A stretch of DNA of 64,000 nt, taken from contig NZ_JACVCU010000001.1 in NCBI RefSeq assembly GCF_014518425.1, positions 310,001 to 374,000 on the forward strand. Direction: 5' to 3'. The notes below the pieces were generated by a model that was not told the DNA's origin, did no database searches, and saw only the letters and a program-made list of their open reading frames with translations. The DNA is from Terrabacter sp. MAHUQ-38. Lineage in GTDB: Bacteria > Actinomycetota > Actinomycetes > Actinomycetales > Dermatophilaceae. Below, piece after piece: positions 1 to 64,000 of this stretch (positions are counted from its first letter, which is position 1; each line of letters starts with the position of its first letter). The position numbers were made by a program, and so were the translations under genes.

Positions 1-1
1 A

Positions 2-1021
2 CCGGAGGCCACCGCCGGCCTGCGGCTGCGCCGGCCCCGCCCACCGCGCGACCACTTCCGCACCGGCGAGGACATTCGGGCCCCGGTCAAGCGCGCGGGC
101 ATCGTCGTCAACCCGACGAAGTTCGCCGACCTGCCCGACCTGCGTCAGCGAGTCACGTCGACGTGCCTCGCCAACGGCTGGGGCGAGCCGATGTTCTACG
201 AGACGACCGTCGAGGACCCCGGCCAGGGCCAGGCGGCGCAGGCGGTGCGCGACGGTGCCGACATCGTGTGCAGCCTCGGCGGCGACGGCACGGTGCGCAA
301 CGTCGCGAGCGCCCTCGTCGGCACCGAGACGCCCCTCGGCATCCTGCCCGCCGGCACGGGCAACCTGCTCGCCCGCAACCTCGACCTTCCCGTCGCGCTC
401 GAGACCGCCGTCACGGTCGCGCTGACGGGGCGCAACCGGCGCATCGACGTCGGCGAGCTCGTCGTGGGCGCTGCCCCGATGGACGACGCACCCGACGAGT
501 CCGGATCCCCGGAGACGCATTACTTCCTCGTCATGAGCGGCCTCGGGATGGACGCGCAGATCATGGCGGGCACCAACGAGAACCTCAAGGCGAAGGTCGG
601 TTGGCCGGCATACATGCTCTCGGGCCTGAAGCACCTCGTCTCGCCCGAGTTCCGCATCTCCGTCAAGGTCGACGACGAGCTCGAGTTCCGCCGGCGCGCG
701 CGGATGGTCATCATCGGCAACTGCGGCCGGCTGCTCGGCGGGCTGGTGCTGATGCCCAACGCCCGGGTCGACGACGGCCGGCTCGACGCGGTCATCGCCT
801 CACCCAAGGGTGTTGTCGGTTGGGTCCCGGTGGCGACGCGCGTCGCGACGCGGCAGCGCAAGGGGCACCCGACCCTCGACCACAAGGTGGTCCAGCAGGT
901 CCGCGTGCGCACCGACCGGCCGTTGCCCGTGCAGATCGACGGCGACGTCGTCGGCGAGGCCACGGAGGTCAGCGCGACCGTGCTCCCGGCCAGCCTGACG
1001 GTGCGGGTCAGCCAGACCTGA
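2..1021 (+). CDS. Diacylglycerol kinase family lipid kinase, 5'-truncated by the window edge
   Basis: The reading frame is open from base 2 with no convincing start, so the N-terminus lies outside the window; 339 residues are visible. The segment NPTKF opens the nucleotide-binding fold. The signature GGDGT sits at visible residues 93-97, followed by PAGTGNLLARNL, the ATP-binding and catalytic core of the DAGK/sphingosine kinase (DgkB/YegS) superfamily. The C-terminal half carries the family's beta-sandwich, including a PVQIDGD segment. Such enzymes phosphorylate diacylglycerol or related lipids at the inner membrane face; the exact lipid cannot be read from the sequence. The first ~30 visible residues are Arg/Pro-rich and may be a linker to an upstream domain. 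It converges on efeB with 24 bp between stops. Confidence 0.9.
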   Translation, partial: PEATAGLRLRRPRPPRDHFRTGEDIRAPVKRAGIVVNPTKFADLPDLRQRVTSTCLANGWGEPMFYETTVEDPGQGQAAQAVRDGADIVCSLGGDGTVRNVASALVGTETPLGILPAGTGNLLARNLDLPVALETAVTVALTGRNRRIDVGELVVGAAPMDDAPDESGSPETHYFLVMSGLGMDAQIMAGTNENLKAKVGWPAYMLSGLKHLVSPEFRISVKVDDELEFRRRARMVIIGNCGRLLGGLVLMPNARVDDGRLDAVIASPKGVVGWVPVATRVATRQRKGHPTLDHKVVQQVRVRTDRPLPVQIDGDVVGEATEVSATVLPASLTVRVSQT

Positions 1022-1044
1022 CCGACCTGACAGGGAGCTCAGGC

Positions 1045-1065
1045 GTCAGGCGAACAGCGCCTGAC
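1045..1065. terminator. Hairpin at the convergent gene junction
   Basis: A perfect 8-bp inverted repeat (GTCAGGCG at 1045-1052, CGCCTGAC at 1058-1065, 5-nt loop) covers the efeB stop codon, just after the end of the plus-strand lipid kinase. There is no T-tract. A bidirectional terminator role is inferred from position only. Confidence 0.35.
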
Positions 1066-2398
1066 CCCAGTGCTCCCCGTCGGCGAGGCCGGGCGGGCAC
1101 GCGAAGACGGCCGACCCGTTGTGCTCGATGTACTCGTTGAGCACGTCGGCCTTGGCGAGTGCCCGCTGCATCGGCACGAACTGCTTCTCGGGGTCACGCA
1201 TGTAGGCGAGGAAGAAGAGGCCCGCGTCGAGGTGGCCGACGCCGTCGGAGCCGTCCGTGAAGTTGTAGCCGCGGCGCAGGATGCGAACGCCGCCCAGCTG
1301 GCTCTCGTGGGCGAGCTTGACGTGCGCGTTGACGGGGATCGCGGGCTCGCCGTCGGGGCCCTTCTTCGTGAAGTCGAGCGGGTCGAACTCCTTGGCCCCG
1401 CCGAGCGGCGCGCCCTCCTTCTTGTCACGACCGATGATGTCCTCCTGCTCCTGCAGGGGGGTGCGGTCCCAGACCTCGATGTGCATCCGGATCCGGCGGG
1501 CGACGAGGTAGGAGCCGCCGGCCATCCACGCACTGTCGCCCTTCTCGTCGTCCGGCGCCACCCACACGTGCTGCGCGAGGCCCTCGGGCTCCTCGGCCTT
1601 GAGGTTGTTGGTGCCGTCCTTGAAGCCGAACATGTTGCGCGGCGTGGCCTGCGCGGTCGAGGTCGACGAGGTGCGGCCGAAGCCGAGCTGCGACCAGCGC
1701 ACCGCCACGACACCGAAGCCGAGCCGCACGAGGTTGCGCACGGCGTGGACGGCGACCTGCGGGTCGTTGGCGCAGGCCTGGATGCAGAGGTCACCTCCCG
1801 AGCGCTTCGGGTCGAGCTGGTCGCCGAAGAACGCCGGGAGCTCGCGCAGGGCGTCTGGCTTCTTCGACGCGAGGCCGAAGCGGCCGTCGAAGAGCGAGGG
1901 CCCGTAGCCGATCGTGATCGTGAGGCCGGATGCCGGCAGGCCGTACGCCTCGCCGGTGTCCTCGGGTGCCCGGTTGGGCCCACCACCGACGAGCCCGCCG
2001 GGGGCGGCCTCGGCGCCGGCGGTCATGCGCTCGGCCGCACGCGTCCACGCCTTGAGGAGCTCGCGCAGCTGTGCGGCGTCCTTCGTCACCACGTCGAGGG
2101 CCACGAAGTGGAGGCGGTCCTGCGCGGGAGTGACGATGCCGGCCTGGTGGACGCCCCGGAACGGGATGGCAGCGTCGAGCGCGAGGGCGGGAGCAGCAGG
2201 GGCCGCCGCGGCACCCGAGGAGGCGTCCTCGCCACCCCGCGTGACGGCATACGTCCCCACTCCCCCGGCCACGAGACCGGCTACGGCTGCGGAGCCCGAG
2301 ACCCCGAGCAGCCGGCGGCGGCTGACGCCGTCAGGGGTCTCGTGGACGGGCCCGTTCAGCGGCTCGGGTACGCCGGGGTCGGAGGGGAAAGGACTCAC
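1046..2398 (-). CDS. efeB: EfeB, Tat-exported Dyp-type heme peroxidase (deferrochelatase)
   Basis: 450 residues from a GTG start that overlaps the efeO stop (GTGA). The N-terminus has a twin-arginine signal: SRRRLL followed by a hydrophobic Gly/Ala stretch, consistent with Tat export of a folded heme protein. The DyP motif GXXDG appears as GFKDG, with the catalytic Asp. The segment HIEVWDRT contains the expected proximal heme His. Length and architecture fit the EfeB branch (~420-450 aa). In the EfeUOB system EfeB works with EfeO to oxidise or deliver iron to the EfeU permease, and may remove iron from heme. It is the last gene of efeU-efeO-efeB, so it should share control with the iron box upstream of efeU. 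Confidence 0.96.
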   Translation of the reverse strand: MSPFPSDPGVPEPLNGPVHETPDGVSRRRLLGVSGSAAVAGLVAGGVGTYAVTRGGEDASSGAAAAPAAPALALDAAIPFRGVHQAGIVTPAQDRLHFVALDVVTKDAAQLRELLKAWTRAAERMTAGAEAAPGGLVGGGPNRAPEDTGEAYGLPASGLTITIGYGPSLFDGRFGLASKKPDALRELPAFFGDQLDPKRSGGDLCIQACANDPQVAVHAVRNLVRLGFGVVAVRWSQLGFGRTSSTSTAQATPRNMFGFKDGTNNLKAEEPEGLAQHVWVAPDDEKGDSAWMAGGSYLVARRIRMHIEVWDRTPLQEQEDIIGRDKKEGAPLGGAKEFDPLDFTKKGPDGEPAIPVNAHVKLAHESQLGGVRILRRGYNFTDGSDGVGHLDAGLFFLAYMRDPEKQFVPMQRALAKADVLNEYIEHNGSAVFACPPGLADGEHWGQALFA

Positions 2399-3546
2399 TT
2401 CGCCTCCACGACGCCGGGCACCTTCGAGACCTGCTCGGAGAGGGCGTCGAGCGCGACGGTGAGGGCCTTGATGTCGGCGTCGCTCAGGGCGGTGTAGCTC
2501 TTGTAGTCGGCGCCTGTCTTGTGCGAGCCGAGCAGGCCGGACAGTTCCTTGAAGCGCGCGTCGAGGGCCTTCTGCAGCTCGGGGGCCTTCGCGCTGATGA
2601 CCGGGCGCAGGACGGCGAGTGCCTGCCGGGAGCCCTCGAGGTTGCCGTCGAAGTCCCAGAGGTCCGTGTGCGAGTAGCGCTCCTCCTCGCCGGTGATCTT
2701 GCCGGTGGCGACCTCGTCGAGCAGGGCCTTGGCGCCGTTCGCGATCGTCAGCGCGGTCGGCTCGACCGTCTTGCTCTTCGCCGCGATCTCCTTGACGTCG
2801 GCGAGGAGCTGGTCGGCGATGGCGTTCGAGTCCTTCTTCAGGCCGGTGACCCACAGGTCCTTCTCGAGGCGGTGGTAGCCGGTGAACTTCATGCCCTCTT
2901 CGACGACGTCCTCGCGTCCGTCGATGCGCGGGTCGAGGTCACCGAAGCTCTCCGCCACGGGCTCGATGGCCTCCCACGGGTGCCGGGCCTGGGCGTAGAG
3001 CGACTTGGCCTTGGCGACGTCGCCCGCCTTCACCGCGGCGACGAACGCCTCGGTGCCCTCGACGAGCTCGTCGGTCTCCGACGCGACGAAGGCCTTGTAG
3101 TCGGCGATCGCCTTGGCGACCTTCTGGTCGGCGCTGCCGGCGACGGCCGTGCCAGTCACGGTGAAGGTGCCGCGGATGCCGTCGCCGACCATGCCGGGCT
3201 TGCACGCCGTCGAGAACGTCCCAGGCTCGGTGATCTCGACCTTGAGCTCGCGCTTGAGGCCGGGCGTGATGTTCTCGACCTCGGAGACGATGCGGTCGCC
3301 CTCGGCGTAGAGGTAGAACTCGTTGACCTTCGACCCGGCGTTGGTGACCTGGAAGGTCACGGTGCCCGCCTTGGCGGTCGTCGCGCTCAGCTGGCACGTC
3401 GTGTCGGTGGCGGTGACCGTGATGGGTCCGCCTGCAGCCGTCGACGATCCGGTCGGGTCGGCCTTGTCGGTGCAGGCGGCGAGGCCGAGGCCGGCGACGA
3501 GCGTGAGCGCGAGAGGCGTGGCGACACGCAGGACGGGGCGGGACAT
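2395..3546 (-). CDS. efeO: EfeO, iron-uptake lipoprotein with cupredoxin and M75-like domains
   Basis: 383 residues. The N-terminus is a lipoprotein signal with lipobox LAAC (Cys at about residue 25), so the protein is anchored outside the membrane. Residues ~40-130 form the EfeO cupredoxin-like domain. Residues ~150-383 form the M75 peptidase-like helical domain, with HPWEAIEP supplying the HxxE metal motif and the family segment AESFGDLDPRIDGRED. EfeO is the extracytoplasmic iron-binding subunit of the ferrous/ferric EfeUOB transporter. It lies 50 bp downstream of efeU and overlaps efeB by 4 bp, giving a translationally coupled operon. No key residue appears to be missing. Confidence 0.96.
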   Translation of the reverse strand: MSRPVLRVATPLALTLVAGLGLAACTDKADPTGSSTAAGGPITVTATDTTCQLSATTAKAGTVTFQVTNAGSKVNEFYLYAEGDRIVSEVENITPGLKRELKVEITEPGTFSTACKPGMVGDGIRGTFTVTGTAVAGSADQKVAKAIADYKAFVASETDELVEGTEAFVAAVKAGDVAKAKSLYAQARHPWEAIEPVAESFGDLDPRIDGREDVVEEGMKFTGYHRLEKDLWVTGLKKDSNAIADQLLADVKEIAAKSKTVEPTALTIANGAKALLDEVATGKITGEEERYSHTDLWDFDGNLEGSRQALAVLRPVISAKAPELQKALDARFKELSGLLGSHKTGADYKSYTALSDADIKALTVALDALSEQVSKVPGVVEAK

Positions 3547-3596
3547 GGTTCTCCTGTGGGTGCTTCGAACGGGCGTGTGGAGGTGGGGCGGGAGGG

Positions 3597-4457
3597 TCAG
3601 GCCGCGACGCTCGGGCGCCGGTCACCCGAGGTCGCCACGGCAGCCGGCGGCGCGGAGCGGGCGGGGCGCAGGAAGAGCGTCAGGACGATGCCGACGTAGA
3701 GGACCCACGCGATCGCCTGGAGCACGGTCGTGGCGGGCGTGAAGTTGAAGATGCCCTTGAGCAGCGTGGCGTACCAGCTGCCCGGGTCGATGGTGCTGCT
3801 GACGTCGAAGGCGAGGGTCGTCAGCCCCGGGACGAAACGGGCTTCCTGCAGGTCGTGGATGCCGTAGGCGAGGATGCCGGCGGCGACGAAGACGAGCAGG
3901 ACGCCGGTGTAGCGGAAGAACTTCGCGAGGTTGATCTGCACGGCGCCGCGGTAGATGAGCCAGCCGAGGACGACCGCGCCGCCGAGGCCGACCACCCAGC
4001 CGATGAGCGGCTGGTTGTTGCCCTGGCCGGCGGCCTCGGTCGTGGCGTAGAAGAAGATCGCGGTCTCGAGGCCCTCGCGGCCGACGCCGAGGAAGGCGAC
4101 GAGGGCGATCGCGAACGGGCCCATGTCGAGCGCCTTGTCGAGCTTGCCCTTGAGCTCCCCCGAGATGGTGCGCGCGGCCGACTTCATCCAGAAGACCATG
4201 AAGGTGACGAAGACGACCGCGATGATCGAGGCGCTGCCGCCGATGAGCTCCTGCGCCTCGAAGGTCAGCTGCTTCGTGCCGTAGGTGAGCAGGGCACCGA
4301 GGGCGACCGAGAGTGCCACGGCGACGCCGACACCGGTCCATACGTGGCGCAGCGCCCAGCGGCGGTCGGTCTTCACGAGGAAGGCGACGAGGATGACGAC
4401 CACGAGGGCGGCCTCGAGTCCCTCTCGGAGTCCGATGAGCGCGTTGCTCGCGAGCAC
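3597..4457 (-). CDS. efeU: EfeU, FTR1-family iron permease
   Basis: 286 residues from a GTG start. The two diagnostic REGLE motifs are present, at residues 11-15 in the first membrane helix and 127-131 in a middle helix. Their glutamates coordinate iron during transport. About seven hydrophobic helices span the protein, as expected for FTR1/EfeU. The C-terminal tail is short and Ala/Pro-rich. It is the first gene of efeUOB. The region upstream holds a strong IdeR/DtxR-type box at 4525-4543, so transcription should fall when intracellular iron is high. Confidence 0.96.
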   Translation of the reverse strand: MLASNALIGLREGLEAALVVVILVAFLVKTDRRWALRHVWTGVGVAVALSVALGALLTYGTKQLTFEAQELIGGSASIIAVVFVTFMVFWMKSAARTISGELKGKLDKALDMGPFAIALVAFLGVGREGLETAIFFYATTEAAGQGNNQPLIGWVVGLGGAVVLGWLIYRGAVQINLAKFFRYTGVLLVFVAAGILAYGIHDLQEARFVPGLTTLAFDVSSTIDPGSWYATLLKGIFNFTPATTVLQAIAWVLYVGIVLTLFLRPARSAPPAAVATSGDRRPSVAA

Positions 4458-4524
4458 TGGGGTGGCCCCTCTCAGGTAGCTCTCAGGAATTACGCCATGA
4501 CGGCGTGACGGAAATCAGGAAAGC

Positions 4525-4543
4525 ACAGGTAAGCCTTGCCTAA
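4525..4543. promoter_or_regulatory. IdeR/DtxR-type iron box upstream of efeU
   Basis: The 19-mer ACAGGTAAGCCTTGCCTAA matches most of the actinobacterial DtxR/IdeR consensus TTAGGTTAGGCTAACCTAA and has the imperfect dyad AGGTAAG/CTTGCCT around a central C. It lies 68 bp upstream of the efeU start, between efeU and the divergent DUF2461 gene. Iron repression of efeUOB is the natural inference. Confidence 0.8.
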
Positions 4544-4572
4544 CAACCTGGTCCCGATGTCAGAGTCGCCAC

Positions 4573-5232
4573 ATGAGCACTCCTGCGACGTCTCCGGTGG
4601 CCTTCTCCGGGTTTCCCCACGGGGCCCTCGACTTCTACGCCGGCCTCGAGGCCGACAACTCCAAGGCGTACTGGGCCGAGCACAAGCAGCAGTGGGAGCG
4701 CGACGTCCGCGAGCCGATGCTCGCGCTCGTCGACGCGCTCGAGGAAGAGTTCGGGGAGGCCAAGCTCTTCCGGCCCAACCGCGACGTCCGGTTCAGCGCC
4801 GACAAGTCGCCGTACAAGACGCACCTCGGCGCGTTCGCGGCCACGCACCCAGGGTGTGGCTACTACGTCGAGATCAGCGCGACGGGCCTCAAGGCCGGCG
4901 GCGGCTTCCATGCCCATGCGACGACCCAGACCGCCCGACTGCGCGAGGCGGTGGTCTCCGAGTCGACCGGCCCCCAGCTCGAACAGCTCCTCGCAGCCGC
5001 GCGCGGCGCCGGCTTCGAGGTGCTCGGCGAGAAGGTGCGGACGACACCCCGCGGGTATGCCGCCGACCACCCGCGCATCGAGACGCTCCGGCACAAGGAG
5101 CTCATGCTCATCCACGACTTCGGCAGCCCGCGCTGGCTGGAGACGACGCAGGCTCTGGACCAGGTGCGCGGCGCCTGGCAGGCGCTGCGCCCGCTCAACG
5201 AGTGGTTCTCCGAGCACGTCGGCCCGGCCTGA
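4573..5232 (+). CDS. DUF2461 (TIGR02453-type) protein
   Basis: 219 residues. The protein matches the DUF2461 pattern along its whole length: an N-terminal FY..L..NNSKAYW-like segment (ALDFYAGLEADNSKAYWAEH), the central FRPNRDVRFSADKSPYKTHLGA block, then GYYVEIS and GGGFHAHA. Family function is unknown. It has no signal peptide or membrane helix, so it is probably cytoplasmic. It is divergent from efeU, and the iron box lies in the shared upstream region, closer to this start; whether the gene is iron-controlled cannot be told. The next gene begins 15 bp downstream. Confidence 0.88.
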   Translation: MSTPATSPVAFSGFPHGALDFYAGLEADNSKAYWAEHKQQWERDVREPMLALVDALEEEFGEAKLFRPNRDVRFSADKSPYKTHLGAFAATHPGCGYYVEISATGLKAGGGFHAHATTQTARLREAVVSESTGPQLEQLLAAARGAGFEVLGEKVRTTPRGYAADHPRIETLRHKELMLIHDFGSPRWLETTQALDQVRGAWQALRPLNEWFSEHVGPA

Positions 5233-5247
5233 CGGAGGGCGAAGCTC

Positions 5248-6420
5248 ATGCGGGTGCTGCGCGCGGGGCAGGTCTTCGACGGTGAGCGGTTCGTCGGTGC
5301 GGCCGACATCGCGATCGACGGCGGCACGGTCGTCGACGTGGGTCCGCCCCGAGAGTACGCGAGCGAGGTGTCCGTCGAGGATCTCGTCGACGTGACGGTG
5401 CTGCCCGGGCTGGTCGACGCGCACCAGCACCTGACGTGGGACTGCTCGACCGACCCGCTGGGCTGGCACCAGGAGAGCGACGACGAGGCGCTCCTCGAGC
5501 GTGGCCGGGCCAACGCGCGACAGGCCCTCGCCGCGGGAGTCACGACGGTGCGCGAGCTCGGTGGACGTGGCCTCGTCACGGTGTCGCTGCGCGACGAGCT
5601 CGCCCGCGACCCGTCGTCGGGGCCGACGCTCCTGGTCGCGGGACCTGCGCTGACGACACCGGGCGGGCACTGCTGGTTCCTCGGCGGCGAGTGCCCCGGC
5701 GAGTCCGCCCTGCGGGCGGCCGTCGAACGGCTGGCGGCCGCTGGGGTCGACGTCGTCAAGGTCATGGCCACAGGGGGCACCCTCACTCCCGGGTCGCTCC
5801 CGCACGAGTCGCAGTTCGGCGTCGCCGAGCTGCGTGCGGTCGTCGAGGCGGCTCACGCCGCAGGACTGCCCGTCGCTGCGCACGCCCATGGCACACGGGG
5901 TGTGGCCGACGCGGCCACCGCCGGCGTCGACACCATCGAGCACGTCAGCTTCATGACGGCCGACGGCGTAGCGCAGGATCCTGACCTCGTGGGCCGGCTG
6001 GTCGAGACCGGGATCCCCCTGTCGATCACGGGCGGCACCGTGCCGGGGCCGGTGCACCCGGCGATCGCGGCGCGGCTTCCGGCGTTGCAGGAACACTTTC
6101 GGGGACTCGTCGCGTCAGGAGCCAACTGCTTCTGCTCGACCGACGCCGGCATCGGCCCCGCGAAGCCGCATGACGTCATGGTGCACGGCGTGACCCAGCT
6201 GGTCAGCCTCATGGGCCTCCCACACGATCGCGCCGTGGCCATGAGCACGTCCCGCCCCGCCGCCGCGCTCGGCCTCAGCGACCAGGCCGGACGACTCGCC
6301 CGCGGGATGCCGGCCGACCTGCTCGTCGTCTCGGGACGCCTCGACGAGGACATCGAGGCGATCCTGCGGCCCGAGCGCGTGCTGCATGCAGGGGTCGTCG
6401 TGCGCGGCCCCGGGCAGTAG
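5248..6420 (+). CDS. Metal-dependent amidohydrolase (imidazolonepropionase/prolidase-like)
   Basis: 390 residues with the amidohydrolase-superfamily layout. An N-terminal beta-strand domain (VFDGERFVGAADIAIDGGTVVDVG) is followed by the metal-binding HxH in DAHQHLTW, a lysine in the VVKVMATGG segment that could be carbamylated, His in AHAHGTRGV, His in IEHVSFM and the catalytic Asp in STDAGI. The closing segment MPADLLVVSGRLDEDI is typical of the family. This branch usually hydrolyses cyclic amides or dipeptide-like substrates, but the substrate is not readable here. It lies between the DUF2461 gene and an FAD monooxygenase with short gaps, so co-transcription is plausible. Confidence 0.85.
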   Translation: MRVLRAGQVFDGERFVGAADIAIDGGTVVDVGPPREYASEVSVEDLVDVTVLPGLVDAHQHLTWDCSTDPLGWHQESDDEALLERGRANARQALAAGVTTVRELGGRGLVTVSLRDELARDPSSGPTLLVAGPALTTPGGHCWFLGGECPGESALRAAVERLAAAGVDVVKVMATGGTLTPGSLPHESQFGVAELRAVVEAAHAAGLPVAAHAHGTRGVADAATAGVDTIEHVSFMTADGVAQDPDLVGRLVETGIPLSITGGTVPGPVHPAIAARLPALQEHFRGLVASGANCFCSTDAGIGPAKPHDVMVHGVTQLVSLMGLPHDRAVAMSTSRPAAALGLSDQAGRLARGMPADLLVVSGRLDEDIEAILRPERVLHAGVVVRGPGQ

Positions 6421-6429
6421 GTTCACGGG

Positions 6430-7608
6430 GTGAGCCGCCCCAACGCCGTCGTCGATGCCCACATCATCGGAGCCGGCCCTGCCGGTCTCGCGACCGCGGC
6501 GGCGATGCGCCGACGCGGGCTGCGGTCCGTCGTGCTGGAGCGCGCCGACTCCGTCGGCAGCTCGTGGCGCGGGCACTACGACCGGCTGCACCTCCACACG
6601 CCGCGTGAGCTGTCGGGCCTCCCAGGCCTGCCCATCCCGAAGGAGATGGGCCGCTGGGTCGCCCGCGACGACGTCGTGCGCTACCTCGAGCTGTATGCAG
6701 CCCACCACGACCTCGACGTCCGGCTCGGCACCGAGGTGAGCCGGCTGGACCGGTCCACCGACGGCCGGTCGTGGGCACTGACTCTCGCCGACGGCACGAC
6801 GCCGACCGCGCCGTACGCCGTCGTGGCCACCGGTTTCAACCACACGCCGCGTGAGCCGGACGTGCCTGGCCTGCAGGGCTTCTCGGGCGAGGTGGTGCAC
6901 GCGCGCCACTACCGCAACGGGGCGGCACACGCCGGGAGGGACGTCCTGGTCGTCGGCACGGGCAACACCGGCGCCGAGCTCGCCGTCGACCTCGTCGAGC
7001 ACGGGGCGAAGCGGGTGCGTCTTTCGGTGCGGACCGTTCCACACATCCTGCGGCGCAACCGGGGTCCGATCGCCGCGCAGTACACCGGCATCGCCGTGCG
7101 TCGCCTGCCCGCCTCCCTCGTCGACCGGGTCGCACCGTTCGTCGAGCGGCTCCAGACGCCGGACCTCAGCGACCACGGTCTGCCGCGCCCCGACACCGGT
7201 CTGCTGACCCGGGTCGAGCGCGACAACGCCATCCCGGTGCAGGACGTCGGCATCATCGACGCCATCAGGTCCGGTGCCGTCGAGCCCGTCGCGGCTCTCG
7301 CCGGGGTCGACGGTGACACCGTCGTGCTCGGCGACGGCTCTCGCATCCGACCCGACGTCCTCGTCCTCGCCACCGGCTACGAGCAGGGCCTCGAGCCGTT
7401 GCTCGGCCACCTCGGGGTCCTCGACGGCACCGGCCGCCCCGTCGAGCGTGGCGGCAGGACGGCCCGGGGCGCCACGGGCCTCTGGTACACCGGGTACACC
7501 AACCCGATCTCGGGGATGCTGCGCGAGATCTCCATCGACGCGCGGAAGATCGCGCTCGCCATGGCGCTGCGCAAGCGCCGGGAGATGAAGGCGCTCCGCT
7601 CGGCCTGA
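6430..7608 (+). CDS. FAD-dependent monooxygenase (CzcO / FMO-like)
   Basis: 392 residues from a GTG start. The FAD-binding Rossmann motif GAGPAGLATAA is near the N-terminus. A second dinucleotide (NADPH) motif VGTGNTGAELA lies mid-protein, and ATGYEQGLEPLL matches the ATGY-type C-terminal flavoprotein motif. The GLWYTGYTNPISGML region is typical of CzcO/YUCCA-like flavin monooxygenases. The enzyme probably oxygenates a small nucleophilic or carbonyl substrate; the natural substrate is not determinable. It begins 9 bp after the amidohydrolase. The gene before a new promoter region at 7689, it probably ends this unit. Confidence 0.88.
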   Translation: MSRPNAVVDAHIIGAGPAGLATAAAMRRRGLRSVVLERADSVGSSWRGHYDRLHLHTPRELSGLPGLPIPKEMGRWVARDDVVRYLELYAAHHDLDVRLGTEVSRLDRSTDGRSWALTLADGTTPTAPYAVVATGFNHTPREPDVPGLQGFSGEVVHARHYRNGAAHAGRDVLVVGTGNTGAELAVDLVEHGAKRVRLSVRTVPHILRRNRGPIAAQYTGIAVRRLPASLVDRVAPFVERLQTPDLSDHGLPRPDTGLLTRVERDNAIPVQDVGIIDAIRSGAVEPVAALAGVDGDTVVLGDGSRIRPDVLVLATGYEQGLEPLLGHLGVLDGTGRPVERGGRTARGATGLWYTGYTNPISGMLREISIDARKIALAMALRKRREMKALRSA

Positions 7609-7688
7609 TCCCCCTCACCCGCTCTCATCCTGCTCCGCCCAGCGGAGCACGGTGCGAGCGGACGTGTGATCCGGCATACGCCGAATTC

Positions 7689-7717
7689 TTGTCAGACAAG
7701 TTTGGGACTTGTACTAT
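7689..7717 (+). promoter_or_regulatory. Promoter of the galactarate/talarate dehydratase gene with overlapping FadR-type operator
   Basis: TTGTCA (7689-7694) and TACTAT (7712-7717) form a -35/-10 pair with a 17-bp spacer. The -35 hexamer is embedded in TTGTCAGACAA (7689-7699), an exact fit to the GntR/FadR-subfamily operator pattern TNGTNNNACNA. A FadR-type regulator is encoded two positions downstream at 9021, so repression by occlusion of the -35 is the inferred logic. The coding start is at 7755 with GAGGA at 7744-7748. Confidence 0.72.
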
Positions 7718-7754
7718 CAGTTGCGTCACTGTCGCCGCCCCCCGAGGACAAACC

Positions 7755-8882
7755 ATGACCGCCGACCGCATCCGCCACGTCGCCCTCTCGTCCGTCGTCC
7801 TGCCCCTGCCGACCCCGGTCAGCGACGCCAAGGTGCTGACCGGCCGGCAGAAGCCGATGACCGAGATCGTGCTCCTGTTCGCAGAGATCACGACCGAGCA
7901 GGACCACCGCGGCACCGGTTTCAGCTACAGCAAGCGCGCCGGCGGCCCGGCCCAGTTCGCGCACGCGAAGGAGGTCGCCGACGGCCTCGTCGGCGAGGAC
8001 CCGAGCGACATCGCCAAGGTCTACGACAAGCTGCTCTGGGCCGGCGCCTCCGTCGGACGCTCGGGCGTCGCGACCCAGGCCCTCGCCGCCGTCGACATCG
8101 CGCTCTGGGACCTCAAGGCCCGTCGGGCCGACCTGCCGCTCTCCAAGCTCATCGGCTCGCACCGCGACTCGGTACGCACGTACAACACGTCGGGTGGTTT
8201 CCTCCACGCCCCGATCGAGGAGGTCAAGCACCGCGCCTCCGAGTCGCTCGCGGCCGGCATCGGCGGCATCAAGATCAAGGTCGGCCAGCCCGACCTGAAG
8301 GTGGACCTGCAGCGCCTCTCGGCCGTGCGCGAGCACATCGGTGACGACGTGCCGCTCATGGTCGACGCCAACCAGCAGTGGGACCGCGCGACCGCCCTGC
8401 GCTTCGGGCGCGCCGTCGAGGACCTCGGCCTCGTCTGGATCGAGGAGCCGCTCGACGCGTACGACGCCGAGGGACACGCCCAGCTCGCGGCCGCGCTCGA
8501 CACGCCCATCGCCACCGGCGAGATGCTGTCGAGCGTCGCGGAGCACGTACGCCTCATCGAGGCCCGCGCGGCCGACATCATCCAGCCGGACGCCCCCCGC
8601 GTCGGCGGCATCACGCCGTTCCTGCGCCTCGCCACGCTCGCCGACCACGCCGGCCTCCAGCTCGCGCCGCACTTCGCGATGGAGATCCACCTGCACCTCG
8701 CGGCCTGCTACCCCCGCGAGCCCTGGGTCGAGCACTTCGAGTGGCTCGACCCGCTCTTCAACGAGCGGCTCGAGACCAGGGACGGCCGCATGGTGGTGCC
8801 CGACCGTCCCGGGCTGGGTTTCACGCTGAGCGACCAGGTCAAGGCCTGGACCGTCGACACCTTCGAGGTCGGGCGCGCCTGA
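7755..8882 (+). CDS. L-talarate/galactarate dehydratase (enolase superfamily)
   Basis: 375 residues. The start at 7755 is preferred because GAGGA lies just upstream; a longer in-frame start at 7689 would run through the promoter. Conserved elements include KxK (K173, K175), metal ligands D204, E230 and E256, and the catalytic His306 in PHFAME. The blocks SDAKVLTGRQKPMTE and FSYSKRAGGP match the Salmonella TalrD/GalrD type as I recall it. It dehydrates galactarate or talarate to 5-keto-4-deoxyglucarate, the substrate of KdgD encoded at 15802. A FadR-type operator in its promoter suggests induction by the sugar acid. Confidence 0.9.
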   Translation: MTADRIRHVALSSVVLPLPTPVSDAKVLTGRQKPMTEIVLLFAEITTEQDHRGTGFSYSKRAGGPAQFAHAKEVADGLVGEDPSDIAKVYDKLLWAGASVGRSGVATQALAAVDIALWDLKARRADLPLSKLIGSHRDSVRTYNTSGGFLHAPIEEVKHRASESLAAGIGGIKIKVGQPDLKVDLQRLSAVREHIGDDVPLMVDANQQWDRATALRFGRAVEDLGLVWIEEPLDAYDAEGHAQLAAALDTPIATGEMLSSVAEHVRLIEARAADIIQPDAPRVGGITPFLRLATLADHAGLQLAPHFAMEIHLHLAACYPREPWVEHFEWLDPLFNERLETRDGRMVVPDRPGLGFTLSDQVKAWTVDTFEVGRA

Positions 8883-8931
8883 CGTGGGCGGTGGACCTGC
8901 TGCTCTTGGGCGCAGCGACTGCGCTCCGGCG

Positions 8932-8980
8932 CACGGGCTGCCGTTCACTCGGCCGCTCGTACACCGAAAGGCAGCCCGTG
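8932..8980. terminator. Long-loop hairpin after the talarate dehydratase gene
   Basis: Perfect 11-bp arms CACGGGCTGCC (8932-8942) and GGCAGCCCGTG (8970-8980) enclose a 27-nt loop, between the dehydratase stop and the FadR-type regulator start. It has no T-tract. It may be a terminator or attenuator; it lies within the 138-bp gap that must also hold any promoter for the regulator. Confidence 0.45.
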
Positions 8981-9020
8981 TCGCATCCGAGCGCGGCTGC
9001 GCACCCACTAGGTTGGCGCC

Positions 9021-9749
9021 GTGAGTCCCCGAGGCACCGACGGCCGGCAGCTCGACCGCGACACCGGCCGCGGCCTCGCCCACGAGCTCGTCGAGCGGCT
9101 CAAGGAACGCATCCTCGCCGGCCAGATGGAGCCCGGCCAGAAGCTGCCCACCGAGGCCTCCCTTGTCGAGGAGTTCGGCGTGAGCCGCACGGTCGTGCGC
9201 GAGGCGATCTCGCGGCTGCAGGCGGCCGGCCTCGTCGAGACCTTCCAGGGCCGCGGCTCGTTCGTGCTCGCCCTCCCCGAGGCCGGCACCTTCGAGGTCG
9301 GCGCCGAGCGGGTGCGCACGCACCGCGACGTCCTCGACATGATCGACTTCCGCATCGGCATCGAGACCGAGGCGGCCGGGCTCGCGGCCGAACGACGAAC
9401 CGACGTGCAGGTCAAGGCGATCGAGCGAGCGCTCCGCGCGCTGACCCGGGCCGGCGAGCAGGCGAGCGGCGCGGTCGAGGCCGACTACGAGTTCCACCTG
9501 CGGATCGCCGTGGCGTCGGGAAACCGCTTCTACTCAGACCTGCTCGCGTCCCTCGGGCCGATGATGATCATGCTGCCGCGCACCCGGCTCGAGGCGGAAT
9601 ACACCGTCTCGGACGCGACCCACCTGACGCGGGTCGCGCTGGAGCACGAGAACATCCACCTCGCCATCGCGCACGGCGACGGGCAGGCCGCTCGCGCCGC
9701 GATGCGCCTGCACCTCGCCAACTCACGTGCCCGCCTCCAACAGCCCTGA
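9021..9749 (+). CDS. FadR-subfamily (GntR/FCD) transcriptional regulator of aldarate use
   Basis: 242 residues from GTG. The N-terminal winged helix-turn-helix contains KLPTEASLVEEFGVSRTVVREAI and ends in the wing motif GRGSFV. Residues ~95-240 form the helical FCD ligand domain. DxxxH in EADYEFHLRIA and EHENIHLAIAHGD can supply the Asp/His metal and carboxylate-binding set usual in this subfamily. Such proteins release DNA on binding a sugar acid or organic acid. Its likely target is the TTGTCAGACAA operator at 7689-7699 in front of the talarate/galactarate dehydratase gene; this is inferred from proximity and motif match. A glucarate-dehydratase paralogue converges on it with 5 bp between stops. 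Confidence 0.9.
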   Translation: MSPRGTDGRQLDRDTGRGLAHELVERLKERILAGQMEPGQKLPTEASLVEEFGVSRTVVREAISRLQAAGLVETFQGRGSFVLALPEAGTFEVGAERVRTHRDVLDMIDFRIGIETEAAGLAAERRTDVQVKAIERALRALTRAGEQASGAVEADYEFHLRIAVASGNRFYSDLLASLGPMMIMLPRTRLEAEYTVSDATHLTRVALEHENIHLAIAHGDGQAARAAMRLHLANSRARLQQP

Positions 9750-9754
9750 GTCGC

Positions 9755-11026
9755 TCACCAACGGGCGGTGTTGACCTCGAAGCCGGGCTCGATCGACTGC
9801 ATGTAGACGGTGTCCTCACGCCGGCGGATGCCGCACGAGAGGTACTGCTCGTGCAGGGCGCCCAGGGCGTCGTCTTCGATCTCGACGCCGAGGCCCGGAC
9901 CCGTCGGCACCGCGACCGCGCCGTCGACGAAGTCGAGCGCGCCCGGCTTCACGACCTCCTCGGTCTTCCACGGGTAGTGGGTGTCGCACGCATACGTGAG
10001 GTTGGGTGTCGCAGCAGCGAGGTGCGTCATCGCCGCGAGGCTGACGCCGAGGTGGCTGTTCGAGTGCATCGACAGGCCCATGCCGAACGTGTCGCAGATG
10101 CCGGCGAGCAGGCGAGACCGCAGCAGCCCGCCCCACAGGTGGTGGTCCGACAGGACGACACCGACGGCGTCCGCACGCACCGCCGGCGCGAGGTGCTCGA
10201 ACGCGATGACGCACATGTTGGTGGCGAGCGGCAGGTCGGTCTCGCGGGCGACCGCGGCCATGCCGTCGATCCCGGGCGTGGGGTCCTCGAGGTACTCGAG
10301 CACGTCGGCGAGCTCGTGCGCCACGCGGATCGACGTGTCGACGGTCCAGCCGCCGTTGGGGTCGATGCGCAGCTTGTGCTCAGGGAAGGCGTCGCGCAGC
10401 GCGCGCATCGCCTCGATCTCCTCGTCGGGCGGCAGCACGCCCCCCTTGAGCTTGATCGCGTCGAAGCCGTATGCCGTGACCATCCGCTTGGCCTGCACGA
10501 CGAGCTGGTCGGGGGTGAGGGCCTCACCCCAGTCGTCGTCGGGCCGGCCCGGGTGGCCCGCCCACTTGTAGAAGAGGTACGCGCTGAAGGGCACCGTGTC
10601 GCGGACGGCGCCGCCGAGCAGGTCGCTGACCGGTCGGCCGGTCTCGTGGCCCTGGATGTCGAGACAGGCGACCTCGAACGGCGAGTAGGCCGTCGCGACG
10701 GCCGAGTCGACCTGCAGCATCCCGCCGAAGCTCGCGCCCGCGCCACCGGTCCCCGACCCGAGGGCGTCGGATGCCGTTCGCCAGAGTCCGTTGAGGTCGC
10801 AGACGTCGTGGCCGGCGACCGCGCGACCCACCGCGTCGAGTCGCTGCAGCTGGGTCTCGTCACCGTACGTCTCACCGAGGCCGACCGAGCCGGTGTCGGT
10901 GTGCACGCGCACGATCGCGCGCAGCGCGTACGGCTGGTGCACGCCGACGACGTTGAGCAGCGGCGGGTCCTCGAACGCGACCGGCGTGATGTCGACGGAA
11001 GAGATGCGCGAGCGGACCGCGGCCAT
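9755..11026 (-). CDS. Glucarate-dehydratase-like enolase-superfamily enzyme
   Basis: 423 residues from the ATG at 11026, which abuts the universal stress protein stop (TGATG); a TTG one codon earlier is less likely. It has the glucarate dehydratase active-site set: K192/K194 in IKLKGG, D222 in DPNGGW, E247, N270 in ATNMC, D294 and H321 in MHSNSH. It therefore looks catalytically complete, but it is clearly divergent from the canonical enzyme encoded at 18391 (for example NMCVIAFE where that one has NMIATDWR). It may act on a different epimer such as galactarate or idarate, or be a glucarate dehydratase-related protein. It is the last gene of a minus-strand operon with the transporter genes. 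Confidence 0.87.
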   Translation of the reverse strand: MAAVRSRISSVDITPVAFEDPPLLNVVGVHQPYALRAIVRVHTDTGSVGLGETYGDETQLQRLDAVGRAVAGHDVCDLNGLWRTASDALGSGTGGAGASFGGMLQVDSAVATAYSPFEVACLDIQGHETGRPVSDLLGGAVRDTVPFSAYLFYKWAGHPGRPDDDWGEALTPDQLVVQAKRMVTAYGFDAIKLKGGVLPPDEEIEAMRALRDAFPEHKLRIDPNGGWTVDTSIRVAHELADVLEYLEDPTPGIDGMAAVARETDLPLATNMCVIAFEHLAPAVRADAVGVVLSDHHLWGGLLRSRLLAGICDTFGMGLSMHSNSHLGVSLAAMTHLAAATPNLTYACDTHYPWKTEEVVKPGALDFVDGAVAVPTGPGLGVEIEDDALGALHEQYLSCGIRRREDTVYMQSIEPGFEVNTARW

Positions 11027-11421
11027 CAACCGGCAGCCTTGACCGCGAGCACCGGCACTGCCGCATCGAGCAGGATCTTCTGGGCGGTGCTGCCGAGGAT
11101 GAGCTTGCCGACCGGGCTGCGATGGCGCAGGCCGATGACGACGAGCGTCGCGTCGACCTCGCGGACGACGGCGTCCAGCGTGTCCGCGAGCGAGTCTCCG
11201 TGAAGCGGCTGGCGCACCTCTACGCGCACGCCGCGGTCGGCGGCCAGGTCGACGATCTCACTCACCTGCTCCGGGGCGAGCATGTCCTCGTCCACGGCGG
11301 CCCCACGTCGGGGAGAGTTCACGACGACGAGCGGCTGATCGCGCAGCGCGGCCTCGGCGATGCCGACGTCGAGTGCGGCGCGTCCCTCCGGGGTGTCGAG
11401 GTAGCCGACGAGGATGGTCAT
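11026..11421 (-). CDS. Universal stress protein (UspA domain)
   Basis: 131 residues, a single UspA fold. The C-terminal region GLRHRSPVGKLILGSTAQKIL gives the G-2x-G-9x-G(S/T)-type ATP-binding loop in slightly modified form. It is translationally coupled at both ends: its ATG overlaps the TctA stop (ATGA) and its stop abuts the dehydratase start. Such Usp genes often sit beside transporter genes, where they may sense ATP or modulate transport; that role here is inference. Confidence 0.85.
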   Translation of the reverse strand: MTILVGYLDTPEGRAALDVGIAEAALRDQPLVVVNSPRRGAAVDEDMLAPEQVSEIVDLAADRGVRVEVRQPLHGDSLADTLDAVVREVDATLVVIGLRHRSPVGKLILGSTAQKILLDAAVPVLAVKAAG

Positions 11422-12962
11422 TTCGCCTCCGTGGTCTCGCGCTCGGGAAGTCGCTCTGGTGCGGGTTCAGGTTGCTTGTCGCCACGCCGCATACGGAACG
11501 CCTTGCGCAGCAAGGGGAACAGCGCCACCAGGAGGATCGCGGCGAAGATGGTCCCGGAGATGGGCCGGGTCACGAAGCCGGTCGGGTCGCCGCCGAAGAT
11601 GAGCAGCGACTGCCGCGACGACGACTCGATCAACGTGCCGAGGACGAACGCGAGCACCATCGGGCCCGGGTCGAAGCCGAACTTCTTCATGAGGTAGCCG
11701 ACGATGCCGAAGACGATGACGAGGTAGATGTCGAAGACCGAGTTGTTCACGGTGTAGACGCCGAGCATCGTGATGAGGGCCGTGATCGGCGCGAGGATGG
11801 CCGGCCGCACCCGCAGGATCCGCACGAAGATGCCGACCATGGGGATGCTCATGATGAGCAGCAGGATGTTGCCGATGTACATCGAGTTGATGACGCCCCA
11901 GAAGATGTCGGGGTGCTGGTCGACGAGCTGCGGTCCCGGCTGGACGCCCTGGATGAGCAGTGCACCGAACATCAGCGCCATCGTCGCGTTGGCCGGGATG
12001 CCGAGGGTGAGCAGCGGGATGAACGACGAGGTGGCCGCCGCGTTGTTGGCGGACTCAGGCGCCGCGACGCCCTCGATCGCACCCCGGCCGAAACGCTCGG
12101 GCTGCTTCGCGCGGCGCTTCTCGACGGCATACGCGACGAGTGACGAGAGCACGGCGCCACCACCGGGCAGCACGCCCAGACCGAAGCCGATGCCCGAGCC
12201 GCGGGCGATCGCCCCCTTGGACTCACGGAGGTCCTGGCGCGTGGGCCAGACCCGTGCGACCTTCGCCGGGGCGTGCACCTTCTTGTGGTTCTCCTCCAGG
12301 TTGTAGAGGATCTCGCCGAGACCGAAGAGGCCCATGGCGATCGGCACGAAGTCGATGCCGTCGGCCAGGTTGAGGTTGCCGAACGTGAAGCGTTCGGCGC
12401 CGGTGAAGGTGTCGCGCCCCACAGTGGCGATGAGCAGTCCGAGGGCCGCCGCGATGACCGCCTTGAGCTTGCCGCCGTTGCCGACCGTCGCGACGAGCAG
12501 GACGCCGAGCAGCCCTAGCGCGGCGTACTCCGGCGGGCCGAAGTCGAGGGCGTAGCCGGCGACGACCGGCGCCAGGACCGACAGGCCGATGATCGAGATG
12601 GTGCCGCCGATGAACGAGCCGATCGCGGCGATGCCGAGGGCGGCACCCGCGCGGCCCTGTTTGGCCATCGCGAACCCGTCGAACACGGTGACGACCGAGC
12701 TGGCCTCCCCCGGCAGCCTGAGCAGCACCGAGGTGATGGTGCCGCCGTACTGCGCGCCGTAGAAGATGCCGGCCAGCATGATGATCGCCGACACGGGCTC
12801 GATGCCGTAGGTGAGCGGCAGCAGGATCGCGATGGTCGCCGCGGGGCCGAGACCCGGGAGGACGCCGATGAGCATGCCGATGAGCACGCCGACGAGACAG
12901 TAGAGCAGGTTCGTCGGCTGCAGGACGATGCCGAAGCCGTCGATGATCGGGGTGAAGTCCAT
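11418..12962 (-). CDS. tctA: TctA-family permease of a tripartite tricarboxylate-type transporter
   Basis: 514 residues starting at MDFTP; an apparent upstream extension is out of context. About eleven hydrophobic helices are present. The TctA signature block near residues 25-50 contains GVLIGMLIGVLPGLGPAATIA, and a second Gly/Pro block GVLPGGGAVLSS lies mid-protein, reflecting the internal duplication of the family. It is the large membrane subunit that moves a carboxylate, energised by an ion gradient, together with TctB and the binding lipoprotein TctC encoded upstream. The neighbouring aldarate enzymes suggest that the substrate is glucarate or galactarate. Confidence 0.93.
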   Translation of the reverse strand: MDFTPIIDGFGIVLQPTNLLYCLVGVLIGMLIGVLPGLGPAATIAILLPLTYGIEPVSAIIMLAGIFYGAQYGGTITSVLLRLPGEASSVVTVFDGFAMAKQGRAGAALGIAAIGSFIGGTISIIGLSVLAPVVAGYALDFGPPEYAALGLLGVLLVATVGNGGKLKAVIAAALGLLIATVGRDTFTGAERFTFGNLNLADGIDFVPIAMGLFGLGEILYNLEENHKKVHAPAKVARVWPTRQDLRESKGAIARGSGIGFGLGVLPGGGAVLSSLVAYAVEKRRAKQPERFGRGAIEGVAAPESANNAAATSSFIPLLTLGIPANATMALMFGALLIQGVQPGPQLVDQHPDIFWGVINSMYIGNILLLIMSIPMVGIFVRILRVRPAILAPITALITMLGVYTVNNSVFDIYLVIVFGIVGYLMKKFGFDPGPMVLAFVLGTLIESSSRQSLLIFGGDPTGFVTRPISGTIFAAILLVALFPLLRKAFRMRRGDKQPEPAPERLPERETTEAK

Positions 12963-12973
12963 GGCTGTCCTCC

Positions 12974-13516
12974 TCAGACGAGACGCGGGAGGGGGATGGA
13001 GAGCGCCACGACGAACAGCGCGTAGAACGCCGCCACGGTGAGGACGCTGATGACGGCCGTCATGCGCCACGACTCGCCGCCGAGGAAGCGGAGCCAGACG
13101 ACCATGAGCACCAGCGACGGCACCTCGAAGCCGATGACCGGCAGCAGGGCAGCCAGCGCCACGAGCGAGAGGACGCCGAGCGCGGTGAGCGCGCTGGACC
13201 GGGTGAACTTCTCCGTGTCCTGGCCGTCACGCCCGAAGGCGATCTGCGCCATTGACAGGGCAGTCACGGCAACGGAGACGGCGAAGGGCCACAGCCCGGG
13301 ACCCGGCTGGGTCAGGGTCCCCAGCCCGTAGCCGAGCGCCAACACCGTGCCGGCGACGCCGAGCGCCAGGGTCACGAGCCCCGCCCCGACCTGGGCGAGC
13401 GGTCCCGCGTGGGGCGGTCGCTCCTCCTCCAGGTCGTGGGCGAGCTCGGCCTTGAGCTCCTCGAGGATGTCGGCCTCGGCGGCCTGCTGCCGCCCCGGCT
13501 CGCTCGTCGTGCTCAT
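12974..13516 (-). CDS. tctB: TctB-family small permease subunit
   Basis: 180 residues: a cytoplasmic, Glu-rich N-terminal stretch of about 45 residues, then four hydrophobic helices typical of TctB. The PGPGLWPFAVSVAV segment matches the conserved G.fP..v region of the family. It is the small membrane subunit of the tripartite tricarboxylate-type system. It lies 11 bp upstream of tctA and 39 bp downstream of tctC, so the three form one transcript. The charged N-terminal extension is longer than in many TctB proteins. Confidence 0.88.
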   Translation of the reverse strand: MSTTSEPGRQQAAEADILEELKAELAHDLEEERPPHAGPLAQVGAGLVTLALGVAGTVLALGYGLGTLTQPGPGLWPFAVSVAVTALSMAQIAFGRDGQDTEKFTRSSALTALGVLSLVALAALLPVIGFEVPSLVLMVVWLRFLGGESWRMTAVISVLTVAAFYALFVVALSIPLPRLV

Positions 13517-13555
13517 CCCAGGCTCCTCTTCGAGTGGGTGGTGGTCCGGACCGGC

Positions 13556-14578
13556 TCAGCCGTTCGAGGCGAGCGAGATGCCGAACTGCTTGAGCTTGGC
13601 GGTGTTGGACTCGAGATCGGCCTTGAGCATGCTCGCGACCTCGGCCCCCGGCAGCTCGAGGGGGGTGAGGTTGTTCTCCTCGTTGAACTTCTTGTACTCC
13701 TCCGTGGCGAACGCCTTCTTGGCCGCCTCGACGAGCTTGTCCTTGACCGCCTGCGGCGTGCCCTTGGGGGTCGTGATGAAGCGGTACTGCGACACCTGGA
13801 CGTCGAAGCCCTGCTCCTTGGCCGTCGGCACGTCGGGCAGGAAGGGGACCCGCTCGGCCGAGAAGACCGCGAGCGGGACGAGCTTGCCGGCCTTGATGTT
13901 CTCGATGGCCTCGCCGACCTGCATCGTGGACACGTCGACCTGGGCGCCGAGCAGGGCGGTGAGGTTGGGCGCGCCGCCGTCGAAGGGGACGGCCGTGGCC
14001 TTGATGCCGGCGGTGGCGAAGGTCAGTGCCGAGTTGAGCTGGGCACCGGTGCCGACGCCGGTCGTGCCGTAGCGGATGGTCTTGCCCGCCGCCTTCATGT
14101 CCGCGATGCTCTTCCACCCCGTCTTCGGGTTGGTGGCCAGCACGTAGTCGTCACGCGAGACGCCGTAGACGATGTCGAAGTCGTCGACCTTGACGGCCTC
14201 CGACGCGGAGACGGCGAGCGGCGTGATGGCGAAGAGCGAAGCGTTCTGGATCGCGATGGAGTAGCCGTCGGGCTTGGCCGTCTGCAGCTCCTTGGCCACG
14301 AGGGCGCCGTTGGCGCCGGGCTTGTTGACGACGGGCATCGCGACGCCGAGCGCCTGGCCCATGCCCTTGGACATGGCGCGGCTGATGAGGTCGCTGCTGC
14401 CGCCGGCCGAGGCACCGACGGTCATCTGGATGCTCTTCGTCGGGTAGTCGCTCCCTCCGGTGGCGCCGTCGCCGCCGGTGGATCCGGTCTTGACGCCTCC
14501 GCAGGCGGTGAGGACGAGGGCGAGTGTGGCGGCGCCGGCGGCGGTGGCGACGCGGTGCCTCGTTCGAACGTTCGTCAT
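13556..14578 (-). CDS. tctC: TctC-family solute-binding lipoprotein
   Basis: 340 residues. The signal peptide ends in lipobox LTAC, followed by a Gly/Ser/Thr-rich linker, so the protein should be tethered outside the cell membrane. The TctC (Bug) domain starts at about residue 45 with YPTKSIQMTVGASAGGSSDLISR. Two conserved loops follow, including VNKPGANGALVA and RYGTTGVGTG. It captures a carboxylate for the TctAB permease. It is the first gene of the minus-strand operon. The divergent LysR gene and its T-N11-A site lie directly upstream, so the LysR protein probably controls this operon. Confidence 0.93.
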   Translation of the reverse strand: MTNVRTRHRVATAAGAATLALVLTACGGVKTGSTGGDGATGGSDYPTKSIQMTVGASAGGSSDLISRAMSKGMGQALGVAMPVVNKPGANGALVAKELQTAKPDGYSIAIQNASLFAITPLAVSASEAVKVDDFDIVYGVSRDDYVLATNPKTGWKSIADMKAAGKTIRYGTTGVGTGAQLNSALTFATAGIKATAVPFDGGAPNLTALLGAQVDVSTMQVGEAIENIKAGKLVPLAVFSAERVPFLPDVPTAKEQGFDVQVSQYRFITTPKGTPQAVKDKLVEAAKKAFATEEYKKFNEENNLTPLELPGAEVASMLKADLESNTAKLKQFGISLASNG

Positions 14579-14683
14579 TGAAGGTCTCCTCGAGCTGGTG
14601 CGCCGTCCGGGGCGGGGCGCTGGGGGTCAGGTCTGGTCCCTTGACGGGAGACACTACGAATGACAGTCAATGCGTGTCCAAAC

Positions 14684-14717
14684 CCGATGCTGCATCGGTT
14701 GATACCCTCGCTGTATC
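14684..14717. promoter_or_regulatory. Divergent LysR-type operator region (tctC operon / lysR)
   Basis: Two dyads lie between tctC and the lysR gene. CCGATG (14684-14689) and CATCGG (14693-14698) form a perfect 6-bp repeat around CTG. GATAC (14701-14705) and GTATC (14713-14717) are separated by 7 bp and give the T-N11-A pattern (T14703, A14715) of LysR-type regulators. The second site ends 10 bp before the lysR ATG, fitting autoregulation; the first would serve the divergent tct operon. Confidence 0.65.
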
Positions 14718-14727
14718 GTGGGCGCGC

Positions 14728-15651
14728 ATGATGACCCTCGACCAGGTGCGGGCGTTCGTCGCCGTCGCCGAGGAGCTGCACTTCGGCCGGGCGGCCGACC
14801 GGCTCAACATGACCCAGCCCCCTCTGAGCCGGCAGATCCAGAAGCTCGAGCGCACGGTCGGGGTGACGCTCCTCGAGCGCGACAACCGCCGGGTCGCGCT
14901 CACGGAGGCCGGACGCGCCTTCCTCGACGAGTCCTACCGCCTGCTCGCGCTCGTCGACAGCGCCGGCGACGTCGCGCGCCGCATCGACGGTGGCGCGGCC
15001 GGCACCCTGCGTCTCGGCTTCACGGCCGTGTCGGCCATCGGCATGCTCGGCCCCCTCCTGAAGGAGCTCGACCGCAGCCTCCCCGGTGTCGAGGTCATCC
15101 TCCACGAGCGGGTCACGGCCGCCCAGGCCGACGGCATCCGCCGCGGTGAGCTCGACCTCGGCCTGGCGCGCCCACCGTTCGACACCACGGAGTTCGAGTC
15201 GCGCGTCGTGTTCCGTGAGGCGCTGTGCGCTGCCGTGCCGGCGGGCCACCCGCTCGCCGCGGTGACGCGGCCGCTGACGGCCGGCGACTTCGACCGCGTG
15301 CCGGTCATCAGCTACAACCCCGTGCAGTCGCGCTACTTCCACGAGCTGACGGTCCGCTTCCTCACCAACGCGCACCCGAGGGTCGAGCAGCAGGTGCACC
15401 AGATCCTCACCGCCGTCCTGCTCGTCGCCGCGGGTCGCGGGTGCGCCCTCGTGCCTGCCTCCGCGCGATCGCTCGGGGTGCAGGGCGTGGTCTACAAGGA
15501 CCTCGTCGACGGAGGTGGCGACCCCGACGGTAGCGAGACCCCCGGTCGGCCGGTCGAGCTGCACGCCATCTGGGCACGCGGCCGGCGCAGCCCGATGCTG
15601 CGCCGGGTCCTCGCCCAGATCGGCCGGATGCAGCTCGGCGACGACGCCTGA
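14728..15651 (+). CDS. LysR-family transcriptional regulator
   Basis: 307 residues from ATG at 14728 (a second ATG follows at once). The longer in-frame frame upstream is Arg-rich and not like a LysR protein. The N-terminal helix-turn-helix reads LDQVRAFVAVAEELHFGRAADRLNMTQPPLSRQIQKLE, abridged here to its HFGRAA and QPPLSRQ hallmarks. Residues ~90-300 form the periplasmic-binding-like effector domain. Gene placement between tctC (divergent) and kdgD (downstream, same strand) points to control of both aldarate uptake and breakdown, probably in response to a sugar acid or pathway intermediate. Confidence 0.92.
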   Translation: MMTLDQVRAFVAVAEELHFGRAADRLNMTQPPLSRQIQKLERTVGVTLLERDNRRVALTEAGRAFLDESYRLLALVDSAGDVARRIDGGAAGTLRLGFTAVSAIGMLGPLLKELDRSLPGVEVILHERVTAAQADGIRRGELDLGLARPPFDTTEFESRVVFREALCAAVPAGHPLAAVTRPLTAGDFDRVPVISYNPVQSRYFHELTVRFLTNAHPRVEQQVHQILTAVLLVAAGRGCALVPASARSLGVQGVVYKDLVDGGGDPDGSETPGRPVELHAIWARGRRSPMLRRVLAQIGRMQLGDDA

Positions 15652-15801
15652 GCGGCTGGCTGCTGTGATGCCTCACGAGCATCACGGCATACAGAATGCG
15701 TCTTGGACAGGTATCCATGTGCGTTCATAGCCTGTGGTCACTTCAACTGGCCCAGCGGCGGGCTCGACTCGGACCGGCCGCTCTGTCGCAAAGGACCTGC
15801 C

Positions 15802-16713
15802 GTGGCGCTCGCTCCCGACGAACTCGCTCACAAGCTGGGCACCGGACTGCTCTCCTTCCCGGTCACCCACTTCACTCCCGACCTCGCCTTCGACGAGGCG
15901 GGCTACCGCGACCACCTGTCGTGGCTGAGCGGCTACGACGTCGCCGGGCTCTTCGCCGCGGGTGGCACGGGCGAGGGCTTCTCGCTGCGCACCGAGGAGA
16001 TCGACACCGTCGTGCGGGTCGCCGTCGACGAGATCGGTGGCAGGGTGCCCGTGCTCGCCCCCGCCACGGGTGGCACCGCGGTCGCCGTCGCCCAGGCGAA
16101 GGCCGCAGAGGCTGCCGGCGCCGACGGCATCCTGCTCTTCCCGCCCTACCTCACCGAGGCGGGCCAGCGCGGCCTCGTCGAGCACATCTCGGCCGTCTGC
16201 CGCTCGACGAGCCTCGGCGTCATCGCCTACTCGCGCGCCAACGCGATCCTCGGCGACCTCGCCGTGGCCGAGGCCGCCGACCGCAACCCGAACCTCATCG
16301 GGCTCAAGGACGGAGTCGGCAACATCGAGGAGATGACCCGCACCTACGCCCGCGTCGGCGACCGGCTCCTCTACGTCGGCGGGCTGCCGACCGCCGAGAC
16401 CTTCGCCCTGCCGCTCCTCCAGCTCGGCGTCACGACGTACTCGTCGGCGATCTTCAACTTCGTCCCGGAGTTCGCCATCGGCTTCTACGAGGACGTCCGG
16501 CGCCAGGACCGGGACGCCGTGTACCGCCGGCTCAACGACTTCGTGCTGCCCTACCTCGACATCCGCGACCGCGAGCGGGGGTATGCCGTCTCCATCATCA
16601 AGGGCGGCCTCACCGCCATCGGCCGGCCGGCCGGACCGGTGCGCCCGCCGCTCACCGACCTCACCGAGCAGGACGTCACCGACCTCAAGATCCTGGTCGA
16701 CAAGATCGGCTGA
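15802..16713 (+). CDS. kdgD: 5-dehydro-4-deoxyglucarate dehydratase KdgD
   Basis: 303 residues from GTG at 15802 with AAGGACC at 15791. An earlier in-frame ATG gives a non-family N-terminus. It belongs to the DapA/DHDPS-like TIM-barrel lyases. The KdgD opening [18 protein letters not shown] is present, with Tyr143 in IAYSRAN and Schiff-base Lys169 in LIGLKDG. KdgD dehydrates and decarboxylates 5-keto-4-deoxyglucarate to 2,5-dioxopentanoate (alpha-ketoglutaric semialdehyde). The semialdehyde dehydrogenase and glucarate dehydratase genes follow directly, making a complete route to 2-oxoglutarate. The 150 bp upstream contains no promoter that I can call firmly. Confidence 0.93.
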
Positions 16714-16786
16714 GAGGCTCGAGGAGGCGAGCCAGCACTCGACAAGCACGCGACGAGACGCAACCAGACACACCAGGAGCCACCTC

Positions 16787-18379
16787 ATGACCAGCCTGAC
16801 CGGACACTCGATCATCGCCGGGACGCCCGTGGCCGGGTCCCTTCCCGGCCACCCGGCCGTCGAGGCCGCGACGGGCGAGGCCCTCGAGCCCGTCTACACA
16901 TTCGTCGACGAGGCCCAGCTCGAGGCGGCGACGCAGTCGGCGGCGGACGCGTTCGACACCTACCGCGCGACGTCCCCGCGGGAGCGAGCAGCTTTCCTCG
17001 AGAAGGTGGCCGACGAGATCGAGGCCGACGGCGAGCAGATCGTCGCGCGGGCCATGAGCGAGTCGGGGCTGCCCGTCGCGCGCCTCACGGGTGAGCTCGC
17101 CCGCACGACCGGCCAGCTGCGGATGTTCGCCGGCGTCGTGGGTCTCGGGGACCACCTCGAGGCCCGGATCGACCCGGCCCTCCCGGAGCGCACGCCGCTC
17201 CCGCGAGCGGACATCCGGCAGCGCCAGGTGCCGCTGGGCCCTGTCGCGGTCTTCGGCGCGAGCAACTTCCCGCTCGCCTTCTCCGTCGCCGGCGGCGACA
17301 CCGCCTCGGCCCTGGCCGCGGGCTGTCCCGTCGTCGTCAAGGCGCACAACGCCCACCCCGGGACGAGCGAGCTCGTCGGGGCGGCCGTCACCCGCGCCGT
17401 CGCCGCGTCCGGCCTACCAGCCGGCGTCTTCTCCGTCGTCTTCGGCAGCGGCACGTCGGTCGGCCAGGCGCTCGTGCGCGACCCGCGGATCAAGGCTGTC
17501 GGCTTCACCGGTTCACGGGCCGGCGGCCTGGCCCTCGTCGCGGCTGCTGCCGCCCGGCGCGAGCCGATCCCGGTGTACGCCGAGATGAGCTCGGTCAACC
17601 CCGTCGTGGTCCTGCCCGGCAGCATCGCCGAGGGTCGCGCGGAGACGCTGGCGACAGCATACGTCGGCTCCCTGACGCTGGGCTCGGGCCAGTTCTGCAC
17701 CAACCCGGGGCTCACCTTCGTGCCGTCCGGGCCCGACGGCGACGCGTTCGTCGCGGCCGCCGCCCGGGCCGTAGCCGCGGCCACCGGGCAGACCATGCTG
17801 ACCTCGGGCATCGCCCAGGCGTACGACAAGGGCATCGACGCGCTGCGCGCCGCGTCCGGGGTCAGCGTCGAGGCCGAGGGCGCCGTCGGGCACGCCGCGA
17901 ACGCCCCCGCACCGCTGCTCGCGTCGACCACGACCGCAGGGCTGCGCGACGAGTCGGCCGTCAGCGACGAGGTCTTCGGTGCGGCGGGCGTCGTCGTGCG
18001 CTGGGGCGACGAGGCGGAGCTCGCGGCTGCCCTGCGCGGTCTCGAGGGCCAGCTCACCGTGACCGTCCAGGCTGCCGACGGCGACCACGAGACGGCCCGC
18101 AGCCTGCTGCCGCTGCTCGAGACCAAGGCCGGACGGATCCTCTTCAACGGCTGGCCCACCGGGGTCGAGGTCGGGCACGCCATGGTGCACGGAGGCCCGT
18201 TCCCGGCGACGAGCGACTCGCGCACGACATCGGTGGGTTCGCTCGCGATCTACCGGTTCCAGCGGCCCGTCGCCTACCAGGACGTGCCGGCCGGGCTGCT
18301 GCCCGAGCCGACGCGCGACGACAACCCGTGGGGCGTCACCCAGCGCATCGACGGCCGGCTGCGCCCGGCCCAGGACTGA
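16787..18379 (+). CDS. Alpha-ketoglutaric semialdehyde dehydrogenase (aldehyde dehydrogenase family)
   Basis: 530 residues from ATG at 16787, preceded by CAGGAG. It is an aldehyde dehydrogenase with NADP-binding segment [11 protein letters not shown], cofactor Lys185, FTGS near 240-243, the general base Glu266 in YAEMSS and the catalytic Cys304 in GQFCTNPG. The Gly/Asn context and length fit the KGSADH group that sits with kdgD in glucarate/galactarate pathways. It oxidises 2,5-dioxopentanoate to 2-oxoglutarate. It lies 73 bp after kdgD and 11 bp before glucarate dehydratase, in one operon. Confidence 0.93.
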
Positions 18380-18390
18380 CGGGGCACCCC

Positions 18391-19713
18391 ATGTCGCCGA
18401 AGATCGCCTCCGTCGACGTCGTGCCCGTCGCCGGCCACGACAGCATGCTGCTCAACCTCAGCGGCGCCCACGGCCCCTTCTTCACCCGCAACGTCGTGAT
18501 CGTCACCGACAGCGACGGAAACACCGGACTCGGCGAGGTGCCGGGCGGAGAGGCGATCGCCGGAACGATCCGCGATGCCGCACTGCTGTTGCTGGGCAAG
18601 GAGATCGCCCGCTTCCGCCAGCTCCTTCGCCACGTCGGCGAGACGTATGCCGCCCGCGACGCCGGCGGTCGCGGCACCCAGACCTTCGACCTTCGCACCA
18701 CGGTCCACGCCGTCACCGGTCTCGAGTCGGCCCTGCTCGACCTCATGGGCCAGCACCTCGGGGTGCCGGTCGCCGAGCTGCTCGGTGACGGCCAGCAGCG
18801 CACCCACGTCCCGATGCTCGGCTACCTCTTCTACGTCGGCGACGCAGGCCGCACCGACCTGCCCTACCTCGTCGACGACGAGGGCGACGACCGCTGGTCG
18901 CAGCTGCGTCGCCGCGAGGCCCTGACACCGGAGGCCGTCGTCGCGCTCGCGGAGGCCGCGCAGGAGCGCTACGGCTTCAGCGACTTCAAGCTCAAGGGCG
19001 GCGTGCTGACCGGCGACGAGGAGGTCGCCGCCGTCACCGCCCTGGCCCGCCGCTTCCCCGACGCACGGATCACGCTCGACCCCAACGGCGGTTGGCTCCT
19101 CGACGATGCCGTACGCCTGTGCACAGGTCTCGACGACGTGCTCGCCTACGCGGAGGACCCGTGCGGCCCGGAGGGCCGTTTCTCCGGTCGCGAGACGCTG
19201 GCCGAGTTCAAGCGCGCCACCGGGCTGCGCACGGCTACGAACATGATCGCGACGGACTGGCGCGAGATGGCGCACGCGATCCGCACGAACGCCGTCGACA
19301 TCCCGCTCGCCGACCCGCACTTCTGGACGATGGCCGGCTCGGTGCGGGTCGCCCAGCTCTGCAACGACTTCGGCCTGACGTGGGGCTCGCACTCGAACAA
19401 CCACTTCGACATCTCGCTCGCGATGTTCACCCACGTCGGCGCGGCCGCGCCCGGCGAGATCACGGCGCTCGACACGCACTGGATCTGGCAGGACGGCCAG
19501 GCCCTCACGACCGAGCCGCTGCAGATCCGCGATGGTGCTATCGAGGTGCCGACCTCTCCCGGTCTCGGGGTCACCCTCGACCGCGACGCCCTCGCCGCGG
19601 CGCACGAGCTCTACCTCGCACACGGCCTCGGCGCGCGCGACGACGCCGTGGCGATGCAGTTCCTCGTCGACGGCTGGACGTTCGACCCGAAGCGCCCCTG
19701 CCTCGTGCGGTGA
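18391..19713 (+). CDS. gudD: D-glucarate dehydratase
   Basis: 440 residues starting with [13 protein letters not shown]. It is the canonical glucarate dehydratase branch of the enolase superfamily: K200/K202 in FKLKGG, D230 in DPNGGW, E255, N284 in ATNMIATD, D308 and H334 in [10 protein letters not shown]. It removes water from D-glucarate (or L-idarate) to give 5-keto-4-deoxyglucarate for KdgD. It is the third gene of kdgD-KGSADH-gudD. A strong hairpin follows at 19746. The divergent paralogue at 9755 and the talarate/galactarate enzyme at 7755 give three related dehydratases in one island. Confidence 0.94.
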
Positions 19714-19745
19714 CGAGTTGCGCTCCGGCGTACGCGCTGCGCTTT

Positions 19746-19783
19746 GGCCCACGGCCTGCTGGGGCAACGGCAGGCCGTGGGCC
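19746..19783. terminator. 14-bp hairpin after the aldarate operon
   Basis: Perfect arms GGCCCACGGCCTGC (19746-19759) and GCAGGCCGTGGGCC (19770-19783) with a 10-nt loop. It lies between the gudD stop (plus strand) and the stop of the minus-strand CHAT gene, so it could terminate transcription from both sides. There is no T-tract, as often seen in high-GC actinobacteria. Confidence 0.7.
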
Positions 19784-19822
19784 GTAGAGCAGTCAGTGGG
19801 GCTCTGCGCGCTCTTGCGGACA

Positions 19823-22486
19823 TCAGGGGCGGTGCTGCCCACCGAGGTTGAGGAAGGCGGCCGCGACATCGTCGGTCTCGGCGACGGCGCGCGCGAGGGC
19901 CTCGTCGCTCGCCAGGCCCGAGGCGAGCAGCGCGTGGTGGCGGGTCATCGTCGTCGCGGCCACGTCGTCGGGCACCGGCGCGACGGCCGCGACGACGGAG
20001 CGTGCGCCGAGGGAGAGCAGCGACAGCGCGAGCCCCAGGGACTCGTGACCGGGCCGCGCCGACGCGAGGCCCACCTCACAGGCCGAAAGCACGACATGGT
20101 CGGCGCGGACACCGGTGGGCTGCAGCTCGTGGGCGAAGACGGGCCCGTCGTGGAGCACGAGCGAGGAGAAGAGCGGCGACTCGACCTGGTGCGTCCCGTG
20201 CGCCGCGACGTGCACGACGCCAGGGCGCGCGAGAGCACGCACGAGCTCGTCGCGGCGTGACGGCCCCGGCGCCTCGTCGCCCGCGCCCCAGGTCTCGAGG
20301 ATCGTGCGGGCCTCGCCCGCCGCGCGTGGCACGCCCGGCCCGACACTGACGTGGACCGGGGTCGTCGGCACGCCGCCGGAGCCACCGGAGCCGCCGGAGC
20401 CGCCGGAGCCGCCGTCGGCCGGAGTGATCCCGGCACGACGCGCGAACGACGTCAGCGAGAGTGCCACGGTGAAGGGGCGGCCCACCATCGAGGGCAGCAG
20501 CGCCCACGGCAGGGCCGACACCTCCGGACACACGACGACGACGAGCCCCCGCTGTGACCGCCAAGGGCCCAGCAGAGCCCTGTCGAGCTCCGCCGCACTC
20601 GACCGGAGAGACGACCAGACCGCACCGGCGAGCGGGCCGAGGTGGTGCGTGGCGGCCGCTCGCAGGTCGACGCGGACCCGCTGCGCGAGCTCTGCCGCGC
20701 GCTCGATCGGCATGAGGTCACGCATGACGGCGCGTCCGCCGACCACGCCGACGGCGGCGAGCCGGCCGCGGTGCCGGAAGAACCACACGAGGTCGCGGTC
20801 GACCTGATCCAGGTGGGCGCGTGCCTCACGGACGCGCACGGGGATGGCGCGGGCGGAGGTGCCGTTGCGGCTCAGCGCCCAGTCACGGTCGCGGATCTGG
20901 CGTTCGAGACGTGATGCGTGGTCGTGCAGCTCGCGCAGCTGCTCCGGGTCGGTCTCGCCGCGGCCGTGACCGCGGACGGCCCGGAGCTGTTCGGTGAGCA
21001 CGGCCAGCTGCTCGTCGTCGGGGCGCCCGAGCGACGGGAGCCGGTCGGTGGCACTGCGCCACCGCTCGAGCGCCTCGAGCACGGCGCCGCTCCCCCGCGG
21101 CACGGCGAGCTCGAGGTCGAGCTCCGACAACCGGGCGCCGTGGACCGCCCGGGCGGTGCGCAGGTCGAGGCTCGCGCTGCCCTCCTGCCCCGCAGCGAGC
21201 CGGCGCGAGGCTCGCGCGAGGATCCGCCGGGCCGGCGTGACGTCGCCGGCGGCGACGAGCGTCATGGCCGTCACCGCCGCGGCGTCGAGCTCGTCGGAGA
21301 GCGAGGCCGTGGACACCCGCTCGAGGCTGAGCAGCCGGGAGTTCGCACCGGCTACATCGCCGGCGAGGAGCAGCGCCTGCGCCGCGACGACGCGCGCACT
21401 GTCGGCGAGCTCGGAGTCGCCCAGCTCGGTCGCGGTCTCGGTGAGCTCGTCCGCCGTGGCGGCCGCGGCAAGCGCCACGGAGGCGTCGCCCACGCCGACG
21501 ATGCGCTTGACGAGGTCCGGCTCGAGCCGTTCGCGGTCGCGGCGCACGCGCCGCTGCCGGTCCAGGTCGACGAGGAGGCCGACGAGCATGGCCTTGGCCG
21601 CCCACGCGGTCGCGCCGATGCGTCCGTAAGTCTCACGGGCCGAGCGGGCGGCGTCCGCCGCGAGGTCGAGGTGCCCGATCAGACGGTGTGCGCGCGCGAG
21701 CTCCAACTCGAACTCCGCGCGGATCTGGTCGTGCCCGTCACCGCTCACGCCGGCCAGCCCCGCGTGCAGCGCCTCGACGGCCTCCTTGACGAGCCCGGCC
21801 TCGAGCAGGACCCGAGCCCGGTCGAGGCGCGCCGGCCCCTTGAAGACGTCGGACTCGATGTCCTCGGCCCCAGCCATGTCGGCGAGGGAGCGCGGGATGT
21901 CACCGAGCAGGTACGCGGCATACCCCTCGTTGTGCCGGGCCATGAACTCCTGCTCCCGGCCACCGAGCTCGTGCGCGAGCCGCGCCGCCTCGGCGAAGGA
22001 CTCGAGTGCCTCCTGCGGGCGCAGCAGCTCGAAGGCGAGCATGCCGCGGCTCAGGTGCACCGAGGCCTGCTCGCGCTCGGTGAACGCGTCGAGCCGGCGG
22101 ACCGCACCCTCGAGCCCGTCCCACGCCGACGCGAGGTCGCCGACCCGGCCGTGGATGTTGGCGCGCTGGTAGTCGAGGCGCGCGCGCAACCGGTCGTCGC
22201 CGAGCGCGTCGACGACCTCCTCGGCCTCGGCCAGCCGGGCGATCGCGGGCTCGAGGCCGGCGAGCATGAACTCCGTGAGGGCGAGGGTGATGAGTGTCTT
22301 GCAGCGCAGCTCGAGCGCCTCGGCCGTGGGGGCCGCCCCCGCGAGCCGGTCGATCTCGTCCAGGGCTGCGGTGAGCGAACGGGCGGCCTGGACCGGTCGT
22401 CCGGCCAGGTTGTCCGCCGCGCCCTGCTCACGCAGGGTCCGGGCACTCTCGAGCAGGTCGATGGCTCCCGCCGGCCTCTCGCTCAG
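19823..22486 (-). CDS. TPR-CHAT caspase-like protein (start unresolved)
   Basis: About 887 residues if a CTG at 22486 is used. The N-terminal ~500 residues are helical, Ala/Leu-rich and repeat-like (TPR). The C-terminal ~270 residues form a CHAT (caspase/separase-like) protease domain. Its catalytic His lies in VHVAAHGTH (about 125 residues from the end) and its Cys in VLSACEVGLA (about 85 from the end); both are intact. A Gly-Gly-Ser linker interrupts the CHAT domain. No signal peptide or membrane segment is seen. The frame stays open and protein-like up to the stop of the preceding gene, with no ATG, GTG or TTG in its first ~85 codons. A GTG at 22497 would read in frame if one C were added at a run of four, so a frameshift or sequence error is possible. 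It is the last gene of the S8-sigma operon. Confidence 0.87.
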   Translation of the reverse strand: MSERPAGAIDLLESARTLREQGAADNLAGRPVQAARSLTAALDEIDRLAGAAPTAEALELRCKTLITLALTEFMLAGLEPAIARLAEAEEVVDALGDDRLRARLDYQRANIHGRVGDLASAWDGLEGAVRRLDAFTEREQASVHLSRGMLAFELLRPQEALESFAEAARLAHELGGREQEFMARHNEGYAAYLLGDIPRSLADMAGAEDIESDVFKGPARLDRARVLLEAGLVKEAVEALHAGLAGVSGDGHDQIRAEFELELARAHRLIGHLDLAADAARSARETYGRIGATAWAAKAMLVGLLVDLDRQRRVRRDRERLEPDLVKRIVGVGDASVALAAAATADELTETATELGDSELADSARVVAAQALLLAGDVAGANSRLLSLERVSTASLSDELDAAAVTAMTLVAAGDVTPARRILARASRRLAAGQEGSASLDLRTARAVHGARLSELDLELAVPRGSGAVLEALERWRSATDRLPSLGRPDDEQLAVLTEQLRAVRGHGRGETDPEQLRELHDHASRLERQIRDRDWALSRNGTSARAIPVRVREARAHLDQVDRDLVWFFRHRGRLAAVGVVGGRAVMRDLMPIERAAELAQRVRVDLRAAATHHLGPLAGAVWSSLRSSAAELDRALLGPWRSQRGLVVVVCPEVSALPWALLPSMVGRPFTVALSLTSFARRAGITPADGGSGGSGGSGGSGGVPTTPVHVSVGPGVPRAAGEARTILETWGAGDEAPGPSRRDELVRALARPGVVHVAAHGTHQVESPLFSSLVLHDGPVFAHELQPTGVRADHVVLSACEVGLASARPGHESLGLALSLLSLGARSVVAAVAPVPDDVAATTMTRHHALLASGLASDEALARAVAETDDVAAAFLNLGGQHRP
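20371..20417. repeat. Gly-Gly-Ser coding repeat in the CHAT domain
   Basis: Short tandem 9-bp units (CCGGAGCCG-like) encode four GGS repeats and flanking glycines between two CHAT core segments (after ARRAGIT and before VHVSVGPG). It looks like a flexible loop inserted away from the catalytic His and Cys. Confidence 0.75.
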
Positions 22487-22510
22487 GGGCCGGTCACACC
22501 CCCGCTGTCG

Positions 22511-22544
22511 ATCGTCAGGTCTGGATCGTCAGATCTGGATCGTC
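22511..22544. repeat. 14-bp tandem repeat at a gene junction
   Basis: ATCGTCAGGTCTGG (22511-22524) and ATCGTCAGATCTGG (22525-22538) are tandem copies with one mismatch, followed by a partial third copy. One copy contains the stop codon of the small upstream gene (22529-22531). It may be a local slippage duplication that altered the junction with the CHAT gene. Confidence 0.7.
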
Positions 22545-23026
22545 GGGGTGATGACCGGTCGCATGTCCTCGTTGCCGGGGTCGGTCACCACGAAGTGGAC
22601 CGGCCCATGGGGTAGATCATCCAGAACGAACCGTCCGTTCGCATCAGAAACCACCGACGAGCTTCCCTCCGTCGTCACGGCCTCGACCTGGGCACCGGGG
22701 ACCGTCACCCAGCCGTCGACCCGCACGCGGTCGTCGGTGTCGTCGGAGTCGTCGGGGCCGGCCGACACCATGAGGCTCACCGAGGCGGCCGTGAAGGTGA
22801 CGGAGTCGGTCGGCGTCGGCTCGACCTTGGCGTCGGTGCCGCGCGTCACGAGCAGGGCCGAGTCCATGAGCTCGGCCACCTCGGCGTGCAACGCCTCGAC
22901 CGTGATCGCGAACTTGATCCGCTCGGCGAGGTCGCCGGGCACGGGGTCGGCGTGGGCGAACAGGTCGCGCACCTGGCCGAGGTTGGCGAGGTCGCGGGCG
23001 TCGATGGCGTCCGTGTGAGATGTCAT
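22529..23026 (-). CDS. Small protein with helical N-terminus and carboxypeptidase-regulatory-like C-terminus
   Basis: 165 residues, starting 1 bp after the sigma-factor stop. Residues 1-60 are helical (DLFAHADPVPGDLAERIKFA, then a Glu/Leu-rich stretch), resembling the short cytosolic partner domains found beside sigma factors. Residues ~75-165 are beta-rich with VDGWVTVPGAQVEAV and DANGRFVLDDLPHGPVHFVV, the pattern of a carboxypeptidase regulatory-like / transthyretin-like fold. I recall similar proteins in other actinobacteria placed between a sigma-70-like gene and a CHAT gene. A role as anti-sigma or adaptor for the proteases is inference. No signal peptide. Confidence 0.75.
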   Translation of the reverse strand: MTSHTDAIDARDLANLGQVRDLFAHADPVPGDLAERIKFAITVEALHAEVAELMDSALLVTRGTDAKVEPTPTDSVTFTAASVSLMVSAGPDDSDDTDDRVRVDGWVTVPGAQVEAVTTEGSSSVVSDANGRFVLDDLPHGPVHFVVTDPGNEDMRPVITPTIQI

Positions 23027-23027
23027 G

Positions 23028-23609
23028 TCAGACCGCCCATCCGGGGTCGGAGCCGAGGGTTGTCCTCAGCTTCTGGAGACAGCGGCCGCGGGTCGGGCCG
23101 ATGCTGCCGACGGGCATCCCCAGCGACTGCGCGATGGCCGCGTAGTCGGGGCGGTCGGCGAACGCGATGACCCGGAGCAGCTCCTGGCACCGCGGCGAAA
23201 GGGTCGAGACGTGCTTCCACAGCACGCGCTGGCGCTCCGAGAGAATCGACTGCGCCTCGGGGTCGAGCTGCTGCGCCGGGGCCTCGGGCACCTCCTCGAC
23301 GCCGAACTCGCGGCGCGACCCGCGGGCGAGACGCCAGACCTCGCGCTTCACGACGACGACGAGCCAGCCGAGCACGGCAGCGGGCTCGTTGATCGACTCC
23401 GCGCGGTCGACGAGCTGGAGGAACGCCGTCTGGATGGCGTCTTCGCACGTGGCCGGCGCGCCACCCTGGGAGCGCGCGGCGTTCCACAGCACGGGGGTGA
23501 CGAGGTCGACGAGCTCCGAGAGGCGCTCGCGCTCACCGGCGCGGTAGGCGGCGAACGCCTTGCCCGCCAGGGTGCCGAGACCGTCGGAGGCCGTGGGGGT
23601 CGGGGTCAT
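23028..23609 (-). CDS. ECF-like sigma-70 family RNA polymerase sigma factor
   Basis: 193 residues; the ATG overlaps the S8 protease stop (ATGA). Region 2 covers about residues 30-100 with AIQTAFLQLVDRA and GWLVVVVKREVWRLARGSRRE. Region 4 covers ~125-190 with LSPRCQELLRVIAFADRPDYAAIAQSLGMPVGSIGPTRGRCLQKLR (helix-turn-helix). Regions 1 and 3 are absent, as in ECF factors. It should direct RNA polymerase to a small regulon, perhaps including its own operon promoter near 25225-25250. No classical transmembrane anti-sigma gene is adjacent; the neighbours are proteases and a small soluble protein. Confidence 0.9.
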   Translation of the reverse strand: MTPTPTASDGLGTLAGKAFAAYRAGERERLSELVDLVTPVLWNAARSQGGAPATCEDAIQTAFLQLVDRAESINEPAAVLGWLVVVVKREVWRLARGSRREFGVEEVPEAPAQQLDPEAQSILSERQRVLWKHVSTLSPRCQELLRVIAFADRPDYAAIAQSLGMPVGSIGPTRGRCLQKLRTTLGSDPGWAV

Positions 23610-25177
23610 GACCGCACCCTTCCGATGCAGGTGCGCAGCGCGCGGATCGCGCGACGGCGCATGGCGTGGGACGAGGTGTCGGTCAGGCCGCCCTCGTCGA
23701 TGAGGGCCGCCGCGAGCTCCGCCGCGAAGACCGGGGTGGAGAAGGACGTGCCGCTCCAGACACCGAAGCCGCCGGTGTAGTCGTCGGGGTCTACGGTGCA
23801 GCGCACCGTGTCTCCCGAGCTCACCTCCGACGACGGCTGGCCCATGCCGTTGGTGAGCGGCAGGGTGCTCACGACCGAGACGCCCGCGCGGATCGCGCTG
23901 ACGACCGGCAGGTTGTTGGAGAAGAGCGCGACGCTGACGCCGTCGGGGTTGCTCGCGCCGACGCTCGCCAGGGGCGGGACGGCCTTCGCGGTGATCCGCT
24001 GCGGCGGCTCGGCCGCGAGGGCTGCGGGCACGAACGGGGCGTCGGTGCCGTCGTTGCCGACGCCGGCGACGACGAGGACGCCGTGCTCGGCGAACCGGTC
24101 GAGCAGGTCGGCGACGGGGCCGGAGGTGTAGGTGCGGTCCTCGGCGTAGTAGCCGAGCGAGAGGGACAGGACGTCGACGACCTCGGCCTCGACCCCCTTG
24201 TCCTGGCCGTGGACGTGCCGGTCGAGCAGGGCCTGGAGGACGTCGAGCATGACGCTCTCGTCGACGACACCGTCGTCTCCCATGACCTGGATCGAGACGA
24301 TCGTGGCCTCGGGGCAGCCCTGTCGGATGAGGCCGGCGATGAACGTCGCGTGGCCCTGGAGGAGCCCGACGGGCTCGGCCGGGGCGGGAACGGAGACCGG
24401 CGGGTTCACCGGGCCGGACGTCAGCAGCGGGACCAGCCTGCCCTCCTTGAGCACCAGGCGCACGACGCCCTCGCCGTCCTTGAACCACGGGTGCGCCGCG
24501 ATGGCGGTGTCGGGCACGACGACGACGGGGCTGCGGTCGAGGGTGCGGGCGCGCAGGCGCGGGTCGGGCAGAGCCAGGGCGACCGGCATACGGCCGCCGC
24601 GTCCGGGCACGGAGTACTCCTGCAGGGCGCTCCCGACGCCGCCCCAGTAGCCGCCCACGCCACCCCAGTAACCACCCACGCCACCCCAGTAACCACCGAC
24701 GCCGCCCCAGTAGCCACCCACACCGCCCCAGTAGCCGTCGGCCGGACGCAGGACGTGCTCGAGGCTGAGCCGTTCGGCCACTGGGTCGCGCGCCTCGCGC
24801 AACCGCTGCAGGACGCTCCAGGCATCGACGGGGTCGATGGGCGAGCGGGTCGGCTTGAGCGTGATGCTCGTGCCCCACGTGGGCCGGTCGAGGTCGCGCG
24901 GGCCGCCGTCGGGCCGCGGCGTCACCTCGAAGTCGAGGTCGAGCTTGCCGAGCGCCTCGCGCAGGTCCTCGATGTCACGGGGCGCGCCGCCCCGCTCGTT
25001 GCTCACGAGGAGGCGGTCGGACAGGTAGAGCGCGGGCAGCGGCGGACGACCGTCGGTCAGGCGCATGGCCGTGGCCGGGTCGAGGGCGCGGACAGGCGGG
25101 CGCTCGGGTCGGCGTGGGCCGCCCGTCACGCTCTCGTCATTCGCACCCTGGGGGGCGTCGGGACCCGACTCTGACAT
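23606..25177 (-). CDS. Cytoplasmic subtilisin-like (S8) serine protease with YWGG repeats
   Basis: 523 residues from ATG at 25177; AGGAGG at 25184-25189 gives ideal spacing, whereas a TTG two codons earlier would overlap it. The N-terminal ~145 residues are unlike a secretion signal and may be a regulatory or pro-region. Five heptad copies of YWGGVGG follow (YWGG at residues 149, 156, 163, 170, 177). The peptidase domain has Asp223 in VVVPDTAIA, His276 in QGHATFIAG, oxyanion Asn375 in GVGNDG and nucleophile Ser478 in SGTSFSTP, so the triad is intact. With no signal peptide or membrane helix it probably acts inside the cell. It is the first gene of the S8-sigma-small protein-CHAT operon. Confidence 0.92.
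   Translation of the reverse strand: MSESGPDAPQGANDESVTGGPRRPERPPVRALDPATAMRLTDGRPPLPALYLSDRLLVSNERGGAPRDIEDLREALGKLDLDFEVTPRPDGGPRDLDRPTWGTSITLKPTRSPIDPVDAWSVLQRLREARDPVAERLSLEHVLRPADGYWGGVGGYWGGVGGYWGGVGGYWGGVGGYWGGVGSALQEYSVPGRGGRMPVALALPDPRLRARTLDRSPVVVVPDTAIAAHPWFKDGEGVVRLVLKEGRLVPLLTSGPVNPPVSVPAPAEPVGLLQGHATFIAGLIRQGCPEATIVSIQVMGDDGVVDESVMLDVLQALLDRHVHGQDKGVEAEVVDVLSLSLGYYAEDRTYTSGPVADLLDRFAEHGVLVVAGVGNDGTDAPFVPAALAAEPPQRITAKAVPPLASVGASNPDGVSVALFSNNLPVVSAIRAGVSVVSTLPLTNGMGQPSSEVSSGDTVRCTVDPDDYTGGFGVWSGTSFSTPVFAAELAAALIDEGGLTDTSSHAMRRRAIRALRTCIGRVRS
24634..24737. repeat. Five 21-bp tandem repeats encoding YWGGVGG
   Basis: Near-identical 21-bp units differ mainly at third codon positions (CCGCCC/CCACCC and TAG/TAA context on the plus strand). 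The synonymous drift indicates that the peptide repeat is under selection rather than newly duplicated. It lies inside the S8 protease gene, just before the peptidase domain. Confidence 0.9.
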
Positions 25178-25224
25178 CGACAACCTCCTGAGGGGTGATT
25201 GGTGCTGGAAAGACCCTTACACCC

Positions 25225-25250
25225 GACTGAGTGTCGGTAACCCGGTTTCC
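25225..25250 (-). promoter_or_regulatory. Candidate ECF-type promoter of the S8-sigma-CHAT operon
   Basis: On the minus strand, GGAAAC (25250-25245) resembles the ECF -35 GGAAC element. GTC (25227-25225) after a 17-bp spacer resembles the ECF -10. The GTC lies in a small dyad, CCGAC/GTCGG (25223-25227 and 25232-25236). The start codon is 48 bp downstream of the -10. Autoregulation by the operon's own sigma factor is inferred. Confidence 0.45.
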
Positions 25251-25329
25251 TGATACATCGGCCCCTCGAATCTTTTTCCGTCCGAGGCGTATCACCCCGG
25301 CACGCTCCGACTCTGGACGGACGGGGGTC

Positions 25330-25450
25330 GGTCACCGGGCTGCTTCGGGGCGCTGCGGAGGGGCAGCAGGCCCGGTGACCTCAGGGGTTCCGGGTCGGTC
25401 TGGGGGCTGACCCGGTCCAGGGGCGCCGGGCTTGGCAGCACCGGCGCCCC
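25330..25450. other. Three consecutive hairpins in a divergent intergenic region
   Basis: The 408-bp gap between the S8 protease and the lipoprotein gene holds no convincing gene but is highly structured. Hairpin 1: GGTCACCGGGCTGCT (25330-25344) pairs with AGCAGGCCCGGTGACC (25365-25380), with one bulge. Hairpin 2: CCGGGTC pairs with GACCCGG (about 25390-25414). Hairpin 3: GGGGCGCCGG (25420-25429) pairs perfectly with CCGGCGCCCC (25441-25450). These may be a structured RNA, stacked terminators or a cruciform element; no T-tract is present. Confidence 0.6.
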
Positions 25451-25585
25451 CTCCCTGCCCACCCGCGCACCCGGGCCGTATGCCGTGTGCCGCGCGTCCG
25501 CTCGCGCCGGGACCTCCCGAGCACGCATACTTCACGACGTCGACGGGCACCAGGGACCCGCGGACGGGAGCTCAGGGGAGTCGGG

Positions 25586-26344
25586 ATGCAGGTCAGCACA
25601 CGGGGTCACGGCGGTCGGCGCCGATGGATGCGGTCGGCGGTGGCGGTGGCCGTGCTCGGCATGGTCCTCGGGGCGTGCAGCCCCAAGGCGCCCGACGGGA
25701 CCTCGGCGGCACCGTCGGCACCGGCGGTGAGCGCCACGAACACGGAGCCGCTCCGCCCGACCACGGCAGAGCCCCTGCCGACGGAGACCGCCGAACCGCT
25801 GACCCCGACGAAGCCGACGGAGCCCGCGGCGACCACGTCGGCCCCCACCCCGTCGGCGACGGACGACCCCGGCTCGGTGAGCGGGGACTGCACGAGGACG
25901 CTGCCGGCATACCCGGAGCTGTCACCCGGCGCGCAGGGTCGGGCCGTGCGCGCCCTGCAGTGCTTCCTCAACGACGCCGACTTCGGACCCGTGACGGTCG
26001 ACGGCGTCTACGGCGCGCAGACCCGCGCCGCGATGAAGCGCCTCGAGGCGACGTACGAAGGGCCGGCCCCGAAGCCGGGCCGCGTCGATGCCGGCGTGTG
26101 GGTGCTCGTGATCAGCCGTTCGATGGGCAACGCGACGCTGAAGCAGGGGTCGAAGGGTGCCGACGTGACGACCCTGCAGCGGGCGCTGCGCGCGGCCGGC
26201 GCCACGATCACCGTCAATGGCCTCTTCGGCGCCGAGACGAAGAGGGCCGTCCAGCGCTTCCAGGACGCCAACCGCATCGGCGCCGACGGCATCGTCGGCG
26301 ACGAGACGCTCTTCCTGCTCAAGAGCGGCGCGACGATCGGCTGA
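25586..26344 (+). CDS. Lipoprotein with two peptidoglycan-binding (PG_binding_1) domains
   Basis: 252 residues from ATG at 25586 with AGGGGAG upstream. The N-terminus is a lipoprotein signal with lipobox LGAC. A Pro/Thr/Ala-rich linker of about 75 residues follows. Domain 1 (about residues 110-165) contains GRAVRALQCFLNDADFGP and VDGVYGAQTRAAMKR. Domain 2 (about 185-250) contains GADVTTLQRALRAAG and VNGLFGAETKRAVQRFQDANRI. Both match the PG_binding_1 repeat. It should be membrane-anchored and bind cell-wall peptidoglycan; no catalytic domain is present. The gene stands alone, converging on pheA. Confidence 0.88.
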   Translation: MQVSTRGHGGRRRWMRSAVAVAVLGMVLGACSPKAPDGTSAAPSAPAVSATNTEPLRPTTAEPLPTETAEPLTPTKPTEPAATTSAPTPSATDDPGSVSGDCTRTLPAYPELSPGAQGRAVRALQCFLNDADFGPVTVDGVYGAQTRAAMKRLEATYEGPAPKPGRVDAGVWVLVISRSMGNATLKQGSKGADVTTLQRALRAAGATITVNGLFGAETKRAVQRFQDANRIGADGIVGDETLFLLKSGATIG

Positions 26345-26366
26345 CGCCCGCTGACGCCCGCGACGC

Positions 26367-27314
26367 TCAGGCGCGCAGCTCGTCGAGCCACGCCCGCGCG
26401 CGCTCGAAGTCCTCGTCGGTCGTGCCGGGCCTCGCGTCGGTGCGCCCGCGGTCGGCGCGCGGGTAGGAGCCGAGGAAGCGGACCTCGGCGCACACGCGGC
26501 GCAGGCCCATCAGGGTCTCGCCCACGCGCGCATCGAGCACGTGGCCCTCGGCGTCGATGGAGAAGCAGTACGAGCCCATCGCCTCGCCGGTGGGGCGGGA
26601 CTCGAGCCGCGTCATGTTGACGCCGCGGACGGCGAACTGCTCGAGGAGCTCGAGCAGACCGCCCGCGTGGTCGTCGTTCTGGTAGAGCACGAGCGTCGTC
26701 TTGTCGGCGCCCGTGGGCTCGGGCAGCGTGCCCGGCCGCGACACCAGGACGAAGCGGGTCACGGCCGACCCGTTGTCGCCGATGTCGTCGGCGAGGATCT
26801 CGAGTCCCTCGTTGCGGGCCGCGACGGGGGCGCACACGCCGGCGTCGAACATGACGTCGCCAGGCTGCCCGAGCGCGGCCGCGCTCGCCGCGGTCGAGAG
26901 CGTGGGCACGTACTCGACGTCGGGAAGGTGCTCGCCCATCCACCGGCGCACCTGCGCCCAGGCGTGGGAGTGCGTTCCGACCGTGCGCACCAAGTCGAGC
27001 GACGTGCCGGGGCGGGCGCACAGGACGAACGTGATCGGCACGAGCACCTCGCCGATGACGACGAGCGGGTCACCGGTCGCGAGCGCGTCGAGGGTCGCGG
27101 ACACGCCGCCCTCGACGGAGTTCTCGATCGGCACCATCGCGGCGTCGATCTCGCCGGTCCGCAGGGCCGCCAGCGCAGCGTCGACGGAGGGGAAGGGCAG
27201 GTGCTCACGTCCCTCGGCGGCGTCCCACTGGTCGAGGGCCATCTGGGTGAACGTGCCGCGCGGACCGAGGTAGCCGAAGCGGTGGAGCTGGTCGGGGGTG
27301 CGGGGCGGCGTCAC
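26367..27314 (-). CDS. pheA: Prephenate dehydratase PheA
   Basis: 315 residues from GTG at 27314, overlapping the DUF4446 stop (GTGA). The catalytic domain begins with FGYLGPRGTFTQMAL. It contains VPIENSVEGGVSATLDAL and the substrate-binding TRF motif (SAVTRFVLVS). Residues ~200-280 form an ACT domain (GVNMTRLESRPT), the site of phenylalanine feedback. A short C-terminal extension rich in Asp/Arg follows. It converts prephenate to phenylpyruvate in the cytoplasm. The pheA / DUF4446 pairing is common in actinobacteria. Confidence 0.96.
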   Translation of the reverse strand: MTPPRTPDQLHRFGYLGPRGTFTQMALDQWDAAEGREHLPFPSVDAALAALRTGEIDAAMVPIENSVEGGVSATLDALATGDPLVVIGEVLVPITFVLCARPGTSLDLVRTVGTHSHAWAQVRRWMGEHLPDVEYVPTLSTAASAAALGQPGDVMFDAGVCAPVAARNEGLEILADDIGDNGSAVTRFVLVSRPGTLPEPTGADKTTLVLYQNDDHAGGLLELLEQFAVRGVNMTRLESRPTGEAMGSYCFSIDAEGHVLDARVGETLMGLRRVCAEVRFLGSYPRADRGRTDARPGTTDEDFERARAWLDELRA

Positions 27315-27859
27315 GACACGTCCTTCGTGCGGTCGGGGAGACGGGCCGGCCGTCCGTGCTGGCCCATGCCGGACTCGTCCTTGGTCGCCGAGGCCAGCGC
27401 CTGCTGCTCCTCGGGGGTCAGGGTGATGCTCGACGCCCCGCCGACGATGCCCTTGGCGTACGTCCGTGACTCGCCCCTCGCGTGGATCGAGCTGATGACG
27501 ATGCCGTCGCCGAGGTCGTCGACGATGGCGGCGGAGAAGGACAGACGGCCGCCCATGTCGCCGAACGCGTCGTAGCGCACGACGGCGACGTTGCGCAGGC
27601 TCTGGCGCACGTCGTCCTCGGTGCTCGCGACGTGCTCGCGCAGGAGGGTCACCTCGGCGGTGAGTCGGTCGATGCGGTGGTTCTGGGTGGCGGCGACGTG
27701 GGCGATGTCGGTCGTGCCGTGGTCGTCGAGCGCCGCGAAGTCCCGGCGCACCCCCGCGAGCCGCAGCTGGGCGCCGACGGCGAGAGCGAGGGCGAGCAGC
27801 GCGACGACGCCGGCCGCGAGGGCGAGGGTCGTCAGCGTCGAGGCGTCCACGATCGGCAA
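27311..27859 (-). CDS. DUF4446 single-pass membrane protein
   Basis: 182 residues from TTG at 27859, chosen because GAGG lies about 6 bp upstream; a GTG at 27850 is the alternative. One N-terminal membrane helix is followed by a coiled-coil stretch (HRIDRLTAEVTLLREHV) and the DUF4446 core VRYDAFGDMGGRLSFSAA with GIVISSIHARGESRTYAKGI. Family function is unknown. It is coupled to pheA by a 4-bp overlap. Confidence 0.87.
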   Translation of the reverse strand: MPIVDASTLTTLALAAGVVALLALALAVGAQLRLAGVRRDFAALDDHGTTDIAHVAATQNHRIDRLTAEVTLLREHVASTEDDVRQSLRNVAVVRYDAFGDMGGRLSFSAAIVDDLGDGIVISSIHARGESRTYAKGIVGGASSITLTPEEQQALASATKDESGMGQHGRPARLPDRTKDVS

Positions 27860-27948
27860 GGTTAGCCTCGCGCGCTCCCACGGGGCCGCTCGATTCCAGC
27901 CCGTGACCTCGCCCTCGCTGGACAGGCCCGGTTTGTAGTCTGTCCTGC

Positions 27949-30141
27949 GTGATCCGCAGCCACCCCGTCAAGACGCTCGTCGTCCTGCTCCTGGTGCTGG
28001 TGGCCGCGCTCACTCTCGCCTACGTCAAGCGCACGACCGTGCCGGTACCGCCGACGACGCAGCCCAAGCCCGGCGAGTCCCTCGTGGTCGTCGGCCTCGA
28101 GGGCCTCGCCTGGGACGATGTCTCCGCGGCCGACACCCCGACCCTGTGGGGGCTGCTTCGCGACGGGTCGGCCGCGTCGGTGTCGGTCAAGAGCCTGCGC
28201 CTGACGACGTGCCCCACCGACGGGTGGGCCACGGTGTCGGCGGGCGAGGCGGCCGGTCCGGAGACCGGCGACCAGCGCCCGGCCTGCACGTCTCTCCCGT
28301 CGGTCGCCGGTGACCCTGCTGCGGGGTTCCGCGTCATCGGTTTCGACGCGCTGGCGTCGGCGTCGCGGGAAGCGGAGTTCCGGGCCCAGCTCGGGCTGCT
28401 CGGCGACAGCTTCGCCGCCGCGAAGACCTGCATCCAGGCCGTCGGCCCCGGCGCGGGCCTGGCCGCTGCAACCTCCGACGGCAAGGTCGCGAAGTACGCG
28501 CCGTTCCAGGCGACGACCCTCGTGTCCGACCTCGCACAGTGTCCCGTGAGCATCGTCGACGTCGGAGGCATCGACGCGACCGACCCGGACCCTAAGCGCC
28601 AGGTCGAGAGGATCAACGGCATCGAGCGCCGCATCGACCTCGTCCTCGACGCGATGCCCAACGGCGCCGACCTCATCGTCGTCGGCCTCGCCGACCGCGA
28701 CCGGCAGGAGCGCCTCCGGCTGCTGACGGCGACCGGGCCGCACTACGGCCCGGGCCTGCTCGCGTCGGCCTCCACCCGGCTGTCCGGGGTCGCGCAGCTC
28801 TCCGACATCACCGCGACGATCCTGCAGCGCGGTGGCGTCCAGTCCAGCGCGGCGATCGGGGGCCGCGCCCTCAGCGTCGTCCCGTCACCCAACAACAGCG
28901 AGTCGACCGCAGCGAGCAAGCTGACGGTCCTCACCGACATCGACACGAAGGCCGACGCGATGCACCGCATCGTCGCGCCCTTCCTCGTCATCTGGCTGAG
29001 CGCCACGGCTCTGGCCATGTTCGTCCTGTGGATCGTCGTCCGCCGCGCCCGCCCGTGGAACCAGCGCCTGACGCGGGCGCGGGTGCTGCGCCTGGTGCGG
29101 CTCGTCGGCCTCGTCTCCTCGGCGATGCCCGCCTCGACGTTCCTCGCGAACCTCGTGCCCTGGTGGCGGTGGTCGACCAACACGCTGGTCCTCACCGCCA
29201 TGCTGCTCGTGCTCGTCCTCGTCGTCAGCGCTCTTCTCGCACTGGCCTGCCTCAAGGGCCCGTGGAGCAGCTCGGCCCTCGGCCCGCTCGCGGCGATGTC
29301 GGCCATCACGGCGGGTGTCATCGGCGTCGACCTGCTCACCGGCTCCCACCTGCAGATCTCGTCGATCTTCGGACTCCAGCCGCTCGTCGGTGGCCGCTTC
29401 TACGGGATGGGCAACGTCGCTTTCGCCCTGTATGCCGCCGCCGTCCTGCTGCTCTGCGCCGCTCTCGCGCACGCGCTGGTCCGGCGGGAGGCCCCGCGGC
29501 TCGCGGTCTTCGCGGTCGTCGTCATCGGTGGGATCGCGCTCGCTGTCGACGTGCTGCCGGCGTGGGGAGCCGACTTCGGCGGGCCGATCGCGCTCGTCCC
29601 GGCGCTCGGCTTCCTGCTCATGGGCGTCATGGGCCGGCGCACGTCGGTCCGCAACCTCGCGTTCGTGGTCCTCGCGGCGGGCCTCGTCGTCGGTCTCGTC
29701 TGCTACCTCGACTGGCGCCGCCCCGAGGCGGACCGCTCGCACCCTGGTCGCTTCCTCCAGACCGTCATCGACGGCGGTGCGTGGGATGTCATGTCGCGCA
29801 AGCTTTTTGCCAACATCTCCCTCGCAGTCCACCTGCCGGTGCTCCTGGTCCTCGTCGTCCTGCTCATGGCGCTCGTCGTGCTCGTCGTGGCGCGTCCCGG
29901 CGTCCTCGGTACGGAGCCGTTGCGGCGTCTGCTCGAGGAGGCACCGCTCATGCACCGCGGTCTCGTCTCGATCATCGCCATGGCCGTCATCGGGTTCCTC
30001 ACCAACGACTCCGGGGCCGCGATCCCCCCGGTCGCGGCGATCTTCACCGTGCCGCTCGTCGTGTCGGCCGTCATGCACTTCCTGTCCATCGAGACACGCA
30101 ACGCGCCCGTCCGACGTCGCCGCGACCGCCACCACCTCTGA
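27949..30141 (+). CDS. Large multi-pass membrane protein with extracytoplasmic N-terminal domain
   Basis: 730 residues from GTG. After one N-terminal membrane helix, an ~300-residue extracytoplasmic domain (PGESLVVVGLEGLAWDDVSAADTPTL, and later GADLIVVGLADRD) has the strand pattern of a degenerate alkaline-phosphatase/sulfatase-like fold. Metal-ligand residues are not clearly preserved. From about residue 345 there are roughly ten hydrophobic helices; GRFYGMGNVAFALYAAA and FLTNDSGAAIPP are the most conserved-looking loops. I do not recognise a named function. The nearby GT2 gene makes an envelope or glycolipid role conceivable, but that is a guess. Confidence 0.8.
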   Translation: MIRSHPVKTLVVLLLVLVAALTLAYVKRTTVPVPPTTQPKPGESLVVVGLEGLAWDDVSAADTPTLWGLLRDGSAASVSVKSLRLTTCPTDGWATVSAGEAAGPETGDQRPACTSLPSVAGDPAAGFRVIGFDALASASREAEFRAQLGLLGDSFAAAKTCIQAVGPGAGLAAATSDGKVAKYAPFQATTLVSDLAQCPVSIVDVGGIDATDPDPKRQVERINGIERRIDLVLDAMPNGADLIVVGLADRDRQERLRLLTATGPHYGPGLLASASTRLSGVAQLSDITATILQRGGVQSSAAIGGRALSVVPSPNNSESTAASKLTVLTDIDTKADAMHRIVAPFLVIWLSATALAMFVLWIVVRRARPWNQRLTRARVLRLVRLVGLVSSAMPASTFLANLVPWWRWSTNTLVLTAMLLVLVLVVSALLALACLKGPWSSSALGPLAAMSAITAGVIGVDLLTGSHLQISSIFGLQPLVGGRFYGMGNVAFALYAAAVLLLCAALAHALVRREAPRLAVFAVVVIGGIALAVDVLPAWGADFGGPIALVPALGFLLMGVMGRRTSVRNLAFVVLAAGLVVGLVCYLDWRRPEADRSHPGRFLQTVIDGGAWDVMSRKLFANISLAVHLPVLLVLVVLLMALVVLVVARPGVLGTEPLRRLLEEAPLMHRGLVSIIAMAVIGFLTNDSGAAIPPVAAIFTVPLVVSAVMHFLSIETRNAPVRRRRDRHHL

Positions 30142-30164
30142 CCCGCGTCCCGAAGGCGACTCTC

Positions 30165-30509
30165 GTGGAGCCGAGACGGGTTGACACCAGCATCTACGAC
30201 CGCGCCGCCGACGGCACCGAGTGCCGGTGCGCCCGGGTCCTCGCCCGGGAGCCGCCCCACCGGGTGGTCTTCAGCTGGGACATCAGCCCCCGCTGGGCGC
30301 TGGTGACCGATCCCGAGCTCACGAGTGAGGTCGAGGTCCGGTTCGTCGCCGAGACCGCGGACCGGACGCGCGTCGAGCTCGAGCACCGCCACCTCGACCG
30401 TCACGGCCCCGGCTGGGAGTCCGTCCGCGACGGCGTCGCCGACGACGCCGGCTGGCCGCTCTGCCTCGGGCGCTTCGCCGACCTCGTCGGAGCCCGGGCC
30501 ACTTCCTGA
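30165..30509 (+). pseudogene. 5'-truncated SRPBCC/AHSA1-domain gene
   Basis: The frame encodes a recognisable C-terminal two-thirds of an Activator-of-Hsp90-like SRPBCC protein: EPRRVDTSIYDRAADGTE, then VLAREPPHRVVFSWDISPRW and EVEVRFVAETADRTRVELEHRHL. The normal first ~45-50 residues (the helix-strand start of the fold) are missing, because the frame runs straight back into the end of the upstream membrane gene 24 bp away. A GTG at 30165 could start a 114-residue remnant. No ribosome-binding site is evident. Most likely a decayed or deletion-truncated copy. Confidence 0.65.
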
Positions 30510-30609
30510 CCAACCGGCACGTGCGCCGAACGGCCACCCTCGTAGAGGGTTCGCGTCACCCGGACGACGACAGCCCTTCGCGGGTCCGCCGACGAGAGCG
30601 AACCTCGGC

Positions 30610-31341
30610 TCAGTTGGGGCCGAGGCGCCGGCGCAACCGTCGAACGCCGAGGGCCAGCGCCACGTCGCGGTACTGAGCGGCCCGGTGCACCTGGGAACGC
30701 CAGTCGGCGCCGGTGACCCGGTGCTGCAGGTCGCACGGCACCTCGAGGATCGTCAGCCCCGCGTCGAGCACGTCGATCGTCATGCCGACCTCGACGCCCC
30801 ACCCCCGCGCGAACGGGGTGGCGGCGGCGACGGCGGCCGGCGACAGGCAGCGCATGCCGGACAACGGCTGGACGGGCGACCACCCGGTCAGCTCCTCGAT
30901 GCCGCGTCGGGCGAGGCCGACGACGAGCCCGTGCCCACCCGCGCTGCCGACCTGCTGGGGCAGCGTCGCGATGGTGAGGTCGGCCTCCCCGCGCGCGACG
31001 GGGCCGACGAGCGCCCCGACGGCCGGCGCCGACGACTCGAGGTCGGCGTCGGCGAAGAGCACCGAAGCGCCTGAGTCGAGGCGGCCGACCCGGCGCAGGC
31101 CGTTGACACGCCCGAGACCGCTCATCATGGCGTCGGCCTTGCCATGGTGGCGCGCGTGGCGCACGACCTCGACCCCCTCGCGGGCCGCGATGGCAGCCGT
31201 GCCGTCGGTCGAGCCGTCGTCGACGACGACGACCGCTGCCACGCCGGCGATCGCGCGCACACCGTGGATCGTCTCGGCGATCCGGGCAGCCTCGTTCCTC
31301 GCGGGGATGACGACGGCGACGGACACGGGCGCGGTCCTCAT
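30610..31341 (-). CDS. Family 2 glycosyltransferase
   Basis: 243 residues. It is a GT-A fold glycosyltransferase: VAVVIPARNEAARI at the N-terminus, VVVVDDGSTDGTA for nucleotide binding, and DAD in VLFADADLES (the DXD-type metal motif). No membrane helix is obvious, so it probably works at the cytoplasmic face using a nucleotide sugar. It resembles dolichyl-phosphate-mannose or polyprenyl-glucosyl synthase-like enzymes; the acceptor is not determinable. Next upstream is the DUF5926 gene, 14 bp away. Convergent with the truncated SRPBCC gene. Confidence 0.88.
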   Translation of the reverse strand: MRTAPVSVAVVIPARNEAARIAETIHGVRAIAGVAAVVVVDDGSTDGTAAIAAREGVEVVRHARHHGKADAMMSGLGRVNGLRRVGRLDSGASVLFADADLESSAPAVGALVGPVARGEADLTIATLPQQVGSAGGHGLVVGLARRGIEELTGWSPVQPLSGMRCLSPAAVAAATPFARGWGVEVGMTIDVLDAGLTILEVPCDLQHRVTGADWRSQVHRAAQYRDVALALGVRRLRRRLGPN

Positions 31342-31355
31342 CGGGCTCCGTCCGC

Positions 31356-32243
31356 TCAGCGCAGCGTGACCTGGCGGTTCGTCAGGCCGGCCTTGGCCCC
31401 GCGCTCGGCTGCCGTCAGCGGCTCGGTCGAGGCGGCGGCCGCGTCGATGCGCGTCTTCATCGCGGCGACGGCGTCCTCGAACTCGGCGGCCTCCGAGCCG
31501 GGGTCGACCTCCCACACGGGGATGAGCAGACCACTCGACCGGAAGCAGCCGAGCAGGCGGCCGTCCTCGCCGAGGTGGCTCTCGCCGGCGGCGTGCAGGC
31601 GGGCCAGGGCGTTCGTGGCGGTGTCCTCGTCGAAGGGCAGCACCCAACGGACGTAGGTGCGCTCGCCGATGCGGCACCAGAACGCCGACGGTGCGGCGTC
31701 GAGCTTGACGGTCGGGATGGCGGACTCGTTGGCGCGCTCGAGCGACTCCTTGCCCTCGGCGTCGAGCTCGGCGTCGGCGACCCAGAAGTCGAAGCCCTCG
31801 TGCAGCTCGAGCTCGAACGGCGCGTCGAGGTCGAGGATGTCCTGGAGGCGGACGGTGTCGGCCGTCGACACCGGCAGCGTCGTGACGGGCGCGCCGGGCT
31901 CAGCGGCCGATGCGAGCGCGATGGCCTGGGCGATGTCGCGGCTCGTGTCGCCGCTCGCGTTGCCGGACTGGATGCCGACGAGCACCTCACCTGCCTCGCG
32001 GTGCAGGCCCGGCCAGGCGAGCGGGAGCACCGTCGCAATGGTCACCTCGTCGGGCGCACCCTCGGGGGCCTTGCCCTTCGCAAAGCGCACGGTCGCCGTG
32101 GCGGCCGGGACGATCTCGCGCATCGCGACCCAGTCGGTCTCGCTGGGCAGGCCCTCGAAGGGACGGGCCACGAACGGCGCCGGAAGGGGACGTGCGGAAC
32201 GGTCAGCGCGCTCGCCGCGCGGTCGACGTGATGCCTTACCCAT
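31356..32243 (-). CDS. DUF5926 family protein
   Basis: 295 residues from ATG at 32243 (MGKASRRPRG); a GTG three codons upstream is an alternative. The basic N-terminus, the central FELELHEGFDFWVADAEL and the C-terminal GLTNRQVTLR are as I recall for DUF5926, an actinobacterial family of unknown role commonly beside a GT2 gene. No catalytic motif, signal peptide or membrane helix is seen. The acidic central half suggests a soluble cytoplasmic protein. Confidence 0.8.
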   Translation of the reverse strand: MGKASRRPRGERADRSARPLPAPFVARPFEGLPSETDWVAMREIVPAATATVRFAKGKAPEGAPDEVTIATVLPLAWPGLHREAGEVLVGIQSGNASGDTSRDIAQAIALASAAEPGAPVTTLPVSTADTVRLQDILDLDAPFELELHEGFDFWVADAELDAEGKESLERANESAIPTVKLDAAPSAFWCRIGERTYVRWVLPFDEDTATNALARLHAAGESHLGEDGRLLGCFRSSGLLIPVWEVDPGSEAAEFEDAVAAMKTRIDAAAASTEPLTAAERGAKAGLTNRQVTLR

Positions 32244-32271
32244 GCGCGTCACCCTAGTGGCCCGGTGCGGG

Positions 32272-33744
32272 TCAGCCGAACGCGGTCGCGAGGGGTGCGA
32301 GGGCGAGGACGTCGTCGGGACGACCCAACCCGACCGGCGCGACGAACGCCGTCGTCACACCGCGCTGCCTGAGCCCGGCGAGGCGGTCGGCGTGCTCGGA
32401 GGCGGTGCCGGCATGGTGCCGCGCCGCGAACGTGGCAGCCGGTGTGCGGCCGCGGTGCCGCTCGACCCGTGCCCACACGTCGTCACGGTCGCTGCCGACG
32501 AGCGGTAGGTCGAGCACGGTTGCATGCACCTCGGCGACGTCGCGGCCCTGCTCGCGGACGAGCGCGAGGAAGTGCTCGAGCTTCGCGAGCCCGGCGTCGT
32601 CCGAGGGCACGTTGCAGCCGTCGGCCAGACGCGCCGCGATGCGGAGGGTGAGCTCGCCGGCGCCACCGACGATCACCGGGATGGCGCCGACGGGGCGCGG
32701 GTATGACGTCGTCTCGGGCAGCGAGACGCGCCGTCCGGCATACGGCTTGGTGCCCGGCGCCCACAGCGCCTTCATGGTCTCGATGCCACGTTCCAGGTCA
32801 TCCAACCGCTCTCTCGCAGAAGGAAACCCGAGCCCGTATGCCGCGTGCTCGCGTTCCCACCACCCGGCGCCGACCCCCACGAAGGTACGCCCGCCCGCAA
32901 GAGCCGAGAGGGTCGCCGCGGCCTTGGCGGTGATGCCGGGTGCCCGGAAGGTCACGGGCGTGACCAGCGTGCCCAGCTGGAGCCGGGTCGTCGACGCGGC
33001 GAGGGCGCCGAGCGTGACCCATGGTTCGGGGATGGGGTCCCAGGCGCGTCCGACCTGCGGGATCTGGATGAGGTGGTCCATGAGGGCGAGTCCCGCGAGC
33101 CCGGTCTCCTCGGCGGCGGCGGCCATCGCCAGCAGCCAGGCGAGGAGATCCCCCTCGGCCGGGAAGGCCGACAGCTGGAGCACGACGCCGCGCAGCCCGG
33201 CCGCCGGCGCTGACCCCGGCTCGGACGCGGGGCGGGCGTCGAGCGCCGCCTGCGGGCTGCTCCGCTCGCTCGGCCCGTCCGGCCGACCCGGCTCGACGCG
33301 GACGACCTGCCAGCCCTCCGACTCGAGCCCCGCCACGGTGGCGGCGACCGACGCGAGCTGGCTCGTCAGCACGCGGGCCGGCACAGGCCGGTCGCGGTCG
33401 GCGTTCCGGCTGCGGCACAGGGCCGCCGGGGTGTCGAGCACGACGGCGACGGACGGCATACCGGCCCGTTCGGCGGCGTCGTGCCAGCGGCTGCGGCGGA
33501 CGGCATCCGTTCCGAGCGTGTCGACGACGGTCGTCAGGCCGCGGCCCAGACGCGCGGCGACGACCTGCTCGAGGAGGGCGAACGCGTCAGCCGACGCGTC
33601 GAGGTCGTGCTCGCCGCTGCCGACGACACCGCGGAGCGCATCGGACGACACGACCTCGGCGGCCCGGTAGCGCTGGGCAGCCCAGGTCGACTTGCCCGAA
33701 CCCGAGGCGCCGACGAGCACGACGAGCGCCGGGTCGGGCAGCAC
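32272..33744 (-). CDS. Fusion of P-loop kinase-like domain and LLM-class F420-dependent oxidoreductase
   Basis: 490 residues from GTG at 33744. Residues ~5-165 form a P-loop NTPase of the polynucleotide-kinase/AAA_33 type, with Walker A GASGSGKST at 12-20, VSSDALRG and an arginine-rich lid (CRSRNADRDRPVP). A Pro/Ser-rich linker follows. Residues ~195-490 form a luciferase-like monooxygenase (LLM) barrel typical of F420-dependent enzymes (GLALMDHLIQIPQ, LGTLVTPVTFRAPGI, GVGAGWWEREH, VIVGGAGELTLRIAARLADGCN). The two parts have no obvious shared reaction. It follows the RsbW-like gene by 11 bp. Confidence 0.85.
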   Translation of the reverse strand: MLPDPALVVLVGASGSGKSTWAAQRYRAAEVVSSDALRGVVGSGEHDLDASADAFALLEQVVAARLGRGLTTVVDTLGTDAVRRSRWHDAAERAGMPSVAVVLDTPAALCRSRNADRDRPVPARVLTSQLASVAATVAGLESEGWQVVRVEPGRPDGPSERSSPQAALDARPASEPGSAPAAGLRGVVLQLSAFPAEGDLLAWLLAMAAAAEETGLAGLALMDHLIQIPQVGRAWDPIPEPWVTLGALAASTTRLQLGTLVTPVTFRAPGITAKAAATLSALAGGRTFVGVGAGWWEREHAAYGLGFPSARERLDDLERGIETMKALWAPGTKPYAGRRVSLPETTSYPRPVGAIPVIVGGAGELTLRIAARLADGCNVPSDDAGLAKLEHFLALVREQGRDVAEVHATVLDLPLVGSDRDDVWARVERHRGRTPAATFAARHHAGTASEHADRLAGLRQRGVTTAFVAPVGLGRPDDVLALAPLATAFG

Positions 33745-33755
33745 CGGAGGGCGGC

Positions 33756-34190
33756 TCAGTGCGAGCGGCGGCGGGACGGGCCGCCGAGCGAGGCCCAGAC
33801 CGTGCGGCCGTGCGGCTCGTCGATGACGCCCCACTCATGGGCGAGCGAACGGACGATGCGCAGCCCTCGACCCCCGGGGGCCCACATGGTCGGCGGCGCC
33901 GGACGCGGTGTGGTAGGGCCGCCGCCGTCGGAGACCTCGACCTCGACGACGTTGTTCTTGACCTTCCAGTGCACGCGGATCGCGCCATCGGCCAGCGGCT
34001 TCGCATGGCGGATGGCGTTCGCGACGAGCTCGCTCACGACGATCTCGGCCTCGTCGATGACCGGCGCCGGGACCTGCCGGGCCAGGAGGTCCTCGACGAG
34101 CTCCTTGCGGATGCGCGTCGCAGCGGACGGCGCCCACTGGATGCGCACGGTGCGCTTCTCGCCCAGAGGCACAGCCGGGACGTTGCTCAT
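33756..34190 (-). CDS. RsbW-like ATP-binding (HATPase_c) serine kinase / anti-sigma-type protein
   Basis: 144 residues from ATG at 34190 with GAGGAG just upstream; the longer frame is not supported by a ribosome site. It has the GHKL ATPase elements: N-box in EIVVSELVANAIRHA, G1 in VEVEVSDGGGP and the glycine lid GGRGLRIVRSLAHEWG. There is no phosphotransfer His domain, so it resembles the RsbW/SpoIIAB group that binds sigma factors or phosphorylates STAS antagonists. Its partner is not adjacent. A candidate promoter lies at 34313-34341. Confidence 0.87.
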   Translation of the reverse strand: MSNVPAVPLGEKRTVRIQWAPSAATRIRKELVEDLLARQVPAPVIDEAEIVVSELVANAIRHAKPLADGAIRVHWKVKNNVVEVEVSDGGGPTTPRPAPPTMWAPGGRGLRIVRSLAHEWGVIDEPHGRTVWASLGGPSRRRSH

Positions 34191-34312
34191 GGGTCTCCTC
34201 GCGATCGCTTCGGCTCGGCGGCCGTCCATACCCGTGCGGGCCGTCGATCCGGTCCCCTGTGTGCTCGCCACGTCACGTCCTCCTCACGGCGATACGCATG
34301 CCCCCGCCGTCG

Positions 34313-34341
34313 AACCTAACCAAACCTGCGCTGTACCTCAA
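34313..34341 (-). promoter_or_regulatory. Candidate sigma-70-type promoter for the RsbW-like gene
   Basis: On the minus strand TTGAGG (34341-34336) and TAGGTT (34318-34313) are separated by 17 bp. It implies a 5' leader of about 115 nt before the ATG at 34190. Identified by motif only. Confidence 0.4.
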
Positions 34342-34480
34342 TGAACACTGTGACTTTTCCCGTGCGCCTCACAGCCGGCCGTGCGTGCGCAGTGCCGTCT
34401 AGCGATCCCTCTAGACGCGGGCAGATGACGGGAGCCACGTACCAAACATTCGTACCCACTGGATGCTGCCCGTTGCTTCG

Positions 34481-34530
34481 CGAACACTCGCGATATATCG
34501 TCAACCTATCGCGACTGTTCGTGAGTCGCG
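34481..34530. promoter_or_regulatory. Large inverted-repeat operator upstream of the padR gene
   Basis: CGAACACTCGCGATA (34481-34495) and TATCGCGACTGTTCG (34507-34521) are 15-bp inverted arms with one mismatch and an 11-bp spacer. They overlap a perfect palindrome CGATATATCG (34491-34500) and a third dyad CGCGACT/AGTCGCG (34510-34516, 34524-34530). A weak -35 (TTGCTT, 34473) and -10 (TATCGT, 34496) with a 17-bp spacer fall inside. The layout fits PadR autorepression; the start codon is at 34552. Confidence 0.65.
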
Positions 34531-34551
34531 CAGCGAAGAAGGAGAAGCACC

Positions 34552-35268
34552 ATGTACGGACACCGACACACCCGACGTGAGTCCGGTTGGGACGGCGGCG
34601 GATGGGGCGGCGGATGGGGCGGCGGCCACGGTGGTCCCCGCAACGGCCCCGGCTTCGGTCCCTGGGGCGGCCCCGGAGGACCGGGAGGCCCCGGCGGCCG
34701 CGGACGACCCGGCCCGCCCCCCTGGGTCGCCGACCTCGTCCGCCACTTCGGCGGACCCGGCTTCGGCGGCGAGTTCGGCGGACGCCGCGGACCCCGCGCT
34801 CGACGCGGCGACGTGCGCGCCGCCATCCTCGACGTCCTCGCGGGCGACGAGATGAACGGCTACCAGCTCATCCAGCAGATCTCCGAGCGCACCGGCGGGG
34901 CGTGGAAGCCGAGCCCCGGCTCGGTCTACCCGACCGTCCAGCAGCTCGAGGACGAGGGGCTCGTCGAGGGCCGCGACGTCGAGGGCCGGCGACTGCTCCG
35001 CCTGACCGACGCCGGGCGCGCCTACGTCGAGGAGAACGCCGAGGAGATGGCCGCCACCTGGCGCCCCTTCGAGGAGTCCTCCGAGGAGGAGGAGGCGCCG
35101 CAACGCCACGGCGGCAGCGACCTGATGCCCATCGTCGGCCAGGTCATGGGCGCGATGTGGCAGATCGTCACGACCGGCACGTCGCAGCAGCGGGCCGAGG
35201 CCGCCGAGATCCTCACCGAGACCCGGCGCAAGCTCTACCACCTGCTCGCCGACGGCGATCCTGAGTGA
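34552..35268 (+). CDS. PadR-family transcriptional regulator with Gly/Trp-rich N-terminus
   Basis: 238 residues from ATG at 34552 with GAAGGAG upstream. Residues ~10-80 are a low-complexity Gly/Pro/Trp tract (WGGGWGGG, then GGPGGPGG). Residues ~83-165 are the PadR winged helix: RAAILDVLAGDEMNGYQLIQQI, SPGSVYPTVQQLEDEGLV and the wing GRRLLRLTDAGR. An acidic linker and a C-terminal helical dimerisation segment follow. PadR proteins repress efflux, detoxification or stress genes. The strong dyad cluster directly upstream suggests autoregulation. Other targets are not evident, since the next gene is on the opposite strand. Confidence 0.92.
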   Translation: MYGHRHTRRESGWDGGGWGGGWGGGHGGPRNGPGFGPWGGPGGPGGPGGRGRPGPPPWVADLVRHFGGPGFGGEFGGRRGPRARRGDVRAAILDVLAGDEMNGYQLIQQISERTGGAWKPSPGSVYPTVQQLEDEGLVEGRDVEGRRLLRLTDAGRAYVEENAEEMAATWRPFEESSEEEEAPQRHGGSDLMPIVGQVMGAMWQIVTTGTSQQRAEAAEILTETRRKLYHLLADGDPE

Positions 35269-35315
35269 GCGGACCCGAGTGAGCCGATCCGCTGGCTCCC
35301 GCACCCCGGGCACGC

Positions 35316-35840
35316 TCAGTCGTGCTCGGGGTGCTCTGCGTCTTGGGGGTGCAGGACGAAGAAGCCGAGGTCGCGCCCCCCGGCCCTCTTCTCGTATGCC
35401 GTGTAGCCGCGGTAGTAGGCGAGCGCCGCCCGGCGCACGCGTTCCCGTTCGGGACCGTGCACCTGCTCCGCCCACACCCGGTGGGTGACCCCGTCGACCT
35501 CGAGCGAGGCAAGCGGGTGGGCGCGCAGGTTGAAGTACCAGGCCGGCGGGCGCTCCGAGCCGTAGTGCGAGGCGATGACGCCCCATCCGTCCTCGAGCGG
35601 GACGACGAGGAGCGGGACGGTGCGCTGCCGGCCAGAACGTGCCCCGGTCGTCGTCAGCAGGCCGACCGGGACCGCGGCGAGCACCTGGCTGGGCGCAGGC
35701 CGACCCGGTGCGAGCCGGTGCGCGAGCAGGTCGAGCCGGTGCAGCGTGCGTTTCGAGACCCACGCGCCCGGACGTGACGCGACGACCCGCCTCAGTGCCC
35801 GCTGGGCGCGGTTGGCCTCGTCGTCGCGGCGCAGCTGCAT
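35316..35840 (-). CDS. Nitroreductase / deazaflavin-dependent (DDN-like, F420) oxidoreductase
   Basis: 174 residues from ATG at 35840. The core matches the Ddn/DUF385 family: GLLTTTGARSGRQRTVPLLVVPLEDGWGVIASH, abridged as TTTGARSG, then PAWYFNLRAHPLASLEVDG and a YTAYEKRAGGRDLGFFVL tail. Family members bind cofactor F420 and reduce quinones or nitroimidazoles at or near the membrane. No membrane helix is visible. Its presence fits the F420-type LLM enzyme encoded nearby. It is divergent from cobQ, 56 bp away. Confidence 0.85.
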   Translation of the reverse strand: MQLRRDDEANRAQRALRRVVASRPGAWVSKRTLHRLDLLAHRLAPGRPAPSQVLAAVPVGLLTTTGARSGRQRTVPLLVVPLEDGWGVIASHYGSERPPAWYFNLRAHPLASLEVDGVTHRVWAEQVHGPERERVRRAALAYYRGYTAYEKRAGGRDLGFFVLHPQDAEHPEHD

Positions 35841-35896
35841 GGCTGCAGCGTAGGACCCGGTCCGGCGGCAGGATGCCGGTCGGGCAGGATGGCCGA

Positions 35897-37411
35897 GTGG
35901 TCCAGCCCGCCCCCTCCGGCCTCCTCGTCGCCGGCACCTCATCCGATGCCGGCAAGTCCGTGATCGTCGCGGGCCTGTGCCGGGCACTCGTGCGCCGTGG
36001 CCTGCGCGTCGCGCCGTTCAAGGCGCAGAACATGTCGAACAACTCGATGGTGTGCCTCGACGGTGGCGAGATCGGGCGGGCGCAGTGGCTCCAGGCCGTC
36101 GCCGCACGGCTCGAGCCGACGACGGCGATGAACCCCGTGCTGCTCAAGCCGGGCACCGACCGGCGCTCGTTCATCGTCGTGCGCGGCGAGCCTGCCGGCA
36201 CCCTCGAGGCGGGGCAGTATGCCGCGGGGCGGGCGCATCTCGCCGACGCCGCCTTCGCGGCCTACCGGGAGCTCGCGGACGCATACGACCTCGTCGTCTG
36301 CGAGGGCGCGGGATCGCCGGCGGAGATCAACCTGCGCTCGGGCGACTACGTCAACCTGGGACTCGCACGCGAGTTCGGGCTGCCGGTCGTGGTCGTCGGC
36401 GACATCGACCGCGGCGGCATCCTCGCAGCCCTCTACGGCACCTGGGCGCTGCTGGACGAGGACGACCGGGCGTCGCTGAAGTCTTTTGTCATCAACAAGT
36501 TCCGCGGCGACGTGTCCGTGCTCGAGCCGGGCCTCGACGAGATCACCGCGCGCACCGGGGTGCCCTTCCACGGCGTCATCCCCTGGCTGCTCGACGTGTG
36601 GCTCGACAGCGAGGACACCCTGGAGGTCGGCCACTGGCGGGCGTCGACGGCGTTGTCGGCGACGGCCCGCGACCGGCTCAAGGTCGCCGTGGTGCGACTC
36701 CCGCGGATCTCGAACGCCACCGACGTCGACGCGCTCGCCGCCGAGCCCGGCGTCGACGTCCTGGTGACGGTCGACCCAGCCGTGGCGGAGACGGCCGACC
36801 TGCTCGTGCTGCCCGGATCCCGCTCCACCGCAAGCGATCTCGCGTGGCTGCGCGAGCGCGGTCTGGCCGACGTCGTGTCGCGTCGGGTGGCTGCCGGGCG
36901 TCCGGTACTCGGCGTGTGCGGTGGCTACCAGATGCTCGGACAGGAGATCGAGGACGACGTCGAGGGGCGGGTCGGGGTCGTGCCCGGGCTGGGGCTGCTT
37001 CCGGTCCGGGTCGAGTTCGGCGAGGCCAAGGTGCTCGCTCGGCCGACAGGGTCGTGGTCGGGACACAGCGTCGACACGGCATACGAGATCCACCACGGCA
37101 TCGCCCGCCGCCTTCCGCCGGCCAACGGCGAGGTCGCGAATCCGCCTGCAGTGCAAGGGTTCCTCGACGGCTGGCACGTCGGCCCGGTGTGGGGGACGAT
37201 GTGGCACGGCGCGTTCGAGAGCGACGACTTCCGACGGGTCTGGCTCGCCCAGGTCGCGTCGACAGTCGGTTCGCAGTGGCAGCCGCAGCCCGGGGCCCCG
37301 GGCTTCGCCGAGCGACGTGAGCGGATGCTCGACACCCTCGCCGACGCCCTCGAGGAGCACGTCGACGTCGACGCCCTGCTCGCACTGACCCGGGCGGGGT
37401 CCACCTCGTGA
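35897..37411 (+). CDS. cobQ: Cobyric acid synthase CobQ (CbiP)
   Basis: 504 residues from GTG at 35897. The N-terminal ATP-dependent domain has the P-loop-like TSSDAGKS at about residues 14-21 and FKAQNMSNNSMVC, diagnostic for CobQ. The C-terminal class I glutamine amidotransferase domain has its nucleophile Cys341 in GVCGGYQMLG and the His in EIHHGIA. It amidates four side chains of adenosylcobyrinate a,c-diamide using glutamine and ATP to give cobyric acid. Its stop overlaps the next gene (GTGA), coupling it to cobF. No riboswitch is seen in the 56-bp upstream gap. Confidence 0.96.
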   Translation: MVQPAPSGLLVAGTSSDAGKSVIVAGLCRALVRRGLRVAPFKAQNMSNNSMVCLDGGEIGRAQWLQAVAARLEPTTAMNPVLLKPGTDRRSFIVVRGEPAGTLEAGQYAAGRAHLADAAFAAYRELADAYDLVVCEGAGSPAEINLRSGDYVNLGLAREFGLPVVVVGDIDRGGILAALYGTWALLDEDDRASLKSFVINKFRGDVSVLEPGLDEITARTGVPFHGVIPWLLDVWLDSEDTLEVGHWRASTALSATARDRLKVAVVRLPRISNATDVDALAAEPGVDVLVTVDPAVAETADLLVLPGSRSTASDLAWLRERGLADVVSRRVAAGRPVLGVCGGYQMLGQEIEDDVEGRVGVVPGLGLLPVRVEFGEAKVLARPTGSWSGHSVDTAYEIHHGIARRLPPANGEVANPPAVQGFLDGWHVGPVWGTMWHGAFESDDFRRVWLAQVASTVGSQWQPQPGAPGFAERRERMLDTLADALEEHVDVDALLALTRAGSTS

Positions 37412-38805
37412 TCGGGCGGATCCGGGTCATCGGGATCGGGATGGGCAACCCGGGGCACGTCACCGGCGAGGCCGCCGGCGCTCTGGCGACGGTCGACGTC
37501 TTCCTCGTCGCCGACAAGGGCGAGGTCAAGTCCGACCTCGTCGCCGCCCGGCAGGCGGTGTGCGACGCCCTGATCCCGGCCGACCACGCGTACCGCGTCG
37601 TCGAGGTGCCCGACCCGCGGCGGGGGCCGGACGCCGAACGCGACGCGACGGCATACGACCGAGGGGTGCGCGACTGGCACGCGGCGCGCGTCGACGCGTA
37701 CGCCGAGGTCATCGACGGGCTCCCGGACAGCGAGACGACGGTCGGCTTCCTCGTGTGGGGCGACCCGGCCTTCTACGACTCGACGATCCGCGTCGTCGAC
37801 GCGCTGGTCGCGCGGTACGCCGCGGCCGGAGTCGCCGTCGAGCACGACGTCATCGCTGGCATCAGCGCGCCCCAGCTGCTCGCCGCCCGGCACCGCATCC
37901 CACTCAACCGCATCGGCGCCCCGATCCACATCACGACCGGCCGCCGCCTCGTCGAGGAGTACGACCTCGCGCTCGGCGACGTCGTCGTCATGCTCGACGG
38001 GCACCTGGCGTGCGCAGGCCTGGTCGACGCGTACCCGCAGCTCGAGCTCTTCTGGGGCGCCTACCTCGGCTCGCCCGACGAGCTGCTCGTTGCCGGCCGG
38101 CTCGGCGACGTCGTCGACGAGGTGCACCGGGTGCGTGCCGAGGCCCGCGAGCGTCATGGCTGGGTCATGGACACCTACCTGCTGCGGCAGCCGACCGACG
38201 CGCCGGTGCCGGCTCGTGTCGGCCCGTCCGGCCCCGCGTTCCCGGCGACCGGGACGCTCAGCGACGGGGTCGTGGCGGTGCGGCCGCTCGGGCCCGGGGA
38301 CTGGGAGGTCGTGCGCGACGAGCACAACAACGAGGAGTCGCTGCGCTGGGCCTTCACCGACGAGCCGCTGACCGATGACGATGCACGGAGGGTCGCCGCC
38401 GGGGCTGCTGTCGAGTGGCGGCGCGGGCGGGCGGCGCGGTTCGTCATGATCGATGTCGAGACGGGCCGCGGCGCCGGGGTCATCGGTGTCATGCGGATGG
38501 GTCCGCCCGGGATCGGCCTCCTCGGCTACGGCGTCGTGCCGGACTTCCGAGGGCGCGGGTTCACGGCCCGCGCGCTGCGGCTCGTGTCGGACTGGGCGTT
38601 CCGCGAGGCGGGAGTCGCACGGCTCGAGCTGGGGCACAAGGTCGACAACGTCGCATCCGGCAAGGCTGCGACGAGGGCCGGTTTCCGGGCCGAGGGCCGG
38701 CTGGCCGGGCGACTGCCCAACCCCGACGGTACGCGGTCCGACGAGATCTACTACTCGCTGACGCCCGAGTCCGGAGCGACCGAGCCGACCGAACCGACTC
38801 GCTGA
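37408..38805 (+). CDS. cobF: CobF precorrin-6A synthase (deacetylating) fused to a GNAT acetyltransferase
   Basis: 465 residues from GTG. Residues 1-~255 are CobF: IRVIGIGMGNPGHVT (SAM-binding P-loop-like motif), DVFLVADKGEVKSDLV, WGDPAFYDSTIR and VIAGISAPQLLAARH. CobF C1-methylates precorrin-5 with release of the C20-derived acetyl group. Residues ~280-460 are a complete GNAT N-acetyltransferase of the RimJ/RimL type, with acetyl-CoA loop GVVPDFRGRGFTARALRL and the ELGHKVDNVASGKAATRAGF segment. The junction is a short Pro/Ala linker (TDAPVPARVGPSGPAF). No stop or frameshift separates the halves, so it is one polypeptide. The GNAT substrate is unknown. Confidence 0.93.
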   Translation: MIGRIRVIGIGMGNPGHVTGEAAGALATVDVFLVADKGEVKSDLVAARQAVCDALIPADHAYRVVEVPDPRRGPDAERDATAYDRGVRDWHAARVDAYAEVIDGLPDSETTVGFLVWGDPAFYDSTIRVVDALVARYAAAGVAVEHDVIAGISAPQLLAARHRIPLNRIGAPIHITTGRRLVEEYDLALGDVVVMLDGHLACAGLVDAYPQLELFWGAYLGSPDELLVAGRLGDVVDEVHRVRAEARERHGWVMDTYLLRQPTDAPVPARVGPSGPAFPATGTLSDGVVAVRPLGPGDWEVVRDEHNNEESLRWAFTDEPLTDDDARRVAAGAAVEWRRGRAARFVMIDVETGRGAGVIGVMRMGPPGIGLLGYGVVPDFRGRGFTARALRLVSDWAFREAGVARLELGHKVDNVASGKAATRAGFRAEGRLAGRLPNPDGTRSDEIYYSLTPESGATEPTEPTR

Positions 38806-38836
38806 GCGGTGCCGCAGCTAGACGTTCGAGCCGGCC

Positions 38837-39247
38837 ATGCTGCTGTGGTTCGCGGCCGGGGTCCTCGCGTGCGTCTGGCTGGTCCGGCTCCAGTGGTTGC
38901 TCCTCCGCGCGCACCGGCTCCACACCCGGGCCACCGACCTGGGCCTGTGGGTCATGTGGGTCCTGCCGGTCGTCAGCTGGATCCTCCCTCCCGTGCGGAT
39001 CTCGCGCATGGACAAGGCGATCCACGGCAGACGTTCATGGACGGTGTGGGTCTGGGCCGTCCTCTGGGCCGCGCTGACGACGCCCCCACTGTGGTCACCG
39101 GACGACCTGACCGCACCGCCCCAGGGTGAACGGGTGCTGCTCCTCGCGGCGACCTCCGTCGTGACGTACGCGCTCTGGGCTGTGGTCGTCGTGCGGTTGA
39201 CCCGTGGCGCCGAGGTGCTCGCGCACGAGACCGGTCTGGATGCCTAG
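38837..39247 (+). CDS. Small membrane protein, four predicted helices
   Basis: 136 residues. Four hydrophobic segments are visible, with a basic loop RISRMDKAIHGRR between helices 2 and 3. The region LGLWVMWVLPVVSWILPPVRIS loosely recalls the DUF4328 pattern of alternating Trp and Pro, but I would not assign it. Overlaps the end of the convergent hydrolase gene by 4 bp. Function unknown. Confidence 0.7.
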   Translation: MLLWFAAGVLACVWLVRLQWLLLRAHRLHTRATDLGLWVMWVLPVVSWILPPVRISRMDKAIHGRRSWTVWVWAVLWAALTTPPLWSPDDLTAPPQGERVLLLAATSVVTYALWAVVVVRLTRGAEVLAHETGLDA

Positions 39248-39819
39248 AGCCGCTCGAGGAAGGCGAGGACGCGCTGCATGACGAGCGCGGCAGCATCCGC
39301 GTCGTAGGCCGTCGTGCTGGCGTCGGCGAAGAGGTGGCCGCACCCGGCGTACGTGAAGAGCGCGCCGTCCTGCGCTGCGGCGACGATGTCACGGGCCGCG
39401 TCCACGTCGCCCTCGTCCATGAAGAACTCGTCGGCCTCGCCGCCGTGCACCTGCACCGGGACACCGGCCGGCCACTCGGGCGCGAACTCGCCGAGCGGGA
39501 TCGCGGAGTCGAGCAGGAGAGCGCCGCGCGCACCGGATCGGGTCTGCGCGAGCTGCTGGGCCGGCATGACCCCGAGCGAGAACCCGGCGTAGACGAGGTC
39601 GTCGGGCAGGTCCTCGGCGGCTGCGACGCCCTGGTCCAGCAGGCTCTGGAAGCCGATGGACCGCGCGTTGGCCATCCCGTCGTCGAGGGTCGTGAAGCTC
39701 TTGCCGTCGTAGAGGTCAGGCGCGTGGACCGTGTGGCCCGCGGAGCGCAGTGCGTCGGCGAAGGCGCGGAAGCCCTCGGTCTGGCCCTGCGCGTGGTGGA
39801 AGAGGATGACCTCGGCCAT
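39244..39819 (-). CDS. Dienelactone hydrolase family protein with serine nucleophile
   Basis: 191 residues, alpha/beta-hydrolase fold. The nucleophile elbow is GFSLG with Ser81, where classical dienelactone hydrolases have Cys. Asp130 (in GGEADEFF) and His162 (in GCGHLF) complete the triad. The N-terminal HHAQGQTEGFRAFADALR is typical of the DLH-like subgroup. Substrate unknown. AGGAG lies close upstream of the ATG. A 12-bp tandem repeat array occupies its 5' leader, and a divergent ArsR-type regulator gene suggests local control. Confidence 0.85.
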   Translation of the reverse strand: MAEVILFHHAQGQTEGFRAFADALRSAGHTVHAPDLYDGKSFTTLDDGMANARSIGFQSLLDQGVAAAEDLPDDLVYAGFSLGVMPAQQLAQTRSGARGALLLDSAIPLGEFAPEWPAGVPVQVHGGEADEFFMDEGDVDAARDIVAAAQDGALFTYAGCGHLFADASTTAYDADAAALVMQRVLAFLERL

Positions 39820-39828
39820 GCTGACTCC

Positions 39829-39888
39829 TGTGCTGCTCGATGTGCTGCTCGATGTGCCGCTCGGTGTGCGGTTCGGTGTTCCGCTCTT
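39829..39888. repeat. Five 12-bp tandem repeats in a divergent promoter region
   Basis: Units TGTGCTGCTCGA (39829-39840), an identical copy (39841-39852), TGTGCCGCTCGG, TGTGCGGTTCGG and TGTTCCGCTCTT run head to tail to 39888, decaying away from the hydrolase start. They begin 10 bp from its ATG. Downstream of them lie ATCCAACAATC and ATCCAATAATG (about 39893-39919), AT-rich near-copies that could be regulator half-sites. Confidence 0.8.
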
Positions 39889-39917
39889 TCAATCCAACAA
39901 TCTAGACTGATCCAATA

Positions 39918-40547
39918 ATGTCGATCAATAGCCAGGTGCCTGACTACGACCTCCCCGACACGGTGGAGATCACGACGCCTGCCCAGCTGCGGGCCATCGC
40001 CGACCCACTCCGGTCGTCGCTGCTCGACCTCCTCCTCGAGCGAGCCGCGACCGTGTCCGAGCTCGCGGCAGCGGTCGGGCGGCCCAAGAGCACGGTCGCC
40101 CACCACGTCGGCGTGCTCGTCCACGCCGGGATGCTGAGGGTCGTGCGCACCCGTCGCGTACGAGCGATCGACGAGCGCTACTACGGCCGTACCGGCCGCA
40201 CCATCAACATCGGCGTAGCCCGCCGCCCGGGCGACACGACGACGCCGGTGTGCGTCAACGGGCTGTCGGTCGCGGCCGCCGAGTCGGTGCCGGCCCACGA
40301 GGACGACACGCTCTACAGCACCCTGCGCCACGTCCGCATCCCGCGCGAGAGCGCGTCGGAGTTCTGGCGTCGGGTCGAGGGACTCGTCCGCGAGTTCACG
40401 GCGCTGCCGCGGTCGGGCGACACGGTCTACGGGTTCGCCGTCGGCCTCTACCCGACCGAACAGCCGGTCCTCCCCGAACCCGACGATCCTGATCGCGCCG
40501 AGACCGCGCGGTTGGTGCGCCCCGACGACATCGACCGCGCGACCTGA
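39918..40547 (+). CDS. ArsR-like winged-helix transcriptional regulator
   Basis: 209 residues. Residues ~20-100 form an ArsR/HTH_20-type winged helix: QLRAIADPLRSSLLDLLLERAATVSELAAAVGRPKSTVAHHVGVL, abridged here to its DPLRSSLLDLL and KSTVAHHVGVL cores. The C-terminal half is longer than in metal-sensing ArsR proteins and has no clear Cys/His metal site, so a small organic ligand is more likely. It is divergent from the dienelactone hydrolase gene, its likely target. The start codon overlaps the AT-rich repeats upstream. Confidence 0.85.
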   Translation: MSINSQVPDYDLPDTVEITTPAQLRAIADPLRSSLLDLLLERAATVSELAAAVGRPKSTVAHHVGVLVHAGMLRVVRTRRVRAIDERYYGRTGRTINIGVARRPGDTTTPVCVNGLSVAAAESVPAHEDDTLYSTLRHVRIPRESASEFWRRVEGLVREFTALPRSGDTVYGFAVGLYPTEQPVLPEPDDPDRAETARLVRPDDIDRAT

Positions 40548-40598
40548 CGCGCGATCCAACGCCGCGGACGGCATACGCCTGCAGGTTCCGGAGGCGGG

Positions 40599-43500
40599 TC
40601 AGTCCTCGAGGTCGCCCTCGACGTCGAGGTAGACCTGCTGGAGCTCGGCGAGCAGCTCGGCGTCCGCCTCTTCCCACAGCCCGCGGTCGACGGCCTCGTG
40701 CAGACGCTCGATCATGCCGTGCAGCGCCCACGGGTTAGCGTGCTGGAGGAAGTCGCGATTCTCCTTGTCGAGCACGTACGTCTGCGCGAGCTGCTCGTAC
40801 ATCCAGTCCGTGACGACACCGGCCGTCGCGTCGAACCCGAAGAGGTAGTCCACCGTCGCGGCAAGCTCGAACGCGCCCTTGTACCCGTGCCGGCGCATCG
40901 CCGCGATCCACCGCGGGTTGACGACGCGGGCGCGGAAGACGCGCGCGGTCTCTTCCGTAAGGCTGCGCGTGCGGACCGAGTCGGGCGTCGTCGAGTCGCC
41001 GACGTACGCCCTGGGCTCGCGCCCGGTCAGCGCGCGGACCGTCGCGACCATGCCGCCGTGGTACTGGAAGTAGTCGTCGCTGTCGGCGATGTCGTGCTCG
41101 CGGGTGTCGATGTTCTTCGCGGCGACGTCCATGCGCGCGTACGTGCGCTCCATATCCGCGCGAGCCGGTATGCCGTCCAGCTCGCGCCCGTACGCGAAGC
41201 CGCCCCACGTCGCGTAGACCTCCGCGAGGTCCGCATCGGACCGCCAGCTGCCCGACTCGATGAGCGGGAGGATCCCGGCGCCGTAGGAGCCGGGCTTCGA
41301 CCCGAAGATCCGGGTCGTGGCGCGGCGGGCGTCGCCGTGCTCGGCGAGGTCGGCCGCCACGTGGGCGCGCAGGTAGTTGTCGTCGGGCGACTCGTCGAGC
41401 TCGGACACGAGCCGCACGGCGTCGTCGAGCATCGCGATGACGTGCGGGAAGGCGTCGCGAAAGAACCCTGAGATGCGCACCGTGACGTCGATCCGCGGGC
41501 GGCCGAGCTCCGTGAGCGGGATGGGGTCGAGGCCCACGACGCGGCGCGACATCTCGTCCCAGCGCGGGCGCACGCCGAGCAGCGCCAGGACCTCGGCGAT
41601 GTCGTCGCCGGACGTGCGCATCGCCGACGTGCCCCAGACCGACAGTCCGACGGACCGGGGCCACTCGCCGGTGTCGGCGCGGTGCCGGGCGAGCAGGTCG
41701 TCGGCGAGCGACTGGCCCGTCTCCCAGGCGAGCCGCGAGGGGATGGCCTTCGGGTCGACCGAGTAGAAGTTGCGCCCGGTCGGCAGCACGTTGACCAGAC
41801 CTCGCAGCGGCGAGCCCGACGGGCCGGCAGGCACGTAGCCGCCGTCGAGGGCGTGCAGCACCGCATCGATCTCGCCCGTCGTCGCGAGCAGGCGCGGGAC
41901 GACCTCACGGCACGCGAACGCCAGCGAACGGCATACGCCCTCGGTGTCCACCTGCGGGTCGGGACCGAGCTGGTCGCGCACGATGCCGGGCACGGCTGCC
42001 GCGTCCCAGCCGGCCTCGGCGAGGGCGGCGACGAGCGCGCTCGCCCGCTCCTCGGCGTCGTCGACGGACGAACGCTCGGAGTGCCCCTCACTCAGACCGA
42101 GCGCCGTCCGCAACCCCGGCACGGCGCCCACGGCGCCGGCGAAGACCTGGTTGGCCCGCAGGATCGCGAGCACGAGGTTGGTGAGGCCCTCCCTCGCGGG
42201 GGCCTCACCGAGGACGTGGAGGCCGTCCCGGATCTGGACGTCCTTGACCTCGCACAGCCACCCGTCGACGTGCATGACGAACTCGTCGAAGGCGTCGTCG
42301 TCCGGGCGGTCGGTGAGGCCGAGGTCGTGGTGCATCTGCGCGGCCTGGATGAGGGTCCAGATCTCGGCGCGCAGGGCCGGCGCCTTGGCCGGGTCCATGA
42401 CGGAGACGTTGCCGTACTCGTCGAGCAGCTGCTCGAGGCGGGCGATGTCGCCGTAGGACTCGGCCCGCGCCATCGGCGGTACGAGGTGGTCGACGATCGT
42501 CGCGTGGGCGCGGCGCTTGGCCTGGCTGCCCTCGCCCGGGTCGTTGACGAGGAAGGGGTAGACGAGCGGGATCGACCCGACCGTCGCGTCGGGACCGCAG
42601 GCCGCGGACAGGGCGAGGTTCTTGCCGGGTAGCCACTCGAGGTTGCCGTGCTTGCCCATGTGGATGATGGCATGCGCGCCGAAATCCCTTGCGAGCCAGT
42701 CGTACACGGCCAGGTAGTGGTGCGTCGGCGGCAGGTCCGGGTCGTGGTAGATGGCGATCGGGTTCTCGCCGAAGCCACGCGGCGGCTGGACGAGCACGAC
42801 GACGTTGCCGGCGCGGATGCTCGCGGCGACGAGCTCGCCGGCGGCGTCGGTGTGGCGGTCGACGAAGACCTCTCCCGGCGCCTCCCCCCAGTGCTCGGTC
42901 ACGGCGTCCCGCAGCTCGGCCGGCAAGCGGTCGAAGTGCTCGCGGTAGCGCGCCGCGGGGATGCGCACGGGCTGGCCGGACAGCTGCTCCTGCGTCAGCC
43001 AGTCCTCGTCCTGGCCGCCGGCCTCGATGAGGGCGTGGATGAGCGCGTTGCCGGCCGTCGTGTCCGCGCTCTCGCCCTCGACGGGCTCGAGCGGTCCGGT
43101 GCCCGGGATGTCGCCGGGCTCGCCGAGGTCGTAGCCGGCGTCACGCATGGCGCGCAGCAGCCGGATGATCGACACGGGGGTGTCGAGGCCGACGGCGTTG
43201 CCGATGCGCGAGTGCTTCGAGGGGTACGCGGACAGGACGACCGCGATGCGCCGCTCGGCGGGCGGGGTGTGCCGCAGGCGGGCATGGTTGACCGCGAGGG
43301 TCGCGAGGCGGGCGCAGCGCTCGAGGTCGGGCACGTAGTGCGGCAGCCCGTCGGCGTCGGTCTCCTTGAAGGAGAAGGCGTTCGCGATGATGCGCCCGTC
43401 GAACTCGGGCACGGCCACCTGGGTGGCGACGTCGAGCGGGCTCATCCCGTCGTCGCTCGCGTCCCACTGCTCGCGGCTCCACGTCAGGCACAGCCCTTGG

Positions 43501-44252
43501 ATGATCGGCACGTCGAGCGCGGCGAGGGCCTGCACGTCCCACGCCTCGTCGTCCTCGCCGGCCCCCGCGCCGGCCGGCTTCGTGCCGCCGGCCGCGAGCA
43601 CGGTCGTGACGAGCACGTCGTATGCCGTGAGGTGCTCGAGGAGGTCGGCCGGGGCGTCGCGCAGCGACGAGACGTGCACGGGCACACCGATCCCGCCGGC
43701 GGCGTCGACGGCGTCGGCGAGAGCGTGGACGTAGGCGGTGTTCTCCGCGGCGAACTGGGCGCGGTAGAAGAGGATTCCGACACGCGGGCGCGGGCCGGTG
43801 CCGGCCACGGGAGCCGGGTCAGGCCGGTCGAGGACACCCCACGTCGGCATCGCGGCCGGCGGCTCGAACCCCTCGCCTGTCATGAGAAGCGTGTCCGCGA
43901 GGAACGCGTGCAGCTCGCGGAGGTTCGCCGCGCCACCCTCGGCGAGGTAGCGATGCGCCTCCGCCACGACTCCGGGCGCCACGGTCGAGAGGTCCATCAG
44001 GGCGGCGTTCGGGGTCTGCTCGCCGCCGAGGACGACCATCGGCTTGCCGGTGCCGCGGATGTGGCGGAAGCCCTCGCACAGGTCCTGCGGTCCGCCGAGG
44101 ATGCGGGCCACGACGATGTCGGCGGCCTCGATCGCCTCCGCCATCGAGGTGTGGCCGGGTCGCGACGGGTTGGCGAGCAGGTAGTCGGCACCACTCCCGC
44201 GGGCGCACAGCAGGTCGGTGTCTGACGTCGAGAGCAGCGCGATGCGCGTCAC
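40599..44252 (-). CDS. cobN: Cobaltochelatase subunit CobN
   Basis: 1217 residues from GTG at 44252; CGAGGAG lies about 8 bp upstream. It spans the full CobN/Mg-chelatase-H family, with GKHGNLEWLPGKNLALS, CGPDATVGSIPLVYPFLVNDPGEGSQAKRRAHATIVDHLVPP (abridged: LVNDPGEG and RRAHATIVDHL) and the C-terminal EHDIADSDDYFQYHGGM. CobN is the large porphyrin-binding subunit that inserts cobalt into hydrogenobyrinate a,c-diamide, driven by an AAA/VWA partner that is probably the protein at 55387. A cobalamin riboswitch precedes it, so cobalamin should repress it. Confidence 0.96.
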   Translation of the reverse strand: MTRIALLSTSDTDLLCARGSGADYLLANPSRPGHTSMAEAIEAADIVVARILGGPQDLCEGFRHIRGTGKPMVVLGGEQTPNAALMDLSTVAPGVVAEAHRYLAEGGAANLRELHAFLADTLLMTGEGFEPPAAMPTWGVLDRPDPAPVAGTGPRPRVGILFYRAQFAAENTAYVHALADAVDAAGGIGVPVHVSSLRDAPADLLEHLTAYDVLVTTVLAAGGTKPAGAGAGEDDEAWDVQALAALDVPIIQGLCLTWSREQWDASDDGMSPLDVATQVAVPEFDGRIIANAFSFKETDADGLPHYVPDLERCARLATLAVNHARLRHTPPAERRIAVVLSAYPSKHSRIGNAVGLDTPVSIIRLLRAMRDAGYDLGEPGDIPGTGPLEPVEGESADTTAGNALIHALIEAGGQDEDWLTQEQLSGQPVRIPAARYREHFDRLPAELRDAVTEHWGEAPGEVFVDRHTDAAGELVAASIRAGNVVVLVQPPRGFGENPIAIYHDPDLPPTHHYLAVYDWLARDFGAHAIIHMGKHGNLEWLPGKNLALSAACGPDATVGSIPLVYPFLVNDPGEGSQAKRRAHATIVDHLVPPMARAESYGDIARLEQLLDEYGNVSVMDPAKAPALRAEIWTLIQAAQMHHDLGLTDRPDDDAFDEFVMHVDGWLCEVKDVQIRDGLHVLGEAPAREGLTNLVLAILRANQVFAGAVGAVPGLRTALGLSEGHSERSSVDDAEERASALVAALAEAGWDAAAVPGIVRDQLGPDPQVDTEGVCRSLAFACREVVPRLLATTGEIDAVLHALDGGYVPAGPSGSPLRGLVNVLPTGRNFYSVDPKAIPSRLAWETGQSLADDLLARHRADTGEWPRSVGLSVWGTSAMRTSGDDIAEVLALLGVRPRWDEMSRRVVGLDPIPLTELGRPRIDVTVRISGFFRDAFPHVIAMLDDAVRLVSELDESPDDNYLRAHVAADLAEHGDARRATTRIFGSKPGSYGAGILPLIESGSWRSDADLAEVYATWGGFAYGRELDGIPARADMERTYARMDVAAKNIDTREHDIADSDDYFQYHGGMVATVRALTGREPRAYVGDSTTPDSVRTRSLTEETARVFRARVVNPRWIAAMRRHGYKGAFELAATVDYLFGFDATAGVVTDWMYEQLAQTYVLDKENRDFLQHANPWALHGMIERLHEAVDRGLWEEADAELLAELQQVYLDVEGDLED

Positions 44253-44258
44253 AAGGAT

Positions 44259-44420
44259 CTCCTCGGCGGGGTGTCCACGCCCCGCGGTCGTAAAGGATGT
44301 GAAGCGCTGCCGGCAGTTCCTGACTCACCGACCCTCGTCGGGCGGGCTCACAGTGGCGGGACCGTCCCGGACTCTCACCGGGTTCCTGGTCGACGACGCT
44401 CCGGTCACCCTAGCGGGTGG
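44259..44420 (-). promoter_or_regulatory. Cobalamin riboswitch upstream of cobN
   Basis: Reading the minus strand, the leader has the conserved adenosylcobalamin aptamer blocks: CCCGGTGAGAGTCCGGGACG, then GTCCCGCCACTGTGAGC (the B12 box core), then GAGTCAGGAACTGCCGGC. A hairpin GCGGGG/CCCCGC (44266-44271, 44280-44285) abuts the Shine-Dalgarno at 44259-44265, consistent with translational or attenuation control. The cobN GTG follows at 44252. Confidence 0.9.
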
Positions 44421-44472
44421 ATAGCTCGCCATTCCGCTGCGGGCCGTCCCCGCTGCTGGCTAGCGTGCCAAG

Positions 44473-45246
44473 GTGACCGATCCCAGGGTGGCCGCGGTCG
44501 AGGGCAACCTCATCGCGCAGTTCCGACTCCTCGCTGCGACGGAGCACGTGCAGGCGCTCCCAGACGACGACGTCATCGCGTACACCAGCGACGTCGCGTT
44601 CCCGCTCTTCAACGCGATCAGCGGCGCACAGTTCGCCCCGGGCACCGAGGCGCGCCGCACGGCGGAGGTCCTCGACCACTTCCTCGCCCGCGGCCTCCCG
44701 TTCCTCTGGTGGGCCACTCCGTCGACCCTGACACCGGAGATGGATGCCGTGCTGCGGTCCCGCGGCCTCGCGCCGAGTGCCGAGCCGGGCATGCACGTGC
44801 CGCTCACCGCACCGCTCGACCCGCGTACGCCACCGGGCGTCGAGGTCGTGGTCAGCCCGGTGACGCCGGAGCTCGTCGACGTCATGACCGCGGGCTTCGG
44901 CTTCCCGGACCTCGTGTCCGAGCCGCTGCTGCACGCGCTCGCATCGGTCCCCGACGGGACCGCCTTCCACGTCCTCGCGCGGCTGGAGGGTGAGCCGGTG
45001 AGCGCCGGGTCGGTGTTCCGCACCGGGTCCATCGCCGGCATCTACAACATCGCCACCGTGGCGTCCGCCAGGCGACGCGGCACGGGGTATTCCGTCACCG
45101 CCACCCTCATGAACGTGGCCCGGGAACGGGGCTGCACCGAGGCCGTGCTCATGGCCTCCGCGATGGGCCGGCCGACCTACGAGCGACTCGGCTTCGTGGA
45201 GGTCTGCCAGACGCCCCAGTACGTCTGGGTGCCCGAGAGCGACTGA
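44473..45246 (+). CDS. GNAT-family N-acetyltransferase
   Basis: 257 residues from GTG at 44473 (AAGGTGACC context). The N-terminal ~110 residues form a degenerate first GNAT half. The C-terminal half carries the acetyl-CoA-binding core: IYNIATVASARRRGTGYSVTATLMN (Q/RxxGxG/A-like loop) and MGRPTYERLGF. Substrate unknown. It sits between cobN (divergent) and cobG (same strand, 36 bp downstream) and may be transcribed with the cob genes, though nothing shows a role in the pathway. Confidence 0.85.
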   Translation: MTDPRVAAVEGNLIAQFRLLAATEHVQALPDDDVIAYTSDVAFPLFNAISGAQFAPGTEARRTAEVLDHFLARGLPFLWWATPSTLTPEMDAVLRSRGLAPSAEPGMHVPLTAPLDPRTPPGVEVVVSPVTPELVDVMTAGFGFPDLVSEPLLHALASVPDGTAFHVLARLEGEPVSAGSVFRTGSIAGIYNIATVASARRRGTGYSVTATLMNVARERGCTEAVLMASAMGRPTYERLGFVEVCQTPQYVWVPESD

Positions 45247-45282
45247 GACGGCGTTCTCGCGGGCACGCGATGCGGGCCTACC

Positions 45283-46548
45283 ATGTGCCGCGTGACCGCC
45301 CCGACGAGCCGACCGCGCCAGGCCGCCGACGCCTGCCCCGGTGTGGGCCGACCGTTCGTGGCGGCTGACGGCTCCATCGTGCGGCTCCGACCGGCCGGCC
45401 GGCCGGTACCTGTCGAGGCACTCGCACGGCTGCTCGATCTCGTTGAGTCACAGCCGGATCCAGCGATCCAGCTGACGTCTCGCGCGGCCCTCCAGCTGCG
45501 CGGCCTGCCCGACCCGCTGTCGTGCTCGGTCCGTGAGTCGATCGAGTCGACCGGCCTCGTCCCGTCACTGTCGCACGAGCTCGTCCGCAACGTCGTCGCG
45601 TCGCCGCTCTCGGGCCTGGACGACGCCGGACACTGCGACGTGCGTCACGTCACGCGGGCCCTCGACGCCGCCCTCTGCGCCGACCCTGACCTCGCACGAC
45701 TGGGTGGCCGGTTCCTGTTCGCACTCGACGACGGCCGCGGCGACGTCATCCGCGAGACCTTCGACCTCGGCGTGCTCGCCACGGGCCGGGGCCGCTGCGT
45801 CGTCCTCGCCGGGGGCACGCACCGGGGCTGGGACGTCCCGCTCGAGGCTGCCGTGCCGACGCTCCTCGCCCTGGCCCGCGAGTTCGTCGAGCGGACCCGA
45901 GGCGGCGAGACCGCCTGGCACGTGCACGAGCTCGACGCACCCCTCGGTCCCGCCCCCACGACAGGGGTCGACCTACCTGCGCGCCCCGCGCGTCCGCTCG
46001 GTGCGGTCGGCGACCACGCCGTCGTGGCCGTCCCCCTCGGCCTGCTCCGCCGCGAGCACGTCGGCGCCCTCGGGCGGGTCACCGACGAGGTACGCGTCAC
46101 CCCGTGGCGCTCGCTCGTAGTCGAGCACGGTGCCGCCGCCCTGGCCGACCTCGAGGAGGCTGGTCTCGCCACCCACCCCGAGTCGGCGTGGCACCGCCTG
46201 CATGCGTGCACCGGCCTGCCCGGGTGCGCCCGTTCGGCGCTCGACACCCGCGCCCTCGCTCGCCGGCTGGCCCCGGTCCTGCCCGCCGGCCGTCTCCCCG
46301 TGCACGTCAGCGGGTGCGAGCGCCGCTGCGGCACGCCGTCGACGGCATACGTGGACATCCTGGCGCCGGTCTCTCCAGGCAGCGCCCTGCGGCAGGTCCG
46401 CGACGAGGACGCCCCATCCCGTCGAGACGCCGCGGAGGCGTGCGAAAGTGACCACTCGAGGATCGACGCAGAGCCACGTCGTCGAGTGGTCGATTCCGTA
46501 CGGAACGAGAGTGACCAGTCGACGGGGGATGAGGAGGAGACGTCGTGA
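45283..46548 (+). CDS. cobG: CobG-like precorrin-3B synthase
   Basis: 421 residues from ATG at 45283; GTG at 45292 is equally possible since no ribosome site is clear. Two nitrite/sulfite reductase ferredoxin-like half domains are visible (IQLTSRAALQLRGLPD, then a second half from ~residue 215). The siroheme/4Fe-4S cysteines are complete: C-x5-C in CTGLPGC and C-x3-C in GCERRC. CobG oxidises precorrin-3A at C20 using O2, so the pathway is aerobic. The last ~50 residues form a charged, non-family tail that coincides with DNA repeats (46447-46522). It overlaps cobH (GTGA). Confidence 0.9.
   Translation: MCRVTAPTSRPRQAADACPGVGRPFVAADGSIVRLRPAGRPVPVEALARLLDLVESQPDPAIQLTSRAALQLRGLPDPLSCSVRESIESTGLVPSLSHELVRNVVASPLSGLDDAGHCDVRHVTRALDAALCADPDLARLGGRFLFALDDGRGDVIRETFDLGVLATGRGRCVVLAGGTHRGWDVPLEAAVPTLLALAREFVERTRGGETAWHVHELDAPLGPAPTTGVDLPARPARPLGAVGDHAVVAVPLGLLRREHVGALGRVTDEVRVTPWRSLVVEHGAAALADLEEAGLATHPESAWHRLHACTGLPGCARSALDTRALARRLAPVLPAGRLPVHVSGCERRCGTPSTAYVDILAPVSPGSALRQVRDEDAPSRRDAAEACESDHSRIDAEPRRRVVDSVRNESDQSTGDEEETS
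46447..46522. repeat. Nested repeats and palindrome in the cobG 3' end
   Basis: AGTGACCACTCGA (46447-46459) recurs as AGTGACCAGTCGA (46510-46522) and inverted as TCGAGTGGTC (46482-46491). A perfect 12-bp palindrome TTCCGTACGGAA lies at 46494-46505. All are inside the non-conserved C-terminal tail of CobG and stay in frame, suggesting a small inserted or amplified element. Confidence 0.65.
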
Positions 46549-47216
46549 CGGACGTGACCAATGACGTGCACGGCCCGCCGACCCGGCGGTACGAGTACGT
46601 CACCGACGGGGCGGAGATCTACCGCCGGTCGTTCGCCACGATCCGCGCCGAGGCCCGTCTCGACCACCTGCCCGAGGACGCGCGCGTCGTCGCGGTACGC
46701 ATGGTGCACGCGAGCGGAGACGTCGAGCTGACCCAGCACATCGCCGTCCACCCCCGCCTCGTGTCGGCGGCACGCGAAGCGCTGAAGGCCGGGGCGCCGG
46801 TCCTCACCGACGCCCACATGATCGCGTCGGGCATCACCCGGGCGCGGCTGCCCCGCGACAACGAGGTCGTCTGCACCCTCCGTGACGAGCGCGTGCCGGC
46901 TCTGGCGAAGGCGTGGGGCACCACCCGGTCCGCTGCAGCCGTCTCGCTGTGGGGTGACCGTGTCGACGGCTCCGTCGTCGCGATCGGCAACGCCCCCACC
47001 GCCCTCTTCCACCTGCTCGAGACCATCGCCGACGGCGGCCCGAGGCCGGCTGCGATCGTCGGCATCCCCGTCGGCTTCATCGGCTCGGCCGAGTCGAAGA
47101 CCGCCCTCGCCGAGAACCCGTTCGACATCCCCTGGCTCGTCGTCCGCGGGCGTCGCGGCGGCTCCGCGCTCGCCGCCTCCGCGGTCAACGCGCTGGCTCG
47201 CGAGGAGGAGCTGTGA
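46545..47216 (+). CDS. cobH: Precorrin-8X methylmutase CobH
   Basis: 223 residues from GTG overlapping the cobG stop. His55 in VRMVHASGDVELTQHI is the catalytic acid/base of CobH/CbiC. VLTDAHMIASGITRARLP and NAPTALFHLLETIADGGPRPAAIVG (abridged) complete the family signature, with IGSAESKTAL near the C-terminus. It moves the C11 methyl group to C12, making hydrogenobyrinic acid. Coupled to both neighbours by 4-bp overlaps. Confidence 0.95.
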   Translation: MTDVTNDVHGPPTRRYEYVTDGAEIYRRSFATIRAEARLDHLPEDARVVAVRMVHASGDVELTQHIAVHPRLVSAAREALKAGAPVLTDAHMIASGITRARLPRDNEVVCTLRDERVPALAKAWGTTRSAAAVSLWGDRVDGSVVAIGNAPTALFHLLETIADGGPRPAAIVGIPVGFIGSAESKTALAENPFDIPWLVVRGRRGGSALAASAVNALAREEEL

Positions 47217-48754
47217 GCGGCTGGCTGCGCGGCGTGGGTGTCGGCCCCGGCGACCCCGAGCTCGTCACCGTCAAGGCCGCGCGACTCATCGGCGAGGCCG
47301 ACGTCGTCGCGTTCCACAGCGGACCACGCGGCGACTCCATCGCCCGGCGCATCGCCTCGTCCTACTTCGCCGACGGCGCCATCGAGGAGCTGCTGGTCTA
47401 CCCGGTGACGACGGGCAGCACCGACCACCCGCTCGGCTACCACGGGCTCATGGCCGACTTCTACGACGAGTCCGCGGACCGCATTGCGGCACATCTCGAC
47501 TCGGGTCGCAACGTGGTCGTCCTCGCCGAGGGCGACCCGCTCTTCTACGGCACGTACATGTACCTCCACGACCGCCTCGCCGACCGCTACGACACCGCCG
47601 TGGTCCCGGGTGTCACGTCCGTCAGCGGCTCGGCCGCCGCGGTCGCGACCGGCCTGTGCCGGCACGAGGACGTGCTGACGATCCTCCCCGGCACCCTGCC
47701 GGTGCCGGAGCTGGCCCGTCGCCTCGCCGACACGGAGGCTGCTGTCGTCATGAAGCTCGGCCGCACCTTCGAGAACGTCCGCGAGGCGCTGCGCCAGGCC
47801 GGCCGGCTCGAGGACGCGCGCTACGTCGAGCGGGCGAGCTCCGACGCCGAGCGCGTGCTACCCGTCTCGGACGTCGACGCCGCCACGGTGCCCTACATGT
47901 CGATGGTCGTCGTGCCTGGCAAGGACCTGCGTGCCGACGACGCGGGCCGGGCAGCATCGTCCGCGGCGACGGGGTCCTCCCAACGCGACGCCGACCCGGC
48001 TCCCGCGCTCGTCCGCGAGGTCGTCGGCGAGGTGGTCGTGGTGGGCCTCGGCCCGGGACCCGACCGGTGGTTGACCCCTGAGGCCACCGCAGCACTCGCC
48101 GAGGTCGGCCACGTCGTCGGCTACGCGCCGTACGTCAACCGGGTCCCGCACCGCGCGGGCCTGACCCGGCACGCGTCGGGCAACACCGTCGAGGTGGACC
48201 GGGCCCGCGACGCCCTCGAGCTGGCCCGCAAGGGCGAGCGGGTCGCCGTCGTCTCCGGTGGCGACGCCGGCGTCTTCGGCATGGCCTCAGCGGTCTTCGA
48301 GGCGGCGGACACGCACGGCTACGGCGACGTGCCGGTGAGGGTGCTGCCCGGCGTCACCGCGGCGCAGGCGGTCGCCGCACGGGCGGGCGCCCCGCTCGGC
48401 GGGGACTTCGCGATCATGTCGCTGTCCGACCGGCTCAAGCCGTGGTCGGTCATCGAGCGACGGCTCCGCGCCGCCGCCTCGGCCGACCTCGTCATCGCCC
48501 TCTACAACCCCGCGTCACGAAGCCGCACCGAGCAGATCGCCCGCGCCCGCGAGGTCCTCCTCGAGGAGCGGACGACGGACACCGTCGTCGTCGTCGGCCG
48601 CGACGTGGGCCGCGCCGAGGACTCGATCACCGTCACTACCCTCGGGGACCTCGACCCGGCAAGCATCGACATGAAGTGCCTCGTCGTCGTCTGCGCCTCC
48701 GGCACCCGGGTCACCGGACACGGGCAGGTGTGGACCCCACGCTTCGTCGACTGA
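47213..48754 (+). CDS. cobIJ: CobIJ fusion: precorrin-2 C20- and precorrin-3B C17-methyltransferase
   Basis: 513 residues from GTG. Residues 1-~245 are CobI: GVGVGPGDPELVTVKAARLI, AEGDPLFYGTYMYLHDRL and a GVTSVSGSAAAVATGL block. After a short Ala/Asp-rich linker, residues ~263-513 are CobJ: VVVGLGPGPDRWLTPEA, VVSGGDAGVFGMASAVFE and LPGVTAAQAVAARAGAPLGGDFA (abridged). Both halves are SAM-dependent tetrapyrrole methylases with intact loops. CobI methylates C20 of precorrin-2; CobJ methylates C17 with ring contraction. The fusion is usual in actinobacteria. Last gene of cobG-cobH-cobIJ. Confidence 0.95.
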   Translation: MSGWLRGVGVGPGDPELVTVKAARLIGEADVVAFHSGPRGDSIARRIASSYFADGAIEELLVYPVTTGSTDHPLGYHGLMADFYDESADRIAAHLDSGRNVVVLAEGDPLFYGTYMYLHDRLADRYDTAVVPGVTSVSGSAAAVATGLCRHEDVLTILPGTLPVPELARRLADTEAAVVMKLGRTFENVREALRQAGRLEDARYVERASSDAERVLPVSDVDAATVPYMSMVVVPGKDLRADDAGRAASSAATGSSQRDADPAPALVREVVGEVVVVGLGPGPDRWLTPEATAALAEVGHVVGYAPYVNRVPHRAGLTRHASGNTVEVDRARDALELARKGERVAVVSGGDAGVFGMASAVFEAADTHGYGDVPVRVLPGVTAAQAVAARAGAPLGGDFAIMSLSDRLKPWSVIERRLRAAASADLVIALYNPASRSRTEQIARAREVLLEERTTDTVVVVGRDVGRAEDSITVTTLGDLDPASIDMKCLVVVCASGTRVTGHGQVWTPRFVD

Positions 48755-48764
48755 GCGGCCCAAG

Positions 48765-48780
48765 GAGCCCCTTTGGGCTC
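48765..48780. terminator. Short hairpin after cobIJ
   Basis: GAGCCC (48765-48770) and GGGCTC (48775-48780) pair around CTTT, 11 bp past the cobIJ stop. A longer but imperfect repeat CTCACCT/AGGTGAG follows. It could end the cobGHIJ transcript; weak evidence. The rest of the 124-bp gap shows nothing clear. Confidence 0.4.
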
Positions 48781-48878
48781 ACCTCAGGTCCTCCTCACAG
48801 GTGAGGCCGCTCCCGGGACGGCGTCGCTGGAGGCCCAGGCCGCTTCCGGAGCTCGTCCGAGGCGCGGATACTGCCGAC

Positions 48879-49529
48879 ATGGGCGGATGCTGCGAGCGGG
48901 CCGGGTACAACCGGATGTTCGGCGCCCGCTTCTCCCGGCACCTCGCAAGGCGCTACCGCCGGCGCGGCCTCGACCGGACCGCGACCCGGATGGTCGAGTT
49001 CCTCAGCGATCACGGCGTGGCCGGCGCCACCGTGCTCGAGATCGGCGGGGGTGTCGGGGCGATCCAGCTCGAGCTGCTGCGACGGGGCGCGGCCCGCGCC
49101 ACCAACCTGGAGCTGGCGGACTCCTACGACGCCGACGCCGCCGTCCTGGCTGCGGAGGCCGGGGTCGCCGACCGCATCAGCCGCCGGCAGGTGGACCTGG
49201 CGCGTTCCCCTGAGGCGGTCGAGCAGCACGACATCGTGGTGCTGCACCGGGTCGTGTGCTGCTACCCGGACCACGAGAAGCTGCTGACCGCGGCAGCCGA
49301 CCATGCTGCCCGCCTGCTCGTGTTCAGCCATCCACCGCGCAACCCGTTGGTCCGCAGCATCACCGCGGTCGAGAACCTGTGGTTCCGTGTGCGCGGCATC
49401 GCGTTCCGCACCTACGCGCACGACCCTGCGGCCATGACCGCCGCGGCACGGCGGCCACATCTGGTCGTCACCTATCGCCACCGCGGAATGTCCTGGCACA
49501 TAGTCGGACTCAGCAGTCCGGCAGCCTGA
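48879..49529 (+). CDS. Class I SAM-dependent methyltransferase
   Basis: 216 residues from ATG at 48879 (MGGCCERAGYNRMFG); an earlier in-frame ATG gives an Arg/Pro-rich extension. Motif I VLEIGGGVGAIQLELLRRG and motif II NLELADSYDADA mark a Rossmann methyltransferase, and DIVVLHRVVCCYPDHEKLL is motif IV/post-I. The two vicinal Cys near the start are unusual. The substrate is unknown; it is not one of the known corrin-ring methylases. It stands alone after the cobGHIJ unit. Confidence 0.85.
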   Translation: MGGCCERAGYNRMFGARFSRHLARRYRRRGLDRTATRMVEFLSDHGVAGATVLEIGGGVGAIQLELLRRGAARATNLELADSYDADAAVLAAEAGVADRISRRQVDLARSPEAVEQHDIVVLHRVVCCYPDHEKLLTAAADHAARLLVFSHPPRNPLVRSITAVENLWFRVRGIAFRTYAHDPAAMTAAARRPHLVVTYRHRGMSWHIVGLSSPAA

Positions 49530-49676
49530 AGGAGGTCTGCGAGGGACCGCGCCATCGGGGCGTCATCCAGCAGAGCTGCGTGCTCTGGCTGCGCGACGGG
49601 CACCCACGTCACGACGACGGCCAGGTCTGCCCCCCGGTTCGTCCACGCCGCCACGTGACAAGGCATGCTGGACGTC

Positions 49677-50129
49677 ATGGATGACGAGTTCACCGACAGC
49701 GGGACGTCCGAGACCCGCGTCGACGCACCGGCGGACGACGCGTTCACCGACCACTTCACGAGCCCGATCTACGACGACGCCGAGGGCGAGTTCGCGCCCT
49801 TCGGCAACGACGAGGGTGCCGACCTGCTCGCCGAGTGGGCGGAGCGCGTCGACGAGCTCGGCCCGACCTCGACGGTCCGAGACCTGCTGGCCGACGGGTT
49901 CGACGACCCGGCGGACGTCGACGGCCTCATCGCGGACCTCGACACCGAGGACGACGTCGACGCCGCCTTCATCATCGTCGGTGCCGGTTTCACGCTGCTG
50001 CGCCTGACCGGCCAGATCGACGACGAGGGCCGACGTCTGGTCCTTCGGGCCCTCAGCACACTCGAGCTGTCCTACGGGGAGCAGCCGGAGCTGACGCGGA
50101 TGCGCGACGACCTCGAGTCGTTCGTCTGA
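49677..50129 (+). CDS. Hypothetical acidic protein
   Basis: 150 residues from ATG at 49677 (49665 is an alternative four codons earlier). The first ~60 residues are strongly acidic and low in structure (DDEFTDSGTSETR, then DDAEGEFAPFGNDEGAD). The remainder is helical with LLADGFDDPADVDGLIADLDTEDDVD. No signal, membrane segment or catalytic motif. I do not recognise it. The 147-bp gap upstream (49530-49676) shows no other gene. Confidence 0.7.
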   Translation: MDDEFTDSGTSETRVDAPADDAFTDHFTSPIYDDAEGEFAPFGNDEGADLLAEWAERVDELGPTSTVRDLLADGFDDPADVDGLIADLDTEDDVDAAFIIVGAGFTLLRLTGQIDDEGRRLVLRALSTLELSYGEQPELTRMRDDLESFV

Positions 50130-50162
50130 GCGCGCTCATCCGAGCGCGTTCATCCGAACGGG

Positions 50163-50546
50163 TCAGACCGCCGCCCAGGACAGGGCCAGGCCGCTCGGCG
50201 CGAACGCCCGCTGGCCGACCGTCTCGGGCACCGGCCCGACGCCGGGACCACCCAGCCGAACCCAGCGGGTGATGTCGTCGACGGCAGCGTCGTCGAGCAC
50301 CGCGCGCAGCCACACCGGCCGCCCGCCGGCGCGACGGCCGGCGGGCGAGGGCGTCACGACGACCACGTTCGACTCGTCGCACGCGAGCAGGCAGTCGCTG
50401 CGCAGCACGCGCGCGTGACCACGGGTGCCAGCCTCGAGGCGGCCGAGGAGCCCGTCGTGGTCGACCCCGGGATGCTTGCGTTCGGTGCCGCAGCAGCAGT
50501 CCCGGCAGACGCGGACGATGCAGACGTCGTCGCCGTATGCCGTCAC
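50163..50546 (-). CDS. (2Fe-2S) ferredoxin-like protein linked to cbtAB
   Basis: 127 residues from GTG at 50546, overlapping the cbtA stop (GTGA). Cysteines in VCRDCCCG near the N-terminus and DCLLAC in the middle fit a thioredoxin-like 2Fe-2S ferredoxin fold. The C-terminal half (LRAVLDDAAVDDITRWVRLGGPG) has the strand-helix pattern of that family. Such small ferredoxins often follow cbtAB in actinobacteria. A role in cobalt handling or cobalamin synthesis is inferred from linkage and from the upstream cobalamin riboswitch. Confidence 0.83.
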   Translation of the reverse strand: MTAYGDDVCIVRVCRDCCCGTERKHPGVDHDGLLGRLEAGTRGHARVLRSDCLLACDESNVVVVTPSPAGRRAGGRPVWLRAVLDDAAVDDITRWVRLGGPGVGPVPETVGQRAFAPSGLALSWAAV

Positions 50547-51334
50547 GCCGAGACGGCTGCGAAGGGCCCGGCCTGCTCCACGTCCCCCGAGCGCCGGGGC
50601 GCCGCGGCCCGCTCCATGAGCAGGCCGAAGACGAGCCCGAGCGTCAGCCACATGACCGCGAGCTGGGCCAGCGACGCGAGCCGGAAGTCCCAGAGCAGCG
50701 CGGCCGGCACGTCGGCGGGCACCGTGTCGGGCGATCCCGGCACGAGGAGGAGCACCAGTGCGACGAGGACGACGACCGCGACCGTGTCGAGCGCCCAGCG
50801 CGTCGGCGCCGCTGTGCCGCGTCCCGCGATCCAGCGGTCGAGCATGGGAACGACGAGGGCGATCGCCACGCCGAGGAGGAGGACGACGGCATAGAGCAGG
50901 GTGCGCCGGCCGACGGTGGCCGGGTCTCCCACGGCGGGCGGGTTCGACGGGATCTTCACGGCCGGAAGGAGACTCACGGCCGAGAAGGCCACAGCGGCGA
51001 GCACCATGGAGCGCCCGAAGTCGCCACGGCCGGGGAGCCGCTCGTGGAGCCGGGCGAAGACCACCGCGAAGATGACGCCGACCGCGATCCCGACGAGGAC
51101 CGAGGTGACGGCACCGCCGACGACCTGCGCGGCACGCGATACGAGGGGCTCGCCGTCACCGTGGGCATGCAGGACGAGCGGTGCGGACTGGCCGCCGTGG
51201 AGCGAGCGAGCGTCCTCGACCGCGAGCGCTCGACGGATGACGGGCTCGACGACGAGCCAGATGACGGCCGCCGCCGCGAGGCCGGCGGACACGCCGGCCA
51301 GGACTCCGCGCCGCAGCACGGAGCCGAAGCTCAT
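50543..51334 (-). CDS. cbtA: CbtA, probable cobalt transporter subunit
   Basis: 263 residues from ATG at 51334 (MSFGSVLRRGV), 7 bp after the cbtB stop; a TTG at 51361 would overlap cbtB. Five to six hydrophobic helices are visible, and the family features GVLAGVSAGLAAAAVIWLVVEP at the start and KIPSNPPAVGDPATVGRRTLLY in the middle are present. A His-containing loop (LVLHAHGDGEP) lies outside helix 1. CbtAB is the predicted B12-regulated cobalt transporter of organisms lacking CbiMNQO. Confidence 0.9.
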   Translation of the reverse strand: MSFGSVLRRGVLAGVSAGLAAAAVIWLVVEPVIRRALAVEDARSLHGGQSAPLVLHAHGDGEPLVSRAAQVVGGAVTSVLVGIAVGVIFAVVFARLHERLPGRGDFGRSMVLAAVAFSAVSLLPAVKIPSNPPAVGDPATVGRRTLLYAVVLLLGVAIALVVPMLDRWIAGRGTAAPTRWALDTVAVVVLVALVLLLVPGSPDTVPADVPAALLWDFRLASLAQLAVMWLTLGLVFGLLMERAAAPRRSGDVEQAGPFAAVSA

Positions 51335-51341
51335 CCCCACG

Positions 51342-51560
51342 TCAGTGGCAGGGGACGCCAAGAGCGTGGCGCGCGTCGTGCGTCAGCTCGTGGAGCATCT
51401 GGGCAGCGGGCGCGCTGAGGAGGGCGCCGTTCTCCTGCGAGAGGAAGTAGAGCGTGAAGACCGCGCACGCGAGCAGGAGCCACGCCCAGACGGGGACCCG
51501 GATGGGGGTGACGATCGGGGTGGTGGAGGGGACGGCGGGAGCCGATGCAGCAGTGGCCAT
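51342..51560 (-). CDS. cbtB: CbtB, small cobalt transporter subunit
   Basis: 72 residues from ATG at 51560. One membrane helix (WAWLLLACAVFTLYFLSQ) is followed by a His-rich tail with HELTHDARHALGVPCH, the metal-binding end typical of CbtB. The longer in-frame start at 51602 would extend into the riboswitch expression platform. It is the first gene of cbtB-cbtA-ferredoxin and lies directly under a cobalamin riboswitch. Confidence 0.9.
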   Translation of the reverse strand: MATAASAPAVPSTTPIVTPIRVPVWAWLLLACAVFTLYFLSQENGALLSAPAAQMLHELTHDARHALGVPCH

Positions 51561-51604
51561 GGCAGGTTGACCCTTTCTTTCCATGCCTCGTGGACAGATC
51601 ACGC

Positions 51605-51785
51605 CGCAGCCGGTCTCCTGGCTTCCAGATCGTCGCGCCTCCCCGCCTTCCCAACGACCCGGCTTCGAACCTGCGGTCGCCAGTGGCGATGGTGGGGACT
51701 TGCTCCCTGGTCACAGTGGCGAGGACCACGTCGGAGTCACACCGACTTCCCGTGCACTGCGGCCCTCGCATCCTGACACACGCCG
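51605..51785 (-). promoter_or_regulatory. Cobalamin riboswitch upstream of cbtB
   Basis: On the minus strand GGGAAGTCGGTGTGACTCCG (from about 51751) is followed by GTGGTCCTCGCCACTGTGAC (the B12 box core, ending near 51710). A variable arm follows, then AAGCCAGGAGACCGGCTGC (about 51625-51607). This is the standard cobalamin aptamer order. The cbtB ATG is at 51560. Cobalamin excess should shut off cobalt uptake. Confidence 0.9.
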
Positions 51786-51806
51786 CCGCGACGCGCCACG
51801 GGGGCC

Positions 51807-52571
51807 CTAGTCGCGCGGCCGGTTGCGCGTGACGCGCGTGCCGTAGAGGTGCGACTCGACGAAGTCGTCGGTGTCGCGCGCCGCGAGGGCGTGGCCGACG
51901 AGGATGACGGCGGCCTGGCGCAGGCCGGCGGCCTCGACCTGGTCGGCGATGTCGGTCAGGGTGCCGCGCAGCACGAGCTGGTCGGGCTGCTCGGCGTTGG
52001 CGACGACGACGACCGGGCAGTCGGAGCCGTAGTCGTCGACGAGGGTCGCCATCAGCTCGCGCGTGCGGCGGATCGCGAGGTGCAGCACGAGCGTCGCCCG
52101 CGAGCGCGCGAAGTGGGCGAGCGACTCGGTCTCGGGCATCTGCGTGGAGTCCCGGTGGGCCCGGGTGAGCACGACCGACTGGGCGACCTCGGGCACCGTG
52201 AGCTCGCGTCCGAGGAGCGCTGCCGCCGCGGCGTAGGCCGGCACGCCGGGCGTGATGTCCCACGGGACCCCGGCACGGTCGAGCCGTCGCGTCTGCTCCG
52301 CGATGGCCGAGTAGATCGACGGGTCGCCGGAGCAGAGCCTGGCGACGGCGTGGCCGGCCTCGTGCGCCCGGACGCAGTGCTCGGTGATCGCGTCGAGGTC
52401 GAGGTGCTGGGTGTCGACGAGGGTGGCACCGTCGGCGCAGTGGGCGAGCACCTCGGGCCCGATGTACGTGCCTGCATAGAGGCAGACCTGTGACTCACCG
52501 ATGAGACGCACGGCCCGCAGCGTGAGCAGATCGGCGGCCCCCGGTCCGGCCCCGATGAAGTGGACGGTCAT
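51807..52571 (-). CDS. cobM: Precorrin-4 C11-methyltransferase CobM
   Basis: 254 residues from ATG at 52571, overlapping the cobL stop (ATGA). SAM-binding loops are FIGAGPGAADLLTLRAVRLI and LCSGDPSIYSAIAEQ, with WDITPGVPAYAAAAALLGREL following, as in CobM/CbiF. It methylates C11 of precorrin-4. It is the second gene of cobL-cobM. The neighbouring riboswitch at 51605-51785 lies downstream and serves cbtB, not this gene. Confidence 0.95.
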   Translation of the reverse strand: MTVHFIGAGPGAADLLTLRAVRLIGESQVCLYAGTYIGPEVLAHCADGATLVDTQHLDLDAITEHCVRAHEAGHAVARLCSGDPSIYSAIAEQTRRLDRAGVPWDITPGVPAYAAAAALLGRELTVPEVAQSVVLTRAHRDSTQMPETESLAHFARSRATLVLHLAIRRTRELMATLVDDYGSDCPVVVVANAEQPDQLVLRGTLTDIADQVEAAGLRQAAVILVGHALAARDTDDFVESHLYGTRVTRNRPRD

Positions 52572-53797
52572 GCATTGACCTCCGGATCCTCTTGCAGCAC
52601 AGGCTTCTCCACGGACCACTGGACGATCGAACGGGCCGGCTTCCATCCGTGGAACGAGCCGATCTCGTCGAGGTCCTCCACGGCGATGCGGCTCATCGAG
52701 CCACCGTGCCGTCGACGCGCGTCGTGGAGGAGCAGCTCAGTCTCGACGGTGACACCGTGGACGACCAGCCGTCCGCCGGGTGCGAGAGCCGCCCAGCACG
52801 TGGCGAGCAGGTCGGCGGTCGCGCCGCCGCCGACGAAGACGGCGTCGGGTCGGGGCAGGGTCGCGACGGCGTCCTCCGACGGCGCCTCGACGACGTGCAG
52901 GCCCGGGACCCCGAGGGCTCTGGCGTTGCCGCGCACGCGCTGGGCCCGCGCGGGATCGCGCTCGACGGCGTGCACCTCGTTGCGGGGATGCTGGCGCGCG
53001 AACTCGATGCCGACCGACCCGGCGCCGGCCCCGAGGTCCCACATCACGTCGCCGGGCTGGGGTGCGAGGTGCGCGAGCGCGGCGGCCCGCACGATGCGCT
53101 TGGTCAGCTGCCCGTCGTGCTCGTATGCCGTCTCGGGCAGTCCCGGCACCAGCGACCTCGCGCGGGGCCGGGGGTGGGCGTCGCACTCGACGCAGACGAG
53201 GTGCAGCCGAGGTGTGGGACGGCCGTCCCACGATGCGGCCACACCGTCGGTGCGGGACTCGGCCACCGACCCTAGGTCGCCGAGGACGGTGAGCCGGCTG
53301 TCGGCATACCCCTCCTCGACGAGCAGCGCGGCGATGCGGGACGGCCCGTCGTCGCCCGAGGTCAGCACGACCAGCCGGGCGCGGGGAGCCAGGTCGCGGC
53401 GCAGCCGGTCGACGTCGCGGCCGACGAGGGTCACGACGTCGGACTCCTCGGCGGACCAGCCCATCCGGGCCCTCGCGAGTGCCACCGACGACACCGCGGG
53501 GTGCAGGCGCACCCGGTCGGCACCGAGCTCGCGCACGAGCGTGGCCCCGATGCCGGAAACGAGGGGGTCCCCGCTCGCGAGCACGACGACCCGGGAGCCG
53601 GCCAGGCCGTCGAGCAGGCTGCGCAGACCGGGCAGCAGCGGGGAGGGCCACGGCACGAGACGTCGCCCGGGGGTGGACTCGAGCATGGCCAGGTGCCGTT
53701 CGCCGCCGACGACGACCCCGGCCTCGTCGACCATGCGGCGCTCGTCGGGGCCGAGGGACCCCAACCCGGACGCACCGACGCCGACCACCTCGATCAC
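52568..53797 (-). CDS. cobL: Precorrin-6Y methylase CobL (CbiE-CbiT fusion)
   Basis: 409 residues from GTG at 53797. Residues 1-~205 are the CbiE-type methylase (VGVGASGLGSLGPDERRMV, LASGDPLVSGIGATLVREL, HPAVSSVALARARMGW). Residues ~225-409 are the CbiT-type methyltransferase and decarboxylase (WDLGAGAGSVGIEFARQHP, VEAPSEDAVATLPRPDAVFVGGG abridged). The fused enzyme methylates C5 and C15 and decarboxylates the C12 acetate. The 144 bp upstream carries no riboswitch that I can see. Confidence 0.95.
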   Translation of the reverse strand: MIEVVGVGASGLGSLGPDERRMVDEAGVVVGGERHLAMLESTPGRRLVPWPSPLLPGLRSLLDGLAGSRVVVLASGDPLVSGIGATLVRELGADRVRLHPAVSSVALARARMGWSAEESDVVTLVGRDVDRLRRDLAPRARLVVLTSGDDGPSRIAALLVEEGYADSRLTVLGDLGSVAESRTDGVAASWDGRPTPRLHLVCVECDAHPRPRARSLVPGLPETAYEHDGQLTKRIVRAAALAHLAPQPGDVMWDLGAGAGSVGIEFARQHPRNEVHAVERDPARAQRVRGNARALGVPGLHVVEAPSEDAVATLPRPDAVFVGGGATADLLATCWAALAPGGRLVVHGVTVETELLLHDARRRHGGSMSRIAVEDLDEIGSFHGWKPARSIVQWSVEKPVLQEDPEVNA

Positions 53798-53941
53798 AGC
53801 GGCGACCCTAGCGTGCGCGATCCGGACCCAGCCGAATTGGCCGTTCCGCCCCGGTAAGCCCGTTCGTGAGGCCATGATGTGACTCGCACGCCGTCGGGGG
53901 ACCGCGTGCAACCTTGAGCAGCAGGGGGAGGAAGCACGTAC

Positions 53942-54421
53942 ATGAGTGACGCCCACCCGGCCATGGGCCGTGCCCGGATGCCGCGGATGACGACGATCAG
54001 CACGAGCGGGGGACACGTGTCGATCGCCGTGCCCGCGAGCTGGGAGACCGTCGAGCTCGGTCCCGGGGGCGACGTCGTCGCCGCCGTCGAGCCCGACGAC
54101 GGGAGCCGGTTCCGCACCAACTTCGTGCTGGCGACGCCGGCCGCCGACGGCCCGCTGCCCGACTGGGACGCCGGCGACGTCCTCGTGCTCGACCGCGACG
54201 ACGTGCAGGTCGCAGGTCACCCCGGGACGCACCGCGTCACGACGCACGCGACACCCGCCGAGGAGTCGGTGACGACCGAGTCGTGGGCGACGGTCGTCGA
54301 CGGACGAGCCGTCACCCTGACAGCGAACATCGGGACCCTGCGGGTCGGGGAGCTGGCGCGGCTGGTCGACGCCGTCGCTGCGAGCATCGCCGTCCGCCGA
54401 CGTGAGGGAGTTCACGCATGA
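53942..54421 (+). CDS. Uncharacterised protein, possible LpqN/ESX-associated type
   Basis: 159 residues. The fold looks like a small alpha/beta protein: VSIAVPASWETVELGPGGDV, then FRTNFVLATPAADGPLPDW and ESWATVVDGRAVTLTANIGT. The arrangement of an exposed Trp and FR.NFV is reminiscent of LpqN-like proteins, but there is no lipoprotein signal. It overlaps the next gene by 4 bp (ATGA). Function unknown; the pair may come from a type VII secretion context. Confidence 0.6.
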   Translation: MSDAHPAMGRARMPRMTTISTSGGHVSIAVPASWETVELGPGGDVVAAVEPDDGSRFRTNFVLATPAADGPLPDWDAGDVLVLDRDDVQVAGHPGTHRVTTHATPAEESVTTESWATVVDGRAVTLTANIGTLRVGELARLVDAVAASIAVRRREGVHA

Positions 54422-55158
54422 GCGTCATGTTCGACGCGACGACGGCCGGGCTGCGGCTCGACGCCGAGTCCTTCATCGCCCTGGCGGAGTACGCCACCGA
54501 CCCCGCGGGAGCCTGCGACCGCACGCTGCGCGACCTCGCCGACGTCGGCGCCGTCGTCGACGGGGCACCCCATCCGGCGCTGCGCGGGGGACTCGCGGCG
54601 GTGACGAACTCGCTGGCCTCGCTGCAGGTGCTCGTCACCGACCCGGAGGGCGTGGCCCTGCACCAGGGCTGGCTGGCCCGGGTGTCGGCGATGCTCACCG
54701 ACCTCGGCGACGGCACCTACGACTTCGAGTCGGTGGGTACGGAGTTCGTGCCCACGACCGTCGCGCGGCTCGCCGGGCTGGGGCCACGGCCACGGCTGGC
54801 TGCCGTCACCGTCACCGTCGACGAAGAGGTGCTCGACGGCCTCGTGTCCAACGCGGCGAGACGCCGCGCGTCGGCGGGCGAGGCCCTCGCCGACCTGCTC
54901 GCCCCCTGGCCCGCGGTGTCCGCGGCCGCCCGGGTGGGCGGGTGGCGCACCGCGTGCGTCGACATCGCCTTCCCCGTGCGCGACCGCACCGTCGCACGCC
55001 GGCTCGCCTGGGTCGACACCGACGCCGGCCTGTTGCGCGTCGAGGCCGACGACCGTGGCCCCGTGCTCGTGCCGACGACACCCACCGACCTGTGGCGTGC
55101 CCTCGTCTCGATCCTGCCGGCCGACCTCGACACCGACTCGGTGGTCTGCCCGGCCTGA
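54418..55158 (+). CDS. Uncharacterised protein with EspG-like features
   Basis: 246 residues. The central block HQGWLARVSAMLTDLGDGTYDFESVG and VPTTVARLAGLGPRPRLAAVT recalls EspG-type chaperones of ESX secretion systems in non-mycobacterial actinobacteria. No signal peptide or membrane helix. No ESX core gene is in this window, so the call is tentative. Translationally coupled to the gene before it, and followed by the cobalamin riboswitch of the chelatase operon. Confidence 0.55.
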   Translation: MSVMFDATTAGLRLDAESFIALAEYATDPAGACDRTLRDLADVGAVVDGAPHPALRGGLAAVTNSLASLQVLVTDPEGVALHQGWLARVSAMLTDLGDGTYDFESVGTEFVPTTVARLAGLGPRPRLAAVTVTVDEEVLDGLVSNAARRRASAGEALADLLAPWPAVSAAARVGGWRTACVDIAFPVRDRTVARRLAWVDTDAGLLRVEADDRGPVLVPTTPTDLWRALVSILPADLDTDSVVCPA

Positions 55159-55189
55159 GCCTGCGGATCCTCCTCCGATCCGCCACGCG

Positions 55190-55315
55190 CGTGTCCCGCC
55201 GGACGTGGCAGACTGCGCGTGGCGACTGGGGAGGAATCCGGTGCGAATCCGGAGCGGTCCCGCCACTGTGAACCACCGGCCGTGAGGTCGGCCGGAAGCC
55301 AGGGCATCCCCCGTC
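55190..55315 (+). promoter_or_regulatory. Cobalamin riboswitch upstream of the chelatase-cobO operon
   Basis: Plus-strand blocks GGAATCCGGTGCGAATCCGG, then AGCGGTCCCGCCACTGTGAA (B12 box core) and CCGGAAGCCAGGGCATCCCC are in the standard order. A 10-bp hairpin GGTCGCGCCC/GGGCGCGACC follows at 55319-55341. A second small hairpin GCGGG/CCCGC ends just before AGGAGG (55370-55375). These could be the expression platform. The coding start is at 55387. Confidence 0.92.
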
Positions 55316-55386
55316 GCTGGTCGCGCCCGCCGGGCGCGACCGGTCCACCGACGCGGGCGCGGCACCCGCAGGAGGCTCGCAGTCCC

Positions 55387-57498
55387 ATGCGCGACGGCTC
55401 GAACGACCCGAACCACCACGGGTCCACGCCCGACACCTTTCCTTTCTCGGCGGTGGTCGGCTCCGACGACCTCGCCCTCGCCCTCGTCCTCACGGCGGTC
55501 TCGCCCGAGGTCGGCGGTGTCCTCGTGCGCGGCGAGAAGGGCACCGCGAAGTCGACGATGGTGCGCGGCCTCGCTGCCGTCCTCCCCCACCAGCAGGTCG
55601 TCGCCGGGTGCCGGTTCGGCTGTGCTCCGGGCGAGGGCGCCGGGTGCCCGGACGGCCCGCACGACCACACCGCCGATGCCGACACCCGTCACGCCCGGCT
55701 CGTCGAGCTGCCCATCGGCGCCACGGAGGACCGCGTCGTCGGCTCGCTCGACCTCGAGCGGGCGCTGGGACGTGGCGAGACGGCTTACCAGCCGGGTCTG
55801 CTGGCGGCCGCGAACCGCGGCATCCTCTACGTCGACGAGGTCAACCTGCTCCACGACCACCTCGTCGACCTGCTCCTCGACGCGGCCGCGATGGGCCGCA
55901 ACACGGTCGAGCGCGATGGCGTCTCGGTGTCGCACGCGGCACGGATCGTCCTCGTCGGCACGATGAACCCCGAGGAGGGCGAGCTACGTCCGCAGCTGCT
56001 CGACCGCTTCGGGCTGACCGTCGAGGTCGCGGCGCCCCGTGATCCCGCGCTGCGCGCCGAGGTCGTACGCCGCCGCCTGGCCTTCGACGACGACCCGGCG
56101 GGGTTCGTGGCGCGGTTCACCGCCGAGCAGGAGGCGTTGCGCACGCGGATCGCGGCCGCACGCGACCGGCTGCGGTCCGTGGCTCTGACCGACGGGATGC
56201 TGCACCGGATCGCCGTCGTGTGCGCCGGGTTCGAGGTGGACGGGCTGCGCGCCGACATCGTCACAGCGCGCGCAGCTGTCGCCCACGCGGCCTGGTCGGG
56301 TCGCACGACGGTCACCGTCGCCGACGTGCGCGCCGCCGCCCGGCTCGCCCTACCGCACCGCCGGCGTCGCAACCCGTTCGACTCCCCCGGCCTCGACGAG
56401 GACCTCCTGGACCAGCTTCTCGGTGACGACGAGCCGGAGCCCGATCCCGACCCGGGCGACGGTGGGCAGCCCGAGCCTGACTCACGCGAGCCTGAGGAGG
56501 GCGACACCCAGCCGCAGGGCGAGGACCGGACCCCGGAACCCGCGCCCCGGCAGGAGGGGCAGCTGGAGCCCGAGCGCGCACCCGAGCCCCAGCGCGCCGA
56601 GGACGGCCAGCAGACCGAGCAGGGCGAGCCGGAGACCGAGCCCGAGACCGAGGCCGCCCCGGACCCCAGCCGCTCCGGCGCTGCCGCGGCAGGCGTGAGC
56701 GCTGCCGACGAGCCGTACCGCGCGAAGCTGCTGCGCGCCAAGGGCATCGGGCAGGGCGACCCTGGCCGGCGTTCGGCCGCCCTGACGAGCACCGGCCGAC
56801 GGGTCGGCTCGACCAACACACCCACCGGACCCGTCCACCTGCCCGCGACGATCCGCGCCGCGGCCACGCGCAGCACGGCAGGGGGCCGTCTGCGCGTGCT
56901 GCCCGGCGACCTGCGCCGGTCCGTGGTGCAGGGCCGCGAGTCGAACCTCGTCCTGCTCTGCGTCGACGCCTCCGGCTCGATGGCCGCGCGGCGCCGCATG
57001 GAGGCCGTGAAGTCGGCCGTCCTGTCGCTGCTCCTCGACGCGTACCAGCGCCGCGACAAGGTCGGCCTGGTCACCTTCCGGGGCGCCGGCGCCACCCTCA
57101 CACTGCCGCCGACCGGTTCCGTCGACATCGCCGCGAGGCGGCTGCGTGACCTGCCGCACGGCGGACGGACGCCGCTCGCGGAAGGGCTCGAGACGGCATA
57201 CGACACGTTGCGGGTGGAGCGCCTGCGGGACCCGAACCGGCGAGCCCTGCTCGTCGTCGTCACGGACGGCCGGGCCACGAGCGGTCCGGACGCACTCGCC
57301 CGCGCGGCGAGGGTCGCCCGGCAGCTGCGCCACGAGGGCGTCCAGGCGGTCGTCCTCGACTGCGAGTCGGGCCGGTTCCGGATGGGCCTCGCCGCGCGTC
57401 TCGCCGAGCAGCTCGGCGCCGACCACCTGCCCGTGGGTGAGCTCGCGGCGTCGGCGATCGTCGGCACTGCTCGGGCCGTGAACGGGAGGGCTGCCTGA
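55387..57498 (+). CDS. Cobaltochelatase AAA+/VWA subunit (ChlI-ChlD-like fusion)
   Basis: 703 residues from ATG at 55387; an upstream in-frame ATG lies inside the riboswitch and is rejected. Residues ~10-340 are a MoxR/ChlI-type AAA+ domain with Walker A GEKGTAKST, Walker B ILYVDEVNLL and sensor GTMNPEEGELRPQLLDRFG (abridged). Residues ~340-435 are an acidic Glu/Pro/Gln-rich linker. Residues ~515-700 form a von Willebrand A domain with MIDAS DASGSM. It is the ATPase partner for CobN (single-chain CobS/CobT analogue). Its stop overlaps cobO (TGATG). Confidence 0.93.
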   Translation: MRDGSNDPNHHGSTPDTFPFSAVVGSDDLALALVLTAVSPEVGGVLVRGEKGTAKSTMVRGLAAVLPHQQVVAGCRFGCAPGEGAGCPDGPHDHTADADTRHARLVELPIGATEDRVVGSLDLERALGRGETAYQPGLLAAANRGILYVDEVNLLHDHLVDLLLDAAAMGRNTVERDGVSVSHAARIVLVGTMNPEEGELRPQLLDRFGLTVEVAAPRDPALRAEVVRRRLAFDDDPAGFVARFTAEQEALRTRIAAARDRLRSVALTDGMLHRIAVVCAGFEVDGLRADIVTARAAVAHAAWSGRTTVTVADVRAAARLALPHRRRRNPFDSPGLDEDLLDQLLGDDEPEPDPDPGDGGQPEPDSREPEEGDTQPQGEDRTPEPAPRQEGQLEPERAPEPQRAEDGQQTEQGEPETEPETEAAPDPSRSGAAAAGVSAADEPYRAKLLRAKGIGQGDPGRRSAALTSTGRRVGSTNTPTGPVHLPATIRAAATRSTAGGRLRVLPGDLRRSVVQGRESNLVLLCVDASGSMAARRRMEAVKSAVLSLLLDAYQRRDKVGLVTFRGAGATLTLPPTGSVDIAARRLRDLPHGGRTPLAEGLETAYDTLRVERLRDPNRRALLVVVTDGRATSGPDALARAARVARQLRHEGVQAVVLDCESGRFRMGLAARLAEQLGADHLPVGELAASAIVGTARAVNGRAA

Positions 57499-58109
57499 TG
57501 CGCGGCCAGCCGACCGCGGTCCCGACCGACGGGCTGACGACCCGCCAGCGCCGCAACCGGCCGCTGCTCATCGTCAACACCGGCGACGGCAAGGGGAAGT
57601 CGACGGCCGCCTTCGGCCTGGCCCTGCGCGGCTGGAACCAGGGCTGGTCGGTCGGCGTGTTCCAGTTCGTCAAGAGCGCGAAGTGGCGCATCGGCGAGCA
57701 GACGGCCGTCGAGACGCTCGCCGAGCTGCACCGCGACACCGGACGCGGCGGCCCGATGGAGTGGCACAAGATGGGCGCCGGCTGGTCGTGGACCCGCAAG
57801 GAGGGCACCGAGGACGACCACGCCGAGGCGGCCCGCGAGGGCTGGGCCGAGATCAAGCGTCGGATCGCCACCGAGACCCACGGGCTCTACGTCCTCGACG
57901 AGTTCACCTACCCGATGGCGTGGGGCTGGATCGACGTCGACGACGTCGTCACGACGCTGCGCGACCGGCCGGGCCACCAGCACGTCGTCATCACGGGTCG
58001 CCGCTGCCCGGAGGCGGTGCTCGACCTCGCCGACCTCGTCACCGAGATGACGAAGGTCAAGCACCCGTTCGACGCGGGCCAGAAGGGGCAGCGGGGGATC
58101 GAGTGGTGA
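57498..58109 (+). CDS. cobO: Cob(I)yrinic acid a,c-diamide adenosyltransferase CobO
   Basis: 203 residues. The P-loop-like GDGKGKST (about residues 29-36), GWSVGVFQFVKSAKWRIGE and HKMGAGWSWTRK are CobO/BtuR signatures, as is VLDEFTYPMAWGWID (Walker-B-like). It transfers the adenosyl group from ATP to the cobalt of cobyrinic acid a,c-diamide. First of the tightly packed cobO-cobB-cobC-cobA-cobD set; overlaps cobB by 4 bp. Confidence 0.96.
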   Translation: MRGQPTAVPTDGLTTRQRRNRPLLIVNTGDGKGKSTAAFGLALRGWNQGWSVGVFQFVKSAKWRIGEQTAVETLAELHRDTGRGGPMEWHKMGAGWSWTRKEGTEDDHAEAAREGWAEIKRRIATETHGLYVLDEFTYPMAWGWIDVDDVVTTLRDRPGHQHVVITGRRCPEAVLDLADLVTEMTKVKHPFDAGQKGQRGIEW

Positions 58110-59602
58110 CCCGGCGCGACTCCGCCATCGACACGGCCCTCGGTCGGCTGCCCGCCGAGCCGGAGCAGCCCGGCGGCACGGTGCTGCCGAGGCTCGTCGT
58201 CGCCGCACCCGGCTCGGGCCACGGCAAGACGACGGTCGCGACCGGGCTCATGGCCGCACTGCGCGAACGGGGGCTCGAGGTCACGGGCTTCAAGGTCGGG
58301 CCGGACTTCATCGACCCCGGCTACCACTCGCTCGCGACGGGGCGGCCGGGGCGCAACCTCGACCCGTTCCTCTGCGGCGCCGCCAGCGTCGCGCCGCTGC
58401 TCGTGCACGGCGCCTCGGCCGACGGGCCCACCGACGTCGCCGTCCTCGAGGGCGTCATGGGCCTCTTCGACGGGCGCATCGGCAGCGACGGCTTCGCCTC
58501 GACGGCGCACGTGGCCACGCTGACGCGTACGCCGGTCGTGATCGCTCTCGACGTGAGCCACATGACGCGCACGGCGGCAGCGATCGTCCACGGGCTCGCG
58601 ACCTTCGAGCCGGGCGTGCGGGTCGCCGGCGTCGTGCTCAACAAGGCGGCATCGGGAAGGCACGTGCGCGAGGTGTGGTCGGCCCTCGACGCGACGGGCG
58701 TGCCTGTGCTCGGCGTGCTCCCACGCGACGCGGGCATCGAGGCGCCCTCGCGCCACCTCGGTCTCGTGCCGGCGGCCGAGCGCGACGAGGCCGCCCGCTC
58801 CGTCGAGCTGCTCGCGGAGCGGGTCGCCGAGCACGTCGACCTCGACCAGGTGCTCGCGATCGCCCGCTCGGCGCCCGAGCTCGACGCCCCCGCCTGGGAC
58901 GCCGTCGCAGCCCTCGGTGACGCCGCCCGCCCCGACCTGCCGACAGACTCGCAGCCCGTCGTGGCGGTGGCGGGTGGCCGGGCCTTCACGTTCCGTTACA
59001 CCGAGACCGACGAGCTGCTGCGGGCCGCCGGGCTCGAGCCCGTCGTCTTCGACCCGCTCACCGCGCCGAGCCTGCCGCGCGGGACCGCTGGCCTCTACCT
59101 CGGCGGCGGGTTCCCGGAGGTGCACGCCGAGGAGCTCTCGGCCAACGGGACGCTTCGCGGCGAGGTCCTGCGTGCGGTGCGGGCCGGGCTGCCGACCGTC
59201 GCCGAGTGCGCCGGGATGCTCTACCTCTGCGGCGCCGTGGACGGCGCCGCGATGGTCGGCGCGATCCCGGCCGACGCCGCCATGGGCCCGCGACTCACCC
59301 TCGGCTACCGCAGCGCGATCGCGCCCGGCGACTCGGTGCTCGCGGTGGCGGGCCGGCGGGTCACGGGCCACGAGTTCCACCGCACGACGGTGACGCCTGA
59401 TCCCGGCGCGAGCCCGGCGGCGTGGCTGCTCGACGGGACGCCCGACGGCTTCGCCCTCGACCCGGCCGGCACAGGGCGCGCGACGCTGCACGCGTCGTAC
59501 CTCCACACCCACTGGGCGGGTCACCCCCAGCTCGCCGCGTCCTTCGCCGACGCCGTCCACGCGTATGCCGCCGCCCCCGGGTCCCGGAGCAAGGCGTCGT
59601 GA
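58106..59602 (+). CDS. cobB: Cobyrinic/hydrogenobyrinic acid a,c-diamide synthase CobB (CbiA)
   Basis: 498 residues from GTG at 58106 (overlap with cobO). The N-terminal ATP domain has GSGHGKTT at about 36-43 and FKVGPDFIDPGYHS, diagnostic for CobB/CbiA. The C-terminal glutamine amidotransferase has its Cys in TVAECAGMLYLCG and a GHEFHRTTV segment. It amidates the a and c acetates using glutamine and ATP. Since CobN and aerobic enzymes are present, hydrogenobyrinic acid is the likely substrate. Confidence 0.95.
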   Translation: MTRRDSAIDTALGRLPAEPEQPGGTVLPRLVVAAPGSGHGKTTVATGLMAALRERGLEVTGFKVGPDFIDPGYHSLATGRPGRNLDPFLCGAASVAPLLVHGASADGPTDVAVLEGVMGLFDGRIGSDGFASTAHVATLTRTPVVIALDVSHMTRTAAAIVHGLATFEPGVRVAGVVLNKAASGRHVREVWSALDATGVPVLGVLPRDAGIEAPSRHLGLVPAAERDEAARSVELLAERVAEHVDLDQVLAIARSAPELDAPAWDAVAALGDAARPDLPTDSQPVVAVAGGRAFTFRYTETDELLRAAGLEPVVFDPLTAPSLPRGTAGLYLGGGFPEVHAEELSANGTLRGEVLRAVRAGLPTVAECAGMLYLCGAVDGAAMVGAIPADAAMGPRLTLGYRSAIAPGDSVLAVAGRRVTGHEFHRTTVTPDPGASPAAWLLDGTPDGFALDPAGTGRATLHASYLHTHWAGHPQLAASFADAVHAYAAAPGSRSKAS

Positions 59603-60675
59603 GCGGCGCGGCCGGTGACACCGGCGTCGACCTGCACCACCACGGCGACCGCGACGTCGCGCCCGGCCTGACAGACCTCGCCGTCAACGTCCGGCTCCCG
59701 GCTCCGCCGCCGTGGCTGGCGGATGTCATCGCGGGCTCCCTCCGCGACCTCGGCCGCTACCCCGACCCGGCGCCGGCGGTCGCGGCCATCGCTGCACGGC
59801 ACCGCGTGCCGCCGGAGTGCGTGCTGCCGACGGCCGGCGCCGCCGAGGCGTTCACGCTGCTCGCCCGGGCGATCCCGGGTGAGCGGCCGGTGGCCGTCCA
59901 TCCGCAGTTCACCGAGCCGGAGGCAGCGCTGGCCGCGGCGGGCAGGCCTGTCGACCGGCTTGTCCTGCAGCACAGTTCGGGCTTCCGGCTCGACCCGGCC
60001 GACTTCGCCGGTGGCGGCCCACACGCCCACGCCGACCTCGTCGTCGTCGGCAACCCCACGAACCCGACGGGCGTGCTCCACCGGTCAGCAGACCTGCGAG
60101 CGACGCGGTCGCCGGGGCGCGTCGTCGTCGTCGACGAGGCCTTCATGGACGCCGTGCCGGGAGAACCCGAGTCGGTCATCGGCGCGGACCTGGACGGGCT
60201 GCTCGTCGTCCGGTCGCTGACCAAGACGTGGGGGCTGGCGGGACTGCGCGCCGGCTACGTCGTCGGTGACGCGCGGCTCGTCGCGCGACTGCGCGCCGCG
60301 CAGCCACCGTGGTCGGTCTCGAGCCCGTCCATCGCGGCCACGGTCGCCTGTCTCTCCGAGCGCGCACTCGCCGAGGCGGAGGCGGCTGCCGTGTCCACGG
60401 TTCACGACCGGGACGTCCTCGTCCGCGAGCTCGCTGCCGTGGGTCTCACGACTGTCGCACCGTCGACCGCTCCGTTCGTCCTCGTGGACACGTCGCCGCT
60501 GGGTGCCGGTTCGGTGCGCGAGGACCTCGCAGGGCTCGGTTTCGCCGTCCGTCGCGGCGAGACGTTCCCCGGCCTCGGGCCGACCTGGGTGCGGCTCGCC
60601 GTCCGTGGCCCTGCCACGTCGCGGGCGGTCGCCGCGGCGTTCGACGACCTGAGGAGGGTGCGCCGTGTCGCCTGA
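59599..60675 (+). CDS. cobC: Rv2231c/CobC-type PLP-dependent aminotransferase (threonine-phosphate decarboxylase-like)
   Basis: 358 residues from GTG at 59599 (overlap with cobB). Fold type I PLP enzyme of the histidinol-phosphate aminotransferase group: NPTNPTGVL, VVVDEAFMDAVPGE and the PLP lysine in SLTKTWGLAGLRAGY. The Rv2231c/CobC branch makes the aminopropanol-phosphate linker for adenosylcobinamide phosphate. It overlaps cobA by 11 bp. A histidine-biosynthesis role is less likely given the location. Confidence 0.9.
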   Translation: MSGAAGDTGVDLHHHGDRDVAPGLTDLAVNVRLPAPPPWLADVIAGSLRDLGRYPDPAPAVAAIAARHRVPPECVLPTAGAAEAFTLLARAIPGERPVAVHPQFTEPEAALAAAGRPVDRLVLQHSSGFRLDPADFAGGGPHAHADLVVVGNPTNPTGVLHRSADLRATRSPGRVVVVDEAFMDAVPGEPESVIGADLDGLLVVRSLTKTWGLAGLRAGYVVGDARLVARLRAAQPPWSVSSPSIAATVACLSERALAEAEAAAVSTVHDRDVLVRELAAVGLTTVAPSTAPFVLVDTSPLGAGSVREDLAGLGFAVRRGETFPGLGPTWVRLAVRGPATSRAVAAAFDDLRRVRRVA

Positions 60676-61693
60676 GCTGAGCTTCGCCGACCTGTCGGTG
60701 CTCGTCGCCCGCGTCGTGCCGCACACCGTCGCCACGGTGCACGCGCTCCTGCGTGACGGCGCGCGCGTCACCATCGGGGCCGACCTCGACGATCTGCCGA
60801 CCTCGCTGCGCGACCTCGTGGAGCGTGGCCTGGTCGCCGTCGAGCCTGACGCCGAGCCGGAAACGTTCGACGTGGTGCTCCGCGCCGACGTCTCCACGTC
60901 GCCGTCCCCGCCGGTCGGGCCCGCGACGGACGAGGAAGCCCACGAGGCCGGCGGGCGCTCCTCCGTCGGCACGGTGACCCTGCTCGGCGGCGGCCTCGGA
61001 GACCCGGGCCTGCTCACCGTCGCGGGCATCGAGGCGATCCGCGCGGCCGACGTCATCGTCCACGACCGCCTCGCGCCGCTGAGCGCCCTGCGGCACGCGC
61101 GTGACGACGTGCGGGTGATCGACGTCGGCAAGATCCCGAGGGGCGACTTCACGCCGCAGGAGCGGATCAACGAGATCCTCGTCGAGCACGCTCTCGCCGG
61201 CCGGAACGTCCTGCGCCTCAAGGGCGGGGACAACTTCGTCTTCGGACGTGGCGGCGAGGAGGCCGAGGCGTGCACGGCCCAGGGCATCCCCGTCGTCGTC
61301 CTGCCGGGCATCTCGTCGAGCATCGCCGCACCGGCTCTCGCCGGGATCCCGGTCACGCACCGCACGCTGGTCCAGGGCTTCACCGTCGTCAGCGGCCACG
61401 TGCCGCCCGGCGACCCGCGCAGCACCCTCGACTGGGGCGCCATCTCCCGCAGCGGCACGACGGTCGTCGTCCTCATGGGCGTGGCAACGCTGGGCGCGAT
61501 CGCCGAGACCCTTGTCGCAGAAGGTCGCTCACCGCTCACGCCCGCGGCTGTGGTAGCCGACGCGGGGTTGCCGAGCATGCGCACCGTGCGCGCGCCCCTC
61601 GCCGAGATCGACGCGGCCGCCCGGCGCGAGGGCCTGGGCGCACCCGCCGTCGTCGTCATCGGCGACGTCGCGGCCCTCGACGTCACCCGATGA
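60665..61693 (+). CDS. cobA: Uroporphyrinogen-III C-methyltransferase CobA with N-terminal extension
   Basis: 342 residues from GTG at 60665. Residues ~100-342 are a complete SUMT: VTLLGGGLGDPGLLTVAG, VIDVGKIPRG, RLKGGDNFVFGRGGEE and LPGISSSIAAPALAGIPVTHR (abridged). It makes precorrin-2 from uroporphyrinogen III. The first ~95 residues (LSVLVARVVPHTVATVHALLRDGARVTI, abridged) look like a degenerate strand-helix-strand remnant of a siroheme-synthase CysG-N Rossmann domain, without a glycine-rich loop. Overlaps cobC by 11 bp and cobD by 4 bp. Confidence 0.93.
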   Translation: MSPELSFADLSVLVARVVPHTVATVHALLRDGARVTIGADLDDLPTSLRDLVERGLVAVEPDAEPETFDVVLRADVSTSPSPPVGPATDEEAHEAGGRSSVGTVTLLGGGLGDPGLLTVAGIEAIRAADVIVHDRLAPLSALRHARDDVRVIDVGKIPRGDFTPQERINEILVEHALAGRNVLRLKGGDNFVFGRGGEEAEACTAQGIPVVVLPGISSSIAAPALAGIPVTHRTLVQGFTVVSGHVPPGDPRSTLDWGAISRSGTTVVVLMGVATLGAIAETLVAEGRSPLTPAAVVADAGLPSMRTVRAPLAEIDAAARREGLGAPAVVVIGDVAALDVTR

Positions 61694-62643
61694 GCCGACC
61701 GCTCGGGCTCGTACTCGGCTGGGCCCTCGACCAGGCGGTCGGCGACCCGCGTCGCTGGCACCCGGTGGCCGGGTTCGGGTCGGCCGCGATTCTGCTCGAG
61801 AAGCAGACATATGCCGCCCGCCGCGCCCCCGGCGTCGCCCACGTGGCGCTCCTGGTGGCCGGGGCGGCGGGGCTCGGCGTCGTCACCGAGCGGGCGACCC
61901 GGCGCCGCGGAGTCGCCCACACGGTCGCGACCGCCGCGGCGACGTGGGCCGTTCTCGGCGGCTGCTCCCTGATCCGGGAGGCCGAGACCATCGACGGGCA
62001 GCTGCGGCACGCCGACCTCGACGCCGCCCGCAGCCAGGTGCGCAACCTCGTCGGGCGCGACACGTCCGGGCTCGCCGCCGACGAGGTGGCGCGCGCCTGC
62101 ATCGAGTCGCTCGCCGAGAACACGTCGGACGCGGTCGTCGCTCCCCTGTTGTGGGGCGGGCTCCTCGGGGTCCCCGGTCTGCTCACCTACCGGGCCGTCA
62201 ACACCCTCGACGCGATGATCGGGCACCGCAATGAGCGCTACCGCGAGTTCGGCTGGGCTGCAGCAAAGCTCGACGACGTCGCGAACTGGTTGCCGGCCCG
62301 GGTTGCCGGTGCCCTGACCCTCGTCGCCGGCGGGTCGCGTGAGCGGGCTCTCGCGGGCTGGGACGCCATCCGGCGTGACGCACCGGCCCACCCGAGCCCG
62401 AACGGCGGCGTCGTCGAGGCGGCGTTCGCGGGGGTCCTGGGGGTGCGGCTGGGTGGCTCCAACGTCTACGACGGACGGGTCGAGGACCGCGGCACGCTCG
62501 GCACGGGCTCGCCGGCCGGAGCACGCGACATCGCGCCGGCCTCCCGGCTCGCCCGTCGCGTCGCAGCGGGGTCACTCGCCGTCGCGACCCTGCTCAGCCT
62601 TGGGCACCGGAGTCATCGAGCACGACCTCGTCCCCCACGCTGA
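61690..62643 (+). CDS. cobD: Adenosylcobinamide-phosphate synthase CobD (CbiB)
   Basis: 317 residues from ATG overlapping the cobA stop (ATGA). Family features are GWALDQAVGDPRRWHPVAGFG at the start, ESLAENTSDAVVAPLLWGGLLGVPG (abridged) and YRAVNTLDAMIGHRNERYREFGWAAAKLDDVANWLPAR (abridged). Several membrane helices are present. It joins the aminopropanol-phosphate arm to cobyric acid in the membrane. Its last 50 bp overlap the antisense MOSC gene, and its Arg/His/Pro-rich tail is probably dispensable. Confidence 0.94.
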   Translation: MSRPLGLVLGWALDQAVGDPRRWHPVAGFGSAAILLEKQTYAARRAPGVAHVALLVAGAAGLGVVTERATRRRGVAHTVATAAATWAVLGGCSLIREAETIDGQLRHADLDAARSQVRNLVGRDTSGLAADEVARACIESLAENTSDAVVAPLLWGGLLGVPGLLTYRAVNTLDAMIGHRNERYREFGWAAAKLDDVANWLPARVAGALTLVAGGSRERALAGWDAIRRDAPAHPSPNGGVVEAAFAGVLGVRLGGSNVYDGRVEDRGTLGTGSPAGARDIAPASRLARRVAAGSLAVATLLSLGHRSHRARPRPPR

Positions 62644-63046
62644 TCCGACCCGAGGTCAGCAGGCGGAACACCGTGCCCGCACGGTTGTGCAGTGCTCGTG
62701 CCGCACCGGGGCCGAGGTTGTCGTCGAGGAGCCGGCAGGGCGCAGCGATGCGTACGACCTCGAGCTCGACGTCGCCGATCGTCACGTGAGTCCCCGGCTG
62801 CGTCGGGATGTCGCCACCCGAGATCGTGATGTTGCGCCGGGTCAGGCCCGCCTCGACCGGTCGCCCGAGATCGGCGGCGGCGGCCTCGAGGTCGAGCGCC
62901 GACTGCAGTGTCACGTGCCGGTGCTTGCTGCCGTGGTAGCGGTCCCCGACGAGACCCGCGCCGGCCTCGGCCTCGACGCTCGTCACGGACTTCGTCGGCA
63001 GGCGCCGACCCGGGGCGAGGTGGATCGCCACGACGGTGGGCGTCAC
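62594..63046 (-). CDS. MOSC-domain protein
   Basis: 150 residues from GTG, overlapping the VOC gene stop (GTGA). MOSC fold with AGLVGDRYHG, TRRNITISGGDI and the Cys in RIAAPCRLLDD, expected to carry sulfur or bind a molybdenum cofactor-type ligand. Stand-alone MOSC proteins of this size (~150-160 aa) are linked to sulfur transfer or Moco-dependent reduction. Tail-to-tail with cobD, overlapping by 50 bp. Confidence 0.87.
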   Translation of the reverse strand: MTPTVVAIHLAPGRRLPTKSVTSVEAEAGAGLVGDRYHGSKHRHVTLQSALDLEAAAADLGRPVEAGLTRRNITISGGDIPTQPGTHVTIGDVELEVVRIAAPCRLLDDNLGPGAARALHNRAGTVFRLLTSGRISVGDEVVLDDSGAQG

Positions 63047-63429
63047 GACAGCAGGTCCCAGCGGTTGCCGGCCACGTCGCGGAAGACCGCCACCCAGCCG
63101 TAGTCCTCCTTCCGCGGTGGCCGCACGATCTCGGCTCCGGCCTCACGCAGCCGCTCGAGCGTCGCGTCGAAGTCGTCGACGCGCAGGAACAGCCCGACCC
63201 GGCCGGCCCACTGTTCACCGACGACAGCCTCCTGCACGGGACCGTCGGCCCGCGCGAGCAGCAGACCGGTGCCACCGCCCGGTGGCCGCACGACCACCCA
63301 CCGCTTGGGTCGGCCGTCGGTCGTCGTCGACGGCGAGTCCTCGGCCAGCTCGAAACCGAGCACGCCGGTGTAGAAGCCGATCGCGGAGTCGTAGTCGTCG
63401 ACGACGACGGTGACGAGGTCGAGATGCAT
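63043..63429 (-). CDS. VOC-family (glyoxalase/bleomycin-resistance-like) protein
   Basis: 128 residues. Two beta-alpha-beta-beta-beta modules: HLDLVTVVVDDYDSAIGFYTGVLGF and GLFLRVDDFDATLERLREAGAEIV (abridged), ending VFRDVAGNRWDLLS. Candidate metal ligands are His2 and the Glu/Asp positions near strand ends; the second-module Asp-Pro-Glu is replaced, so catalytic status is uncertain. Coupled to the MOSC gene by a 4-bp overlap. Confidence 0.87.
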   Translation of the reverse strand: MHLDLVTVVVDDYDSAIGFYTGVLGFELAEDSPSTTTDGRPKRWVVVRPPGGGTGLLLARADGPVQEAVVGEQWAGRVGLFLRVDDFDATLERLREAGAEIVRPPRKEDYGWVAVFRDVAGNRWDLLS

Positions 63430-63438
63430 GACGTCAGG

Positions 63439-64000
63439 CTAGGCGTCCGGCTCGGGCTGGGCGGGCACGGGTGGGATGCGTAGCCCCGCCGGCGGTGCGC
63501 CGTGCTCGCGCTCGTACCAGGCGGCATACCCTGCGACGGCCGTCGGGAGGGTCGGGAAGATGAGGTCGCGCCCGACGTCGTCGAGGAAGCCGGCAGCGTC
63601 GAGCGAGACCCGCAGGTCCTCCTTGACGCGGGCCATCGCGAAGACGACCCCACGGTCCTCCAGGGCCCGGCGCAGCGACTCGAGGGCGTCGACCGCGGTG
63701 AGGTCGACCTCGGTGTTGGCCTCGGCGTTGAGCAGGAACCACGCGACGTCACCCTGAGCCTCGGCAGCGTCGGCGACCGCGAGAGCCCGCGTCATGAAGT
63801 CGTCGGAGTTGGCGAAGAACAGCGGCGAGTCGTAGCGGTAGACGACGAGGCCCGGCACCTGCACCGCGTCGGGGTGGTCGTCGATGTCGTGCATGCCCGC
63901 CACATCAGGCACGTAGCCGAGCACGCCGTCGTGCGGATGGACGATGCGCCGCAGCAGGTCGAGCACCGACAGGGCGATGGCCGCCCCGATGCCGGGAAGC
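63439..64000 (-). CDS. SulP-family anion transporter, C-terminal STAS domain (truncated at the window edge)
   Basis: The frame is open to base 64000; about 186 residues are visible. The first visible residues (PGIGAAIALSVLDLLRRI) are the last membrane helix of a SulP transporter, followed by HPHDGVLGYVPDVAGMHDIDDHPDAVQVPG (abridged) and a STAS domain with VYRYDSPLFFANSDDF and EANTEVDLTAVDALESL. The membrane domain lies beyond the window. SulP proteins carry sulfate, bicarbonate or other anions; the specificity is not visible. Confidence 0.9.
   Translation of the reverse strand, partial: LPGIGAAIALSVLDLLRRIVHPHDGVLGYVPDVAGMHDIDDHPDAVQVPGLVVYRYDSPLFFANSDDFMTRALAVADAAEAQGDVAWFLLNAEANTEVDLTAVDALESLRRALEDRGVVFAMARVKEDLRVSLDAAGFLDDVGRDLIFPTLPTAVAGYAAWYEREHGAPPAGLRIPPVPAQPEPDA

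What the first reader, a model, noticed from the sequence alone, without database searches (positions are those of the whole stretch)
19823..25250. Compact S8 protease / ECF-like sigma / small adaptor / TPR-CHAT caspase operon
Seen: four minus-strand genes in one unit (ATGA overlap, 1-bp gap, directly abutting junction) encode two intact cytoplasmic proteases of different families (subtilisin and CHAT) around an ECF-like sigma factor and a small beta-rich protein. Known: CHAT proteins are caspase/separase-like and often act in immunity or cell-death circuits; ECF factors are usually held by an anti-sigma that proteolysis removes. Inference: this could be a protease cascade that controls a sigma factor, or a sigma-gated self-digestion or defence module. 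I recall similar arrangements in other actinobacteria but know of no assigned function.
Basis: partly seen in the sequence, partly recalled or inferred. Interest (0 to 1): 0.78.

Follow-up and report, generated by a model that had tools for sequence, protein, structure and literature searches.

The report
Caspase-like protease and sigma factor switch
Four tightly linked genes that recur across actinobacteria encode two different internal proteases, a gene-switching sigma factor and a small partner protein, and they look like a self-reinforcing proteolytic switch whose trigger and purpose remain untested.

Summary
The four-gene unit is real and conserved. S8 is a pro-subtilisin (prodomain, five 7-aa YWGGVGG-type repeats, intact triad); SIG an ECF sigma factor; SML a two-helix plus beta-sandwich protein; CHAT a TPR protein with the His/Cys pair. 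In 80 loci fetched by sigma sequence alone, SML follows in 80, CHAT lies near in 73, S8 in 70, all four in 66. A promoter, GTATCA-N16-(C/G)TC, lies upstream in 61 of 73 loci, often as a divergent pair. In nine same-genus genomes 30 of 33 matches to GTATCA-N16-CTCT fall at four orthologous sites, one being this operon's divergent promoter. Best reading: a proteolysis-gated ECF switch. SML holds sigma (inferred), CHAT and/or S8 destroys SML on a TPR-sensed cue (inferred), and freed sigma drives its own operon and a small regulon (promoter data). It works like the CRISPR-linked Csx29/Csx30/CASP-sigma cascade but is not a member. Not in the original finding: lineage-specific aromatic repeats in S8, a repeat-bearing trypsin in place of S8 in Cellulomonas, and APH/HopA1/LanC genes beside the system in some relatives. 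Function is untested; a defence role is possible but has no direct support here.

The parts
23606..25177 (-). S8 pro-subtilisin (523 aa, no signal peptide seen by eye); triad D223, H276, S478
24743..25030 (-). Propeptide-like domain of S8 (aa 50-145, strand-helix-strand-strand-helix-strand)
   Evidence: AlphaFold2 model pTM 0.84; the best Foldseek matches are mostly prodomain-containing forms such as pro-Tk-subtilisin and pro-subtilisin E
24632..24736 (-). Five tandem copies of the 7-aa repeat GYWGGVG, disordered linker between prodomain and catalytic domain
   Evidence: exact tandem peptides in 55 of 70 relatives
23028..23609 (-). ECF-type sigma factor (193 aa), region 4 signature MPVGSIGPTRGRCL
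22529..23026 (-). Small protein SML (165 aa): two helices (10-26, 33-60), beta sandwich (75-148), conserved C-terminal tail VITPTIQI; proposed anti-sigma / adaptor
   Evidence: directly after sigma in 80 of 80 loci
19823..22462 (-). TPR-CHAT caspase-like protein; catalytic His codon 20198-20200, Cys codon 20078-20080; start probably ATC 22462 or CTG 22456
22471..22493 (-). Short hairpin (CCGGCC/GGCCGG) just upstream of the CHAT coding region, seen in most of the same-genus sequences
   Evidence: read by eye; not folded separately
25227..25257 (-). Operon promoter: TGTATCA at 25257-25251, then (17 nt here, 16 nt in the same-genus relatives) CACTCAG
25289..25314 (+). Divergent sigma-type promoter GTATCA-N16-CTCT
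25628..26344 (+). Lipoprotein with peptidoglycan-binding domains, divergent gene, predicted member of the regulon
   Evidence: PG_binding_1 3e-22; starts 305-390 nt after the promoter in the 8 relatives in which the script found it, 339 nt here
25328..25480 (+). Conserved, strongly folding leader between the divergent promoter and the lipoprotein gene
   Evidence: (z -2.1; 4 of 200 shuffles fold as well); no Rfam family

Best explanation
A cytoplasmic, proteolysis-gated ECF sigma switch with positive feedback. Resting state: SML binds and holds the sigma factor, and S8 is kept inactive by its prodomain (inferred). A cue recognised by the TPR part of CHAT activates the CHAT caspase-like protease (inferred). 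CHAT cuts SML directly, or cuts the repeat linker of S8 so that S8 destroys SML; sigma is freed (inferred). Free sigma transcribes from GTATCA-N16-(C/G)TC promoters: its own operon (making more protease and more sigma), the divergent envelope lipoprotein and, in this genus, two structured noncoding elements and (in 7 of 9 genomes, not this one) a small basic protein. The promoter sites are shown by conservation; recognition by this sigma is inferred.
For: SML directly downstream of sigma, same strand, in 80 of 80 loci fetched with the sigma sequence only; CHAT 73, S8 70, all four 66. In 396 genomes of the phylum CHAT, S8 and SML co-occur (all three in 22; Fisher p 5e-25 to 1e-33) and 32 of 35 S8 places have CHAT within 5 kb. 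Promoter: GTATCA-N16-(C/G)TC within 500 nt upstream in 61 of 73 loci; of 178 permuted hexamers the best reached 6 (TATCAG, an overlapping shift), median 0. (C/G)TC(C/T) stands exactly 16 nt behind 23 of 36 TGTATCA sites. Regulon: 33 hits against 3 for the reversed control in 9 genomes, 30 at four orthologous sites by overlap. In the aligned rows the spacer varies while hexamer and CTCT stay, except that the own-genome el3 row reads CACT (rows were picked by a looser form of the motif, one el3 row without it dropped). In 2 of 8 S8/CHAT stretches without sigma the site lies between S8 and CHAT. S8 is built as a zymogen. Precedent: TPR-CHAT protease Csx29 cuts Csx30, which inhibits an ECF sigma (PMC10028731, passages and section 7 read).
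Against: No binding or cleavage was tested. SML has no confident sequence or fold match among solved structures, so no link to a known anti-sigma factor. SML copies also occur without a sigma gene found beside them (L067, L069, L083) and inside S8-SML-CHAT cassettes (L078, L079), which fits an adaptor as well; in the phylum-wide draw only 22 of 33 SML places have CHAT or S8 within 10 kb. S8 is missing in 7 of the 73 loci that have CHAT (some cut by contig ends). In the window the operon's own promoter has 17 nt spacing and CACTC rather than CTCT. Of 40 deeper or same-genus stretches with all four genes, 11 show no exact TGTATCA anywhere. Some other sigma factor could own the motif; genomes without the system were not searched for it.
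Confidence: 0.45

Rival explanations
1. Immune or cell-death module: CHAT senses an invader through its TPRs, activates S8, and the two proteases digest the cell; the sigma factor only amplifies their expression.
For: Caspase-like, CHAT and trypsin-like proteases are described in bacterial conflict systems (PMC8195603, PMC7159879 and PMC10907252, passages read). Lineage-specific repeats and exchange of S8 for a trypsin look like an arms race. Patchy presence: SML in 29 of 396 genomes.
Against: No PADLOC match at E<=1e-3 in ten neighbouring genes; weak PADLOC matches only for the four genes; same chromosomal place beside pheA in 15 of the 80 fetched loci; no plasmid match for SML. The regulon found in this genus is a lipoprotein, a small protein and noncoding elements, with no recognised toxin.
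Confidence: 0.25
2. SML is not an anti-sigma factor but a substrate adaptor for the proteases; the sigma factor itself is the substrate and S8/CHAT switch it off.
For: SML is present in protease cassettes without an adjacent sigma gene (L078, L079); its beta sandwich and well-kept C-terminal tail suggest docking.
Against: SML sits immediately behind sigma in 80 of 80 loci, including three in which neither protease was found on the held sequence (L175, L182, L197). Negative control by proteases that sigma itself induces is also possible, so this is not excluded.
Confidence: 0.25
3. The repeat segments are peptide cargo: S8 (or the trypsin) carries tandem core peptides that are modified and released, as in lanthipeptide biosynthesis, and sigma controls this pathway.
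For: APH kinase, HopA1 lyase and LanC-like genes lie near the system in some relatives: HopA1 in 11, APH in 8, LanC in 5 of 80 loci (Pfam names), some directly behind the promoter motif (L181, L190, L191, L199; L076). APH-like plus HopA1-like enzymes dehydrate Ser/Thr in the class V lanthipeptide cacaoidin (PMC9486802, abstract). Trypsin tails in L157, L178, L076 are rich in Cys and Ser/Thr. Thr in the S8 repeat goes with HopA1/APH nearby: 6 of 11 against 3 of 44, p=0.001.
Against: With Ser and Thr taken together the link is weak (p=0.03, 55 loci) and vanishes in the 43 loci with at least 3 kb upstream (p=0.37) and for their 29 distinct units (p=1.0); for Thr alone these give p=0.008 and p=0.02. 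The host genus mostly lacks HopA1 (1 of 9 genomes, not this one) and its repeat has no Ser/Thr.
Confidence: 0.08

Closest known systems
Type III-E CRISPR CASP cascade (Csx29 TPR-CHAT, Csx30, CASP-sigma)
   Same: [quoted passage not shown] sigma held by a protein that the protease cuts (there shown, here inferred)
   Different: No CRISPR-like repeat in 26 kb around the operon, no Cas gene recognised by eye among the genes called around it, Csx29 model 25.6 bits against a 300 cut-off; SML is 165 aa with no confident match to a solved structure, Csx30 is 565 aa; an S8 zymogen is added
RseA/RpoE-type regulated proteolysis of anti-sigma factors
   Same: Sigma released by proteolysis (inferred here), positive autoregulation
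   Different: SML shows no membrane segment by eye and no DegS/RseP gene was recognised; soluble caspase-like and subtilisin proteases instead (PMC8103513, passages)
EACC2/caspase systems with an ECF sigma factor and TPR protein (Kaur et al. 2021)
   Same: Caspase-like peptidase, ECF sigma and TPR protein in one neighbourhood
   Different: Those carry EACC2 and TRADD-N modules (PMC8195603, passages); no such domain was among the Pfam hits of the four proteins, but these modules were not searched with their own models
IetAS and Borvo defence proteins (system names recalled)
   Same: Weak matches of S8 to IetS (E 1e-4) and of CHAT to BovA (E 7e-4)
   Different: Partial, weak matches; no PADLOC match, IetA included, in ten neighbouring genes

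Membership tests
Type III-E CASP (Csx29/Csx30/CASP-sigma) | Csx29 equivalog-level match | tested here: not met
   NF041237 25.6 bits against a cut-off of 300
Type III-E CASP (Csx29/Csx30/CASP-sigma) | CRISPR array and Cas7-11 in the locus | tested here: not met
   No CRISPR-like repeat in window 10000-36000; no Cas-like gene recognised among called neighbours (by eye; Cas7-11 was not searched with its own model)
Type III-E CASP (Csx29/Csx30/CASP-sigma) | Third protein homologous to Csx30 | tested here: inconclusive
   No confident PDB sequence or fold match of SML; Csx30 itself was not aligned directly
Type III-E CASP (Csx29/Csx30/CASP-sigma) | Sigma inhibited by a protein that the CHAT protease cuts | not testable with these tools
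   Needs biochemistry
CHAT-domain cysteine proteases | CHAT domain with catalytic His and Cys | tested here: met
   PF12770 6e-25; His and Cys conserved wherever covered; activity not tested
Subtilases (S8) with propeptide | Asp/His/Ser triad and an N-terminal propeptide domain | tested here: met
   inhibition by the prodomain not tested
ECF sigma factors | ECF superfamily match over its cut-off | tested here: met
   TIGR02937 63.8 bits over a 42.9 cut-off; conserved promoter before the operon. ECF group not determined
Anti-sigma factors | Binds and inhibits the cognate sigma | not testable with these tools
   Only gene position supports it
Known anti-phage defence systems (PADLOC) | Strong model matches for the proteins or their neighbours | tested here: not met

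The most novel reading that the evidence does not exclude
Actinomycetota carry an undescribed, CRISPR-free caspase-gated sigma switch: a TPR-CHAT protease and a zymogen subtilisin (or trypsin) with rapidly diverging sticky repeats together destroy a two-domain inhibitor of a dedicated ECF sigma, whose regulon is the proteases themselves plus an envelope lipoprotein, a small basic protein and two small RNAs; in some lineages the Ser/Thr-rich repeats or Cys-rich tails of the proteases are modified by class V lanthipeptide-type enzymes behind the same kind of promoter. The CRISPR-linked CASP cascade would then be one specialised user of a wider chromosomal principle.
Probability: 0.2. Interest if true: 0.92.

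Novelty: new variant of a known kind. Interest (0 to 1): 0.72.

Why it matters
It would place caspase-like control of transcription outside CRISPR, in ordinary chromosomal circuits of a large phylum, and gives a model for how CHAT proteases, sigma factors and small inhibitors became linked. The promoter motif and the four-site regulon make the output directly measurable. Protease-borne repeats that stay identical as peptide while their codons differ, and the nearby lanthionine-type enzymes in relatives, are unexpected and testable.

Tried and rejected
Readings considered and dropped. SML-CHAT fusion by stop read-through: in the window the two frames agree across the stop, but in L021, L022, L024 and others they do not. 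A programmed frameshift into CHAT from the conserved GTG/ATG-ACCGGCC: the spacing is not constant, so not adopted. TGTATCAG as the start of a longer S8 frame: open in L104, stopped in the window, and the motif occurs before other genes. Rfam families: one sub-threshold mir-650 match in 22300-25800, none for el2 and el3. Sigma-70 consensus promoters in 19600-25700: none. A Pfam scan with guessed coordinates for the small el1 protein is not used, because I did not verify that they hit the right frame. The narrower pattern gave 19 hits, of which only the operon site was clearly shared; GTATCA-N16-CTCT replaced it. RNA covariation: el2 0 of 50 pairs with changes on both sides and 11 with misfits, el3 2 of 32 with 6 misfits, so structure is plausible, not shown.

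Weak points of method: the gene caller was my own and sometimes chose the wrong strand; the broad profiles were iterated on the same kind of loci that they then annotate; A3 rows L028, L029 and L031 begin upstream of the likely start; upstream windows end at the profile match, so sites may have been cut. Permutation controls contain overlapping shifts or the inverted partner of the motif (best values 22 and 13, 6). The start-codon comparison matched 10 of 13 relatives tried. Assignment of the 30 of 33 promoter hits to orthologous sites was by coordinates, one (G002 el1) being 42 nt from the aligned part. In the three other stretches without sigma that contain the relaxed motif (L114, L115, L118) its place was not checked. 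My statement that I found no description of this arrangement rests on searches of the open library only.
Full report
What is there. Families: Peptidase_S8, Sigma70_r2/ECF, a borderline CarboxypepD_reg-like sandwich, CHAT plus weak TPR matches. The CHAT frame has no ATG, GTG or TTG before 22267, while relatives are homologous upstream of that. Over the first 20 codons from ATC 22462, 57 of 79 codon differences between the window and ten relatives (of 13 tried) are synonymous, so a rare start codon (ATC or CTG) is likely.

Conservation. In the genus all eight relatives have the S8; seven have all four genes in the same order, and the eighth (L004, cut by its contig end) has the three that fit. 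Other genera keep the order, or have sigma-SML-S8-CHAT (L032). In an even draw of 396 genomes of the phylum, SML (E<=1e-3) is found in 29, CHAT (E<=1e-30) in 46 and S8 (E<=1e-15) in 32; all three in 22. 32 of 35 S8 places have CHAT within 5 kb, 32 of 52 CHAT places have S8 within 5 kb, and 22 of 33 SML places have either within 10 kb. The better test used the sigma sequence alone: of 320 relatives in a named collection the best 80 were kept. SML follows directly in 80 of 80, CHAT is near in 73, S8 in 70, all four in 66; of the 47 loci of at least 16 kb, 41 have all four. Some loci are cut by contig ends. Named hosts include Terrabacter, Intrasporangium, Humibacillus, Phycicoccus, Cellulomonas, Tessaracoccus, Microlunatus, Nocardioides and Pseudonocardiales bins.

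The proteases. The S8 triad is present in 122 of 122 relatives and the CHAT His and Cys wherever the alignment covers them. The S8 model (pTM 0.84) shows a prodomain, a disordered repeat linker and the catalytic domain, and most of the top fold matches are prodomain-containing forms. The linker is the oddest part: exact tandem peptides with units of 5-10 residues in 55 of 70 S8 proteins, 53 of them with an aromatic residue, the unit changing between lineages (GYWGGVG, PYWDPV, GYGSGV, PYTSGS, PVTSGH and others). Within these runs the peptide is identical by selection of the run, yet 507 of 1406 codon pairs differ. In the other set, which reaches deeper relatives, 24 of 53 S8 proteins have such repeats. 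Five Cellulomonas loci without a found S8 have a divergent trypsin-like protease with FTEP repeats, and L169 a trypsin-like protein with other repeats further off.

SML. Two helices, a beta sandwich and a conserved C-terminal tail; 50 of 72 members match CarboxypepD_reg at E<=0.01; no confident match among solved structures by sequence or fold. Tandem cassettes in L078 and L079 carry their own SML, so SML is tied both to sigma and to the proteases.

Promoters. An exact TGTATCA lies upstream of the operon in 36 of 75 loci, with (C/G)TC(C/T) exactly 16 nt further in 23 of these. Relaxed to GTATCA-N16-(C/G)TC within 500 nt, 61 of 73 loci have it: 47 on the operon strand, 47 on the divergent strand, 33 both; 178 permuted hexamers reach at most 6, median 0. 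The density of TGTATCA-N16-(C/G)TC upstream is about 66 times that elsewhere in the same 80 loci, and 22 of the 24 sites elsewhere lie on the opposite strand within about 230 nt of the operon. Of the 8 stretches that hold S8 and CHAT but no sigma gene, 2 have the full TGTATCA site between the two genes (L119, L120), L130 has TGTATCA with other spacing, and L114, L115, L118 have the relaxed motif at an unchecked place. Of 40 stretches with all four genes in the first set, 11 contain no exact TGTATCA. In nine genomes of the genus GTATCA-N16-CTCT has 33 hits against 3 for the reversed pattern. By overlap are the divergent promoter of this operon, 8 element el3, 7 element el1 and 6 element el2; 3 are unassigned. 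el1 encodes a small basic protein behind a GAGGAG ribosome site (7 genomes, not this one); el2 and el3 are noncoding by their look and in no Rfam family. The divergent gene here is a peptidoglycan-binding lipoprotein behind a conserved leader. A second, related system exists in at least one genome of the genus (L035), so sigma ownership is less certain there; this genome has a single SML at E<=1.

Mechanism. The data support a dedicated ECF sigma that controls its own proteases. The step from this to a proteolytic switch (SML as inhibitor, CHAT as trigger, S8 as zymogen amplifier) is inference, guided by the shown Csx29-Csx30-CASP-sigma cascade. What CHAT senses is unknown. Against a mobile defence island speak the fixed place beside pheA (15 of 80 loci), the lack of PADLOC matches in ten neighbours and of a plasmid match for SML.

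Peptide-modification arm in relatives. HopA1-like lyase genes lie near 11, APH kinases near 8 and LanC-like genes near 5 of the 80 loci; in L157, L178 and L076 all three follow a trypsin whose tail is rich in Cys and Ser/Thr. An APH-like and a HopA1-like enzyme together dehydrate Ser/Thr in a class V lanthipeptide (PMC9486802, abstract). The statistical link between Thr in the S8 repeat and these genes is suggestive only. The host genus mostly lacks HopA1.

Verdict. Observation confirmed; interpretation partly supported; a conserved system that I could not find described in the searches made, working like a known cascade without being a member of it.

Noticed in passing
window 22456-22497: The CHAT gene seems to start at ATC or CTG behind a short hairpin; no ordinary start codon is in frame before 22267. 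In relatives L030 a GTG and in L031 an ATC after AGGAGG look like the start (by eye).
   Followed up: partly
window 25328-25480, + strand: About 150 nt of strongly conserved, folding leader between the divergent promoter and the peptidoglycan-binding lipoprotein gene, conserved in 8 same-genus sequences, no Rfam match.
   Followed up: partly
L253-L261 (own genome G000:C11:574422) and L246-L251 (own genome G000:C1:1046104): Two conserved noncoding elements directly behind GTATCA-N16-CTCT promoters, candidate sigma-driven small RNAs; el2 lies between convergent genes next to an ECF/anti-sigma pair.
   Followed up: partly
L262-L268: Conserved small basic protein (69-73 aa in the 5 of 7 rows in which the stop was seen) beginning M(G/T)IPP(H/Q)AAR behind the same promoter, in 7 of 9 same-genus genomes.
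   Followed up: partly
L157, L178, L076: Trypsin with Cys/Ser/Thr-rich tail followed by APH, HopA1 and LanC-like genes: possible lanthionine crosslinking of a protease tail.
   Followed up: partly
L072 12506-14320 and L068 about 12913-14910: LuxR-type regulator with an NTPase domain behind the same promoter motif, next to CHAT.
   Followed up: no
L035 6107-11246: A second, diverged S8/CHAT/SML/sigma set in a same-genus genome, near ponA-PadR-inositol synthase genes; in L082, L085 and L093 the same genes flank sigma and SML without S8 or CHAT.
   Followed up: partly
L214 1723-2172: An SML relative (42% identity) on an unannotated 7.5-kb record labelled Bacteriophage sp. from human stool; may be a mislabelled bacterial contig.
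   Followed up: no
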